This document shows, piece after piece, positions 1 to 47,372 of a stretch of 47,372 bases of DNA. Position 1 is the stretch's first letter. Each line of letters begins with the position of its first letter. This stretch comes from Acidimicrobiaceae bacterium (lineage in GTDB: Bacteria > Actinomycetota > Acidimicrobiia > Acidimicrobiales > JAUTXP01): contig JAUTXP010000038.1 in NCBI GenBank assembly GCA_030837965.1, positions 1 to 47,372 of the forward strand, in the 5' to 3' direction. The translations under genes were made by a program, and so were the position numbers. The notes beneath the pieces are model-generated. The model was given only the letters and a program-made list of their open reading frames with translations, searched no databases and had not been told where the DNA came from.

Positions 1-65
1 ACAAGGCCGTCGTCCTGCGCACCGCCGCCTTGCGCGCCACCGCCCTCCGCACCGCCGCCCGCTAA
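1..65 (+). CDS. C-terminal end of an unidentified gene (partial)
   Basis: An open plus-strand frame runs from the window edge to a TAA at 63-65. It encodes a short tail in which LRTAALRATALRTAAR is a degenerate internal repeat. The gene would converge with the acyl-CoA dehydrogenase at 165, and a long hairpin at 102-148 lies between the two stops, which is the layout of a convergent pair. Only about 20 residues are visible, so no function can be given and the frame could be spurious. Confidence 0.3.
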   Translation, partial: KAVVLRTAALRATALRTAAR

Positions 66-101
66 CCGTCCCACCCGCCCGCTCGCCGTCCCTTTTCCTC
101 G

Positions 102-148
102 GACTGGAGGACATAGCCACCCGTTGGGTGGGTCTATGTCCTCCAGTC
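102..148. terminator. Long hairpin between convergent gene ends
   Basis: The arms GACTGGAGGACATAG and CTATGTCCTCCAGTC are perfectly complementary (15 bp). They continue inward as CCACCC/GGGTGG around a GTT loop with a 2-nt bulge, giving about 21 paired bases. It lies between a plus-strand stop at 65 and a minus-strand stop at 165, the position of a bidirectional terminator. There is no U-tract after the stem, as for several other hairpins in this window. Confidence 0.6.
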
Positions 149-164
149 GCCAGAAAACCAGGGG

Positions 165-1766
165 TCAGGCGGGGGCCAGGAGGCGGCGGGCGATGACCTT
201 CAGGGCCAGAACCTCGTCGGCGCCCTCGAAGATGGACAGCACGCGGGCGTCCACGAAGTACCGGCTGACCGGGAACTCCTCGGCGTAGCCCATGCCCCCG
301 TGGATCTGCATGGCCTCGCGGCTGACCCACTCGGCCGCCCGGCACACGTAGGCCTTCACCATCGAGGCCTCCATGGCCCCCTCGCCCTTGGCCATGAGCC
401 GGGCCACTTGGTAGGCGAACTGGCGACTGGACTGGATGATCACCGCCATGCGGGCCAGCTTGGCCCTGGTGAGTTGGTACTCGATGATCGGCTTGCCGAA
501 CACGACCCGGTTGGCCGCGTACTCGTAGGCCGCCTCATAGGCCGCCTGCATCACCCCGACGGCGCGGGCCGCGGTCTGGAGCCGGCCGTTCTCGAAGCCC
601 TCCATCTGGAGGTAGAAGCCGCGGCCCAGGCCTGCCTCGCCGCCGATCAGGTTGTCGGCCGGGACGAACCAGTTGTCGAGCGAGACCTCGTACGAGTGCA
701 TGCCGCGATAGCCGATGGTGTCGATGGCCCGACCCTCCATCCGCCCGCCTTCGGCGCCTGACGCGCCCATCGCTCCGGCTTGCGTGAGGTCGAAGCCGTG
801 CCCCTCGCCCCGCTCCTTGGGGACGATGAACAGCGACAGGCCGCGGTGGCCCAACGACTTGTCCGGGTCGGTGCGGGCCAGCAGCATCAGCACGTCGGCC
901 CGGGCCGCGAACGTGCACCACGTCTTGACGCCGTTGATGCGCCATCCGTCGCCGTCGCGCGTGGCCGTCACCTTGACGCCGGCCGCGTCGGACCCGAAGT
1001 CGGGCTCGGTGACCGCCACCGCGTTCATGATCTCGCCGCTCGCCAGCTTGGGCAGCCAGTGGTGCTTTTGCTCCTCGGTGCCGCCCTTCACCAAGGCCCG
1101 GGTGAGGATCTCGGGTCGGGTGATGAGGCTGCCGCCCACGCCCAGCGAGCCGCGGGCCAGTTCCTCCGTGGCCACCACCATGGCCAGGTACTCGCCCTCG
1201 CCGCCCTCGGCGAAGCCGCCGTACTCGGCGGGCACCGACAGGCCGAAGGTGCCGATCTCGGCCAGGCCCTCGATGACCTTTTCGGGGATGTCCTCGTTGT
1301 GGCGGTGGATGTGCTCGGCCACCGGCTTGATCTCGTCCTCGGCGAAGCGGCGGAACGTGTCCTGGACCATCTCGAAGTCGCTGTCGAGATGGCGGGGTCC
1401 CTGCTCTCCGCACAGGTCGGCGAGATAGGCGGGGTCGCGGTACGTGCGCACGAAGGCCATGGCCCCGTTGAGCGGGCCCGGCTCGGCCCCCCACTCGGGC
1501 TCGCGGCCCAGCACGCGAGTGGCCACGTCGAACACGGCGTCGGCCACGAAGGCGCAGGCGATGCGGGCCTCGACCTCGCCCTTGGACCCGTAGTCGAGGA
1601 CGGCCCTGGCGTTCTCCACTGCCGCCGCAGCGTGGGCCAGGTCGTAGGCCACGACCTGGTTGGCGTCGATGTCGCTCCCGGCCAGCGACGTGCGGGCGCC
1701 CGCGATGACGGTGGTGGCCAGTTCGACGGCGTCGGCGGCCGCGGCGAGGTCGGGGGCTGCGGACAT
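165..1766 (-). CDS. Acyl-CoA dehydrogenase with N-terminal helical extension
   Basis: A 533-residue FAD-dependent acyl-CoA dehydrogenase, which would introduce the alpha-beta double bond in an acyl-CoA. The core begins near residue 120 and shows the family's substrate/FAD segment VTEPDFGSDAAG, the FAD segment HGGMGYAEEFPVSRYFVDAR, and near the C-terminus FEGADEV, where the family's catalytic glutamate usually lies. The first ~120 residues are an extra Ala-rich helical domain, making the protein longer than the usual ~385 residues; longer ACADs of this kind are common in Actinobacteria. The frame stays open to 2261 without a stop, but coding character begins at the ATG at 1766 (MSAAPDL). Its exact acyl substrate cannot be told from sequence. 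Confidence 0.9.
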   Translation of the reverse strand: MSAAPDLAAAADAVELATTVIAGARTSLAGSDIDANQVVAYDLAHAAAAVENARAVLDYGSKGEVEARIACAFVADAVFDVATRVLGREPEWGAEPGPLNGAMAFVRTYRDPAYLADLCGEQGPRHLDSDFEMVQDTFRRFAEDEIKPVAEHIHRHNEDIPEKVIEGLAEIGTFGLSVPAEYGGFAEGGEGEYLAMVVATEELARGSLGVGGSLITRPEILTRALVKGGTEEQKHHWLPKLASGEIMNAVAVTEPDFGSDAAGVKVTATRDGDGWRINGVKTWCTFAARADVLMLLARTDPDKSLGHRGLSLFIVPKERGEGHGFDLTQAGAMGASGAEGGRMEGRAIDTIGYRGMHSYEVSLDNWFVPADNLIGGEAGLGRGFYLQMEGFENGRLQTAARAVGVMQAAYEAAYEYAANRVVFGKPIIEYQLTRAKLARMAVIIQSSRQFAYQVARLMAKGEGAMEASMVKAYVCRAAEWVSREAMQIHGGMGYAEEFPVSRYFVDARVLSIFEGADEVLALKVIARRLLAPA

Positions 1767-1870
1767 GGCCGCGAAGGTTACCGAGGGGTAACGCCCAACC
1801 AACAACCCCACCGAACCGTCAACCCACCCCGACCGGACCGTCCCACCGACGTGCCCCCGCCGCTCTTCCG

Positions 1871-1917
1871 TTCTGGGCACCTTTTCTTGTCGTATGGCGA
1901 AGAAAAGGTGCCCAGAA
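1871..1917. terminator. Dispersed hairpin, family 2, copy 1
   Basis: The 18-nt arms TTCTGGGCACCTTTTCTT and AAGAAAAGGTGCCCAGAA are perfectly complementary around an 11-nt loop (1889-1899). It follows the stop of the minus-strand methyltransferase (1985). A near-identical copy lies at 6850-6902 with a different loop but the same loop edges (GTC...GCG). The A/T run is in the 5' arm rather than after the stem, so it is not a textbook intrinsic terminator. Position suggests a 3'-end function. Confidence 0.6.
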
Positions 1918-1984
1918 GCGGGGCGCGGGGTCCGGCGGGCGGTTGGGGCGGAGCGCGCCGCGAGGGCCCGGGAGGGGTTTGGAC

Positions 1985-2650
1985 CTAGCCGGGGCGGCGG
2001 CAGACCACGGTGACGAGCGGCGGGAGGACGATGGGGTCGTCGCCCGGGTCGACGTCGGTGAGCGCGGCCAGGTAGTCGCGCACCGGTCCGGGCCCGACAC
2101 CCGCGGGCGCCTCGGCCCACGCGTCCACGATCTCCAAGCCCGCGTCTCGCGCCAAGGCGGGCAGCACCGCGCCCACGTCCGGGTCGCGGGCGTCGGGCAT
2201 GGACAGGGGCGACCCGGCCACGCGGCCCGCCGACGTGATCGGCTCCTGGGCCACGACCCAACCGCCTGGCCGCACGGCCGCGCCCATGCGCTGAAGCACC
2301 CGCACCGGGTCGACCACATGCAGCAGCAGGAAGCGGCAGAAGGCCAGATCGACCGGCTCGGGCAGCAGCAGTTCCTCGGCCACCTGGGTGATGGCGATGA
2401 CCTGCGCCTGGCCCATCTCGGCCGCGGCCTTGGCCACCTCGTCACGCGCGTGCGGGTCCTGGTCCACCGCGTACACGCGGCCGTCGCGGCCCACGATCTC
2501 GGCCAGAGCGACGACCACGTCGCCGCCGCCCGCACCCACGTCCACGCAGCGCCAGCCCTCTCGCAGGCCGAGTCGGTCCAACGCCGTGGCCAGCGGCCGT
2601 CGGTACACGTCGTTGCGCAGCCCCAGTTCGATCATCGTGGTCCGTAGCAT
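1985..2650 (-). CDS. Class I SAM-dependent methyltransferase
   Basis: A 221-residue Rossmann-fold methyltransferase. Motif I is clear (VDVGAGGGDVVVALAE), followed by the acidic end of strand 2 (VYAVDQD) and the later motif VLQRMGAAVRPGGWVVAQE, which is typical of Methyltransf_11/25-like enzymes. The substrate is unknown. The ATG at 2650 is only 8 bp from the divergent acyl-CoA dehydrogenase start at 2659, so the promoters must overlap the coding starts or translation begins slightly inside, for example at Met6. Confidence 0.8.
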   Translation of the reverse strand: MLRTTMIELGLRNDVYRRPLATALDRLGLREGWRCVDVGAGGGDVVVALAEIVGRDGRVYAVDQDPHARDEVAKAAAEMGQAQVIAITQVAEELLLPEPVDLAFCRFLLLHVVDPVRVLQRMGAAVRPGGWVVAQEPITSAGRVAGSPLSMPDARDPDVGAVLPALARDAGLEIVDAWAEAPAGVGPGPVRDYLAALTDVDPGDDPIVLPPLVTVVCRRPG

Positions 2651-2658
2651 CGCGCTTC

Positions 2659-3813
2659 ATGCCCACCGATCCTGCGCTGGCCGACGAACTGGTCGGGGCC
2701 GTGCGCGCCTTCGTGCGCAAGGAGGTGCTGCCCGTCGCCTCCGACCTCGAGCACGCCGACGCCTATCCCGCCGAGCTGGTCGCGGCCATGGCCGACATGG
2801 GCCTGTTCGGCTCGACCATCCCCGTGGAGTACGGCGGACTCGGCCTGGACATCGCCACCTACGCGCGCATCGTGGAGGAGTTGGCCGCGGGCTGGATGTC
2901 GCTCACCGGCGTGCTGAACACGCACATGATCGCGGCCACGCTGCTGCGGCTGCACGGAACCGACGAGCAGCGGGCCCGGCTGCTGCCTGACATGGCCACC
3001 GGCGCCCGTCGTGGCGCGCTGTCGCTGAGCGAGCCCGACGCGGGCAGCGACACGCAGGCCCTGCGCTGCAAGGCCGTGCCCGACGGCGACGAGTACGTGT
3101 TGGACGGCACCAAGATGTGGGTCACCAACGGCCAGCGCTCGTCGATCGTGGCCTTGGCCGCCCGCACGCCCGAGGGCATCACGTGCTTCATGGTCGAGAA
3201 GGAGCCGGGCCCGTCCTTCGGCGGGATCGCCGTGTCCAAGCAGATCGGCAAGCTCGGCTACAAGGGCGTGGAGACGGTGGAGATGACGTACTCGGGCCAC
3301 CGGGTGCCGGCCTCGTCGGTGCTCGGCGGGGCGGGCGGACTGGGCCGGGGCTTGCCTTTCATGCTGGGTGCGCTGGAACTGGGTCGGGTCAACATCGCCG
3401 CCCGCGCGTGCGGCGTGGCTCGGGCCGCGTTCGAGGCATCCATCGCGTACGCGCAGCAACGGGAGACGTTCGGCGTGCCCATCGCCAAGCACCAGGCCAT
3501 CCAGTTCAAGCTGGCCGACATGGCCACCAAGTTGGAGGCGGCCCGGCTGCTCACGCAGTCCGCCGCGGCCAAGCTGGACGCGGGGGAGCGGGCCGACGTG
3601 GAGGCAGGCATGGCCAAGCTGTTCGCGTCCGAGACGGCCTTCGAGGTGGCGACCGAGGCCATGCGCATCCACGGCGGTTACGGCTACACGACCGAGTTCC
3701 CCATCGAGCGCTACTACCGGGACGCGCCCTTGATGATCATCGGCGAGGGCACCAACGAGATCCAGCGCCTGGTCATCGCCCGCGGCCTGCTGCGCCGATA
3801 CGCGGTCACGTAA
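2659..3813 (+). CDS. Acyl-CoA dehydrogenase (short/medium-chain type)
   Basis: A 384-residue acyl-CoA dehydrogenase of standard length. Recognisable are the N-terminal helical domain, SLSEPDAGSDTQAL, TNGQRSS at the FAD/substrate site, HGGYGYTTEFPIERYYRDA, and IGEGTNEIQRLVIARGLL, whose glutamate corresponds to the catalytic base of the MCAD family. It starts a plus-strand run with the MaoC dehydratase 12 bp downstream. That pairing suggests consecutive oxidation and hydration of one acyl-CoA, although the substrate is unknown. Confidence 0.92.
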   Translation: MPTDPALADELVGAVRAFVRKEVLPVASDLEHADAYPAELVAAMADMGLFGSTIPVEYGGLGLDIATYARIVEELAAGWMSLTGVLNTHMIAATLLRLHGTDEQRARLLPDMATGARRGALSLSEPDAGSDTQALRCKAVPDGDEYVLDGTKMWVTNGQRSSIVALAARTPEGITCFMVEKEPGPSFGGIAVSKQIGKLGYKGVETVEMTYSGHRVPASSVLGGAGGLGRGLPFMLGALELGRVNIAARACGVARAAFEASIAYAQQRETFGVPIAKHQAIQFKLADMATKLEAARLLTQSAAAKLDAGERADVEAGMAKLFASETAFEVATEAMRIHGGYGYTTEFPIERYYRDAPLMIIGEGTNEIQRLVIARGLLRRYAVT

Positions 3814-3825
3814 CCTCCTCAGCCG

Positions 3826-4341
3826 ATGACGACCCACGACCGCCCCTTCGGCCGCTACTACGAGGACTTCGAGATCGGCGACGTCTACAAGCACTGGCCG
3901 GGCAAGACGATCACCGAATACGACGACCACCTCTTCTGCATGATCACCATGAACCACCACCCGCTCCATACCAACGAGTGGTACGCCGAGCAGGAGACGC
4001 AGTTCGGCAAGAACGTGGTGGTCGGCAACCTCGTCTATTCGCTGGTGCTGGGGATGAGCGTGCCCGACGTGTCGGGCGCGGCCATCGCCAACCTGGAGAT
4101 CGAGACCCTCACCCACAAAAAGCCGACCTTCCACGGCGACACCATCTACGCCGAGACCCGCGTCATCGACAAGCGGGAGTCGTCGTCCAAGCCTGACCGC
4201 GGCGTCGTCACCGTCGAGACCAAGGGCTTGAACCAGCGGGGCGAGGAGGTCTGTTACTTCAAGCGCCGGGTCATGGTGTGGAAGCGCGAAGCGGCCCCGG
4301 CCCGGCGCCGGCCGTACGGCGACGACATCTGGTCCGAGTGA
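3826..4341 (+). CDS. MaoC-family acyl-CoA hydratase/dehydratase
   Basis: A 171-residue hot-dog-fold protein starting FGRYYEDFEIGD, the common beginning of MaoC dehydratases. The catalytic Asp/His region is HHPLHTNEWYAEQ, and FGKNVVVGNLVYSLVLGMSV forms the central helix. It probably hydrates an enoyl-CoA, with mesaconyl-CoA hydratase-like relatives. Its stop overlaps the next gene's GTG start (GTGA at 4338-4341), indicating an operon. Confidence 0.88.
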   Translation: MTTHDRPFGRYYEDFEIGDVYKHWPGKTITEYDDHLFCMITMNHHPLHTNEWYAEQETQFGKNVVVGNLVYSLVLGMSVPDVSGAAIANLEIETLTHKKPTFHGDTIYAETRVIDKRESSSKPDRGVVTVETKGLNQRGEEVCYFKRRVMVWKREAAPARRRPYGDDIWSE

Positions 4342-5063
4342 CCATCCCGGAGCCAGCGCGGGTCGGCTTCGGCGCTGGGGCCGACGCGTACGCACGCGGC
4401 CGCCCGTCCTATCCGGCCGACGCCGTGGCGTACGTGTTGTCGAAGGTCTCGGGCACGGTGCTCGACCTGGCTGCCGGGACGGGAATCTTCACGTCGCTGC
4501 TGACACCACACCGCGAGGTGATCGCGGTGGAGCCGGTCGAGTCGATGCGGGCCAAGATCACGGACGCGGCGCGGGTGTTGGACGGCACGGCCGAGTCGAT
4601 CCCGCTCGACGACTCGTCCGTCGACGCCGTCACCGTGGCCCAGGCCTTCCACTGGTTCCGCTTCGATGAGGCTTTGGCCGAGATCGCCCGCGTGCTGCGG
4701 CCCGCGGGCTCGCTGGTGATGCTGTGGAACCGCCGGGACGAGTCGGTGCCGTGGGTGAACCGCATGTCCGAGGTCATCAACTGGCGCTCGCACCAGATCT
4801 CGCAATACGACCGCATCGATTGGGCCGCCGTGATCGCGGAGTCGGGCCGGTACGGCGAGGTCGAGCACCGCTCGTTTTCGTGGGAGCACGTGATCGACCG
4901 GGGCCTGCTGGCCGAGCGGGTGCGGTCCGTCAGTTACGTGGCCGCCATGGACCACGCCGAAAGGGAGGCGTTGGTGACCGAGGTGCTGTCGCTGGCGGCC
5001 GACTTCCCCGAGACGTTCCCGATGCCGTACAACACGCTCGTCTGGTGCACGACGCGCTCCTGA
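4338..5063 (+). CDS. SAM-dependent methyltransferase (Methyltransf_11 type)
   Basis: A 241-residue methyltransferase starting at GTG 4338, overlapping the MaoC stop. It shows VLDLAAGTGIFTSLL (motif I), VIAVEPVESM (strand 2), and AVTVAQAFHWFRFDEALAEIARVLRP, a signature of the 'class I methyltransferase' group with AFHWF. The frame is open upstream to 4278, but the coding similarity begins with RVGFGAGADAYARGRPSYP. The substrate is unknown. Its last 19 bases overlap mutY. Confidence 0.85.
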   Translation: MTIPEPARVGFGAGADAYARGRPSYPADAVAYVLSKVSGTVLDLAAGTGIFTSLLTPHREVIAVEPVESMRAKITDAARVLDGTAESIPLDDSSVDAVTVAQAFHWFRFDEALAEIARVLRPAGSLVMLWNRRDESVPWVNRMSEVINWRSHQISQYDRIDWAAVIAESGRYGEVEHRSFSWEHVIDRGLLAERVRSVSYVAAMDHAEREALVTEVLSLAADFPETFPMPYNTLVWCTTRS

Positions 5064-5872
5064 GTTGGTACTCGGCCGCCGGGCGGCACGACCTGCCGTG
5101 GCGGCGCACCCGCGACCCGTGGGCTGTGCTGGTGAGCGAGCTGATGCTTCAACAGACGCAGGTCCCGCGTGTGTTGGCCATCCACCAAAAGCTGTTGGCC
5201 GCCTTTCCCACGCCCGCCGCATGCGCGGCCGCGCCGGTGGGCGAGGTGGTGCGGGCGTGGGCCGGGCTGGGCTACAACCGACGGGCCGTGAACCTGCATC
5301 GCAGCGCGGTGGCCGTGGTCGAGCGGCATGGCGGGCACTTGCCCGACACGCTCGACGACCTGCTGACCCTGCCCGGCATCGGGCCGTATACCGCGCGGGC
5401 CGTGCTCGCTTTCGCCTTCGAGAAACCGGTGTGCCCGCTGGACGTGAACACCGCCCGTCCTCTGGCTCGGGCGTTCGGGGTTGGCGGGCAAGCGGCAGCC
5501 GACGCACTTGTCCCGGTCGATGACGCGTGGCGGTGGAACCAGGCCTTGATGGACCTGGGCGCGCTGGTCTGCACCCGCCGGGCGCCGTCGTGCGATGTGT
5601 GTCCGCTGGCCGACGTGTGCCGGTGGCGGCTCGGCGGCGGGCCCGACCCGGCCGCGCCCGCGGGCCGGCAGTCGCGCTTCGACGGGTCGGACCGACAAGG
5701 CCGTGGGCGCTTGGTCGACGCGCTGCGCGACGCGCCTGTGGTGGCAGGCGAGTTGGCCGCGGTCATGGGCTGGGCCGACGACCCGGGCCGGGCGGCGCGC
5801 GTCGCAGCCACGCTGGTTGCCGACGGACTGGCCGATCGCCGGGCCGACGGGACGTTCACGCTGCCCGACTGA
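5045..5872 (+). CDS. mutY: A/G-specific adenine glycosylase MutY
   Basis: A base-excision repair glycosylase that removes adenine opposite 8-oxoguanine. From the GTG at 5045 (275 residues), SELMLQQTQV holds Glu32, equivalent to the E. coli catalytic glutamate. LPGIGPYTARAV is the helix-hairpin-helix, and PLDVNTAR holds the catalytic Asp133. Cys176-X6-Cys183-X2-Cys186-X5-Cys192 binds a [4Fe-4S] cluster. A winged-helix-like C-terminal tail replaces the full MutT-like domain of longer MutYs. The first 19 bases overlap the methyltransferase, and the last 17 overlap the convergent gene at 5856. Confidence 0.93.
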   Translation: MHDALLSWYSAAGRHDLPWRRTRDPWAVLVSELMLQQTQVPRVLAIHQKLLAAFPTPAACAAAPVGEVVRAWAGLGYNRRAVNLHRSAVAVVERHGGHLPDTLDDLLTLPGIGPYTARAVLAFAFEKPVCPLDVNTARPLARAFGVGGQAAADALVPVDDAWRWNQALMDLGALVCTRRAPSCDVCPLADVCRWRLGGGPDPAAPAGRQSRFDGSDRQGRGRLVDALRDAPVVAGELAAVMGWADDPGRAARVAATLVADGLADRRADGTFTLPD

Positions 5873-6773
5873 CGGTCAGCAGCACCGCTTTGATCTGGGC
5901 CGCGACCCAGGCGGGTCTGCGCACCACGTCGAGCCAGGTGAAGCGCAGGACGGTCCAGCCCGCGGCCACCAGACGGTTTTGTCGTTCGAGGTCGGCCTGC
6001 ATGGCGGCGGGCGTGGCGTGGACCTCGAACCCGTCGACCTCGATGGCGAGGAGGACGTCGGGATAGGCGAAGTCGACCCGCGCAACCAGACGGCCCCGCA
6101 CCCGGACGTGGTGCTGGAATGCGGGCGCGGGCAGGCCGTGCTCGCGCAGGACTCTGGCCAGGCGCGCTTCGAGCAGCCCCTCAGGCCGGGCCCGCCCGAG
6201 GGCCCGCTCGTCGAGGACCCGGCGGATGACGCCCGCGCCCCGCCTGCCCTTGCGGGCCACGTCGTCCAGCGCCCGCTCGACCGCGGCCACGCTGCACACC
6301 CGGGCAATGAGGGCCCGTTCCAACGCGTCGGCCACCTGCTCGTCGCCCACCACCGCACCCAGGTCGACCAGCGTGCGCATCGGCGTCGTCACCGGGATGC
6401 CAGTCCGGCGCGTGCAGTGCCGACCCACCAAGTCCTTCGACCGATGCACCACCACGCCGTCGGCCCGGGCCCGGCGTTCACGAGGCACCGTGACCTCCAC
6501 TCTGTTGTCGTCGTGCAGGCCCCAGAGATGGGCCGCGCAACGGTGCGACGCCACCCCGTCGCCGGCCAGCACCGCGGCCATGACCTCCTGCTCCCACCGC
6601 CTGGGCGCGCCCCCCACTCGATACACGCCCGCGTGCACCCGCTCCAGGCGGCCGTGCCCGACCCAGTCGTGCAGCACCACGTCGCTCAGGCCCACCCGCA
6701 AGGCCTGCTCCCTGCTCACCAGCCCGTGCTGGCCCCTCGCAATACCTCCCAGCCGCTTCATCGGCCCCGCCAT
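5856..6773 (-). CDS. AbiEi-type N-terminal domain plus DUF559 endonuclease-like domain protein
   Basis: A 305-residue protein. The N-terminus (IARGQHGLVSREQALRVGL, then RLERVHAGVYRVGG) matches the AbiEi antitoxin winged-helix domain. The C-terminus (RVDFAYPDVLLAIEVDGFEVH, then QNRLVAAGWTVLRFTW) matches DUF559, a Vsr/PD-(D/E)XK-like nuclease fold with visible acidic residues and Arg. Such proteins are common in Actinobacteria, usually without a partner toxin, and no AbiEii-like toxin is beside it. AAAGGAG lies 7-8 bp before the ATG at 6773. Its end overlaps mutY convergently by 17 bp. Actual function is unknown. Confidence 0.85.
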   Translation of the reverse strand: MAGPMKRLGGIARGQHGLVSREQALRVGLSDVVLHDWVGHGRLERVHAGVYRVGGAPRRWEQEVMAAVLAGDGVASHRCAAHLWGLHDDNRVEVTVPRERRARADGVVVHRSKDLVGRHCTRRTGIPVTTPMRTLVDLGAVVGDEQVADALERALIARVCSVAAVERALDDVARKGRRGAGVIRRVLDERALGRARPEGLLEARLARVLREHGLPAPAFQHHVRVRGRLVARVDFAYPDVLLAIEVDGFEVHATPAAMQADLERQNRLVAAGWTVLRFTWLDVVRRPAWVAAQIKAVLLTVSRAA

Positions 6774-6849
6774 GGTTTTGCTCCTTTCGCTTTGTGGTTT
6801 TCAGCCGTGCCCCGCGCCGCCCCTGTGCCCCCCCACCGCCCCTGCGCCC

Positions 6850-6902
6850 CCGTTCTGGGCACGTTTTCTTGTCACAGAGCGAAGAAAAGGTGCCCAGAAC
6901 GG
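6850..6902. terminator. Dispersed hairpin, family 2, copy 2
   Basis: The arms GTTCTGGGCACGTTTTCTT and AAGAAAAGGTGCCCAGAAC pair with one G-G mismatch, extended by two more outer pairs, around the loop at 6871-6881. This is the second copy of the hairpin at 1871-1917. It lies 110 bases past the end of the minus-strand selenoprotein gene and upstream of the AbiEi/DUF559 gene, so it could terminate the selenoprotein operon. Confidence 0.6.
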
Positions 6903-7014
6903 CGTGGCGGCGCGGTCGGTGCGCGGGAGAGGGGGAGTGGGCGCCGGAGTCCGGCGCGCGGAGTCCGGCGCGCGGAGGGGGAAGTGGCGCCAGGGGGAAG
7001 TGGCGGGGGGCAGG

Positions 7015-7533
7015 CTAGGGCGGGGGGAGGGTGAGGGCGGCGACGATTTCGTCGATGGCGGCGTCGGCCAGGACCCGCATCTCGGGGTCGGTGCGGTCTT
7101 GGATGGGGTGGGGCACGAACACCGCCGCGGGCGCGAAGCCAATGGCCCGACCTTGCGCGGCGGCCGCATCCACGAACTCGGTGGACGCCACGAACACGCC
7201 CACGACGCCCCGGCCTTCCAAGTCGGCGATGTCGTGCACACTGCACGACGTGCACGAGCCTCAGTCGGCCAAGGCCTCGATCACGACCTCGCAGTTGACG
7301 GCGATCTCGTGGCGCAGGTCGAGCGGCGCGGGCTTGGTGAACGTCGGCTTGGCGTAGCGCCGCACCACCGCGCCCCGCGCCGCCAACAGTTCGGCCAGCC
7401 GGTCCAAGAACACGTCGCCCCGCGGCTTCGAGATGTCCAACAGACCGACCGTCCGCCCGGCCAGAGTCGGCACCCGCGGCGCCAACGGCCGCACGGCCAA
7501 GACCCGCTCGCTGGTCGGGTCCAGCAGCCTCAC
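7015..7533 (-). CDS. UGSC-family selenoprotein with in-frame UGA (Sec)
   Basis: Read through the TGA at 7261-7263, the frame encodes a 172-residue protein: RLLDPTSERV, then GRTVGLLDISKPRGDVFLDRL, then VIEALAD-U-GSCTSCSVHDIADLE, ending FVPHPIQDRTDPEM. The U-G-S-C motif (Sec91, Cys94, then Cys97) is the hallmark of the known 'UGSC' family, in which Sec or Cys occupies the first position. Coding character and family similarity continue on both sides of the UGA, and the frame ends at a TAG at 7015-7017. I chose GTG 7533; in-frame GTGs at 7548 and 7563 lie in a tandem repeat. It is the last gene of a coupled operon. The activity is unknown, presumably redox. A standard gene caller would truncate or miss it. 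Confidence 0.87.
7231..7263 (-). promoter_or_regulatory. Selenocysteine UGA and bacterial SECIS-like hairpin
   Basis: On the minus strand the UGA (7263-7261) is followed after 11 nt by a perfect 8-bp stem, GTCGTGCA/TGCACGAC, with a GTG loop (7241-7239). The apical loop begins 19 nt after the UGA and its first base is G. Both fit the known bacterial SECIS rules of a hairpin just downstream within the coding region and a G among the first loop bases. SelB would bind it to direct Sec insertion. The sel genes are not in this window. Confidence 0.8.
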
Positions 7534-7569
7534 GTCCCCACTCCTCACGTCCCCGCTCCTCACGTCCCT
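7529..7569 (-). repeat. 15-bp tandem repeat carrying SD and GTG starts
   Basis: Read on the minus strand, GACGTGAGGAGCGGG, GACGTGAGGAGTGGG and GACGTGAGGCTGCTG follow one another. Each unit holds an in-frame GTG, and the first two hold AGGAG placed 7 bp before the next GTG. The upstream gene's TGA stop lies inside the first unit (GTGA overlap with the GTG at 7563). The repeat therefore offers three possible translation starts for the selenoprotein gene. Confidence 0.7.
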
Positions 7570-8951
7570 ACCGCCCGGGTCACGGGCATGCTGCCCGCCT
7601 CTCCGTTGACCCAGCCTCCCACCACGGCCGAGAACATGCCCGCGCCGCCGCCCGCATGCACGATCAACAGCCCGTCGTCCCTGAACTTCGGCAACGACGC
7701 GCCGCCGAAGGCTTGGGGCACACCCTCGGCGATGCCGCCCGCGCCCTGCACCAGCTCGGCCCCGTCGAACGTGAGCAGCTCCAACAGTCGCGACCGCAGC
7801 ATCGCCTTCGACCACCCCGCGTCTCTGAACACGCGGGCGTGCTCGGGCGACACGATGAGCACGGCGTCGAAGGCCACCACCAGCTTGGGATGGGCCACAG
7901 CGCGCAGCCCCAAGGCCAGCGACCGGGCCAGCGACTCGGGCTCTCGCGACAACTGGTCGACCACGCCACGCACGCCGTCGGCTGCGAACAACGTCACCGC
8001 TGACGCGCCCGACGCACCCGAACCCACGGCCACACCCCGCTCCGCGGCCAGCGGCTCCCACGGCGAGCCGGCCTCGTCCTCGGCGAAGCAGAACGTGTAC
8101 TTGCCAGGCTGGCCAAGCGTGGCCCTGTCCACCTCGCCCGGCCTACCGCCCCCAACGTTGCGGATCACCAGTTGCAGAGCCCGCCCGATGGTGGCGTTGG
8201 CCCGGTTGCCCTGCCCCAGGCAGTTGACCCCCGAGTTCATCCCGATGCGCGTGGCCACGGGCCCGTTCACGATCACCATGGGCCCGGCGAAGTACGTGGT
8301 GGCCAGCAGCCCGTGGGCGTTGAACTCCGACGTGCATGCGGCCTCCACCGCGGCCAGCACGACCGGCAGGTACTCGGGCTTGCACCCGGCCAGCACGGCG
8401 TTGACCGCCACCTTCTCCACCGTGCACTCGACCAGGTCGGGCGGGACCACGGCGACCACTTCGTCGGCCGCCCGCGTCGTCCCGGCCAGCATCCGCAGCA
8501 CCCGGCCCTCGGTGGGCGCCACCACCGGCAGCCCGTCCGTCCAGCCCCGGTCGAACATGGCCTCGGCCTCATCCTCCAACGCGGCCACGTCCACTCGCCG
8601 GGAGCGCAGGGTCGACGCGCCGAAGCGCACGGCAAGCTGGTCGGCCACCGCGGGCTCCACCGCACGCGACCCGCACCCAGGCCGGTAGTCGGGAAGCTCG
8701 CGGCCCAAGTCCGGCATGTCGAAGAACGACCGCCACGCGTCTCGCGACCACCCGACCATCCGGTCCACCTCGACACCGTCCGAGAACCGCACGACGGTGG
8801 GCACGGTGTCGACGCCGAGCCGAAACGAAGCCACCAGGCCGTCGTCGTCGTCCTCGTCGAGGACGGTGGCGGGCAACGACGACAGGAGCGGGCGGATCAG
8901 CGCGCACGTGGGGCACTCGCCGTTCACGACGACGTAGGCCCCGTCGTTCAT
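7560..8951 (-). CDS. Thioredoxin-fold N-terminal domain plus large conserved domain; partner of the UGSC selenoprotein
   Basis: A 463-residue protein. Residues 1-75 resemble a thioredoxin fold with Cys13-Pro-Thr-Cys16 and a cis-proline-like TVPTVV. The rest is a conserved domain beginning EAMFDRGWTDGLPVVAPTEGRV, with CTVEKVAVNAVLAGCKPEYLPVV, GMNSGVNCLGQGNRANATIGRA and HAGGGAGMFSAVVGGW. I recall this domain in bacterial hypothetical proteins but know no reaction for it. It overlaps the upstream hydrolase by ATGA (8948-8951) and its stop touches the selenoprotein start region. That tight coupling suggests it works with the selenoprotein, perhaps as an electron donor or second redox subunit (inference). 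Confidence 0.8.
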   Translation of the reverse strand: MNDGAYVVVNGECPTCALIRPLLSSLPATVLDEDDDDGLVASFRLGVDTVPTVVRFSDGVEVDRMVGWSRDAWRSFFDMPDLGRELPDYRPGCGSRAVEPAVADQLAVRFGASTLRSRRVDVAALEDEAEAMFDRGWTDGLPVVAPTEGRVLRMLAGTTRAADEVVAVVPPDLVECTVEKVAVNAVLAGCKPEYLPVVLAAVEAACTSEFNAHGLLATTYFAGPMVIVNGPVATRIGMNSGVNCLGQGNRANATIGRALQLVIRNVGGGRPGEVDRATLGQPGKYTFCFAEDEAGSPWEPLAAERGVAVGSGASGASAVTLFAADGVRGVVDQLSREPESLARSLALGLRAVAHPKLVVAFDAVLIVSPEHARVFRDAGWSKAMLRSRLLELLTFDGAELVQGAGGIAEGVPQAFGGASLPKFRDDGLLIVHAGGGAGMFSAVVGGWVNGEAGSMPVTRAVGT

Positions 8952-9808
8952 GCCCGCAGGAAGTCCAGCACCATGCGGTTGACGACCGCGGGCTGCTCCA
9001 AGTGGAGGAAGTGGCCCACACCCTCGACGAGCACGGTGTCCGGGTACGAGCCGTTGGGACCGGCGATCAAGTCAGGCCCGATGCACCTGTCATTGGCGCC
9101 GTGCAGGTAGAGCAGCGGCTGCGGCGGCTTCGACGCGGCGGCGGCCTGCTCGGCGGCCAAGGCCGGGTCGACCTCCCCCGAGATCAAGGCGCGGTAGTAG
9201 CCCAGCGCCGCGGTCATGTTCTCCGGCGACCGCAACGCGTCGCGGGCGTGGGCCACGTGCTCGGTGCCGTCGAAGCCAGGCGACCAGTCGGCCCACAGTC
9301 GAGCCAAGAAGTCGAGGTCGTTCATGCCCACCACCGCCTCGGCCAGCGGTAGCTGGAAGAAGAACATGTAGAAGCTGCGCTTCAACTGGTCGTAGTCCAA
9401 GAAGAGCCCGCCCAGCGCGTGCGGCGGCGGCACGGCCATGGTCACCACCCGCGACCACATGTCGAGCCCACCGAACGCGGCCGCGCCATAGGCCGCCATC
9501 GCCCCCCAGTCGTGCCCGATGAGCACAGCCCGCCCGTCGCCGCCCAAGGCGCCGTGCAGCGCGTGGGCGTCGGCCACTAGCGCGCCGGCCTGGTAGCGGC
9601 CATCGGCGGGCACGTCGGTGGGGGCGTATCCCCGCATGAAGGGAGCCACGGCCCGGTACCCGTCGGCGGCCAAGTCGGACAAAAGGTGCTGCCACGTCCA
9701 GGCCGAGTCGGGAAAGCCATGCAGCAGGAGGGCCAAAGGGCCATCGGACGGGCCTTCGGCCAACCAGGCGAAGTCGATCCCGTTGGCGTGCACCGTCCCT
9801 TGTTCCAT
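8948..9808 (-). CDS. Alpha/beta hydrolase, epoxide-hydrolase/dehalogenase-like
   Basis: A 286-residue alpha/beta hydrolase. HGFPDSAWTW is the oxyanion segment. IGHDWGA carries an aspartate nucleophile (Asp100), as in epoxide hydrolases and haloalkane dehalogenases rather than serine esterases. GVGHFLHLEQP carries the catalytic His. The start chosen is the ATG at 9808; an in-frame start at 9847 would add 13 residues that look non-coding. First gene of the operon ending in the UGSC selenoprotein, and it diverges from pilT across 77 bp. Confidence 0.88.
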   Translation of the reverse strand: MEQGTVHANGIDFAWLAEGPSDGPLALLLHGFPDSAWTWQHLLSDLAADGYRAVAPFMRGYAPTDVPADGRYQAGALVADAHALHGALGGDGRAVLIGHDWGAMAAYGAAAFGGLDMWSRVVTMAVPPPHALGGLFLDYDQLKRSFYMFFFQLPLAEAVVGMNDLDFLARLWADWSPGFDGTEHVAHARDALRSPENMTAALGYYRALISGEVDPALAAEQAAAASKPPQPLLYLHGANDRCIGPDLIAGPNGSYPDTVLVEGVGHFLHLEQPAVVNRMVLDFLRA

Positions 9809-9885
9809 GGCCAACGAGCCTACGACCTGGTCCCTCGGCCAAACCACGGCTCAAACCACAGTGCGCGCGTGCCGAGACAACCCTT

Positions 9886-10992
9886 ATGGCCCACGAATGG
9901 CTCGATCGGCTTCTCCGCGGGATGGAGGCCGCGGAGGCGTCAGACCTGCATATCAAGGCGGGCTCCCCGCCGCGGGTCCGAGTCCACGGCGGCCTGCGCA
10001 AGCTCGACGGCGAGGACATGATCACCAACGAGGTCGCGGCCCAGATGGCGGGCGCCATCATGCGGCCCGACGTGGCCGCCATGTTCGCCGACCGCAACGA
10101 GGCCGACTTCGCCTACGCCATCCCCGGGTTCGGCCGCTTCCGCGTGAACGTGTTTCGCCAGCGCGGCTCCGTCGCCATGATCTTCCGCAGGGTGCGCACG
10201 TCGGCGGCCAGCTTCGACGAGCTGGGCCTGCCCGAGGTGGTGGCCCGCCTGTCCAATGAGCAGCGGGGCCTGGTGCTCGTCACCGGCCCGACGGGCTCGG
10301 GCAAGACCACGACCCTCGCGGCCATGATCGACCACATCAACCGCACCCGCGAGGTCCACATCGTCACCATCGAGGACCCCATCGAGGTCCTCCACAAGGA
10401 CAACATGGCCGAGATCAACCAGCGCGAGATCGGCTTCGACACCAACGACTTCGCCTCTGCCATGCGCGCCGCCATGCGCCAGGACCCGGACGTGATCCTC
10501 GTCGGCGAGATGCGCGACCAGGAGACGGTCGCGGCGGCCCTGTCCGCGGCCGAGACCGGGCACCTCGTCTTCTCGACCCTGCACACCATCGACGCGCCTG
10601 AGACGGTCAACCGGATCGTGGACTTCTTCCCGCCCCATCAGCAGAACCAGATTCGCGTGGCCCTGGCCGGGTCGCTGCGGGGGACGATCTGTCAGCGCCT
10701 CGTGCCCATGGCCGACGGCACCGGCCGGGTCGCGGCCCTCGAGGTCATGGTGGTGAACGGCCGGGTCCAGCAGTGCATCGTCGACCCGCAGCGCACGGGG
10801 GACATCCACGAGATCGTGGCCGACGGCGAGTACTACGGCATGCAGACGTTCGACCAGGCCTTGGTCAAGCTCTACGAAGAAGGCCGCATCGACCTGCGCG
10901 GGGCCATGATGGCCGCCTCCAATCCGCACGACTTGAAGGTCATGCTCCAGTCCCGCGGGCTGGTCGGCACCGGGGCCGCTGCGGGCCGGTAA
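9886..10992 (+). CDS. pilT: PilT-type secretion/retraction ATPase
   Basis: A 368-residue hexameric ATPase of the PilT/PilU type, which powers depolymerisation of type IV pili at the inner membrane. Visible are SDLHIKAGSPPRVRVHG (N-terminal PAS-like domain), Walker A GPTGSGKTT from residue 134, the Asp box IEDPIEVLH, Walker B VILVGEMRDQET and the His box LVFSTLHT. Length is normal. No pilB, pilC or pilin gene is adjacent, so it is an orphan here, as PilT often is in Actinobacteria. Confidence 0.93.
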   Translation: MAHEWLDRLLRGMEAAEASDLHIKAGSPPRVRVHGGLRKLDGEDMITNEVAAQMAGAIMRPDVAAMFADRNEADFAYAIPGFGRFRVNVFRQRGSVAMIFRRVRTSAASFDELGLPEVVARLSNEQRGLVLVTGPTGSGKTTTLAAMIDHINRTREVHIVTIEDPIEVLHKDNMAEINQREIGFDTNDFASAMRAAMRQDPDVILVGEMRDQETVAAALSAAETGHLVFSTLHTIDAPETVNRIVDFFPPHQQNQIRVALAGSLRGTICQRLVPMADGTGRVAALEVMVVNGRVQQCIVDPQRTGDIHEIVADGEYYGMQTFDQALVKLYEEGRIDLRGAMMAASNPHDLKVMLQSRGLVGTGAAAGR

Positions 10993-11091
10993 CGCGGTCG
11001 GCGTCAGGCCCGTCGTGACTTCGGTCACACGAAAAGGAACACGCGTCAGCGGTGGGTAACCTCGTCTTCACACCTCAGGGGGGGTCCTGCG

Positions 11092-11928
11092 CTGAAACTC
11101 ACCGTCTACGGCTGCAGGGGCTCGTGCCCCTGTCCGTGCGAAGCCAACCGACGCTACGGGGGCAACACCGCCTCCATCGCGGTCGAGGTTGACGGCGAGC
11201 CGCCCCTGCTTCTCGACCTCGGTACCGGCCTGCGCATGCTGGCCCAGACCCAGCCGCTGGACGGGTCGTTCCGGGGCTCGGCCCTCATCACCCACCTGCA
11301 CTGGGACCACGTGCAAGGGCTCCCGTTCTTCCCTCCCGTCGACCGGGTCGGCGCCCGCCTCGACGTGTACGGGCCCCGCCAGGAAGAGGGCACGCTGGCC
11401 GACGTGTTCGGCGACTTGATGCGCCCGCCGTACTTCCCCGTGCACTTCTCCGACCTGCGCGGCGACATCGTGTTTCACGACGTGGAGGACGACGACCTGG
11501 CCATCGGCAACGCCAAGGTCAAGGTCCGACCCGTGCCCCACTGCGGACCCACTGTCGGCTACCGGATCGAGTGGGACGGCGCCACCCTCGTCTACATCAG
11601 CGACCACCAGGCGCCGTACTCGTTGGAGGGCATCGCCGACAGCGTGCTCGAACTGTGCGACGGCGCAGACCTGTTGATCCACGACGCGCAGTACACGCCC
11701 GCTGAGTTCGAGCAGAAGGCCCACTGGGGCCACTGCACCATCGACTACGCGGTGCGGGTGGCCAAGGAGGCGGGCGTGCCCCGCATCTGCCTGTTCCACC
11801 ACGACCCCGCCCATTCCGACGATGACTTGGACCAGTTGTTGGCCGAGGCCCAGGCCCAGGGCGAGGCCCTCGGCGTCGACGTCATCTCGGCCTACGAAGG
11901 CTTGACCCTCACGCTCGGCACCGCCTAG
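11092..11928 (+). CDS. Metallo-beta-lactamase-fold hydrolase (CTG start)
   Basis: A 278-residue MBL-fold protein of the PhnP-like 'YGxRGSxPxP' group. It has KLTVYGCRGSCPCPCEANRRYGGNTAS at the very N-terminus (broken here only by description), the metal motif THLHWDHVQGLPFF, HCGPTVGYRI, ISDHQAPY and HDAQYTP. The family usually begins at 'M-K-(L/V)-T', which here falls exactly on CTG 11092, and AGGGGGG lies 7-8 bp upstream. No ATG, GTG or TTG exists in frame nearby; the first ATG is at 11236 and would remove the conserved motif. The substrate is unknown, possibly a cyclic nucleotide or phosphodiester. Confidence 0.85.
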   Translation: MKLTVYGCRGSCPCPCEANRRYGGNTASIAVEVDGEPPLLLDLGTGLRMLAQTQPLDGSFRGSALITHLHWDHVQGLPFFPPVDRVGARLDVYGPRQEEGTLADVFGDLMRPPYFPVHFSDLRGDIVFHDVEDDDLAIGNAKVKVRPVPHCGPTVGYRIEWDGATLVYISDHQAPYSLEGIADSVLELCDGADLLIHDAQYTPAEFEQKAHWGHCTIDYAVRVAKEAGVPRICLFHHDPAHSDDDLDQLLAEAQAQGEALGVDVISAYEGLTLTLGTA

Positions 11929-11939
11929 CAAGGGCCGTC

Positions 11940-12497
11940 GTGAGCGACCTCTCCGACCAGTCCGACCAGTCCGACGTCTCCGACCAGTCCGACGTCTCCG
12001 ACCTCGGTGCATCGGGCGCATCCGACTTCGACACCGCCCGCTTTCGACAGGTGCTCGGCCACTTCTGTACCGGGGTGGTGATCATCGCGGGCAGCCACGA
12101 CGGCGAGCCCGTCGGCCTCACCGTCCAGTCGTTCACGTCGCTTTCGTTGGAACCGCCGCTGGTGTCGTTCGCGGTCGGGCGCACCTCGTCGACGTGGCCC
12201 AGGCTGCGGGACGCGGGCACGTTCAGCGTGAACATCCTGGCCGAGGATCAAGAGGCGCTGTGCCGCACGTTCGCCACGTCGGGGGCCGACAAGTTCGCGG
12301 GCGTGGGCTGGCGGCCGGGCGCGTCGGGGGCGCCGCTGCTCGACGACGTGCTGGCCTGGCTCGAGTGCCGCATCGACATCGAGCACGACGCGGGCGACCA
12401 CATCCTCGTCATCGGCCGAGTCACCGGGCTCGACGTAGGCCGCGAGGGCAAGCCCCTCCTGTTCTACCGGGGCGGTTTCGGCCGCTTCGAGCTCTAA
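11940..12497 (+). CDS. Flavin reductase-like FMN-binding split-barrel protein
   Basis: A 185-residue flavin reductase family protein. RQVLGHFCTGVVII, GLTVQSFTSLSLEPPLVSFAV, RDAGTFSVNILAEDQEALCRTFA and the terminal RGGFGRFEL are standard motifs of the HpaC/flavin reductase domain. These enzymes supply reduced flavin to monooxygenases or act as flavoproteins. The first ~22 residues are an unrelated low-complexity stretch of Ser-Asp-X triplets encoded by 9-bp DNA repeats. The start is a GTG at 11940, 11 bp after the previous stop. Confidence 0.88.
   Translation: MSDLSDQSDQSDVSDQSDVSDLGASGASDFDTARFRQVLGHFCTGVVIIAGSHDGEPVGLTVQSFTSLSLEPPLVSFAVGRTSSTWPRLRDAGTFSVNILAEDQEALCRTFATSGADKFAGVGWRPGASGAPLLDDVLAWLECRIDIEHDAGDHILVIGRVTGLDVGREGKPLLFYRGGFGRFEL
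11943..12005 (+). repeat. Seven 9-bp tandem units encoding Ser-Asp-X
   Basis: The units AGCGACCTC, TCCGACCAG (x2), TCCGACGTC, TCCGACCAG, TCCGACGTC and TCCGACCTC follow directly after the GTG start of the flavin reductase. They give an acidic Ser-Asp-rich N-terminal tail. The alternation of CAG and GTC units points to recent duplication by slippage. Confidence 0.85.
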
Positions 12498-12513
12498 CCC
12501 CCCACCCCTCGAA

Positions 12514-12544
12514 CTTTTCCACAGCACCTGCTGCTGTGGAAAAG
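12514..12544. terminator. Dispersed hairpin, family 1, copy 1
   Basis: The arms CTTTTCCACAGCA and TGCTGTGGAAAAG are perfect (13 bp) around the loop CCTGC. It sits 16 bp after the flavin reductase stop. Related copies lie at 14560, 21368 and 46782. No U-tract follows the stem. Each arm contains TTTTCCACA, which fits the loose DnaA-box consensus TTWTNCACA. Confidence 0.65.
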
Positions 12545-12731
12545 CGCGCGTTTTAGTCCGAGGGCGGTTGCGTCGATGGCAAGAGACGAGGTGACGACGG
12601 GTCGGCGCGCGTCCAAACCCGGACATGCGGTGGCCATACGGACAAAGCCGCCGCAGGAAGCGTCCCACGGTCGGCGAAGGGTGTGGCAGGGGTGTTACTA
12701 CTACTCGCGCTGGGATGCGATGGAGTGTGTG

Positions 12732-14552
12732 ATGGAACTGGAATCGCTGAACCAGTCTGAGGTCCTCCACCAGAGCACGGCAGACGTGGCCGTCTCGCGC
12801 GAGCGGGCCCGGCAGAGCCGACTGCGCACGCTGTTGTTCTTCCTGCTGCCCCTGGCCGTGTGGATGCTCATCCGACTGACGTCCGGCAATCCGGTGCATC
12901 CCGGCTTCCCGACCATCAGCGACGATTGGCGCCCGCTGCTGCCCGGCTTTCTTCTCATGGGCGTGCTGACCGCCTCGCTCATCATCCCGCTGCTTGCCGC
13001 GGGCCGCTCGCCCCACGTCCTGTACCGGCCCAGCGAGATCGACACGTCCTTCGCCGACGTGCGCGGCGCGGGCGTGGTCGTGGAGGAGGTCGTCAAGACC
13101 CTCAACCTGTTCTTGGCCCACAAGACGTTCAAGGAGCGCATGGGCGGCACGGCCCGTCGGGCCATCCTCTTCGAGGGCCCGCCCGGCACGGGCAAGACGT
13201 ACATGGCCAAGGCCATGGCCCGCGAGGCGGGGGTCCCGTTCCTGTTCGTGTCCTCGTCCGCGTTCCAGTCGATGTACTACGGCCAGACCAACCGCAAGAT
13301 CCGCAACTACTTCAAGTCCTTGCGCGCCTTCGCCCGCAAGGAGGGCGGGGCCATCGGCTTCATCGAGGAGATCGACGCCATCGGCGCGGCCCGCACCGGC
13401 ATGGGCTCGGCCACGTCACGCGAGGGTGTCAGCGGCGTCGTCAACGAGTTGCTCATCCAGCTCCAGTCGTTCGACTCGCCCACCCGCGGCATCAAGATGA
13501 AGGGCTGGTTCATCGACCAGCTCAACCAATGGCTCCCCACCGCTCACCAGTTGCGCAAGCCGGTGGCCGAGCCCGCCAACATCCTCGTGATTGGCGCCAC
13601 CAACCGGAAGGACGACCTCGACCCCGCGCTGCTGCGCCCGGGCCGGTTCGACCGCTCGATCTACTTCGACCTGCCGACCCGCGTCGGCCGCCGCGACATC
13701 ATCGACTACTACCTGGGCAAGAAGGCGCACGAGCCCGAGTTGGACGACGGCGAGACCAGGGACACCCTGGCGGCCATGACCTTCGGCTACTCGCCGGTGA
13801 TGATCGAGCACCTGCTCGACGAGGCCCTCGTGTGGGCCCTTCGCCGCGGCGGCGACCGCCTGTCGTGGCACGACATCCAGCAGGCCCGCATGACCGAGGA
13901 GCTGGGTCTCAAGCAGCCGGTGGAGTACACCGAGCCGGAGCGACGGGCCATCGCCACCCACGAAGCGGGCCACGCCACCGTGGCCTATCTGGTGGGCAAG
14001 GGCCGCAAGATGGAGGTGCTGTCGATCATCAAGCGGGGCGACTCGCTCGGCCTGTTGGCCCACTCGGAGTTGGAGGAGCGCTTCACCAACACCAAGTCCG
14101 AGATCGAGGCCCGCATCAAGATCGCACTGGGCGGGATGGTGGCCGAGGAGCTGTTCTTCGGCGAGTCGGGCACGGGCCCGGGCGGGGACTTGATGACGGC
14201 CACCGCCGCGGCCTGCTCCATGGTCGGCTCGCTGGGCATGGGCGGGTCGCTGCTGTCGCTGGAGGCGGCCCAGTCGCCGGGCGGGGCCAACATCGTGACC
14301 AAGGTGCTGGCCAACGACCAGGCGAGGGAGGCGGCCGAGGCCATCCTCGACGACGCCAAGGCCGAGGTCACGCGCGTGCTGAACGACAACCGGCACGTCA
14401 TCGAGGCCCTGCGCGACGCGCTGTTGGCCCAGGACGAGCTCATCGGCGAGGAGATCCTGGAGGTCATCCGCCAGGCCGAGGCCAAGACCATCGACCTGCG
14501 CTCGCTGACCGACCTGCTCGACCCGGACGACGCCACCACCCCCGACGCCTGA
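12732..14552 (+). CDS. FtsH-like membrane AAA+ zinc metalloprotease, divergent type
   Basis: A 606-residue membrane AAA protease: two close transmembrane segments (about residues 32-55 and 71-95), then the AAA domain with Walker A GPPGTGKT (149-156), a Walker B-like FIEEIDAI, and NPA-like LRPGRFDR. The M41 peptidase domain has HEAGH (410-414), with the third ligand Asp in GGDLMTATAA. It differs from classical FtsH in several ways. The periplasmic loop is very short, Walker B reads EEID instead of DEID, the pore loop is YYG in place of FVG, and an insertion of about 30 residues follows LQSF. GGAG precedes ATG 12732; upstream in-frame starts (12576, 12720) lack one. Presumably degrades membrane or short-lived proteins. 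Confidence 0.88.
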   Translation: MELESLNQSEVLHQSTADVAVSRERARQSRLRTLLFFLLPLAVWMLIRLTSGNPVHPGFPTISDDWRPLLPGFLLMGVLTASLIIPLLAAGRSPHVLYRPSEIDTSFADVRGAGVVVEEVVKTLNLFLAHKTFKERMGGTARRAILFEGPPGTGKTYMAKAMAREAGVPFLFVSSSAFQSMYYGQTNRKIRNYFKSLRAFARKEGGAIGFIEEIDAIGAARTGMGSATSREGVSGVVNELLIQLQSFDSPTRGIKMKGWFIDQLNQWLPTAHQLRKPVAEPANILVIGATNRKDDLDPALLRPGRFDRSIYFDLPTRVGRRDIIDYYLGKKAHEPELDDGETRDTLAAMTFGYSPVMIEHLLDEALVWALRRGGDRLSWHDIQQARMTEELGLKQPVEYTEPERRAIATHEAGHATVAYLVGKGRKMEVLSIIKRGDSLGLLAHSELEERFTNTKSEIEARIKIALGGMVAEELFFGESGTGPGGDLMTATAAACSMVGSLGMGGSLLSLEAAQSPGGANIVTKVLANDQAREAAEAILDDAKAEVTRVLNDNRHVIEALRDALLAQDELIGEEILEVIRQAEAKTIDLRSLTDLLDPDDATTPDA

Positions 14553-14559
14553 TCTCCAA

Positions 14560-14590
14560 CTTTTCCACAGCACCTGTTGCTGTGGAAAAG
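14560..14590. terminator. Dispersed hairpin, family 1, copy 2
   Basis: CTTTTCCACAGCA and TGCTGTGGAAAAG flank the loop CCTGT. It lies between the convergent stops of the FtsH gene (14552) and the Clp-N gene (14615), a bidirectional terminator position. Confidence 0.7.
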
Positions 14591-14614
14591 ATTCGGGGTT
14601 CGGGAGGTGGCGGG

Positions 14615-15178
14615 TTAGCGGCGGCGGGCGAACATGAGGCCGTAGAGGACTCTGCGTCGGCCCAAGGCCACGGCCGCCCTCGTCGTCTCCTCGATTCGCA
14701 CTTCCAGCCTGCGGGGCTTGGGCGCGTTGCGCCTGCGCAGGCTGCCGGGGTCCACGCCCAGCCCGATCAGGATGCGCAGGACGAACTCGTCCTCCACCTC
14801 CAACAAGGCGTTGAGCAGATGGCGGCCTTGCACCAGCGGCGAGCGGTCCTGGGTGGCCAGTCGAGCAGCCAGGCTGACGGTCCTGCGCAGTGCGGGCGAG
14901 AACACGGCCCGGTCGACCGACGGTCGGCGATGGCTCCACGCCTCGATGCGGGCGTGCAGGGCGTGCGGGGTCACGCCCGCGGCCGCTAACCGGTCGCGAA
15001 CGTCAGCGTCCTGGTCGACCAGCGCGGCGAGGAGGTGTTCCGTTCCGACCACCTCTTGCCCCGCCAGCCGCGCTTCGCGCTCAGCCGTGACGACGGCGCC
15101 ATGGGCGACGTCGCTGAACCGCTCATACTCGGCCGCAGGCACCCGTTCCCTCTCATCCGCCGTTCCCTCGTATGTCAT
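14615..15178 (-). CDS. Clp N-terminal (repeat) domain protein without AAA modules
   Basis: A 187-residue protein made of two Clp-N repeats: HGAVVTAEREARLAGQEVVGTEHLLAALV, and further on SLAARLATQDRSPLVQGRHLLNALLE (described, not full). In ClpA/ClpC this double repeat binds adaptors and substrates. Here it stands alone without ATPase domains, as in the ClpC-accessory proteins of Actinobacteria, and has a basic C-terminus. Its ATG at 15178 lies inside the end of the oligopeptidase gene (26-bp overlap), so the two are probably co-transcribed. Confidence 0.82.
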   Translation of the reverse strand: MTYEGTADERERVPAAEYERFSDVAHGAVVTAEREARLAGQEVVGTEHLLAALVDQDADVRDRLAAAGVTPHALHARIEAWSHRRPSVDRAVFSPALRRTVSLAARLATQDRSPLVQGRHLLNALLEVEDEFVLRILIGLGVDPGSLRRRNAPKPRRLEVRIEETTRAAVALGRRRVLYGLMFARRR

Positions 15179-17309
15179 TGTCGGAAGCTGCGACCGCCGA
15201 GTTGACCGGGTCTTGGTGCCTTATCGGATTCCCAGATCGGATTCCCAGATCGGAATTCCCAGATCGGATTCCCAGGGCGTCGAGCACGAAGGCGTACACG
15301 AAGGCCTCGTCGCGCCAGGCGTCGTACCGCCCGGACGGGCCCATGTGCCCTGCGCCCAGCTCGACCTTCAACAGCACGGGCCGCGAGCCGGCCGCCCTCT
15401 CGCGAAGGCGCTGCACCCATTTGGCCGGCTCCCAGTACGAGACCCGCGGGTCGTTGAGCCCGGCGGTGGCCAGCACCGCGGGATAGTCCAGCGGGCCCAC
15501 GTTGTCGTAGGGCGAGTACGACTTCATGTACTGGTACACCTCAGCGCTCTCGACCGGGTTGCCCCACTCCTCCCACTCCAAGACGGTGAGCGGAAGGTCC
15601 TCGTCGAGGATCGTGGTCAGGCAGTCGACGAACGGCACCTCGGCCACGACCGCGCCGAAGGCGCCGGGCGCCATGTTCATCACCGCGCCCATCAGCAGCC
15701 CGCCCGCCGAGCCGCCCCGGGCCACGAGCCGCGACGGCGACGTCCACCCGGCCGACACCAGCTCCTGCGCGCAGGCCACGAAGTCGGTGAACGTGTTGCG
15801 CTTGCACAGCAGCTTGCCGTCCTCGTACCACCGCCGCCCCATCTCGCCCCCGCCCCGCACGTGGGCCAAGGCGTAGACGAAGCCCCGGTCCAGCAGCGAC
15901 AGCCGCACCGAAGAGAACGTGGGATCGATGCTGTGCTCGTACGAGCCGTACCCGTAGAGCAGGCACGGGCTGGACCCGTCCCGCACCACGCCCCGCTTGT
16001 AGACCACGGACATCGGGATCTGCTCGCCGTCGTCGGCCGTGGCCCACAACCGCACCGTCTCGTACTGCGAGCGGTCGTAGCCGCCGAGCACGGGCTGCTC
16101 CTTCAACAGCACACGGGTGCGGGCGCGCATGTCGTAGTCGAACACAGTCCTGGGCGTGACCATCGACTGGTACACGAAGCGCAGCGTGTCCGAGTCGTAT
16201 TCGAGGTTGGCATCCGTGCCCACCGCGTACACCGGCTCGGTCTGCTCGATGACGTGCGACTGGCCCGACGCCGCCTCCATCACCCGGATGCCGCGCACGC
16301 CCTCGGCCCGCTCCCACAGCACAAGCCAGTCCTTGAAGACGGTGACGTGGTCGAGCTTGACCTCCGGGCGATGGCCCACGACCTCCACCCAGGACGACCG
16401 GCCGGGCGACGCCACTGGGGCGCGCATGAGCTTGAAGTTCTCGGCCCCGTCCACATTGGTCGTGATGAGGAACGACTCCTCGTGGTGCTCGACCGCGTAC
16501 TCCACGCCCTGCTCTCGCGGCTGCACCACGGCAAACGAGCCCGACGGGTCCGAGGCGGGCAGGTACCACACCTCGCTCGTCACCTTGCTCTCGAGAAGCA
16601 GGAAGACGAACTCCTCGCTCCTCGACGCGCTCACCCCGAGGAAGAAGCGCTCGTCGTCCTCTTGGAAGACGAGCACGTCGTCGACCGCGGGGGTGCCGAT
16701 GACGTGGCGCCAGAGCTGGTACGGCCGCATCGACTCGTCGGGCCGGGTGTAGAAGACGGTGCGGTTGTCGGCCGCCCAGGCCAGCCCGTAGTACGTGTCC
16801 TCGACCCGGTCGTCCAAGTCGGCGCCGGTGGCCAGGTCGCGAAAGCGAAGGCTGAAGCGCTCGCCGCCGTCCAAGTCCACGCCGTAGGCCAACAGGCCCG
16901 CGTCGGGGCTGATCTCGTCGTTGGCCACGTCGCAGAAGTCATGCCCCTCGGCCAACTCGTTCTGGTCGAGCAGCGTGTGCTCGGCGCCCGCCTCGGGGCC
17001 GCCCTGCCTGCGGCACGCGATCGGGTACTGCAAGCCCTCCTCGGTCCGGGCGTAGTACCACCACTCGCCCTTGCGCGCGGGCACGGACTCGTCCGTCTCC
17101 TGGATGCGGGCCACGATCTCGTCGAACAGCCGGGCTTGCAGGTCCTCGGTGTGGGCCAACGCCTGCTTGGTGAAGGCGTTCTCCGCTTCCAGGAGGGCCC
17201 GCACCTCGGGGTCCTCCCGATCCCGCAACCAGTACCACTCATCGACCCGCTCGTCGCCGTGGGCGGCCAGCGTGGTCGGCCGCTTCTCGGCCTTCGGTCC
17301 TTCGCGCAC
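15153..17309 (-). CDS. Prolyl oligopeptidase family peptidase, oligopeptidase B-like
   Basis: A 718-residue S9A serine peptidase. The N-terminal segment and propeller (DEWYWLRDREDPEV, EWWYYARTEEGLQYPI) are followed by the alpha/beta hydrolase domain. That domain shows ARGGSAGGLLMG (nucleophile Ser), AGLNDPRVSYWEPAKW (Asp) and GAGHMGPSGRYDAWRDEAF (His). Oligopeptidase B cleaves small peptides after Arg/Lys. The start is GTG 17309. The normal C-terminus would fall near FVYAFVLDALG. The last ~40 residues are an extra tail, the first part of which comes from a 13-bp tandem repeat (15223-15275) and contains LGIRSGN twice. Confidence 0.9.
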   Translation of the reverse strand: MREGPKAEKRPTTLAAHGDERVDEWYWLRDREDPEVRALLEAENAFTKQALAHTEDLQARLFDEIVARIQETDESVPARKGEWWYYARTEEGLQYPIACRRQGGPEAGAEHTLLDQNELAEGHDFCDVANDEISPDAGLLAYGVDLDGGERFSLRFRDLATGADLDDRVEDTYYGLAWAADNRTVFYTRPDESMRPYQLWRHVIGTPAVDDVLVFQEDDERFFLGVSASRSEEFVFLLLESKVTSEVWYLPASDPSGSFAVVQPREQGVEYAVEHHEESFLITTNVDGAENFKLMRAPVASPGRSSWVEVVGHRPEVKLDHVTVFKDWLVLWERAEGVRGIRVMEAASGQSHVIEQTEPVYAVGTDANLEYDSDTLRFVYQSMVTPRTVFDYDMRARTRVLLKEQPVLGGYDRSQYETVRLWATADDGEQIPMSVVYKRGVVRDGSSPCLLYGYGSYEHSIDPTFSSVRLSLLDRGFVYALAHVRGGGEMGRRWYEDGKLLCKRNTFTDFVACAQELVSAGWTSPSRLVARGGSAGGLLMGAVMNMAPGAFGAVVAEVPFVDCLTTILDEDLPLTVLEWEEWGNPVESAEVYQYMKSYSPYDNVGPLDYPAVLATAGLNDPRVSYWEPAKWVQRLRERAAGSRPVLLKVELGAGHMGPSGRYDAWRDEAFVYAFVLDALGIRSGNSDLGIRSGNPIRHQDPVNSAVAASDNDIRGNGG
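15223..15275. repeat. 13-bp tandem repeat (ATCGGATTCCCAG), about four copies
   Basis: ATCGGATTCCCAG occurs at 15223-15235, 15236-15248 and 15263-15275, with a 14-nt variant ATCGGAATTCCCAG at 15249-15262. It is translated on the minus strand at the C-terminal end of the oligopeptidase. The 1-nt insertion in the third unit changes the phase, so the repeat is not read uniformly. Confidence 0.9.
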
Positions 17310-17349
17310 GCCTCAGCCTGACACGCGCCTGCGGGTAGCGTGGCCCGCC

Positions 17350-17979
17350 ATGGGCCAAGCAGTGACGTCGCCGCCGGAGTGGCGCCGGCGGGCGGTCGAA
17401 TCGACGCAGCCGGCCCCGCCGGCCCCGTCGGGCGGGCCCACCGAGATGGACGCGCTCACGGCCGAGGCGTGGGACTCGGTCGACCACGCCGCTGCCGCTC
17501 GGTTGCGCGACCTGGTCTGGGACCAGCCCGAGGACGTGCCCGGCGTGCGCACCGGAGCCGACACCTACGTCCTGGCCCACGCGGGCCCGCAGCCTTTCGC
17601 CACCTTGGGCTGGGCCACCGCGCTGTTGGCCAACCGGTTCGAGGCGCAAGGCGATGAGGCCGACTTGGCCGCGGCCACCGAGTTGCACGACCTCACCGCC
17701 GCGCTGGGCGACGCGGTGTGGGAGTCGCCCGACAATGCGCCTGTCGCGCTGGGTGCCGCGACCCTGTACGCGGTCACGGGCGAGCAGGCGTTTCTCGCCA
17801 CCGTCGAGCGGCTGGCCGACCTGCTCTGCGAGGTGCAGCCCCTCAGCGAACTTGGCGCGTCGATCCTGGTGGCCTGCGCCGACTTGGTCGAGCCCCGACT
17901 GGCCATGGAGGCCGAGGCCGAAGCAGAGGCCGCGGCCGCGGCGCAGGCCGCGGCGGCCTCGTCGGCAAACGATGGCTAA
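17350..17979 (+). CDS. Hypothetical helical protein
   Basis: A 209-residue protein I do not recognise. After a Pro-rich start it is helical and rich in Ala/Leu, with paired-helix segments such as VLAHAGPQPFATLGWATALLANRF and ATELHDLTAALGDAVWE (shown in part), suggestive of a TPR-like or alpha-solenoid arrangement. The C-terminal ~25 residues are a Glu/Ala low-complexity tail. ATG 17350 diverges from the oligopeptidase by 40 bp. It overlaps the next gene by 8 bp. Confidence 0.65.
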   Translation: MGQAVTSPPEWRRRAVESTQPAPPAPSGGPTEMDALTAEAWDSVDHAAAARLRDLVWDQPEDVPGVRTGADTYVLAHAGPQPFATLGWATALLANRFEAQGDEADLAAATELHDLTAALGDAVWESPDNAPVALGAATLYAVTGEQAFLATVERLADLLCEVQPLSELGASILVACADLVEPRLAMEAEAEAEAAAAAQAAAASSANDG

Positions 17980-18301
17980 CCGCTTGGGCGGGCGGGTGCT
18001 GGTGCTGTTGGACAACGGCTCCGAGCACGGCGCCCATGTGGCCAGGGCCCTGGCCCAGGCGGGTGCATCGGTCTTGACCGTGCACGGCCAGGGGCGGCCG
18101 CCGGAAGGGCGAGGCCTCTTCTCGGGCGACGGTGGCGACCCCGTGGACGTGGACACGGCCACCACCATGGCCACCGAGCTGTTCGGTCCGGTGGACGCCG
18201 TGCTCGACGTGACCGACCTGCCGGGCGACGACGACTCGGACGCGCTGATGGAATCGGTCGAACGGCGGCTTCAGGGCGAATCGGGCCACGGGGCAGGCTG
18301 A
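17972..18301 (+). CDS. Small hypothetical protein with a Rossmann-like N-terminus
   Basis: A 109-residue protein overlapping the previous stop by 8 bp. GGRVLVLLDNGSEHGAHVAR and ALAQAGASVLTVHG resemble the first beta-alpha-beta unit of a short-chain dehydrogenase. The Gly motif is degraded and no catalytic part follows, so enzyme activity is unlikely. Another possibility is a trimmed SDR domain with a binding role. Unrecognised beyond that. Confidence 0.6.
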   Translation: MANRLGGRVLVLLDNGSEHGAHVARALAQAGASVLTVHGQGRPPEGRGLFSGDGGDPVDVDTATTMATELFGPVDAVLDVTDLPGDDDSDALMESVERRLQGESGHGAG

Positions 18302-18689
18302 GCCGGACGGCTGCGCGCCCCCCCCATGGGCGGGTCCGTCCCCTTCGCGCCCGCGAATGAGGGTGCGCATACCACCCGCAGGAACCACAGCTTTCCCCCC
18401 GAATGTGTCATTCAGCGACTTCGACGTTTCAGATCGTCAAGTTCTGCGAGCCGCGGTCCGATAGCTGTGACCGGGGCGGGGGTGCAGTACGAAGGTCTCC
18501 CTCCTATGCCGGACTCTCGGCCCGCGGTGGCGGTGTCGGTCGAAAGTGCCGGAGCACCTTGACAACAGATTGAGGAGAGGACGGCAAGGGCTTCGCCCGC
18601 CGGAATCCCCACTCGAGCGGAGCGGATCACGGTCCCGTCTTTAGCGGACGCGGGACACACCCAATCAAACTCGAAAGGGGGTGTCCTCT
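18302..18689 (+). other. Intergenic region and structured leader before a small peptide gene
   Basis: 388 bases without a convincing gene. The first ~250 show nothing I recognise. The last ~110 hold three hairpins: CGGC-aa-GGGC/GCCC-GCCG at 18582-18602, GTCCCG/CGGGAC at 18632-18656, and GGACAC-a-CCC/GGG-GTGTCC at 18653-18686. I checked for c-di-GMP riboswitch signatures because a GGDEF-EAL gene follows, and found none. Confidence 0.5.
18632..18686 (+). promoter_or_regulatory. Candidate RNA switch sequestering the SD of the 31-residue ORF
   Basis: Hairpin A pairs 18632-18637 with 18651-18656. Hairpin B pairs 18653-18658 plus 18660-18662 with 18781-like bases at 18678-18686, enclosing AAAGGGGG (18674-18681), the ribosome site of the ATG at 18690. 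Both need GGAC at 18653-18656 and so cannot form together. Hairpin B would hide the SD and hairpin A would free it. This is inferred from base pairing only. Confidence 0.4.
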
Positions 18690-18785
18690 ATGAAGAACAA
18701 GATCCTCGTCCGCGTCATCGCCGTTGCTTCGACGCTGATGGCCTTCCTGGTGGCCGGCGGCGCCGGCTTCTCCCGGAACGGCTGA
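18690..18785 (+). CDS. 31-residue hydrophobic peptide
   Basis: ATG 18690 follows AAAGGGGG with good spacing and opens a 31-codon frame ending at TGA 18783-18785. The peptide starts MKNKILVRVIAV, has a hydrophobic stretch (STLMAFLVAGGAG) and ends FSRNG. A basic N-terminus plus one hydrophobic helix suggests a single-span membrane or secreted micropeptide, or a leader peptide for the GGDEF-EAL gene 30 bp downstream. No homologue is known to me. Confidence 0.5.
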   Translation: MKNKILVRVIAVASTLMAFLVAGGAGFSRNG

Positions 18786-18815
18786 TCCTTCCGAGAAACC
18801 TATGGTTCTTGAGCA

Positions 18816-21341
18816 ATGCGACGTTTCGGCAAGAGGCCTTTGCCGCCCACTCCTCAGTCTGTGTCAGTGGCAGCCACGGGAGCGGGAGAGGACACGAGTA
18901 TGGGTGGGCGCCGGCATACGGCGGACCGTGTGCGGCAGATGGAGCTGGCATGTGTCGGCGCCTCCGCACTCCTGCTCGTCACTCTCTCCGTCTCGGGGAC
19001 GCTGCCCCCGTTCGGTCCGCTCGCCCTGTTTGCCGGGCTGTTGGTCTGGGCCGAGAACGCAGCCGTCCTGCTCCCCACCAACGCCCGCGTCAGCCCCAGC
19101 TTCATGGTGGTCATGGCGTCCATCGCCGCCTTCGACGGACAAGGCGGCGTGCTTGGCGCCGCCCTCGTCGGCTTGTGCGGCGGTCTGGCCTTCGACGTCA
19201 TCCGCAGGCGCAAGTACCGCATCGTGCTGTTCAACTGCGCCCAGTACTCGTTGGCGGGCGCCGCGGGCGCGGCCTCCTATCAGGTGCTGCGGGCCGCGGG
19301 CCTGCCCATCGCCCTGCCCGTAGGCGCGGCCGCCTTGGCGTTTGCCGCCGTCAACGTGGCCCTGGTGCTGCCCGGCGTGGCCACCGATGCAGGGTCGAGC
19401 ATGAAGGCGGTCTGGGCCGACATGGCCCCGGCCCTGCCGAACTACTTGATCTTCGGACTGCTCGGCACCCTCATCGGCGAGCTCTACACGTGGCTCGGGC
19501 CCCTCAGCGTGCTGGTGCTGGTGTCGCCGTTGGTCATTGCCCGCATGGTGCTGCTGGCCTTCATGCGGCTGCGTCACGCCTACCGGCGCATGGAGCTGCT
19601 GTACGGCTTCACCCGGCGCGTGGGCGGCGAGCTGGACGTCGAGTCGGTCGTGCACACGACTTTGGGCGAGGTGCGCGAGGTCTTCGCGGCCGAGCGGGTC
19701 GAGCTGCTCATCATGGCGGGCGACGACGAGCCCATGGCCCGCACCATCGCTGAGGGCCAGACCGTCACCCGCCGCACGGAGCCCGAGGGCCCGGGCTTGT
19801 TGGAGACACGGGTCCTGCGCGACGCCAAACCGGTGATCGGTGAAGGCGGCCAGTCCATGGTCGTGCCCATCCACGGCGAAGGATGCGTGATCGGCACCCT
19901 GGGCGCCTCGGGCCGGGAGAAGGGCGGACCACCCTTCAACCTGGAGGACCTCAAGATCTTCGAGACCCTCGCCAACCACGCGAGTGTCGCCTTCGCGAAC
20001 GGGCGTCTGGTGGACCGGCTTCGGCACGACTCGCTTCACGATGCGCTGACCGGCCTGGGGAACCGGGCCTTGTTCCAAGTGGCCATGGAAGAGGTGGCCG
20101 CGTCCTTCGGGCCCGATGGGCTGGCCGCGGTGATGCTGCTCGACCTGGACCGCTTCAAGGAGGTCAACGACACGCTCGGCCATGAGAGCGGCGACCTGCT
20201 GTTGCAGCAGATCGCGCTGCGGCTGGTGTCGATCCTGGGCGACCGCGTCACCATCTGCCGGTTGGGCGGGGACGAGTTCGCCGTGCTGCTGCCGTGCCTC
20301 GAGCACATCGGGCAGGCGGGCGAAGTGGCCCATCGAGTGCTGAGCGCGTTGGAGCAGCCGTTCGAGGTGGGGGAGATGAAGCTGGAGATCGGCGCCAGCA
20401 TCGGCGTGGCCCTCGCTCCGGTCGACGGCGAGACGCCGAATGCTCTGCTGCAACGGGCCGACGTGGCCATGTACGCGGCCAAGGACAACCGCACTGGCTG
20501 GGAGCTGTACTCCCGCGACCACGACCGCTACAGCCCGCGGCGACTGGCCTTGGCCGCCGACCTCCGCCACGCCATGGCGCGCGGGGAGCTGGCCTTGCAC
20601 TATCAGCCCAAGGCCGAGCTGGCCACGGGCCGGATCAGCGGGGTCGAGGCCCTGTTGCGGTGGAACCATCCCGAGCACGGGATGATCCCGCCCGACGAGT
20701 TCATCCCCATCGCCGAGCACACGGGCCTGATCCGACCGCTCACGACGTGGGTGCTGAACGAGGCCCTCTCGCAGGTGCGCGACTGGCGCAGGGTCGGCAT
20801 GCACTTGAGCGTGGCCGTCAACCTGTCGGTGCGATCGCTCATCGACGGCGGGCTGCCCGACGAGGTGGCCGCCGCCCTGCGGGCGCAGTCACTCGAGTCG
20901 TCCGCCCTCATCCTGGAGATCACCGAGTCGACGATCATGGCCGACCCGAACCGGGCCATCGCCATCCTGCGCAGGCTGGCCGATCAAGGCGTGTCCCTGG
21001 CCATCGACGACTTCGGCACCGGGTACTCGTCGCTGGCCTACCTCAAGCGGCTGCCGGTCAACGAGGTCAAGGTCGACCGCTCGTTCGTGATGAACATGGC
21101 CACCGATCAGGACGACGCCGTGATCGTGCGATCGACCGTCGACCTGGCCGCCAACTTGGGCCTGCGGGTCGTGGCCGAAGGGGTGGAGGACGCGGCCAGT
21201 TGGGAGCACCTGCGGGCATTGGGCTGTGACGCGGTGCAGGGCTACCACTTGGCCCGCCCCGCCCCCGCCCGGGAGTTCCAGGCCTGGCTGACCGACTATC
21301 TGGCCCGCCAGCCCGGCCCGTCCCGCCACATCACCCGCTAA
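18816..21341 (+). CDS. Membrane GAF-GGDEF-EAL cyclic-di-GMP turnover protein
   Basis: An 841-residue protein. The N-terminal membrane sensor region has about seven or eight hydrophobic segments (residues ~45-255). A GAF-like domain (~265-400) follows, then a GGDEF domain with intact GGDEF at 484-488. The EAL domain starts with EALLRW at 611 and has NLSVRSL, ILEITES, IDDFGTGYSSL and KVDRSFV. Both catalytic halves keep their signature residues, so it could make and break c-di-GMP. ATG 18816 has a weak SD. ATG 18900 (MGGRRHT) has GGGAGAGG upstream and is a good alternative. Its stop overlaps the convergent MFS gene by 4 bp. Confidence 0.9.
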   Translation: MRRFGKRPLPPTPQSVSVAATGAGEDTSMGGRRHTADRVRQMELACVGASALLLVTLSVSGTLPPFGPLALFAGLLVWAENAAVLLPTNARVSPSFMVVMASIAAFDGQGGVLGAALVGLCGGLAFDVIRRRKYRIVLFNCAQYSLAGAAGAASYQVLRAAGLPIALPVGAAALAFAAVNVALVLPGVATDAGSSMKAVWADMAPALPNYLIFGLLGTLIGELYTWLGPLSVLVLVSPLVIARMVLLAFMRLRHAYRRMELLYGFTRRVGGELDVESVVHTTLGEVREVFAAERVELLIMAGDDEPMARTIAEGQTVTRRTEPEGPGLLETRVLRDAKPVIGEGGQSMVVPIHGEGCVIGTLGASGREKGGPPFNLEDLKIFETLANHASVAFANGRLVDRLRHDSLHDALTGLGNRALFQVAMEEVAASFGPDGLAAVMLLDLDRFKEVNDTLGHESGDLLLQQIALRLVSILGDRVTICRLGGDEFAVLLPCLEHIGQAGEVAHRVLSALEQPFEVGEMKLEIGASIGVALAPVDGETPNALLQRADVAMYAAKDNRTGWELYSRDHDRYSPRRLALAADLRHAMARGELALHYQPKAELATGRISGVEALLRWNHPEHGMIPPDEFIPIAEHTGLIRPLTTWVLNEALSQVRDWRRVGMHLSVAVNLSVRSLIDGGLPDEVAAALRAQSLESSALILEITESTIMADPNRAIAILRRLADQGVSLAIDDFGTGYSSLAYLKRLPVNEVKVDRSFVMNMATDQDDAVIVRSTVDLAANLGLRVVAEGVEDAASWEHLRALGCDAVQGYHLARPAPAREFQAWLTDYLARQPGPSRHITR

Positions 21342-22681
21342 CCCGCCGACCCGTCCACCCCCTCCATCTTTTCCACAGCAGCAGGTGCTGTGGAAAAGAT
21401 GGGATCGGGTGGTGCGGGCATTGACTGGAGGCGGCGGAGGGGGCCGACCACCACGGGCAGGGCCGACAGCGCGCTCCCGACAGCGGCGATCCACAGCGTG
21501 GTGCGCAGGCCGAGGGCCTCGCCCATGGCCCCTCCCGCCAACGACCCCAAGGGCAGGGCGCCCCACACCATGAACCGCATGGTCGCGGTCATGCGCCCGT
21601 ACAGGTGCGACGGCGTGACCGTCTGGCGCAGGCTGATCTGGGTCACGTTGAACACCGGCCCGGTGCATGCCTCCAACACCATGGCGGCCAAGAAGAACGG
21701 GACCGGGTGCCCGGTCGGTGCCGCGGGCACGAGCAAGAACGCGCACCCCTGCCCGACGGCCCCGAACGTGAGCGCCGCGCCCACGCCGAAGCGCCTGCCG
21801 AACGGCCCCGTCAGCCAGGCCCCGACGAGAAAGCCCAGTCCGCCCGCGGAGAACAGCAGCCCGATGGTGGCCGGGCTGATGCCGAGTCGGCGCACGGCGT
21901 AATAGAGGAACACGGCCATGGCCATGGCCGAGAAGAAGTTGAACGTGGCCGTGCACGCGGCGATGCGGGCCAGCAAGGGGTGCCGCAACACGTAGTCCAG
22001 CCCCTCGCGCACCGATGCGAACAGGCTCCGGACCTGTGCCGGTTCGGGCTCGGCCTGCGCGTGCCCGTGCGCCCGCGCTTGGGCCTCACGGGGCTCGTCC
22101 TCCACGCTGCGCACGCCGAGGAGGACCACGGCGCTGACCGCGAAGCTGGCCGCGTCGACCAGCACCGCGTTGGCGGCCCGCACGGCCTGCACCAGGACAC
22201 CGCCCACTCCGGGCCCCACGAGCTGCGCGCCAGAGTGGCTCATCTCCAGCCTGCTGTTGGCGTCCACCAGATCGGCCGACGCCACCAACTCGGGCACGTA
22301 CGACTGGTAGGCCACATCGAAGAACACCGTCAGCACGCCGGTGCCCAGGGCCACGGCGTAGAGCTGGGCCATGTGCAGCCCGCCCAAGGCATGGGCCAGT
22401 GGGATGGTGGCCAGCACCAGGCCCCGTCCGGCGTCGGTGGCGATGAGCACGGGCCGCCGCCGCCACCGGTCCACCCACACACCCGCGGGCAGTCCGACCA
22501 ACAGAAAGGGCACGGTCTCGAACCCGGCCAGCAGGCCCACTTGAAAGGTGGTGGCCTTCAGCGTGGTGATGGCCAACAGGGGCAGGGCCACCAGCGTGAC
22601 CTGGCTGCCGACCTGGCTGATGGTCTGGCCCACCCATAGTCGGGTGAAGTCCCGGTGGCGGCCGAAGAAGCCCTTGGCCAT
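21338..22681 (-). CDS. MFS transporter (EntS/DHA3-like exporter)
   Basis: A 447-residue major facilitator with about 12 membrane segments. FTRLWVGQTISQVGSQVTLVALPLL is the typical first helix (given in part), and GLPAGVWVDRWRRRPVLI is the loop 2-3 motif. It resembles macrolide/enterobactin-type exporters, but the substrate is unknown. The domain ends near VVVGPLRRL. The tail then runs through a family-1 hairpin, which is translated as IFSTAPAAVEKM before the stop at 21338. It probably shares an operon with the two genes upstream (9-bp gap). Confidence 0.87.
   Translation of the reverse strand: MAKGFFGRHRDFTRLWVGQTISQVGSQVTLVALPLLAITTLKATTFQVGLLAGFETVPFLLVGLPAGVWVDRWRRRPVLIATDAGRGLVLATIPLAHALGGLHMAQLYAVALGTGVLTVFFDVAYQSYVPELVASADLVDANSRLEMSHSGAQLVGPGVGGVLVQAVRAANAVLVDAASFAVSAVVLLGVRSVEDEPREAQARAHGHAQAEPEPAQVRSLFASVREGLDYVLRHPLLARIAACTATFNFFSAMAMAVFLYYAVRRLGISPATIGLLFSAGGLGFLVGAWLTGPFGRRFGVGAALTFGAVGQGCAFLLVPAAPTGHPVPFFLAAMVLEACTGPVFNVTQISLRQTVTPSHLYGRMTATMRFMVWGALPLGSLAGGAMGEALGLRTTLWIAAVGSALSALPVVVGPLRRLQSMPAPPDPIFSTAPAAVEKMEGVDGSAG
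21364..21402. terminator. Dispersed hairpin, family 1, copy 3 (inside the MFS tail)
   Basis: CCATCTTTTCCACAGCA and TGCTGTGGAAAAGATGG form a perfect 17-bp stem around GCAGG, the reverse of the loop in copy 1. It lies 22 bp after the GGDEF-EAL stop and overlaps the last codons of the convergent MFS gene. Confidence 0.68.
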
Positions 22682-22690
22682 GGGGGTCGG

Positions 22691-23326
22691 TCAGTCGACG
22701 AGGGTGAGGCGGCGGTTCGTCGCGTCGAGCACGGCCCTGGCCGCGGCATCCTCCTCGCCCGCCACGCGAATGGCGGCCGCACCCAGCAGCAGTTCCTCGT
22801 ACGGCGGCGTCAACAGCACCAGGCTGACGACCACGAAGCTGCGGTCGCCCACGCGCTGATGGGCCACGTTCTCCAGCTCCAAGTGGTCGGCCGAAGGCTC
22901 GAGCTTGGACAGCGCGGCCAGTGCGGCCCGCACGACGAGGGGCAGCGTGGTGGTGGATGCGGCTGCCCCTTCGGCCACGCCGCTGGCCAGCTCCATGCCT
23001 CGCCGCAATGTCACCTCGGCCGTGGTGCGGTGGCCGACGCGGGACTTGGCGATGCCCTCGACCGTGATGCGGTTGGTCTCCTCGGCCAGGACCAAGGTTC
23101 CGTCCATCTGCACCACGGAGATGATGCGGCGGTCGAGGTCGACGTCGAAGACGGCCTTCGCCACCGTCTGCACGTCGCGCACCACTTGCTTGGGCGCCTT
23201 GCCCGCCCCCGCCAGCACATGGATCTCGACCGGTTCACCGCCGTCGGCCATCACCACCCGGACTGCGTTGATGCCGGGTATGCGGCGGAGCTCTTGTTCC
23301 AGAGCGTCGTGATCCACCGGCCTCAT
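22691..23326 (-). CDS. Conserved hypothetical protein
   Basis: A 211-residue cytoplasmic protein. The N-terminal half (IPGINAVRVVMADGG, EIHVLAGAGKAPKQVVRDVQ, DRRIISVVQ) is a small alpha/beta domain. It resembles proteins found beside DUF5317 genes in several Gram-positive lineages. A second, similar beta-alpha part follows (TAEVTLRRG, then RSFVVVSLVLL). No function is known to me. Start and stop are coupled with the DUF5317 gene (ATGA at 23323-23326). Confidence 0.7.
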   Translation of the reverse strand: MRPVDHDALEQELRRIPGINAVRVVMADGGEPVEIHVLAGAGKAPKQVVRDVQTVAKAVFDVDLDRRIISVVQMDGTLVLAEETNRITVEGIAKSRVGHRTTAEVTLRRGMELASGVAEGAAASTTTLPLVVRAALAALSKLEPSADHLELENVAHQRVGDRSFVVVSLVLLTPPYEELLLGAAAIRVAGEEDAAARAVLDATNRRLTLVD

Positions 23327-23898
23327 CCCTCGGAGGGTAGCGAACCGGTCGGTTCCGGCTGCGGATGCGCGGGCTCCCTGCGAAGGAGGGCGGCGACCAC
23401 GGCGGCGATGCCCACACTCATGACTGCGTCGCCCAGCGACAGCACCTCTCGCAGCGGGCGGACGGGGATGACGTCGGCCAGGAACATCAGGTCGTCCGAG
23501 GGGCGCTCGTAGTGGTGCTTGGTCTTGAGCTTGATGGCGTCAAGCTCGGCCGACGAGCGGGCGATCCCTGCGTCTATAGCCGCCTGTCGGCGAACGGGCA
23601 TGCCCTGGTTGACGGCGATGACGAGCAGGTTGGCGGCCAGTCCCGCCCCGACCAGGGCCATGCCCAGGACGCGGGCGTTGGCCGCTGCGAACGCGCCCAA
23701 GGCGACGTAGCTGGCCAGCAGCAGGGCGAGGGAGACGTCGGCGTGGGTCCGCGCCGCGCCGCTCAGCAGTTGGAGGACGACGCCTGCCGGGAGCAGGGGC
23801 CAAGCGGCCAGACGGTGCTCGCCCAGATTGCGGAGTCGCCCCCCGAGGGCCAAGCCGACCAGGCCGCCGAAGACGATGGCGACGAAGGCGTAGGCCAC
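23323..23898 (-). CDS. DUF5317 family membrane protein
   Basis: A 191-residue protein with about five hydrophobic helices. AYAFVAIVFGGLVGLALGGRL starts it (in part). The family's conserved stretch follows: NLLVIAVNQGMPV, then LKTKHHYERPSDDLMFLADVIPV and LREVLSLGDAVMSVG. The function of DUF5317 is unknown. It is coupled to the downstream hypothetical gene by ATGA. Confidence 0.82.
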   Translation of the reverse strand: MAYAFVAIVFGGLVGLALGGRLRNLGEHRLAAWPLLPAGVVLQLLSGAARTHADVSLALLLASYVALGAFAAANARVLGMALVGAGLAANLLVIAVNQGMPVRRQAAIDAGIARSSAELDAIKLKTKHHYERPSDDLMFLADVIPVRPLREVLSLGDAVMSVGIAAVVAALLRREPAHPQPEPTGSLPSEG

Positions 23899-23963
23899 GG
23901 CGTGACCCTACAACTGGGGGATTTGTCCTGCCTGGTCCGCGGCCTGTCGCGCAGGCCGGGGGA

Positions 23964-24215
23964 CTAGCCCTGGTGGGCGCCGACGCGGTCGAGGCCGAGC
24001 AGGACCTCGTCGAGGAAGTCCACGACCTCTTCACCGGAGAAAAGCTCCCGGGTCAGGGTGAGGGTCAGCCAGGTCTCGACGTCCTTGGCCACCGGCAGGT
24101 CGCGCACCTCGCCCCAGAGCTCGAAGAGACGGTCTTGGATTCGTGAGGAACTGAACACGACCTGGGTGCTCGCTTCGCTCCGCCACTCTTCGATCAGGTT
24201 CTGGGCCCTGTCCAT
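23964..24215 (-). CDS. Small acidic hypothetical protein
   Basis: An 83-residue protein starting MDRAQNLIEEWRSEAST, with AGAGGAG 8 bp before the ATG at 24215. A longer frame to 24305 is open but lacks a ribosome site. It is rich in Glu/Asp/Leu and looks helical, with no Cys or membrane segment. It diverges from sufB across 262 bp. I do not recognise it. Confidence 0.6.
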   Translation of the reverse strand: MDRAQNLIEEWRSEASTQVVFSSSRIQDRLFELWGEVRDLPVAKDVETWLTLTLTRELFSGEEVVDFLDEVLLGLDRVGAHQG

Positions 24216-24413
24216 GTGATGCGCTCCTCTTCCCGCCGTTGCTGTAACTATCGACCATTTTGCGGGCATGTGTAGAACGTCGGCCTCGACGGGGCTGTTC
24301 CCCATCGTGGCAGCCGGTCAATCGCCTGCTCGTGCTTTTGGGTCTCGGCACCTGCGGGCCCCGACTTTCGCCAACGTCTGGTCAAGCAGACGGCGGGATG
24401 ATCGGGCCCAGGT

Positions 24414-24443
24414 AGATTGTTACTATGCCGGTAGGGGAAATCC
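24414..24443. promoter_or_regulatory. Degenerate palindromic site upstream of sufB
   Basis: AGATTGTTACTA-N6-TAGGGGAAATCC. The right half matches the perfect palindrome upstream of sufC2 (TAGGAGAAATAG) at 9 of 12 positions and the left half at 7 of 12, with the same 6-nt spacer. It overlaps a -10-like TACTAT (24421-24426). A small hairpin (GCCGG/CCGGC with GGGG/CCCC inside) spans 24427-24454. AAGGAG at 24462-24467 precedes the sufB ATG. Confidence 0.45.
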
Positions 24444-24477
24444 CCATCGCCGGCGTTGCTGAAGGAGCCACCCCCTG

Positions 24478-25878
24478 ATGACCACCACTGATCTCGACCT
24501 CGGCCGTTACAAGCTGGGCTGGAGCGACACCGTGGAGTACGCCTTCACGCCCAAGAAGGGTGTCTCCGAGGACGTGGTCAGGGAGATCTCGTGGTGGAAG
24601 GGCGAGCCGCAGTGGATGACCGACTTCCGGCTCAAGGCCTACCGCCAGTTCGTGAAGCGGCCCATGGCCCCCTGGTTCGCAGTCAACATGCCGTCGATCG
24701 ACTTCAACGACATCTACTACTACCTGAAGCCGTCGGGCGAGCAGGTGGACAACTGGGACGAGCTGCCCGAGCAGATGAAGGCGACGTACGAGAAGCTCGG
24801 CATCCCCGAGGCCGAGCGGAAGTACCTGGCCGGCGTCACCGCCCAGTACGAGTCCGAGGTCGTCTACCACCGCAACCGCGAGGACCTGGAGAAGCAGGGG
24901 ATCCTGTTCTCGGACATGGACACCGCGGTGCGCGAGCACCCCGAGATCGTGCGTCGGTTCTTCGGCAAGATCATTCCGCCGGGCGACAACAAGTTCGCGG
25001 CGCTGAACTCGGCCGTGTGGTCGGGCGGGTCGTTCATCTACGTGCCGCCGGGCGTGAAGTGCGAGATGCCGCTCCAGGCCTACTTCCGCATCAACGCCGA
25101 GAACGCGGGCCAGTTCGAGCGCACGCTGATCATCGCCGACGAGGGCGCCCAGGTGCACTACATCGAGGGCTGCTCGGCGCCGGTGTACTCCACCGACTCG
25201 CTGCACTCGGCCGTGGTCGAGCTGGTCGCGCTGCCTGGTTCGCGGATCACGTACACCACCATCCAGAACTGGTCGCCCAACGTCTACAACCTGGTCACCA
25301 AGCGGGCCCGGGCCGAGGCCGAGGCCCACGTCGAGTGGATCGACGGGAACATCGGGTCGCGCCTCACCATGAAGTACCCGTCGGTGTACCTGATGGGGCC
25401 GAAGGCGTCGGGCGAGGTGCTGTCGGTCGCGTACGCGGGCGCCGGGCAGCATCAAGATGCCGGGGCCAAGATGATCCACGCCGCGCCCGAGACGACGTCG
25501 ACCATCGTGTCCAAGTCCATCTCGAAAGACGGTGGGCGCACGTCGTACCGCGGGCTGGTGAAGGTGGAGGAGGGCGCCACCAACTGCAAGAGCTTCGTGC
25601 GCTGCGACGCGTTGCTGCTCGACCAGCAGAGCCGGTCGGACACCTATCCGTACATGGAGATCGGCGAGCGTGACGCGCGGATCGGCCACGAGGCCACCGT
25701 GTCCAAGGTGGGCGACGACCAGCTCTTCTATCTCATGTCCCGCGGCCTCTCCGAGCAGCAGGCCATGGGCATGATCGTGAACGGGTTCATCGAGCCGGTC
25801 ACCCGCACCCTGCCCATGGAGTACGCGGTGGAGTGGAGCAGGCTCATCGAGCTTCAGATGGAGGGCTCCATCGGCTAA
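24478..25878 (+). CDS. sufB: Fe-S cluster assembly scaffold SufB
   Basis: A 466-residue SufB, the scaffold subunit of the SufBCD complex on which [Fe-S] clusters are built. Typical segments are YKLGWSDTVEYAFTPKKGVSEDVVREISW (in part), PPGDNKFAALNSAVWSGGSFIYVPPGV, DEGAQVHYIEGCSAPVYSTDSLHSA, SRSDTYPYMEIGERDARIGHEATVSKVGDDQLFY and GFIEPVTRTLPMEYAVE. Length is standard. Unusually, sufD and sufC are not next to it but 6.9 kb away. The upstream gene is divergent, and no sufR-type regulator lies adjacent. Confidence 0.96.
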   Translation: MTTTDLDLGRYKLGWSDTVEYAFTPKKGVSEDVVREISWWKGEPQWMTDFRLKAYRQFVKRPMAPWFAVNMPSIDFNDIYYYLKPSGEQVDNWDELPEQMKATYEKLGIPEAERKYLAGVTAQYESEVVYHRNREDLEKQGILFSDMDTAVREHPEIVRRFFGKIIPPGDNKFAALNSAVWSGGSFIYVPPGVKCEMPLQAYFRINAENAGQFERTLIIADEGAQVHYIEGCSAPVYSTDSLHSAVVELVALPGSRITYTTIQNWSPNVYNLVTKRARAEAEAHVEWIDGNIGSRLTMKYPSVYLMGPKASGEVLSVAYAGAGQHQDAGAKMIHAAPETTSTIVSKSISKDGGRTSYRGLVKVEEGATNCKSFVRCDALLLDQQSRSDTYPYMEIGERDARIGHEATVSKVGDDQLFYLMSRGLSEQQAMGMIVNGFIEPVTRTLPMEYAVEWSRLIELQMEGSIG

Positions 25879-25889
25879 GCCGTGGGGCC

Positions 25890-26726
25890 ATGCCGAGCTA
25901 CTCCACGCTGCGCACTGAGACCGAGGACGGCGTTCGCTCCATCGTCCTGACGCGGGCCGACGAGTACAACACCATCACGCCCGCGCTGCGCGACGACTTG
26001 CGCGCTGCCCTCGATGAGGCCGAGGCGGATGCCGAGGCGCGCGTGATCCTGCTGCGGGCCGAGGGGCCTGCGTTCTGTGCGGGCTACGGGCTGGACTGGT
26101 CGACCGACGCGCAGTCCCAGGAGCAGCACTGGGACTCGGTGCGCGACATGCGGATGATCGGCAGCTTCGTCGACGTGTACCTCAAGCTGTTCCGCGTCTC
26201 GAAGCCAACCATCGCGGCCGTGCAGGGCTGGTGCATCGCAGGCGGCACCGACATGGTGTTGTGCGCGGACATGATCATCGCGGCCGACGACGCCAGCTTC
26301 GGCTACCCGCCGTCTCGGGTCTGGGGCACGCCCACCACGGCCATGTGGGTGTACCGCATGGGCATCGAGCGGGCCAAGCGCTACCTGCTCACCGGCGACG
26401 AGATCCCGGCTGCCGAGGCGGCTCGCATCGGGCTCATCCTGGAGACGGTGCCCGCGGCGTCCTTGCAGTCGCACGCCATGGCCTTGGCCAAGCGCATGGC
26501 GCTGGTGCCCGCCAGTCAATTGGTCATGCTCAAGATGCTTTGCAACCAGACCGTGGAGAACATGGGGCTGGCATCGAGCATCACCTTGGGCACGCTGTTC
26601 GACGGGATCGCCCGCCACACCAAGGAGGGACTCGACTTCGTGGGACGGGCCCAGGAGGTCGGCTTTCGCCAGGCCGTGCGCGAGCGGGACGACCCGTTCG
26701 GCGACTACGGCTCGCGGCCGAGATAG
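25890..26726 (+). CDS. Enoyl-CoA hydratase/isomerase (crotonase) family protein
   Basis: A 278-residue crotonase-fold protein starting at ATG 25890, 11 bp after sufB. FCAGYGLDWS forms the first oxyanion loop and VQGWCIAGGTDMVLCADMIIA the second. FGYPPSRVWGTPTTAMW replaces the usual catalytic Glu pair region. The paired catalytic glutamates of classical hydratases are not obvious, so the reaction is uncertain. The length is a little above the family norm. Confidence 0.85.
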   Translation: MPSYSTLRTETEDGVRSIVLTRADEYNTITPALRDDLRAALDEAEADAEARVILLRAEGPAFCAGYGLDWSTDAQSQEQHWDSVRDMRMIGSFVDVYLKLFRVSKPTIAAVQGWCIAGGTDMVLCADMIIAADDASFGYPPSRVWGTPTTAMWVYRMGIERAKRYLLTGDEIPAAEAARIGLILETVPAASLQSHAMALAKRMALVPASQLVMLKMLCNQTVENMGLASSITLGTLFDGIARHTKEGLDFVGRAQEVGFRQAVRERDDPFGDYGSRPR

Positions 26727-26779
26727 GGCGACACGGCCGGGCCTCGATAGGAGCGGCGGCGATGGAATGATGGTGGCCC

Positions 26780-27139
26780 ATGCCCATGCGACAGGACTGC
26801 CGCCACTACCAAAGCCGGACCTACGCGTCCGGCGAGGTGGCCCGCTGGTGCTCCATCGATCTCGCTCCCGACGCGCCGTGGCGCTGTCCGGCCGACTGCG
26901 TCGGCTACGAGCGGCGGGGTGTCGACACGGGCTTCGTCGTGGGCAGCCTGGTGGCCCCTCAAACGCCGCCCGAGCCCGACGCTCCTCACGCGGCCGAGCT
27001 GCTCGACCAGGCCGAGGACATCGTGAACCTGGTCGGGCCCGACGTGTTGGCCGACTGGGAGGTCGAACGGGCCCGCCAGGACGCGTCGGGCCTGCCCTTC
27101 TGGAAGCGCCTCTTCAAGCGCAACCGCCCCTCCCGCTGA
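26780..27139 (+). CDS. Small four-cysteine hypothetical protein
   Basis: A 119-residue protein. The N-terminal 45 residues carry Cys7-X16-Cys24-X11-Cys36-X3-Cys40 (DCRHYQSRTY, RWCSIDLAP, WRCPADCVGYE), a spacing able to bind a metal or Fe-S centre. The C-terminal part is an amphipathic helix ending in a basic tail (FWKRLFKRNRPSR). It sits two genes after sufB on the same strand. I recall similar small Cys proteins in Actinobacteria, but no function. Confidence 0.72.
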   Translation: MPMRQDCRHYQSRTYASGEVARWCSIDLAPDAPWRCPADCVGYERRGVDTGFVVGSLVAPQTPPEPDAPHAAELLDQAEDIVNLVGPDVLADWEVERARQDASGLPFWKRLFKRNRPSR

Positions 27140-27152
27140 CCGGCGGGACCGA

Positions 27153-27194
27153 CTTGTCGCGCTGAGTGCCGAATACGGCAATGAGCGCGACAAG
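27153..27194. terminator. Hairpin after the four-cysteine gene
   Basis: CTTGTCGCGCT and AGCGCGACAAG (11 bp, perfect) enclose an inner TGCCG/CGGCA hairpin. It begins 13 bp past the stop at 27139 and likely ends the sufB transcript. Confidence 0.65.
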
Positions 27195-27217
27195 ACGCGT
27201 CCGGGCGGGGCCCCATT

Positions 27218-27252
27218 TCGCGATTTCGTGACACGTGTCGCGAGTTCACTCG
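27218..27252. promoter_or_regulatory. Nested palindromes upstream of the subtilase gene
   Basis: TCGCGA (27218-27223) recurs at 27238-27243, and between them lies the perfect 10-bp palindrome GACACGTGTC (27230-27239). CGAG-TTCA-CTCG (27241-27252) follows. This symmetric cluster is about 75-100 bp before the GTG start of the protease and could be an operator/promoter region. Confidence 0.4.
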
Positions 27253-27322
27253 TACATACCTGGGAAACGAGCCGGGCTGGGTCATTGCCTTGCACGCCGC
27301 CCTTCGACGAGTGAGGAGAAAC

Positions 27323-29680
27323 GTGATCAACAGGCCGCGCCCCGGTGCTCGCTACCTGCATGACACCGGTCGCGTCGGTCCCCCGCGCGCTCACCAGATG
27401 CGCCGGCAAACGTTGCTCATGGCAGCAATCGTCTTGGCCACGTCCGTGGCCGGCTTGACGAACGGATTCGTGGCACAGGCAGGGGCCGCGACCGAGATGC
27501 ACGTGTCGGTGGCCTCGGCAGGTGTGAACGACGTTGTCGGCATTGTCGGCCACGGCCTGGCCCGTTTGCAGGGCGCGTACTCGCTTACGGTCGGCGGACT
27601 CGCCGCGTGGCCCACCATGTGGACGGACACCGAGATTCGCTTTGTCGTCCCAGCAGTCGATCCCGGTCCGGCCTCCGTCTCGCTGCAACCCCAAGGGCCA
27701 GCGGGCAGCACCGGCGTGGTCGTGGCCGGGACGCTTGACATCAACAAGGCGCTTCTGCCACCTGTCGGGGTGAGTCCGGTCGACGGATTGGTGAAGCTGC
27801 GATTGGCGTCGGGCACGTCGCCCGCAAGCGTCCGCATTGGAAGCGACACGCTGGCCTCCGAGTTTGCCAACGCAATTGATGACAAGCTGGGCCGATGGTA
27901 TCTCGTGACGGTGCCATCTGGCGCCGTGGTCGAGCGCATCAACGCTTATGCCGCGGACACTCGGATTGAAGTCGTGGAGTATGACGCGGTGACCAGCGCG
28001 CCGGCCCGGTACGCGCAGGACCCCGTCTACCGAAGCGGCACGCAGACCAATGTCCGACAGGTGCGTCTCACGGCTGCGTGGGAGCAACGTACGGCGGGCG
28101 CGGCCATCGCCATCGTCGACACGGGTGTTCGACCGACGCACGAGGAATTGGCGGGCCTGGTCGTTCGCAATCGGGACTTCACGGGCACCGGACTTGGGCC
28201 GTGCGGTGACCACGGCACCGGCGTGGCGGGAATCGCGGCCGCCAACACCGATAACGGAGTCGGGATCGCGGGCGCGTCATGGTCGACCGGCATCGGGTCC
28301 TACAAGGCGCTCGGTGGCGTGTCCTGCAACGGCACGAACACTGCCCTGGAGCAAGCCGTGAACGCCGCGGTCGCCGACAGCTTCGGCGTCATCAACATGA
28401 GCATCCAGGACTCGCAGAACTTGGTCTCGACCCAAGACGTGATGACGGCCGCGTGGAACCACGGCGCTTCACTCGTGGCCGCGGCAGGCAACCACAACAC
28501 GAACGCGGCCAACTATCCAGGAGCCTTCGCCCACGTGTTCGCGGTGGCCAGCGCCAACGGCGACGACTCCCGGTTCGCCAACGCCTCGGCCGGAAGCAAC
28601 TGGGGGAGTTGGGTGGCCATGGCCGCGCCTGGCGTGAACGTCACCATGCCGGCCGCCTCGGGCGATCAGAGCTACTGGACCGGCACCGGGACCTCGATGG
28701 CCGCACCACTTGTCGCTGGCGCGGTGGCGCTCTTGCGCACCACCATGTCGAACGCCGCGGTTGACAACGCGCTGCGCGCCACGGCCGATCCCATCAACTG
28801 GGGCAACACGCCGATCGGTGGTGGGCGGCTCAATGCCTACAACGCCATCAGGGCAGGCCGGTACTGCTTGAGGGACTTGGCCCAGGGCTCGTTCGTCCAG
28901 TTCCCCGATAACCGCATCGTGCAGGTCACCGGCGCGGCGACGGCGCGCCAGGTCCCAGACATGACGGTGCTGAGCAGTTGGCTGGCTGCGAACGACTGGG
29001 TTCCCATCTGCCAAGAGCGAGCGAACGAGTTGAGCGTGGCGTCATCGCGATGGGGCTATCGGCCTGGTCGGCTGGTGCGGAACCCGGCCAACGGCTTCAT
29101 CTATCTCATCACGACGGATGGCGCGGACCGGGGGCTCCCGACCAAGCGGCTCATCACGAACACGAGCGTCTTTTCGTGTTTCGGCTGGAGTTTCTCCAAC
29201 GCCATCGATGATGTCGGCGGCCTCGCGCTCCACCCGGCCGGGCCGGATATCTCGACGTGTGTGCCCGCGCCCCGCACCTTTCCCAACGGTGCTGTCGTCC
29301 GGAGTTCCACGACGGGCCTGATCTACGTCATCGACAACGGCAAGAAGCGCCTGATCCCGAACCTGGACGTCTACAACTCGTGGTTTGCCAGCGCCGAGTG
29401 GGTGGCAGCCAGCGACGCCGAACTCGCCTTGATCGCCAATGGCGTCGGATGGGGGCTGCGCCAAGGCAAGCTCATGGCCGAGGCCGGTTCGTCGACCGTC
29501 TACGCCGTCACCGATGACGGCGCCACGCGGGCCGCGGGGAGTCGACGTCCCATCGCCGACTGGACGACGGATGTCGAACGAGGACTCAATTCGTTCGTCG
29601 TCTATAGCGGTCAACCGACGTCCGTTTCCGCCCTACACCCCCTTGGGTCCACGCTTCGGAATGCCGATGACCTGGCTTGA
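27323..29680 (+). CDS. Secreted subtilisin-like (S8) serine protease with C-terminal repeats
   Basis: A 785-residue secreted protease. GTG 27323 follows GAGGAG. A long n-region and hydrophobic helix (residues ~29-55) form a signal peptide ending AQAGA-A. An Ig/IPT-like prodomain region follows. The S8 catalytic residues are Asp266 (VDTGVRPTH), His297 (DHGTGVAG), oxyanion Asn390 (AAGNHN) and Ser458 (GTSMAAP). After ~residue 520 come about four diverged ~55-residue repeats with patterns like GLIYVIDNGKKRLIPN and GFIYLITTDGADRGLP, common in actinobacterial extracellular proteins. Base composition is visibly less GC-rich than flanking genes. The 20 last bases overlap the sigma-factor frame. Confidence 0.9.
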   Translation: MINRPRPGARYLHDTGRVGPPRAHQMRRQTLLMAAIVLATSVAGLTNGFVAQAGAATEMHVSVASAGVNDVVGIVGHGLARLQGAYSLTVGGLAAWPTMWTDTEIRFVVPAVDPGPASVSLQPQGPAGSTGVVVAGTLDINKALLPPVGVSPVDGLVKLRLASGTSPASVRIGSDTLASEFANAIDDKLGRWYLVTVPSGAVVERINAYAADTRIEVVEYDAVTSAPARYAQDPVYRSGTQTNVRQVRLTAAWEQRTAGAAIAIVDTGVRPTHEELAGLVVRNRDFTGTGLGPCGDHGTGVAGIAAANTDNGVGIAGASWSTGIGSYKALGGVSCNGTNTALEQAVNAAVADSFGVINMSIQDSQNLVSTQDVMTAAWNHGASLVAAAGNHNTNAANYPGAFAHVFAVASANGDDSRFANASAGSNWGSWVAMAAPGVNVTMPAASGDQSYWTGTGTSMAAPLVAGAVALLRTTMSNAAVDNALRATADPINWGNTPIGGGRLNAYNAIRAGRYCLRDLAQGSFVQFPDNRIVQVTGAATARQVPDMTVLSSWLAANDWVPICQERANELSVASSRWGYRPGRLVRNPANGFIYLITTDGADRGLPTKRLITNTSVFSCFGWSFSNAIDDVGGLALHPAGPDISTCVPAPRTFPNGAVVRSSTTGLIYVIDNGKKRLIPNLDVYNSWFASAEWVAASDAELALIANGVGWGLRQGKLMAEAGSSTVYAVTDDGATRAAGSRRPIADWTTDVERGLNSFVVYSGQPTSVSALHPLGSTLRNADDLA

Positions 29681-30251
29681 AGACCGCCAAATCTTTGGAC
29701 CGGCCCACGACAACCTGGGAGGGCCCCCGAGCGTAAATAGGGATACAGCAACAACCGTGGGCCAACTGCAGGAGTTCGATGACCGGTTCTCAGAGCTGTT
29801 CCAAGTGGCCTACCGAGTCGCTTTCCGCATGCTCGGCCGGCGCGAAGAGGCGCAGGACCTGGCCCAAGAGGCGCTGGCGCGCGCGTACGTCCACTGGAAC
29901 GACCTTCACGATGCGGCGCACGTCCACGCATGGGTGGCCAGGGTGAGCGCGAACCTGGCGACCGACGAGTGGCGCCGCACGGCTCGCGCCGCGGCGCGCT
30001 CGGGGCTGCTCACCGGATCGAACGGCCACCACGACGACGATGTCTCGGCGCGGCGCATGGATCTCCACCGGGCGCTGCAGAGCCTGTCCCAGCGACAACG
30101 CGAAGTCCTCGTACTGCGATATGTCGCTGACCAGCCTGTGCAGGCTGTGGCGGAGACGCTCGGCTGTTCAGTCGGCGCTGTCAAGAAGTACGGAGCCCGA
30201 GGTCTGGGGTCGCTTCAGGTGGCCCCCGAGCTCGGGGCGTTGAAGGAGTAG
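29661..30251 (+). CDS. ECF-like sigma-70 factor (SigE-type of Actinobacteria)
   Basis: An RNA polymerase sigma factor. The region 2 helix is ELFQVAYRVAFRMLGRREEAQDLAQEALARAYVHW (described in part), with DEWRRTAR ending the domain. Region 4 is ALQSLSQRQREVLVLRYVADQPVQAVAETLGCSVGAVKKY (in part). The start is uncertain. ATG 29661 overlaps the protease stop but has no SD. GTG 29757 (VGQLQEFDDRF) fits the usual family N-terminus and would leave a 76-bp gap. It is followed 6 bp later by a membrane protein, the place where an anti-sigma factor is often found. Confidence 0.87.
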   Translation: MPMTWLEDRQIFGPAHDNLGGPPSVNRDTATTVGQLQEFDDRFSELFQVAYRVAFRMLGRREEAQDLAQEALARAYVHWNDLHDAAHVHAWVARVSANLATDEWRRTARAAARSGLLTGSNGHHDDDVSARRMDLHRALQSLSQRQREVLVLRYVADQPVQAVAETLGCSVGAVKKYGARGLGSLQVAPELGALKE

Positions 30252-30257
30252 AGGGTC

Positions 30258-31061
30258 GTGTTCGAGGACCTCGACGACCCATTGCCGCCGCGGCCCACAC
30301 TGGCGGATCGCGACGCATCACTGGCCCGGGCTCGGCAGATCGCGGGCCGCAAGAAGCGAATGCAGGTCGTCATCGCGGCCGTCGTCGCCTCTGTCTTCGT
30401 TGCTGCGACGGCGGTTGCCGCCAGCCGTCCAGCGGACGATGCGCGCACCGTCGCGGCCACGTCCGACACCACTGAGGTCACCAGCCCGGGCACCACGGCC
30501 CCGCCCGAGATGACGAGTGCGCCGACCACCATGACGACCGTATCGCCGACCACCCGGGCGCCGTCGGCGCGGACCACGGTTGCCACATCGAGAGCGACTC
30601 CTGCGACGACCGGCCCGACGAACGCGGTACCTCCGGATGACGACATCTCCCACCAGGACCACGCCATCCCGCCTGACGCCGCCATTCGCCTGTCATTCGC
30701 GTTGTCAACCACGCACGTCCGTTCGGGCCAGACGCTCAGCGGTCAACTCGTGATCGAAAACCGCGGAGACGCCGACTTCCATTACGACAAGGGCTGCGAT
30801 CCCTTCAACGGCCTCTACCGCGACGGGCGGCATGTGGGCGGGCAGGCGGCTTGGACCTGTGGCGATGGCGTCACGGAGACGGTGGCCTCTGGGAAGTCGG
30901 TGACGCTCGACTTCATCTTCGACACGGCGAGCGATCCAAACCACTCGGACGGGACGCGTGCGCCGTTGCCCCCCGGCGTCTACCAAGCGGCGGCCGGTTT
31001 GCATCGGGGCGCTGGCGCGCTGTGGTTCGGGCCGTACGTCAACATCACCATCGATCCCTGA
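30258..31061 (+). CDS. Single-span membrane protein with Thr/Pro linker and extracytoplasmic beta domain
   Basis: A 267-residue protein. A ~35-residue cytoplasmic part (basic GRKKRMQ before the membrane) precedes one membrane helix (VVIAAVVASVFVAATAV). A ~75-residue Thr/Ser/Pro linker and an outer ~120-residue beta-rich domain follow (LSGQLVIENRGDADFHYDKGC, two Cys, PPGVYQAAAGL). The outer domain loosely recalls the BsuPI proteinase-inhibitor/Ig-like fold, a tentative reading. It may be the sigma factor's partner, but no ZAS/anti-sigma motif is visible. AAGGAG lies 9 bp before GTG 30258. Confidence 0.7.
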   Translation: MFEDLDDPLPPRPTLADRDASLARARQIAGRKKRMQVVIAAVVASVFVAATAVAASRPADDARTVAATSDTTEVTSPGTTAPPEMTSAPTTMTTVSPTTRAPSARTTVATSRATPATTGPTNAVPPDDDISHQDHAIPPDAAIRLSFALSTTHVRSGQTLSGQLVIENRGDADFHYDKGCDPFNGLYRDGRHVGGQAAWTCGDGVTETVASGKSVTLDFIFDTASDPNHSDGTRAPLPPGVYQAAAGLHRGAGALWFGPYVNITIDP

Positions 31062-31092
31062 CCGCCTCGCGCCAGACGCGTCCGAGCGGGGG

Positions 31093-31929
31093 TCAGGTGC
31101 CGGTGAAGTCGGGAGGGCGTTTCTCGAGGAACGCGGTGAGGGCCTCGAACAGGTCGTTGGACTGCAAGAAGCCGGCGTTCCAGACGGCCACGTAGTCGAG
31201 GCCCTCTTGCACGGTGCGGTCCTCGGACGCCCGCAGGACCTGCTTGGTCCCTTGCACGGTCAGCGGCGAGTTGGCCGCGATCTCGGCGGCCATGGCGTGG
31301 GCCGCCTTCCAGAGCGACTCGGCGTCGGGCAGCACGTCGTTGACCAGGCCGATCTCCCGAGCCCGGTCGGCGGTGATGTCCTTGCCGGTGAAGGCCAGCT
31401 CGGCCACGTGACCTTTGTTGATGACGCGGGGCAGCCGCTGCAACGTGCCCAGGTCGGCCACGATGGCGATGCGGGTCTCACGCACGGAGAACTGCGCGTC
31501 GGCCGAGCACAGCCGGATGTCCGCCGCGGTGATGAGGTCGACACCGCCGCCGATGCACCAGCCGTGCACGGCGGCGATCACGGGTTTGGGGCAGTCGGCC
31601 ACCGCGGTGATGGAGCGCTGGAGCCGGTGCACGTCCTTGTAGAACCGGGCCGCCCTGGCCGCCTGCGACGTGGCCGCCTCCACACCGTCGACCGCGCCGC
31701 CCGCGACGGCGCCGCCCATCGTCTTGAGGTCGAGCCCGACGGTGAAGTGCGGGCCCTTGGCCGCGATGACCACGGCCCTGACCTCGTCGTCGTCGCTCAA
31801 CTCCTCCATGACCTTCGGCAGGTCGGCCCAGAACGGCGGGCCCATGGCGTTGCGCCGGTCGGGGTTGTCGAGCCAAAGAGTGGCCACGTGGCCGTCGCGC
31901 TCGACCGAGAACACCTCAGAGGCGGTCAT
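31093..31929 (-). CDS. Enoyl-CoA hydratase/dienoyl-CoA isomerase family protein
   Basis: A 278-residue crotonase-fold enzyme. HFTVGLDLKTM and VHGWCIGGGVDLITAADIRL form the oxyanion pocket. RETRIAIVADLGTLQRLPRVI closely matches the delta3,5-delta2,4-dienoyl-CoA isomerase group, whose Glu and Asp in this segment are catalytic. That makes isomerisation of dienoyl-CoAs more likely than hydration. The frame stays open to 32724, but coding identity starts at ATG 31929, 19 bp from the divergent PhzF gene. Confidence 0.88.
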   Translation of the reverse strand: MTASEVFSVERDGHVATLWLDNPDRRNAMGPPFWADLPKVMEELSDDDEVRAVVIAAKGPHFTVGLDLKTMGGAVAGGAVDGVEAATSQAARAARFYKDVHRLQRSITAVADCPKPVIAAVHGWCIGGGVDLITAADIRLCSADAQFSVRETRIAIVADLGTLQRLPRVINKGHVAELAFTGKDITADRAREIGLVNDVLPDAESLWKAAHAMAAEIAANSPLTVQGTKQVLRASEDRTVQEGLDYVAVWNAGFLQSNDLFEALTAFLEKRPPDFTGT

Positions 31930-31948
31930 GACCGGCGATGCTAGGCCC

Positions 31949-32743
31949 ATGTCCCTCGACTTCGAATACCGCATCGTCGACGTGTTCTCCGACAAGCCCT
32001 TGGCAGGCAACGCCTTGTGCGTGGTCCTCGATCCCGTCCCCGAGCCGGTGATGCAGGCCATCGCCCGCGAGGTCAATCTCAGCGAGACGACGTTCCCGGT
32101 CGTGACCGCAGACGGCGAGTACGAGAACCGCATCTTCACGCCCACGTTGGAGCTGCCCTTCGCGGGCCATCCGACCTTGGGCACGGCCTGGGTCCTCGGC
32201 CCGGGCCGTTGGATGCAGCACACCGCGGGGGCCGACGTGGAGGTGGTGGTCGACCAAGGCGGCGCGGTGATGACGCAGCCCGACCCGACGTACTCCCCTG
32301 CCGACTCGGCCGATGCCGTCCAAGCCCTCGGACTGCCTGGCGCCGAGGGCGCCTGGGTCGCGCAAGCCGCAGGCAACCGCATGTTCCTCGTCCTTACCGA
32401 GTCGGCCATCGACCGCCTCGAACCCGACATGCACGCGGTGGCCGCCGTCAGCCGCAACAACAGCAGCGTCACCCTCGCCGTCGTGCGCAGGCTCGACGAC
32501 CGCACCCTGCACGTGCGCGTCTTCGTGCCTGGCGCGGGCATCCCCGAGGACCCGGGCACGGGCTCGGCCGCAGGCCCCATCGGCCTCCTGGCCCGCACGC
32601 ACTGGGGCACGGACGCCGACGTCACCGTCCGCCAAGGCGCCGAGGTGGGCAGGCCCTGCATTATCGAGGTGCACGCCGAAGAAGGTGCGCTGCGGGTTGG
32701 CGGCCGAGTGGCCATGTGTGCCAAAGGACACTTTTCGCTGTAA
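31949..32743 (+). CDS. PhzF family isomerase/epimerase-like protein
   Basis: A 264-residue PhzF-fold protein: RIVDVFSDKPLAGNALCVV (N-terminal), NLSETTFPV with the conserved Glu46, FAGHPTLGTAWVL, and the second-domain motif DPGTGSAAGPIGLL. PhzF isomerises an intermediate of phenazine synthesis, but most relatives have unknown substrates and no phenazine genes are here. It lies 28 bp upstream of sufD on the same strand and could be co-transcribed with it. Confidence 0.9.
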   Translation: MSLDFEYRIVDVFSDKPLAGNALCVVLDPVPEPVMQAIAREVNLSETTFPVVTADGEYENRIFTPTLELPFAGHPTLGTAWVLGPGRWMQHTAGADVEVVVDQGGAVMTQPDPTYSPADSADAVQALGLPGAEGAWVAQAAGNRMFLVLTESAIDRLEPDMHAVAAVSRNNSSVTLAVVRRLDDRTLHVRVFVPGAGIPEDPGTGSAAGPIGLLARTHWGTDADVTVRQGAEVGRPCIIEVHAEEGALRVGGRVAMCAKGHFSL

Positions 32744-32771
32744 GGGGACCCGCAGGTAGGATCGGCCCAGC

Positions 32772-33947
32772 GTGACCGCCTTCACCGACGTCTCCTTGCC
32801 GAGCGAGTCGGAGGAAGTGTGGCGCTACAGCCGCATCTCCCAACTCGACCTCGGCGCGTTCGCCCCCCTCTCCGACAAGCGCGCCGAAGAACCGGGCGTG
32901 CCGGCTGCGTTGCAGGCCGTGGTCGAAGCTTGCGGCCCGTACGCGGCGCTGGCTGTGGTGCGCAACGGCTCGCTCGCCCACGTGGACATGGCCGACCCTG
33001 CCGTCGAGATCGAGGCCATGGCCGGGGACGACGCCGATGTGGTGGCGGGCGAGGACGACGTGTTCACCCGCCTCAGCCGCGAGCACGCGCTCGACACCGT
33101 TGCCGTGCGCATCAAGCGGGGCGCGGTGGTCGAGCGGCCCGTCGTGGTCTTGCACTGGATCGACGCCGACGGCGCCGCCGTCTTTCCCCGCCTGGTCGTC
33201 CACGCGGGCGAGGCCAGCCAGGCCGTCGTGCTCGACCACGTGTCCTCGCCTTCGTCGACCAGCGCGCTGACTGCGCCCGTCGTCCAACTCGACCTGGCCG
33301 ACGCGGCCAACCTGGCCTACCTCAACGTGCAGGAGCTGGGGCCGTCGGTCTGGCAGGTCGCCTATCACGTCAGCCAGGTGGCGAGGGATGCGTCGTTGGC
33401 TGCGTCCCTGGTGGCCTTGGGCGGCGACTATGCCCGGGTGCGGGCCGACTCCCGACTGGCCGGGCAGGGCGGCACGAGCAACCTGCTGGCCGTCTACTTC
33501 GGCGACCACGGCCAGATGCACGACTTCCGCACCATGCAGGACCACGTGGGGCCCAAGACCACCAGCGACCTGTTGTTCAAGGGCGCGGTGCAGGACCTGG
33601 CCCACTCCGTGTACTCCGGCTTGATCCGGGTGCGCAAGGGCGCGGCGGGCACCAACGCCTTTCAGACCAACCGAAACCTGGTGCTGACCGAAGGCGCTCA
33701 CGCCGACTCTGTGCCCAACCTCGAGATCGAGGAGAACGACGTGCGCTGCTCGCACGCGTCGGCGGTGGGCCCCATCGACGAGGAGCAGCGCTACTACCTC
33801 GAAGCGAGAGGCGTGCCTTCAGACGTGGCCGACCGCCTGATCGTGCTCGGCTTCTTCGAGGAGGTCATCGATCGCACGCCGGTCGAAGGGCTGCGGCCGC
33901 GGTTGCGCGACGCGGTGGCGGCCAAGCTGTTGAGGCAGACCCGATGA
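32772..33947 (+). CDS. sufD: Fe-S cluster assembly protein SufD
   Basis: A 391-residue SufD, the paralogue of SufB in the SufBCD scaffold. SEEVWRYSRISQLDL at the start and the C-terminal core are typical (DLLFKGAVQDLAHSVYSGLIRV, QTNRNLVLTEGAHADSVPNLEIEENDVRCSHASAVGPIDEEQRYYLEARGV, in part). GTG 32772 is the start. The stop overlaps the Rieske gene by ATGA. Confidence 0.93.
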   Translation: MTAFTDVSLPSESEEVWRYSRISQLDLGAFAPLSDKRAEEPGVPAALQAVVEACGPYAALAVVRNGSLAHVDMADPAVEIEAMAGDDADVVAGEDDVFTRLSREHALDTVAVRIKRGAVVERPVVVLHWIDADGAAVFPRLVVHAGEASQAVVLDHVSSPSSTSALTAPVVQLDLADAANLAYLNVQELGPSVWQVAYHVSQVARDASLAASLVALGGDYARVRADSRLAGQGGTSNLLAVYFGDHGQMHDFRTMQDHVGPKTTSDLLFKGAVQDLAHSVYSGLIRVRKGAAGTNAFQTNRNLVLTEGAHADSVPNLEIEENDVRCSHASAVGPIDEEQRYYLEARGVPSDVADRLIVLGFFEEVIDRTPVEGLRPRLRDAVAAKLLRQTR

Positions 33948-34267
33948 GCCAGTCGACCGCGGTGCGAGTGTGTGGGCGCCACGACGTGGACGCGGGTCAG
34001 GCCCGCCGGTTCGACGTGGACGGACACCGCATCGCGCTGGTCCGTATCGGCGACGACTTCTACGCCATCGGCGACCGGTGCAGCCACGCTGACTTCTCCC
34101 TGTCCGACGGCGAGGTCTACCCGGACGACCTGGAGATCGAGTGCTGGAAGCACGGGAGCACGTTCTCGCTGACGACCGGCGAGCCGCAGTCGCTCCCCGC
34201 AGTGCGGCCCGTGCCCGTGTACGACGTTCGTGTTGAAGGCGACGACGTGTTGGTGGTGCTGCCATGA
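33944..34267 (+). CDS. Rieske-type [2Fe-2S] ferredoxin of the SUF cluster
   Basis: A 107-residue non-haem Rieske protein. Cys46-X-His48 (DRCSHADF) and Cys67-X2-His70 (ECWKHGSTF) bind the [2Fe-2S] centre. It probably supplies electrons to SUF assembly or to an oxygenase. It overlaps sufD by ATGA (33944-33947) and sufC by ATGA (34264-34267). Such a gene between sufD and sufC is common in Actinobacteria. Confidence 0.92.
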   Translation: MSQSTAVRVCGRHDVDAGQARRFDVDGHRIALVRIGDDFYAIGDRCSHADFSLSDGEVYPDDLEIECWKHGSTFSLTTGEPQSLPAVRPVPVYDVRVEGDDVLVVLP

Positions 34268-35073
34268 GCGGCCACGTGCTTCGCATCGAGGGGTTGCGGG
34301 CCAAAGTGGCCGACCGCGAGATCCTGCAGGGCGTCGACCTCGAGGTGCAGGGCGGCCAGGTCCATGCCGTCATGGGTCCGAACGGCTCGGGCAAGTCGAC
34401 TCTTTCGCATGTCCTGATGGGGCATCCGGGCTACGAGGTATTGGCCGGCTCGGTGACCCTTGACGGGGTGGACCTGCTGACCCTGCCCACGTGGAAGCGA
34501 TTGCAGGCCGGGCTGTTCCTCGCCATGCAGTACCCGATCGAGGTGCCGGGCGTCAGCCTCGAGGACGTGATGACCGAGTCCTTCGTGGCCGCGGGCCGGG
34601 TCAACGAGCCCGTGCGCGAGCTGGTCGCGGCCGAGGCCCGGCGCATCGGCTTCGACGAGCGCTTCTTGTCCCGTCCCATGAACGTGGACCTGTCCGGCGG
34701 CGAGAAGAAGCGCAATGAGACGCTGCAACTGGGCGTGCTCAAGCCCCGCTTCGCCGTCCTCGACGAGATCGACTCGGGGCTGGACGTGGATGCGCTCCGG
34801 GCCGTGGCCCGGCGCATCGAGGCGGCCACCAACGAAGACGGCCTGGGCGTGCTCGCCATCACCCACTACAACCGGCTGCTCCACGAGCTGAAGCCGGACG
34901 TCATCCACGTCCTGTCGAAGGGCCGCATCGTCGCCACCGGCGGCCCCGACCTGGCCACCGAGCTGGAGCGCACGGGCTACGCCGCGTATGGCGGGCCCGA
35001 CGACCAGACCGAGTCCCGTCCACTGGCGCAAAACCCATTCGCCCCAGACCCGTTCGCGGACCCGTTGGCATGA
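34264..35073 (+). CDS. sufC: Fe-S assembly ATPase SufC, copy 1
   Basis: A 269-residue ABC ATPase that drives the SufBCD complex. Walker A is GPNGSGKST, Q-loop AMQYPIEVPG, signature LSGGEKKRNE, Walker B FAVLDEIDSGLD, switch His ITHYNRLL. A ~25-residue Pro-rich C-terminal tail (NPFAPDPFADPLA) is extra compared with copy 2. Coupled to the Rieske gene and to the DUF1707 gene by ATGA overlaps. A second sufC lies at 43816. Confidence 0.94.
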   Translation: MSGHVLRIEGLRAKVADREILQGVDLEVQGGQVHAVMGPNGSGKSTLSHVLMGHPGYEVLAGSVTLDGVDLLTLPTWKRLQAGLFLAMQYPIEVPGVSLEDVMTESFVAAGRVNEPVRELVAAEARRIGFDERFLSRPMNVDLSGGEKKRNETLQLGVLKPRFAVLDEIDSGLDVDALRAVARRIEAATNEDGLGVLAITHYNRLLHELKPDVIHVLSKGRIVATGGPDLATELERTGYAAYGGPDDQTESRPLAQNPFAPDPFADPLA

Positions 35074-35588
35074 CCGTTCCCGAAGCCGAGCGCGATCGCG
35101 TCATCGCCGTCCTGCGGGAGCAGGCGGCCGAGGGCAGGCTGGACATGGACGAGTTCGGCCAGCGCCTGGACGAGGCCTACCAGGCCGCATCCGCCGAGCA
35201 GTTGCAGCACGCGTTGCGAGAGCTGCCGGTGGAGCCGGTGATGGCCCCGCTTTCGTCGCCGCCCCGCCGCACCGACTCGCCCCGTCCGACCCGTGGCCCG
35301 GCCCAACGCACCACCCGCGGACCCGCCGCCCTGCGCCATGGAGGTCCCCAGCGCCACCGCCACCCGGCGACCACGCGGGACAAGAAGGCGACGGTGGCCC
35401 GGGTGGCCTGGAAGACCCATCTGCATACGTACATCTGGGTGAACCTCATGCTGGTCCTCATCTGGGCCATGACCAGTCCAGGCGGGTACTTCTGGCCCAT
35501 GTGGCCGATGATGGGCTGGGGCATCGGGCTGGTGGCCCACGGCACGGCCTACGTGTCCGGCAAGGACCGCGGCCGACACGACCGGTAG
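35070..35588 (+). CDS. DUF1707 and 2TM domain protein
   Basis: A 172-residue protein. The N-terminus (EAERDRVIAVLREQAAEGRLDMDEFGQRLDEAY, in part) is a DUF1707 domain, a short helical SHOCT-like module common in Actinobacteria. A basic/Pro linker and two membrane helices follow (YIWVNLMLVLIWAM and MWPMMGWGIGLVAHG). It starts inside the sufC stop (ATGA 35070-35073), so it ends the sufD operon. Its role there is unknown. Confidence 0.85.
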   Translation: MTVPEAERDRVIAVLREQAAEGRLDMDEFGQRLDEAYQAASAEQLQHALRELPVEPVMAPLSSPPRRTDSPRPTRGPAQRTTRGPAALRHGGPQRHRHPATTRDKKATVARVAWKTHLHTYIWVNLMLVLIWAMTSPGGYFWPMWPMMGWGIGLVAHGTAYVSGKDRGRHDR

Positions 35589-35649
35589 GTCGGGCGCAGG
35601 AGCGGGCAGCGCGGTAGGAGCGGCGCGCCCACGTCACGAACTTGTAGGG

Positions 35650-37410
35650 GTGCAGAAGCTTCTCGCCATCGTCGTCCTCGTGGCGGGCCTGGTCGGCGTG
35701 GCCGTGGCCCGGGCCGACGATCGTCCGGACAGCAAGACGCAGCCGGTGGTCGACGGCTGCAACCGCTCGCAGTTGGCGTTGTTGGCCGAAGGAGGCGTGG
35801 GCCTGACCGACGTGGCCCATCCCACGGTCTTCCCGAGCTGGGTCTACGTCGACGGGGACAACACGCCCAAGACGCTGGAGGGGACCGTCAAGGGCGCCCA
35901 CACCGCGGGCACCGACCTGTTCGGCGTGCACAAGACGTACGACGCCAACTTCGACGTGACCCCTGACCCCGGCTTCGAGTCGCTGCTGTCGACTCGCAAC
36001 GCCGAGGAAGACCCGCCCCAGGTCCACACCGAGTACGAGAGCGGGCTGCTGCCGCTGTGGGCCTGGCCCTCGCCCGGCGACCACGTGCGCGAGACGGGCT
36101 CGTTCATCTGGGACTGCGGCCACTGGCAGGGCGCGTCCCGCAAATACTCGAACAGCGACTACCTCCCCACCGACCCGCTGGCCACCATCGGTCAGGAGGA
36201 GATCGGCGGCGAGGCGGCCGAGATCCATCCCATCCAGGAGCTGGCCACGTGGCGGCGCCAGCCCTCACTGACTGGGGCCGGCGCGGGCGCGGCGTCACAG
36301 CTCGACGTGTTCCTCTCCAACCAGGGCGGCAAGGCCAAAGCCGTCATGGAGTGCGCGCTGTCCTCGCCCACCCATGCCACCGCGGCGGCGGCGCGCATCG
36401 CGGCCGGGCAGGGCTGCTCGCAGCTCCAGAAGATCGCGGGCAAGGACTACACGTACGTGCTGAAGGCGCCGGAGCCCAAGCCCGCGGCTGACTCGGTGCT
36501 GCGGGTGCGATCCATCCCGCGCACGTCGAAGCATGCGCCCGCCGACGTGGTGACCCGAGTGGTGGGCGACCGGGTCCAGGTGACCGTGCCCTTCCACGAC
36601 GTGCCTGAGGCCAAGGACCTTCAGGAGTTCGGCGCCACCGTTCTGGCCTATTGGTCGTCGCCCACCGCGCCCGCGGCCCCGACCCGGCTGTTCAAGGTCA
36701 CGGTCGACGGGCTCCAGGTCTTCAACAACCTCGACGGCGACATCGGCCAGAACGGGTCCAACCCGTCGGTGGACGCGCCGGGCGAGTGGAACATGTTCCT
36801 CGATGTGGCGGGCCAGTGGACCAGCGTGCACAAGGCCGTGCCCCAGTTGGCCAAGGTGCCCAACGCCAAGCCCAACGGCGTGGCCCTCGACGTGTCCAAG
36901 CTGGCCCCGACCTATGTGGCCGTGCCCGACACGGCGTCTTCGGACCTGCGCCTGTTCGTGGACGCGAGGGAGTGCGACCTGCCCGGCTACACGGACTGCC
37001 CGGCCAACGAGCTCGACTTCGGCCAGTTCCCGGGCCGGGCCGAACTGGTGCGGCCCGTGTCGTCGTTGGCGGGCACGACCACGACCATCGCCTTGCACCC
37101 GCCGGTGTGCCCGTCGGACAGCGGATGCCCGGAGGAGAACAGCAAGCCGTCGCAGTGCCCAGTGGGCTGTTGGCAGATGGACTTCACCGTGGAGGACATC
37201 ACGCCCGCCCCGGGCCGCGCCGGCGCCGTCCCCGTCGCCGTGGCCATCGTCGGCGACGGCACGTCGGCCGGGACGTGGGTCAACGGTGTGCTGGGCGGGC
37301 TGCTGCCCACGTGGCGCGACCCCGTGACCCGGTACGGCCCTGACCAGGACGAGGAGCACGCGGTCATCGAGCAGGCCGTGCGCGCCGCCCAGCGTTCGTC
37401 CCCCCGCTAA
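35650..37410 (+). CDS. Large secreted hypothetical protein
   Basis: A 586-residue protein with an N-terminal signal peptide (QKLLAIVVLVAGLVGVAVARA). The mature part has many Trp and aromatic residues, an ETGSFIWDCGHWQG segment near residue 155, and a Cys-rich part near 465-515 (CDLPGYTDCP, VCPSDSGCPEE, CPVGCWQMDF), suggesting disulfides. I know no domain for it. GTG 35650 has no clear SD. It stands alone between the sufD operon and the convergent L,D-transpeptidase. Confidence 0.72.
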   Translation: MQKLLAIVVLVAGLVGVAVARADDRPDSKTQPVVDGCNRSQLALLAEGGVGLTDVAHPTVFPSWVYVDGDNTPKTLEGTVKGAHTAGTDLFGVHKTYDANFDVTPDPGFESLLSTRNAEEDPPQVHTEYESGLLPLWAWPSPGDHVRETGSFIWDCGHWQGASRKYSNSDYLPTDPLATIGQEEIGGEAAEIHPIQELATWRRQPSLTGAGAGAASQLDVFLSNQGGKAKAVMECALSSPTHATAAAARIAAGQGCSQLQKIAGKDYTYVLKAPEPKPAADSVLRVRSIPRTSKHAPADVVTRVVGDRVQVTVPFHDVPEAKDLQEFGATVLAYWSSPTAPAAPTRLFKVTVDGLQVFNNLDGDIGQNGSNPSVDAPGEWNMFLDVAGQWTSVHKAVPQLAKVPNAKPNGVALDVSKLAPTYVAVPDTASSDLRLFVDARECDLPGYTDCPANELDFGQFPGRAELVRPVSSLAGTTTTIALHPPVCPSDSGCPEENSKPSQCPVGCWQMDFTVEDITPAPGRAGAVPVAVAIVGDGTSAGTWVNGVLGGLLPTWRDPVTRYGPDQDEEHAVIEQAVRAAQRSSPR

Positions 37411-37426
37411 CCCTTCGGAGGGGCCG

Positions 37427-38371
37427 TCAGGGGGTGAGGGTGGTCGACGTGGTTGAGGTCGACGTCGTCGAGGTGGACGACGTGGTGGTGGGCGCAATCG
37501 TGCTCGACGTGGTCGTGGGCTTGGCCGTGGTCGTCGTGGCCCCTGCGTCGGACGGCGCCTGCTCATTGAACGGCACCGGCGCCTTGGGTCCGCCCAGCAC
37601 GTAGACGGCCGTGCCCGACGCCACCGTGTCGAAGAACCACTTCGACGCGGCCATTGGGATACGCACGCATCCGTGGGAGGCCGGGTAGCCGGGCACCGAC
37701 GGCGCCCCGTGGATGGCGATGCCGCCGTTGAAGTAGAGCGGGTTCCAGAGCTGGCCCAGTCGGCTCACCCGAATGCCGTTGATCTTGCGGGAGATGTGGA
37801 AGGAGCCGCCGGGCGTGACCGCGGTCGCGCACTGGCCGTCCACGCAGTAGTGCTTCCCGCTGCCGGTCGATACGGGCAGGACGCGCAACAGGGCGCCGTC
37901 CTTGTAGAGGAACAGCACCTGGCGCTTGAGGTCGACCTCGACCCTGTTGGCCCCGCCGTCGCCCATCATGGCCCCGGGCGCCCCCGCCGTCTGAAGCTTG
38001 TCCACCACGTCCTTGGTGGCTCGGCCGGTGCGGGCTAGACCCTCGACCTTCTGGAAGGCCATCACCGCGAAGGCGGTGGTGCCGTCGAAGGTGCCGTCGA
38101 CCTTGCCCGCGTCGTAGTGCAGTGAGGTGAGGCGCTGCTCCAGCGCCAGCACGTCCGGGCCCTTCGAGCCCTTGCCCAGTCCGGGCGGGATGGGCTTGAG
38201 GGTTGTGGTCGTGGCCGGGGCCGTGGTGGTGGTCGACGACGATGTGGTCGTGGACGACGTGGTCGTGCTGGAGACGGCCGACTCCCCGGACGCATGGCTG
38301 CACGCGGCGAGTCCGACAGCCAACAGGACGGCCGCCGCCGTCAGCCTGTTGGTAGGCGCGTGGTGGTCCAT
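37427..38371 (-). CDS. L,D-transpeptidase lipoprotein with peptidoglycan-binding domain
   Basis: A 314-residue cell-wall enzyme that forms 3-3 peptidoglycan cross-links or attaches proteins. A lipobox LAAC with Cys24 follows a hydrophobic signal. A Ser/Thr linker and a peptidoglycan-binding-1 domain (residues ~65-130, VLALEQRLTSLHYDAGKVDG) come next. The YkuD domain has HGAPSVPGYPASHGCVRIP with His221, His233 and Cys235. The tail is Thr/Ser low complexity, unusual at both ends. AAGGAA lies before ATG 38371. It diverges from the LLM oxidoreductase gene. Confidence 0.93.
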   Translation of the reverse strand: MDHHAPTNRLTAAAVLLAVGLAACSHASGESAVSSTTTSSTTTSSSTTTTAPATTTTLKPIPPGLGKGSKGPDVLALEQRLTSLHYDAGKVDGTFDGTTAFAVMAFQKVEGLARTGRATKDVVDKLQTAGAPGAMMGDGGANRVEVDLKRQVLFLYKDGALLRVLPVSTGSGKHYCVDGQCATAVTPGGSFHISRKINGIRVSRLGQLWNPLYFNGGIAIHGAPSVPGYPASHGCVRIPMAASKWFFDTVASGTAVYVLGGPKAPVPFNEQAPSDAGATTTTAKPTTTSSTIAPTTTSSTSTTSTSTTSTTLTP

Positions 38372-38513
38372 GATCGTTCCTTGCAGTGGGGAAGTGATGC
38401 CGCCGGTTTGACGCTCAAGTATGGAGGATCGTTCCCGGACAATTCGAACTTTGGCCGCTCCGGGCCTGGCGACCGAGGAACTAGGGTGCCATCGCCGTCA
38501 GTGTCCAGGGGGG

Positions 38514-39689
38514 ATGCCGTTGCGCTTCTTCAGCTTTCACCTGATGCCGTATCCGGCCCTGCCGCCGGACTACGACGGGCCTGCGTGGGTCACCTGCCCC
38601 AATGAGCTGTTCGACCCGGCCATCGGTCACGAGGTCTACAACCGCTATCTGGACGAGCTCATTTACGCCGAGGAATTGGGCTTCGACGGGGTGTGCGTCA
38701 ACGAGCACCACCAGAACGCCTACGGGATCATGCCGTCGCCCAACTTGATGGGATCGATCCTCGCCCGCCAGACCAAGCGGGTGAAGATCGCCATCGTGGG
38801 CAACGCCCTGCCCCTCTACGACCCGCCCACGCGGGTGGCAGAGGAGTTCGCCATGATCGACAACATCAGCGGCGGGCGGCTCATCGCAGGCTTCGTCGTC
38901 GGGGGCGGCCCTGAGTACTACTCGTTCTCCATGAACCCGGCCCACGCCAGGGACCGCTTCGCCGAGGCCCACGAGATCATCATGCGGGCCTGGACCGAGC
39001 CCGGTCCTTTCGAGTACGTGGGCAAGCACTACAAGCTCCGCTACGTCAACACGTGGCCCCGGCCGTTCCAACAGCCCCATCCAGAGGTCTGGATTCCGGG
39101 CGCGGGATCGCTGGAGACCATGGAGTTCGTGGCCAAGCACCACTACGCCTACATGGGCATCCCGTACTTCCACATCTCCGTGTTCGACCGCACCTTCCGC
39201 ATGTTCCGCGAGGCCTGTGAGCGCGAGGGCTACGAGTACGACCCGCTGCAAGCCGGATGGCTCGAGCCCATTTACGTGGCCGAGACGGACGAGCAGGCCC
39301 GGACGGAGTACGAGAGCCATTTCTGGTACTTCGTGAAGCGGCTCCTGCCCGGCATCAACATCTCGCCCCCCGGCTATACGTCCTTGCGCTCGATCGAGAA
39401 CATCCTCAAGGGCGCGGGCACCTTCGCCATCAACTTGACCTCTTGGGACGAGGTCGTCGAGGGCCAGTACGCAATCGTGGGGTCGCCGGAGACGGTGGCC
39501 GAGAAGCTCATCGAGTCGTTGGGTCGACTGGGCACCGGCAATCTGCTCGGCCTGTTCCAACTGGGGACGCTCCCCGGCCACCTCACCCGCAAGAGCCTCG
39601 AGCTGTTCGCCAACGAGGTCATGCCCAAGCTGCGCAAGGAGTTCCCCGAGGGCGCCCGCGTCTTGCGCGGCCAGTCGGCGGTGGCGTGA
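38514..39689 (+). CDS. LLM-class (luciferase-like) flavin oxidoreductase
   Basis: A 391-residue bacterial-luciferase-like monooxygenase/oxidoreductase: FFSFHLMPYP at the start, FDGVCVNEHHQNAYGIMPSPNL, DNISGGRLIAGFVVGGGPEYYS and AIVGSPETVAEKLIE. It uses FMN or F420. AGGGGGG directly abuts ATG 38514, leaving no spacer. TTG 38520 has a 6-base spacer and gives the usual M-R-F-F start, so TTG may be the real start. It likely forms an operon with the hydrolase that follows without a gap. Confidence 0.87.
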   Translation: MPLRFFSFHLMPYPALPPDYDGPAWVTCPNELFDPAIGHEVYNRYLDELIYAEELGFDGVCVNEHHQNAYGIMPSPNLMGSILARQTKRVKIAIVGNALPLYDPPTRVAEEFAMIDNISGGRLIAGFVVGGGPEYYSFSMNPAHARDRFAEAHEIIMRAWTEPGPFEYVGKHYKLRYVNTWPRPFQQPHPEVWIPGAGSLETMEFVAKHHYAYMGIPYFHISVFDRTFRMFREACEREGYEYDPLQAGWLEPIYVAETDEQARTEYESHFWYFVKRLLPGINISPPGYTSLRSIENILKGAGTFAINLTSWDEVVEGQYAIVGSPETVAEKLIESLGRLGTGNLLGLFQLGTLPGHLTRKSLELFANEVMPKLRKEFPEGARVLRGQSAVA

Positions 39690-40508
39690 ATGGGATCGGT
39701 GAGCGAGGAGAAGGTCTCCACCCAGGTCGGCAAGGTCCAGGTGTTCAGAGGCGGAGTGGCGGGCGGCCCGCCCGTCGTCTATCTCCACTCCGCGCAGGGC
39801 GAGTCCGCTGGCCTGTTGTTGTTGGAGCGACTGGCCGACTGGGCCTCGGTGACCGCGCCGGTGTTCCCCGGCTTCGGCGAGTCCGAAGGCATCGAGCACA
39901 TCGACGACGTGGAGGACGCCGTCTTCCATCTGCTCGACGTGTTCGACCAACTGGGCCTTGCCTCGGCTGCGGTGGTGGGCCTGTCACTGGGCGGCTGGCT
40001 GGCGGCCGAGATCGCCACCCGGTATCCCGAGCGGGTCTCCAAGCTGGTGCTGGTCAACCCGGCCGGGCTCTACATCGCGGGCCACCCCATCAAGGAGATC
40101 TTCGGCCGCAACCTGGACGACCTGGCCGTGGAGATGTTCGCCGACCAGGACCACCCGGTGGCCCAGTTGATGCACCACATGTCGACGTTCGCGACATCGA
40201 CCATCAGCGGCGAGATCCCGTTCGACATGCTGCGTCCGCTGCTCCAGGCCCAGGCGGCCACGGCCAAGCTGGGATGGGACCCGTACCTCCACAACCCCAA
40301 GCTGGCCCGGCGGCTGTACCGGGTCAGCGCGCCGACGTTGATCGTGCACGGGGCCCAGGACGGTCTCATCCCCCGAGCCCATGCCGAGGCCTATGCCTCT
40401 GGCATCGCGGGGGCGCGGCTGGTGGACGTGGAGGGCGCGGCCCACATGCTGCCGCTGGAGAAGCCCGACGAGCTGGACCGGCTGGTGCGGGAGTTCGTGG
40501 AGGGCTGA
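39690..40508 (+). CDS. Alpha/beta hydrolase (serine nucleophile)
   Basis: A 272-residue alpha/beta hydrolase. VVGLSLGGWLAAEIA holds the nucleophile Ser, IVHGAQDGLIPRAHA the Asp, and EGAAHMLPLEKPDEL the His. The ATG at 39690 directly follows the LLM gene's TGA. Pairing with an LLM oxygenase suggests that one opens or oxygenates a substrate and the other hydrolyses it (inference). The substrate is unknown. Confidence 0.87.
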   Translation: MGSVSEEKVSTQVGKVQVFRGGVAGGPPVVYLHSAQGESAGLLLLERLADWASVTAPVFPGFGESEGIEHIDDVEDAVFHLLDVFDQLGLASAAVVGLSLGGWLAAEIATRYPERVSKLVLVNPAGLYIAGHPIKEIFGRNLDDLAVEMFADQDHPVAQLMHHMSTFATSTISGEIPFDMLRPLLQAQAATAKLGWDPYLHNPKLARRLYRVSAPTLIVHGAQDGLIPRAHAEAYASGIAGARLVDVEGAAHMLPLEKPDELDRLVREFVEG

Positions 40509-40534
40509 GGGTCGGCCCTCGGCCGTCGGCCTTG

Positions 40535-41002
40535 CTACTGCGTCTCGGCCGCGGCCTTGATGCGTTGGAGCGTCTCCTCCATGCCCTTGGTGTTGTGCTC
40601 GTCGCGGTCCTTCACGCCGGTGGCCAGTCGGCCCAAGACCTTCATGACCGAGCCCCGCCGATCATCCCACCGCTCGGTGAGGGTGCAGGCGTCGTCGCCC
40701 TCGGCCTCGACCCGATAGGTCCAACGGGCGACAGGGAGGTTGGCCACCGAGGTGATGTCGAAGGCGACCTCGCGCCCGTCCTCCAAGGCCACGACCTTGC
40801 CGTTGGTGGACCACCGCCGCTGGCCCCTTCGATTGTGGCCTTTGAAGCGGGCGCCGACGGCGGTGCCTTTGGCGCCGTCCAGCCACTCGACCCGCTCGCA
40901 CTCCGGGCTCCAGTCGCCCATGCGGCTGAGGTCGGAGACGAGGGTGAAGACCCTGGAGGCGGGCGCGGCGACCCGAACGGACACTGATGCGTGTTGTGCC
41001 AT
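40535..41002 (-). CDS. SRPBCC (polyketide cyclase/START-like) family protein
   Basis: A 155-residue helix-grip protein: SVSVRVAAPASRVFTLVSDLSRMGDWSPECERVEWLDG (in part) and TLTERWDDR are typical of polyketide cyclase/dehydrase family members. These bind hydrophobic ligands in a cavity, and a specific ligand cannot be told. ATG 41002 is 31 bp from the divergent F420-type oxidoreductase start. Confidence 0.85.
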   Translation of the reverse strand: MAQHASVSVRVAAPASRVFTLVSDLSRMGDWSPECERVEWLDGAKGTAVGARFKGHNRRGQRRWSTNGKVVALEDGREVAFDITSVANLPVARWTYRVEAEGDDACTLTERWDDRRGSVMKVLGRLATGVKDRDEHNTKGMEETLQRIKAAAETQ

Positions 41003-41033
41003 GGCTGACAGCCTGCCCGTAGGCTGGCCTGGA

Positions 41034-41939
41034 ATGAAAGTGCGCATCGGGTTCGGGCTGGGAACGCAGGGCCTGGACGACCCCGGTTCGCGCTTCGCCG
41101 AACTGGTCGACGGGCTCGAGCAGTGCGGGTTCGACTCGCTCTGGCTCTCCGAGCGGGTGTCGGGCCCGGCGCCCGATCCGCTCATCGGACTGGCGGTGGC
41201 CGCGGGCCGTACGACCAAGTTGAAGCTGGGAACCAGCGTGTTGGTGGTGCCTGGGCGCAACCCCGCCTTGCTGGCCAAGGAGCTGGCGTCGTTGGACGTG
41301 CTGTCGAACGGGCGCATGCTTCCCGCCGTCGGGCTGGGTGTGGCCAACCCCGTCGAACAGCAGGCGTTCGGCGTGGAGCGGGGCGATCGGGCCGCGTGGT
41401 TCGACGAGGCCATCCCGCTGTTGCGCCGGTTCTGGTCGGGCGAGCCGGTGGACCACGGCGGGCCCGGGTCGCGGTTCCAGTTCTCCGGGCTGCGGGTGCT
41501 GCCCCGGCCCGTGCAGGACCCGTTCGACGTCTGGCTGGGCGGGCTGGCCCCTTCCGAGCTGCGACGCGTGGGGCGTCTGGGGGATGGCTGGCTGCCCAGC
41601 TTCTGCACGCCCGACGACGCTTCGGCCGGACGGGTGGTGGTGGAGCAGGCCGCGGCGGAGGCGGGTCGGGCCATCGACTCGGAGCACTGGGGCGCGCTGG
41701 TCGTGTACGCCCGCTCGGGTCTGCCCGCCCGTCTGGTGGACGCCGTCTCAGCCCGGCGGCCCGGGGTGGACCCTGCGGCGCTGTTCCCGGTGGGCCTGGA
41801 TGCGGTGCGGGCCCAGGTGGAGCGGTTCGTGGAGGTCGGGTTCTCGAAGTTCGTGCTGATCCCGGCCGAGGAGCCGGCGTCGTGGTCGGCCGAGTTGGAA
41901 GACCTGGCCGCGGCGGTGCTGCCCCTCCAAACCCGCTAG
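41034..41939 (+). CDS. LLM-class F420-dependent-type oxidoreductase
   Basis: A 301-residue luciferase-like protein: IGFGLGTQGL, FDSLWLSERVSGPAPDPLIGLAVAAGRT (in part), LGTSVLVVPGRNPALLAKELASLD, and RLGDGWLPSF. These are features of the TIGR-type F420-dependent LLM group. The coenzyme is inferred from family. The start is ATG 41034; the frame is open further upstream but antisense to the SRPBCC gene. Confidence 0.87.
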   Translation: MKVRIGFGLGTQGLDDPGSRFAELVDGLEQCGFDSLWLSERVSGPAPDPLIGLAVAAGRTTKLKLGTSVLVVPGRNPALLAKELASLDVLSNGRMLPAVGLGVANPVEQQAFGVERGDRAAWFDEAIPLLRRFWSGEPVDHGGPGSRFQFSGLRVLPRPVQDPFDVWLGGLAPSELRRVGRLGDGWLPSFCTPDDASAGRVVVEQAAAEAGRAIDSEHWGALVVYARSGLPARLVDAVSARRPGVDPAALFPVGLDAVRAQVERFVEVGFSKFVLIPAEEPASWSAELEDLAAAVLPLQTR

Positions 41940-41968
41940 CCCCCGCCGCCCGGCCCCCGGCCCAAGCG

Positions 41969-42019
41969 GTTCTTGTCAGCCTCGGTTCGAGGCTGGCTCG
42001 TCGCCAACCTGACAAGAAC
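41969..42019. terminator. Hairpin between convergent LLM and sufU genes
   Basis: GTTCTTGTCAG and CTGACAAGAAC (11 bp) enclose an inner AGCCTCG-GTT-CGAGGCT hairpin. It lies between the stops at 41939 (+) and 42069 (-). The CTTGTC edge also occurs in the hairpin at 27153 and at the loop edge of the family-2 hairpins. Confidence 0.65.
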
Positions 42020-42068
42020 AGGGGAACGCGGCGCGGCGGTGGCGCGGTGCGTTACGCGGTGCGGTGCG

Positions 42069-42566
42069 TTACGCGGGGGAGGGGGCGGCCTGATCAGCTT
42101 CGTCGAGGCCTTGTTGCAGCGTGTTCCACGACAGCGTGGCGCACTTGATCCGCACCGGGAACTTGACCACGCCTTGCAGCGCCTCCAAGTCCCCCAGCTT
42201 CACGCCCGGCTCCTCGATGACCGCGTCCTCGGGCTGGCCGTCGGCGTCCAGGCGCTGCTCGTGAATCGACATCATGGCCTTGAAGGCCCGGATCAGCGAC
42301 CGGGCCTCGTCCACCGTCTTGCCCTTCACGGCCGACGACATCATCGACGCCGACGACTGGCTGATCGAACAGCCCTGCCCGCTGATGCGCAGATCGACCA
42401 CCCGGCCGTCCTCCGAGACGTCGAGGTACACGACGATCTCGTCGCCGCACAGCGGGTTGAACCCCTCCACCCGATAGGCGGGGGGCGACGGCAGCTCGCC
42501 CCTGTTCCGCGGGTTGCGGTAGTGGTCGAGGATGATCTCCCTGTAGAGGTCTTCGAGGCCCGGCAT
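42069..42566 (-). CDS. sufU: SufU sulfur-transfer protein
   Basis: A 165-residue SufU, the zinc-dependent sulfur acceptor of SufS. Cys40 and Asp42 (LCGDE), Cys66 (GQGCSIS) and Cys142 (IKCATLSW) form the zinc/sulfur site. The SufU-specific insertion between Cys66 and Cys142 is present, separating it from IscU. It is the last gene of sufC2-sufS-sufU, 17 bp after sufS. Confidence 0.94.
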   Translation of the reverse strand: MPGLEDLYREIILDHYRNPRNRGELPSPPAYRVEGFNPLCGDEIVVYLDVSEDGRVVDLRISGQGCSISQSSASMMSSAVKGKTVDEARSLIRAFKAMMSIHEQRLDADGQPEDAVIEEPGVKLGDLEALQGVVKFPVRIKCATLSWNTLQQGLDEADQAAPSPA

Positions 42567-42583
42567 ATCGGCTCTTCGGCTCC

Positions 42584-43815
42584 CTAGGCGAACAGGTCGG
42601 ACGTCTTGTCCAGCGCGTCGGCCAGCGCGTCCACGTCGGCCTCGTCGTTATACACGTAGAACGACGCCCGGGCCGTGGCCCCGACGCCCAGCCTGCGCAT
42701 GAGCGGCTTGGCGCAATGATGCCCGGCCCGCACGCAGACCCCCCATTCGTCCAGCACCTGCGACACGTCGTGGGGATGGAGGTCCTTGAACGAGAAGGAC
42801 ACCACGCCGCCCCGCATCCCAGGCTCGGCCGGGCCGTGGATGACGATGTCGTCGCCGAAGCGCTCGGTCAGCGTGCGCAGGGCGTAGGCGGTCAGCTCGA
42901 TCTCGTGGGCCCGCACGGACTCCATGCCGAGCCCGCTCAAGTAGTCGACCGCGGCACCCAGGCCGACGGCCTCGGCGATGGGCGGCGTGCCCGCCTCGAA
43001 CTTCCACGGCAGCTCGTTGGGCGTGAACCCGTCCAGCCGTACGTCCCGGATCATCTCGCCTCCGCCCAGGAACGGCGGCATCTCGTCGAGCAGCGACTCC
43101 CGGCCCCACAGCACGCCGATGCCGGTGGGGCCGAGCATCTTGTGGGCCGTCAAGCCCACGAAGTCGGCGCCCAACTCGGCCACGTCCGTCACCAAATGGG
43201 GGACGTACTGGGCCGCGTCGACCAGCACCACCGCGCCCGCGGCGTGGGCCGCGTCGGCGATGCGCCGCACGGGCGGCAGCGTCCCCAACACGTTCGACAT
43301 GGCCGTGAGACCGACGAGCTTCACGCCGTCGACCAGCCGGTCGAGGTCGGACAGGTCCAACTGCCCCTCCTCGCCCAACGGGATGTAGCGAAGCTCGATA
43401 CCCAGCCACTCCTTGAGCATGAGCCAGGGGACGAGGTTGGCGTGGTGCTCGATTTCGGTGAGCAGCACGGCGTCGCCCGGCCGCAGGTTGGCCCGGCCCC
43501 AGGACTGGGCGACCAGGTTGATCCCCTCGGTCACGTTCTTGGTGAACACCACGCCCCGAGGCGACGGCGCCCCGATGAACGCGGCCACCTTGGCCCGCGC
43601 CTCTTCGAACAGGCGGGTGGCCTCTTCGGCGATGGCGTACACGCCGCGGTGCACGTTGGCGTGCGTCGTCTCGTAGTACCGCGTCATGGCGTCGAGCACC
43701 GCTTGGGGCTTTTGCGACGACGCGGCCGAGTCCAGGTAGACGAGGCGATGGCCGCGCACGCCCACGTCCAGGATCGGGAAGTCCTTCTTGATGCGCTCGA
43801 CGTCAAGCTGCATGG

Positions 43816-43819
<4 letters not shown>
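42584..43819 (-). CDS. sufS: Cysteine desulfurase SufS
   Basis: A 411-residue group II cysteine desulfurase (PLP enzyme) releasing sulfur from cysteine for Fe-S assembly. Lys227 in LTAHKMLGPTG binds PLP. Cys369 in AGHHCAKPLMRR is the persulfide site on the short group II loop. YLDSAASSQKP and THANVHRGVYAIAEEAT are standard N-terminal motifs. Its start overlaps the sufC2 stop by ATGA (43816-43819). Confidence 0.95.
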
Positions 43820-44562
<743 letters not shown>

Positions 44563-44572
44563 GGGTCCCAGT

Positions 44573-44602
44573 CTATTTCTCCTATCGTCGTAGGAGAAAT
44601 AG
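44573..44602. promoter_or_regulatory. Perfect palindrome between sufC2 and the glucosidase gene (candidate operator)
   Basis: CTATTTCTCCTA-TCGTCG-TAGGAGAAATAG has perfect 12-bp arms and a 6-bp spacer in the 60-bp divergent intergenic region. Its A/T-rich arms stand out from the GC-rich surroundings. It lies 10 bp upstream of the sufC2 GTG and 20 bp upstream of the other gene's GTG, the position of a repressor site. A degenerate form precedes sufB at 24414-24443. Confidence 0.7.
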
Positions 44603-44622
44603 CCGTGGAGTAAGTTCCGTCG

Positions 44623-46764
44623 GTGTCCGATCCGTGGAACTTCGCGGGAGAAAGCCCCACCTTGGGCCAGCCGGGAGGCATGGTCACGCTCGTCGAGGGA
44701 TCGGCCTTCTGCATTTCAGGACGCTCGGGGGACATCACCGTGGGCTCCCCGCAAGGCCTGTTCTTCCGGGACACTCGCTTTCTCTCGCAGTTGGAGCTGC
44801 GCGTCAACGGGGCCCAGCCCGAGCCGCTGGCGTCCACGGCCATGGACCCGTTCAGCGCCATCTTCGCCTGCCGCACCCGCCCCCGCCCGGGCCGGGCCGA
44901 CAGCACGCTGATGGTCTTCCGCTACCGCTATGTGGGGCGGGGCATGCGCGAGGACGTGGTCGTGCGCAACTTCGGCGACGAGCCTTCGTACTGCTCCATC
45001 GAGTTGAGCGTCGCCATCGACTTCGCCGACCTGTTCGAGGTCAAGGAGGGGCGCACCACCACCGAAGGCGAGCGCAGCGTCTCGCAGGCCGACGGGGCCT
45101 TGGTCTTCCGGCACCGGCGGGGGTCGGCCCGGCGAGGCGCCAAGCTCAGCTTCGGCGAACCGCCCACGCAGTTGACGGGCGACGTGGCCGTGTTCGAGGT
45201 CATCGTCCCAGCACGGGGCTCGTGGTCGACGTGCGTGCAGTTGACGCCGATCATCGAAGGCGAGGAGATCGAGCCGCGGTACCGCTGCGGCGAGCCCGTG
45301 GAGCGGGCCACGCCGGTGGAGCGGCTGGCCAAGTGGCGTCGGAACCTGCCCATGGTGGAGACCGACCACGACGGGCTGCGGAACGTCATCGTGCGCAGCG
45401 GCGAGGACTTGGGCGCGCTGCGCATCTTCGACCCGGACTTCCCCGAGCGGGCCGTCGTGGCCGCCGGCGCGCCGTGGTTCATGACCCTGTTCGGCAGGGA
45501 CTCGTTGCTCACGTCGTTCTTCGCCCTGTTGGTGGACCCCGACCTGGCGTTGGGCGTGCTCCAGACGCTGGCCCGGTTCCAGGGCCAGAGCGTCGATCCG
45601 CGCAACGACGAGGAGCCGGGCCGCATCCTGCACGAGATGCGCTTCGGAGACGCGGCGTCGCTCTCGCTCGGCGGCGGGCGCATCTACTACGGCTCGGCCG
45701 ACGCCACGCCCTTGTTCGTGATGCTGCTGGGCGAGCTGCGCCGATGGGGACTGGCGTCGGAGGTGGTCGACTCGCTCCTGCCCTCGGCCGACCGGGCCAT
45801 GGCGTGGATCGCGGAGTACGGCGATGCCGACGGCGACGGGTACGTCGAGTACCAGCGCGGGTCGGACCGGGGTCTGGCCAACCAGGGGTGGAAGGACTCT
45901 TGGGACGGCGTGCGCTACGCGTCGGGAGAGGTGGCCAGGTCGCCCATCGCCTTGGCCGAGGTGCAGGCCTACGTGTATGGCGCCTACCTGGCCCGGCTGC
46001 ACTTCGCCAGGGAGGCCGGGGACGAGGCAACGGCGGCGCGCTACGCGGATCTGGCCGCGTCCCTCAAGGCCCAGTTCAACCGGGACTTCTGGCTGGAGGA
46101 CAAGGGCTGGTACGCCATCGGGCTCGACGCCCAGAAGCGGCCCATCGACTCGCTGACCTCCAACATGGGCCACTGCCTCTGGACCGGCATCGTCGACCAG
46201 GACAAGGCCGAGATGGTGGCCGAGCGGCTCATGTCGCCCGAGATGTTCAGCGGCTGGGGCGTGCGCACGCTCGGCACGCAGATGGGCGGCTACAACCCGA
46301 TCAGCTACCACAGCGGCTCGGTTTGGCCGCACGACAACGCCATCTTGGCCGCGGGCCTCATGCGCTACGGGTTCGTGTCGGCGGCCCAGCGAGTGATCAT
46401 GGCCCAGATCGACGCGGCCGTGGTCTCCGGCGGCAGGCTGCCCGAGCTGTTCAGCGGCCTGGACCGCCAGGAGTTCCCGACCGTGGTGAGCTACCCCACG
46501 TCGTGCTCGCCCCAGGCGTGGGCCTCGGCCGCGCCCCTGCTGTTCCTGCGCACGCTGCTTCGGCTCGATCCGTGGACGCCCCACGGCAAGGTCTGGCTGT
46601 CGCCCGCCCTGCCCGACTCCATCCGTTATCTGCGGGTGGAGCGCATCCCGCTGGTGGGCAGGCGGGTCTCGGTCGAGGTCAGCGACGGCAACGTGAAGAT
46701 CGAGGGGCTGCCGCCCGAGTTCGAGGTGGTCACCGAGCCCCGCCACCCCCTCTCGGCCCTGTAA
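44623..46764 (+). CDS. Amylo-alpha-1,6-glucosidase/glycogen debranching-type protein
   Basis: A 713-residue protein. The N-terminal beta domain (FCISGRSGDITVGSPQGLFFRDTRFLSQLELRVNG, in part) is the 'glycogen debranching enzyme N-terminal, bacterial' domain. The (alpha/alpha)6 catalytic barrel has GAPWFMTLFGRDSLLTS, NQGWKDSWDGVRYASG, SNMGHCLWTGIVD and SVWPHDNAILAAGLMRYG. This matches Actinobacterial amylo-alpha-1,6-glucosidases. It probably acts on glycogen branches or another alpha-glucan, with no neighbouring glycogen gene to confirm. The start is GTG 44623 with GGAG 12 bp upstream. Confidence 0.9.
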   Translation: MSDPWNFAGESPTLGQPGGMVTLVEGSAFCISGRSGDITVGSPQGLFFRDTRFLSQLELRVNGAQPEPLASTAMDPFSAIFACRTRPRPGRADSTLMVFRYRYVGRGMREDVVVRNFGDEPSYCSIELSVAIDFADLFEVKEGRTTTEGERSVSQADGALVFRHRRGSARRGAKLSFGEPPTQLTGDVAVFEVIVPARGSWSTCVQLTPIIEGEEIEPRYRCGEPVERATPVERLAKWRRNLPMVETDHDGLRNVIVRSGEDLGALRIFDPDFPERAVVAAGAPWFMTLFGRDSLLTSFFALLVDPDLALGVLQTLARFQGQSVDPRNDEEPGRILHEMRFGDAASLSLGGGRIYYGSADATPLFVMLLGELRRWGLASEVVDSLLPSADRAMAWIAEYGDADGDGYVEYQRGSDRGLANQGWKDSWDGVRYASGEVARSPIALAEVQAYVYGAYLARLHFAREAGDEATAARYADLAASLKAQFNRDFWLEDKGWYAIGLDAQKRPIDSLTSNMGHCLWTGIVDQDKAEMVAERLMSPEMFSGWGVRTLGTQMGGYNPISYHSGSVWPHDNAILAAGLMRYGFVSAAQRVIMAQIDAAVVSGGRLPELFSGLDRQEFPTVVSYPTSCSPQAWASAAPLLFLRTLLRLDPWTPHGKVWLSPALPDSIRYLRVERIPLVGRRVSVEVSDGNVKIEGLPPEFEVVTEPRHPLSAL

Positions 46765-46781
46765 CCACCGGCCCCCCTCAT

Positions 46782-46812
46782 CTCTTCCACAGCAGCAGGT
46801 GCTGTGGAAAAG
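46782..46812. terminator. Dispersed hairpin, family 1, copy 4
   Basis: CTCTTCCACAGCA and TGCTGTGGAAAAG pair with one mismatch around GCAGG. It lies 17 bp after the glucosidase stop and 22 bp before the convergent hydratase stop. The changed base (T to C) is in the outer left arm. Confidence 0.68.
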
Positions 46813-46833
46813 TTTTGGGGGTGGGCGGGCGGT

Positions 46834-47372
46834 TCAGGCGAACGGGCGGTCCTGCCACCAGGGCACGAAGTCGGGCATGTCGGTCGAGACCTTCTGCGGG
46901 AAGGCGGGGGGCCGCTTCTCGAGAAACGACGTGACCCCCTCGGCCACGTCGGCGGACATGCCCCGCGCATAGATGCCGCGCGAGTCGACCTTGTGGGCCT
47001 CCATGGGATGGTCGGCGCCGAGCATGCGCCACAGCATCTGGCGGGACAGGGCCACCGAGACGGGGGCGGTGTTGTTGACGATCTCGTCGGCCAAGGCCCG
47101 GGCCGCGGCCAGCAGCGTGTCTGCCGGGTGAACCGACCGAACCAACCGGCCCGCCAACGCCTCCTGGGCGTCGAACACCCGGCCCGTCATCACCCATTCG
47201 GCGGCCTGGCTGATGCCCACCAGCCGAGGCAGGAACCACGACGAGCAGGCCTCGGGGACGATGCCGCGCCGGGCGAAGACGAAGCCGAAGCGCGCCTCGG
47301 TCGATGCCAGCCGCACGTCCATCGGCAGCTGCATCGTCACCCCGATGCCGACGGCGGGGCCGTTGACGGCGG
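46834..47372 (-). CDS. Enoyl-CoA hydratase/isomerase family protein (5' end beyond window)
   Basis: The C-terminal ~180 residues of a crotonase-fold protein are present. The edge reads into AVNGPAVGIGVTMQLPMDVRLAS (in part), the second oxyanion segment, so the true start is outside the window. GFVFARRGIVPEACSSWFLPRLVG carries the family's catalytic-region Glu. The tail VTSFLEKRPPAFPQK is typical of enoyl-CoA hydratases. The substrate is unknown. Confidence 0.9.
   Translation of the reverse strand, partial: AVNGPAVGIGVTMQLPMDVRLASTEARFGFVFARRGIVPEACSSWFLPRLVGISQAAEWVMTGRVFDAQEALAGRLVRSVHPADTLLAAARALADEIVNNTAPVSVALSRQMLWRMLGADHPMEAHKVDSRGIYARGMSADVAEGVTSFLEKRPPAFPQKVSTDMPDFVPWWQDRPFA

Follow-up and report, generated by a model that had tools for sequence, protein, structure and literature searches.

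The UGSC-family selenoprotein gene on the minus strand of the window, by which we mean the whole 47,372-nucleotide stretch analysed, has on strong comparative evidence a near-obligate companion, the gene directly upstream of it. The two are best explained as a two-gene operon. Judging from motifs and neighbouring genes, the selenocysteine (Sec)-containing UGSC protein and its partner appear to form a thioredoxin-dependent two-component reductase (probability roughly 0.6). The reported UGSC gene is genuine and in no way unusual among its kind; it is the partner, together with the probable Sec form of it found in other genomes, that deserves follow-up. An earlier sequence-only reading of this DNA had reported the UGSC gene and overlooked the upstream gene as its partner, and the novelty lies there.

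The UGSC gene occupies positions 7015..7563 (minus strand), as delimited by profile matches and alignment. Ordinary ORF calling terminates its reading frame at 7261, at a TGA codon (7261..7263, minus strand). When the sequence is read directly, the frame after this TGA contains no further stop until the TAG at 7017–7015, and with the TGA taken as Sec it is open from any of three in-frame GTG codons (7563, 7548, and 7533) to 7015. The two halves separately match adjacent stretches of PF24696 (profile positions 2–92 and 94–171). The joined frame matches PF24696 over its whole length (E = 2.1e-40, 139.1 bits, cut-off 25) and also matches NF041046 (E = 2.9e-43, 147.4 bits, curated equivalog cut-off 125). 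The sequence-only reading had held that both halves belong to the known UGSC family and that the family protein is continuous only if the TGA is read as Sec, and these matches bear out both statements. Its warning that the gene would be lost or split by ordinary annotation is right insofar as an ordinary ORF caller cuts at the UGA, but NCBI holds the curated model NF041046.

The codon lies in the context EALAD-U-GSCTSC, so that the [U/C]GSC motif is present as UGSCTSC, and in every homologue aligned across the UGA the residue there is Sec or Cys. In a 28-sequence alignment, in which the program prints U as C, the C/U-GSC column is invariant inside an AD-[U/C]-GSC block. Numbered from the start at 7533, the Sec is residue 91. 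UGSC was described in 2008 by Zhang and Gladyshev (PMC2398784), who placed it among the abundant selenoprotein families of aquatic metagenomes, with bacterial SECIS elements and Sec/Cys exchange. By sequence, the window gene is a new member of this long-known family and shows no difference in kind from it (PF24696 / NF041046); within the family it belongs to a UGSCTSC subfamily, the partner of which carries a fused thioredoxin domain. UGSC is present once in the source genome, and a PDB sequence search with it gave no matches.

The exact start of the gene is ambiguous because two tandem 15-nt units, GTGAGGAGYGGGGAC, at 7533–7563 (minus strand) yield the three in-frame GTG codons. The start at 7533, chosen in the sequence-only reading, lines up with the start of some relatives, but the rival GTG at 7563 overlaps the stop of the upstream partner gene in a GTGA sequence (7560..7563, minus strand), and several other relatives have equivalent 4-nt overlaps.

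Two further features lie on the downstream side of the gene. The neighbouring ORF at 5856–6773 (minus strand) has an AbiEi-like N-terminus and a DUF559/MTES_1575 endonuclease-like C-terminus. An intergenic palindromic element, TGGGCACSTTTTCTT-N11-AAGAAAASGTGCCCA, occurs at 6853–6899 and again at 1871–1917; the genome contains 26 copies, in all of which the arms are exactly 11 nt apart and the centre varies, and 0 copies of the reversed pattern.

A hairpin follows the TGA at 7231..7249 (minus strand), with the sequence GTCGTGCA-GTG-TGCACGAC at 7249–7231, or GUCGUGCA-GUG-UGCACGAC as RNA. It has an 8-bp stem and a GUG loop, the first base of which is G, and the distance from the UGA to the loop is exactly 19 nt. 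It thus agrees with the bacterial SECIS rule applied here, which places a G within the first two loop bases and the loop about 16–37 nt downstream of the UGA. The same stem, loop, and spacing had been described in the sequence-only reading; they are seen in the sequence and supported by comparison across homologues. Since about 2% of trials of synonymous recoding with local codon use match or better this hairpin, a single hairpin is only mild evidence for Sec, and hairpin strength alone was rejected as proof. Across homologues, a hairpin of at least six apical pairs stands at the exact place in 37 of 37 distinct Sec sites versus 2 of 47 distinct Cys sites that encode the same motif. At four of the eight stem pairs there are compensatory changes with both sides altered (e.g., UGC/GUG to UGG/GUC); none of 500 shuffles gave covariation as high, and slid controls collapse. 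We regard this comparative evidence as decisive, and the UGA at 7261–7263 is predicted with high confidence to be recoded as selenocysteine.

The source genome, a 3.55-Mb draft in 88 contigs (98% complete, 4% contaminated), encodes all the selenium machinery that the sequence-only reading had suggested looking for. The selA (392.4 bits) and selB (261.8 bits) genes lie side by side on contig 26, selD (334.9 bits) is on contig 45, and the tRNA-Sec gene, selC (65.6 bits), is on contig 30 and is called by ARAGORN as tRNA-SeC with the anticodon TCA. Of 395 genomes from the same class, 139 have UGSC; in most of them the match includes exactly one TGA, and in the others none. At least three genomes of one genus with all-Cys copies of UGSC (G145, G220, and G316) have no tRNA-Sec above the cut-off. 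It is scarcely credible that the UGA truly terminates translation or arose by a disabling mutation, leaving a pseudogene or a truncated protein: ordinary translation does halt there and the source is a draft genome, but the same UGA recurs in most UGSC genes of the roughly 139 related genomes, the half downstream of it is a conserved protein, and the SECIS covariation is joined by a full Sec machinery in the genome. Decoding of the UGA as another amino acid (Trp or Cys) under a variant code would agree with the Cys found at the homologous site in homologues, and it is every bit as remote, given that UGA terminates the neighbouring partner gene (ORF 7560–8951) and many genes of relatives and that a dedicated UCA tRNA-Sec and SelB exist. 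Both readings were rejected on these grounds.

The partner gene (7560..8951, minus strand) encodes 463 amino acids, comprising an N-terminal thioredoxin domain and a conserved domain without a family name. No model in Pfam, NCBIfam, or PHROGs names this domain, and the RefSeq product is 'hypothetical protein' in the annotated records examined. The association with UGSC is close. When the first 31 loci were compared by BLAST, 27 had the partner next to UGSC. Among the 395 genomes of the same class, 133 have both genes, 6 have UGSC only, 3 have the partner only, and 253 have neither (Fisher p = 2e-93; tallied by hand, with partner presence counted at profile matches better than about 1e-50). A Cys-motif scan of named genomes found 49 UGSC loci in Actinomycetota, alphaproteobacteria, and haloarchaea; the partner stands beside UGSC in all 49, and in 24 of them the two form one fused ORF.

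A rare UGSC/Unknown_1 fusion is mentioned in PMC2398784, with no function given at that mention. Our guess is that Unknown_1 is probably the same conserved partner domain. Set against that mention, the arrangement described here is a near-obligate partnership, mostly with a separate gene, rather than a rare fusion; in addition, the partner of this lineage carries a thioredoxin domain, and one family has a probable Sec form of it. The domain also occurs C-terminally in larger 'hypothetical' proteins on plasmids of Sporomusa termitida and Vibrio europaeus (L118 and L119), both of which adjoin aconitase X and DUF126 genes. One partner homologue match (L113, on contig 46 of G277) contains an in-frame TAG.

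The thioredoxin-like domain of the partner covers about residues 1–80 (8712..8951, minus strand) and carries a CPTC motif (C13 and C16). The partner profile matches PDB thioredoxins with a best E of 9e-7, a PDB sequence search returns thioredoxins only, for the first 75 residues, and the domain is predicted with a pLDDT of about 92. The likeness to thioredoxin is limited to this N-terminal part, and many partner homologues lack the fused domain. In the few contexts examined for trxA and trxB, neighbouring genes make up for the missing domain: the gene order is trxB-trxA-partner-UGSC in Arthrobacter sp. ERGS1:01 and partner-UGSC-trxB in Roseovarius sp. THAF8, and in Variovorax sp. SRS16 trxB lies two genes upstream of the partner-UGSC pair. 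At the level of sequence and gene order, the thioredoxin domain and the thioredoxin linkage of the pair may be considered shown or strongly supported. Other common neighbours of the pair are genes for CoA transferases, enoyl-CoA hydratases, acyl-CoA dehydrogenases, SDRs, and solute uptake; the window itself contains, by inspection, acyl-CoA dehydrogenase-like and MaoC-like ORFs.

In some genomes, the partner is probably a selenoprotein in its own right. The window's partner has a cysteine, Cys93, within the sequence RPGCGS (codon 8673..8675, minus strand), and in nine genomes, all of one family, a TGA stands at the homologous codon. The partner profile search found an internal TGA in ten partner genes. 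The nine that were fetched (L103–L111) all come from this one family of the same order, and in each the TGA replaces the Cys of RPGCGS, giving KPG-U-GSL, and beyond it the rest of the sequence is that of an ordinary partner protein. The tenth TGA-containing partner (G076) is without the TGA-for-Cys93 arrangement. Cys occupies this position in the other thioredoxin-fused homologues examined, including the window's own partner, and Cys93 and its surroundings belong to the thioredoxin-fused subfamily only. In the same nine genomes, a Sec-coding UGSC gene adjoins the TGA-containing partner, which would make a two-selenoprotein operon, and tRNA-Sec is found in 9 of 9. A hairpin of 6–8 bp with the loop CGGGC, 20 nt after the UGA, is present in 9 of 9 TGA forms versus 1 of 13 Cys forms. 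The strength of this hairpin alone is weak evidence because the encoded VDPGRVD is palindromic in its codons; a hairpin as strong arises in 4–21% of recoding trials. Sec is the best reading of the TGA on account of the exact Cys position, the tRNA-Sec in all nine genomes, the adjoining Sec UGSC, and the hairpin taken together. In one Cys-form partner (L030), a 10-bp hairpin stands where a SECIS would be; it may be left over from a former Sec codon or may simply reflect the palindromic VDP..RVD codons. A 2026 inventory (PMC13188914), which covers 119 families and subfamilies of prokaryotic selenoproteins, includes UGSC and has no entry recognisable as the partner.

The predicted structure of UGSC consists of five alternating strand-helix units (pLDDT 91) and places the Sec where the helix that follows strand 3 begins. 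The predicted fold is flavodoxin-like or CheY/receiver-like alpha/beta. A thioredoxin fold had been suggested for UGSC in PMC2398784; the predicted strand-helix alternation is unlike the beta-alpha-beta-alpha-beta-beta-alpha order of thioredoxin. The matches listed by Foldseek and VIA-align are receiver-domain, other Rossmann-like, and common alpha/beta folds. The top VIA-align match (Z 12.3, 12% identity) is to a chain of the methyl-coenzyme M reductase activation complex; it ranks barely above the others, and nothing was drawn from it. For the main domain of the partner, Foldseek gave no confident match beyond the thioredoxin part; its resemblance to fumarate hydratase and cyanuric acid hydrolase is weak (TM at most 0.23 over the query).

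The Sec itself is predicted with high confidence to arise through recoding of the UGA at 7261–7263 by SelB, charged tRNA-Sec, and the hairpin at 7231–7249. If the pair is a thioredoxin-dependent reductase, it would work as follows. The Sec of UGSCTSC would attack or reduce a substrate, which is probably bound by the conserved domain of the partner, and the resulting selenenyl-sulfide would be handed on to the adjacent Cys and to the partner's Cys93. It would then be reset by the partner's CPTC thioredoxin domain, for which thioredoxin reductase would be the reductant. Electrons would thus travel from NADPH through thioredoxin reductase, the thioredoxin domain, Cys93 and the Cys of UGSC, and the Sec to the substrate. 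From the gene neighbourhoods, one guess for this substrate is a small organic acid or an acyl-CoA.

Two other functions may be weighed against this scheme. The UxxC motif and the thioredoxin domain would also suit a general thiol oxidoreductase or peroxidase that acts against oxidants and has no dedicated carbon substrate, and most Sec proteins are thiol oxidoreductases (PMC13188914). We consider such a role unlikely, as the architecture is strictly one of two proteins, the partner's domain of 350 residues is conserved, and the pair occurs repeatedly among CoA-linked catabolic genes, all of which suggests a dedicated substrate. The pair could instead be a lyase or a hydrolase in which Sec or Cys serves as a nucleophile or metal ligand and thioredoxin merely keeps the site reduced. 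Two things point in this direction: the weak likeness that Foldseek gave between the partner and fumarate hydratase or cyanuric acid hydrolase, and the catabolic genes nearby, among them those for enoyl-CoA hydratase and amidohydrolase; the fold matches are poor, and the linkage to trxB and trxA better suits a turnover that consumes electrons, which makes this reading more doubtful still.

The reductase proposal gains a parallel from the Sec proteins of glycine reductase (GrdB) and D-proline reductase (PrdB). These share with the UGSCTSC subfamily the UxxCxxC motif, which is written U-GSC-TSC in the latter; other UGSC subfamilies have W, A, or G in place of the last Cys. Further points of likeness are the thioredoxin dependence, which for the UGSC pair is deduced, and a multi-protein arrangement in which a second protein may also contain Sec. 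The grd operons also carry trxB and trxA. The GrdB/PrdB profile PF07355 showed no match to 28 UGSC proteins at E values up to 10 in a search with HMMER, the filters of which drop weak matches. The UGSC pair would work like glycine or proline reductase, a likeness proposed at the level of function. A wider claim can be made tentatively, at somewhat less than even odds: that the pair represents a new and widespread thioredoxin-dependent two-component selenoenzyme of aerobic bacteria and haloarchaea, that this enzyme either converged on glycine/proline reductase or is a distant relative of it, and that its partner is an undescribed selenoprotein family with Sec at PG[C/U]GS.

The partner is named by no annotation pipeline, and in one bacterial family ordinary gene calling would cut its probable Sec form at the UGA; the partner family is worth a curated model. 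UGSC has been known as an abundant selenoprotein of aquatic bacteria since 2008, and the partner, the fusions, the thioredoxin link, and the probable second Sec site provide the first concrete handle on its function: two named proteins that can be expressed together, a likely source of electrons, and a setting among catabolic genes.
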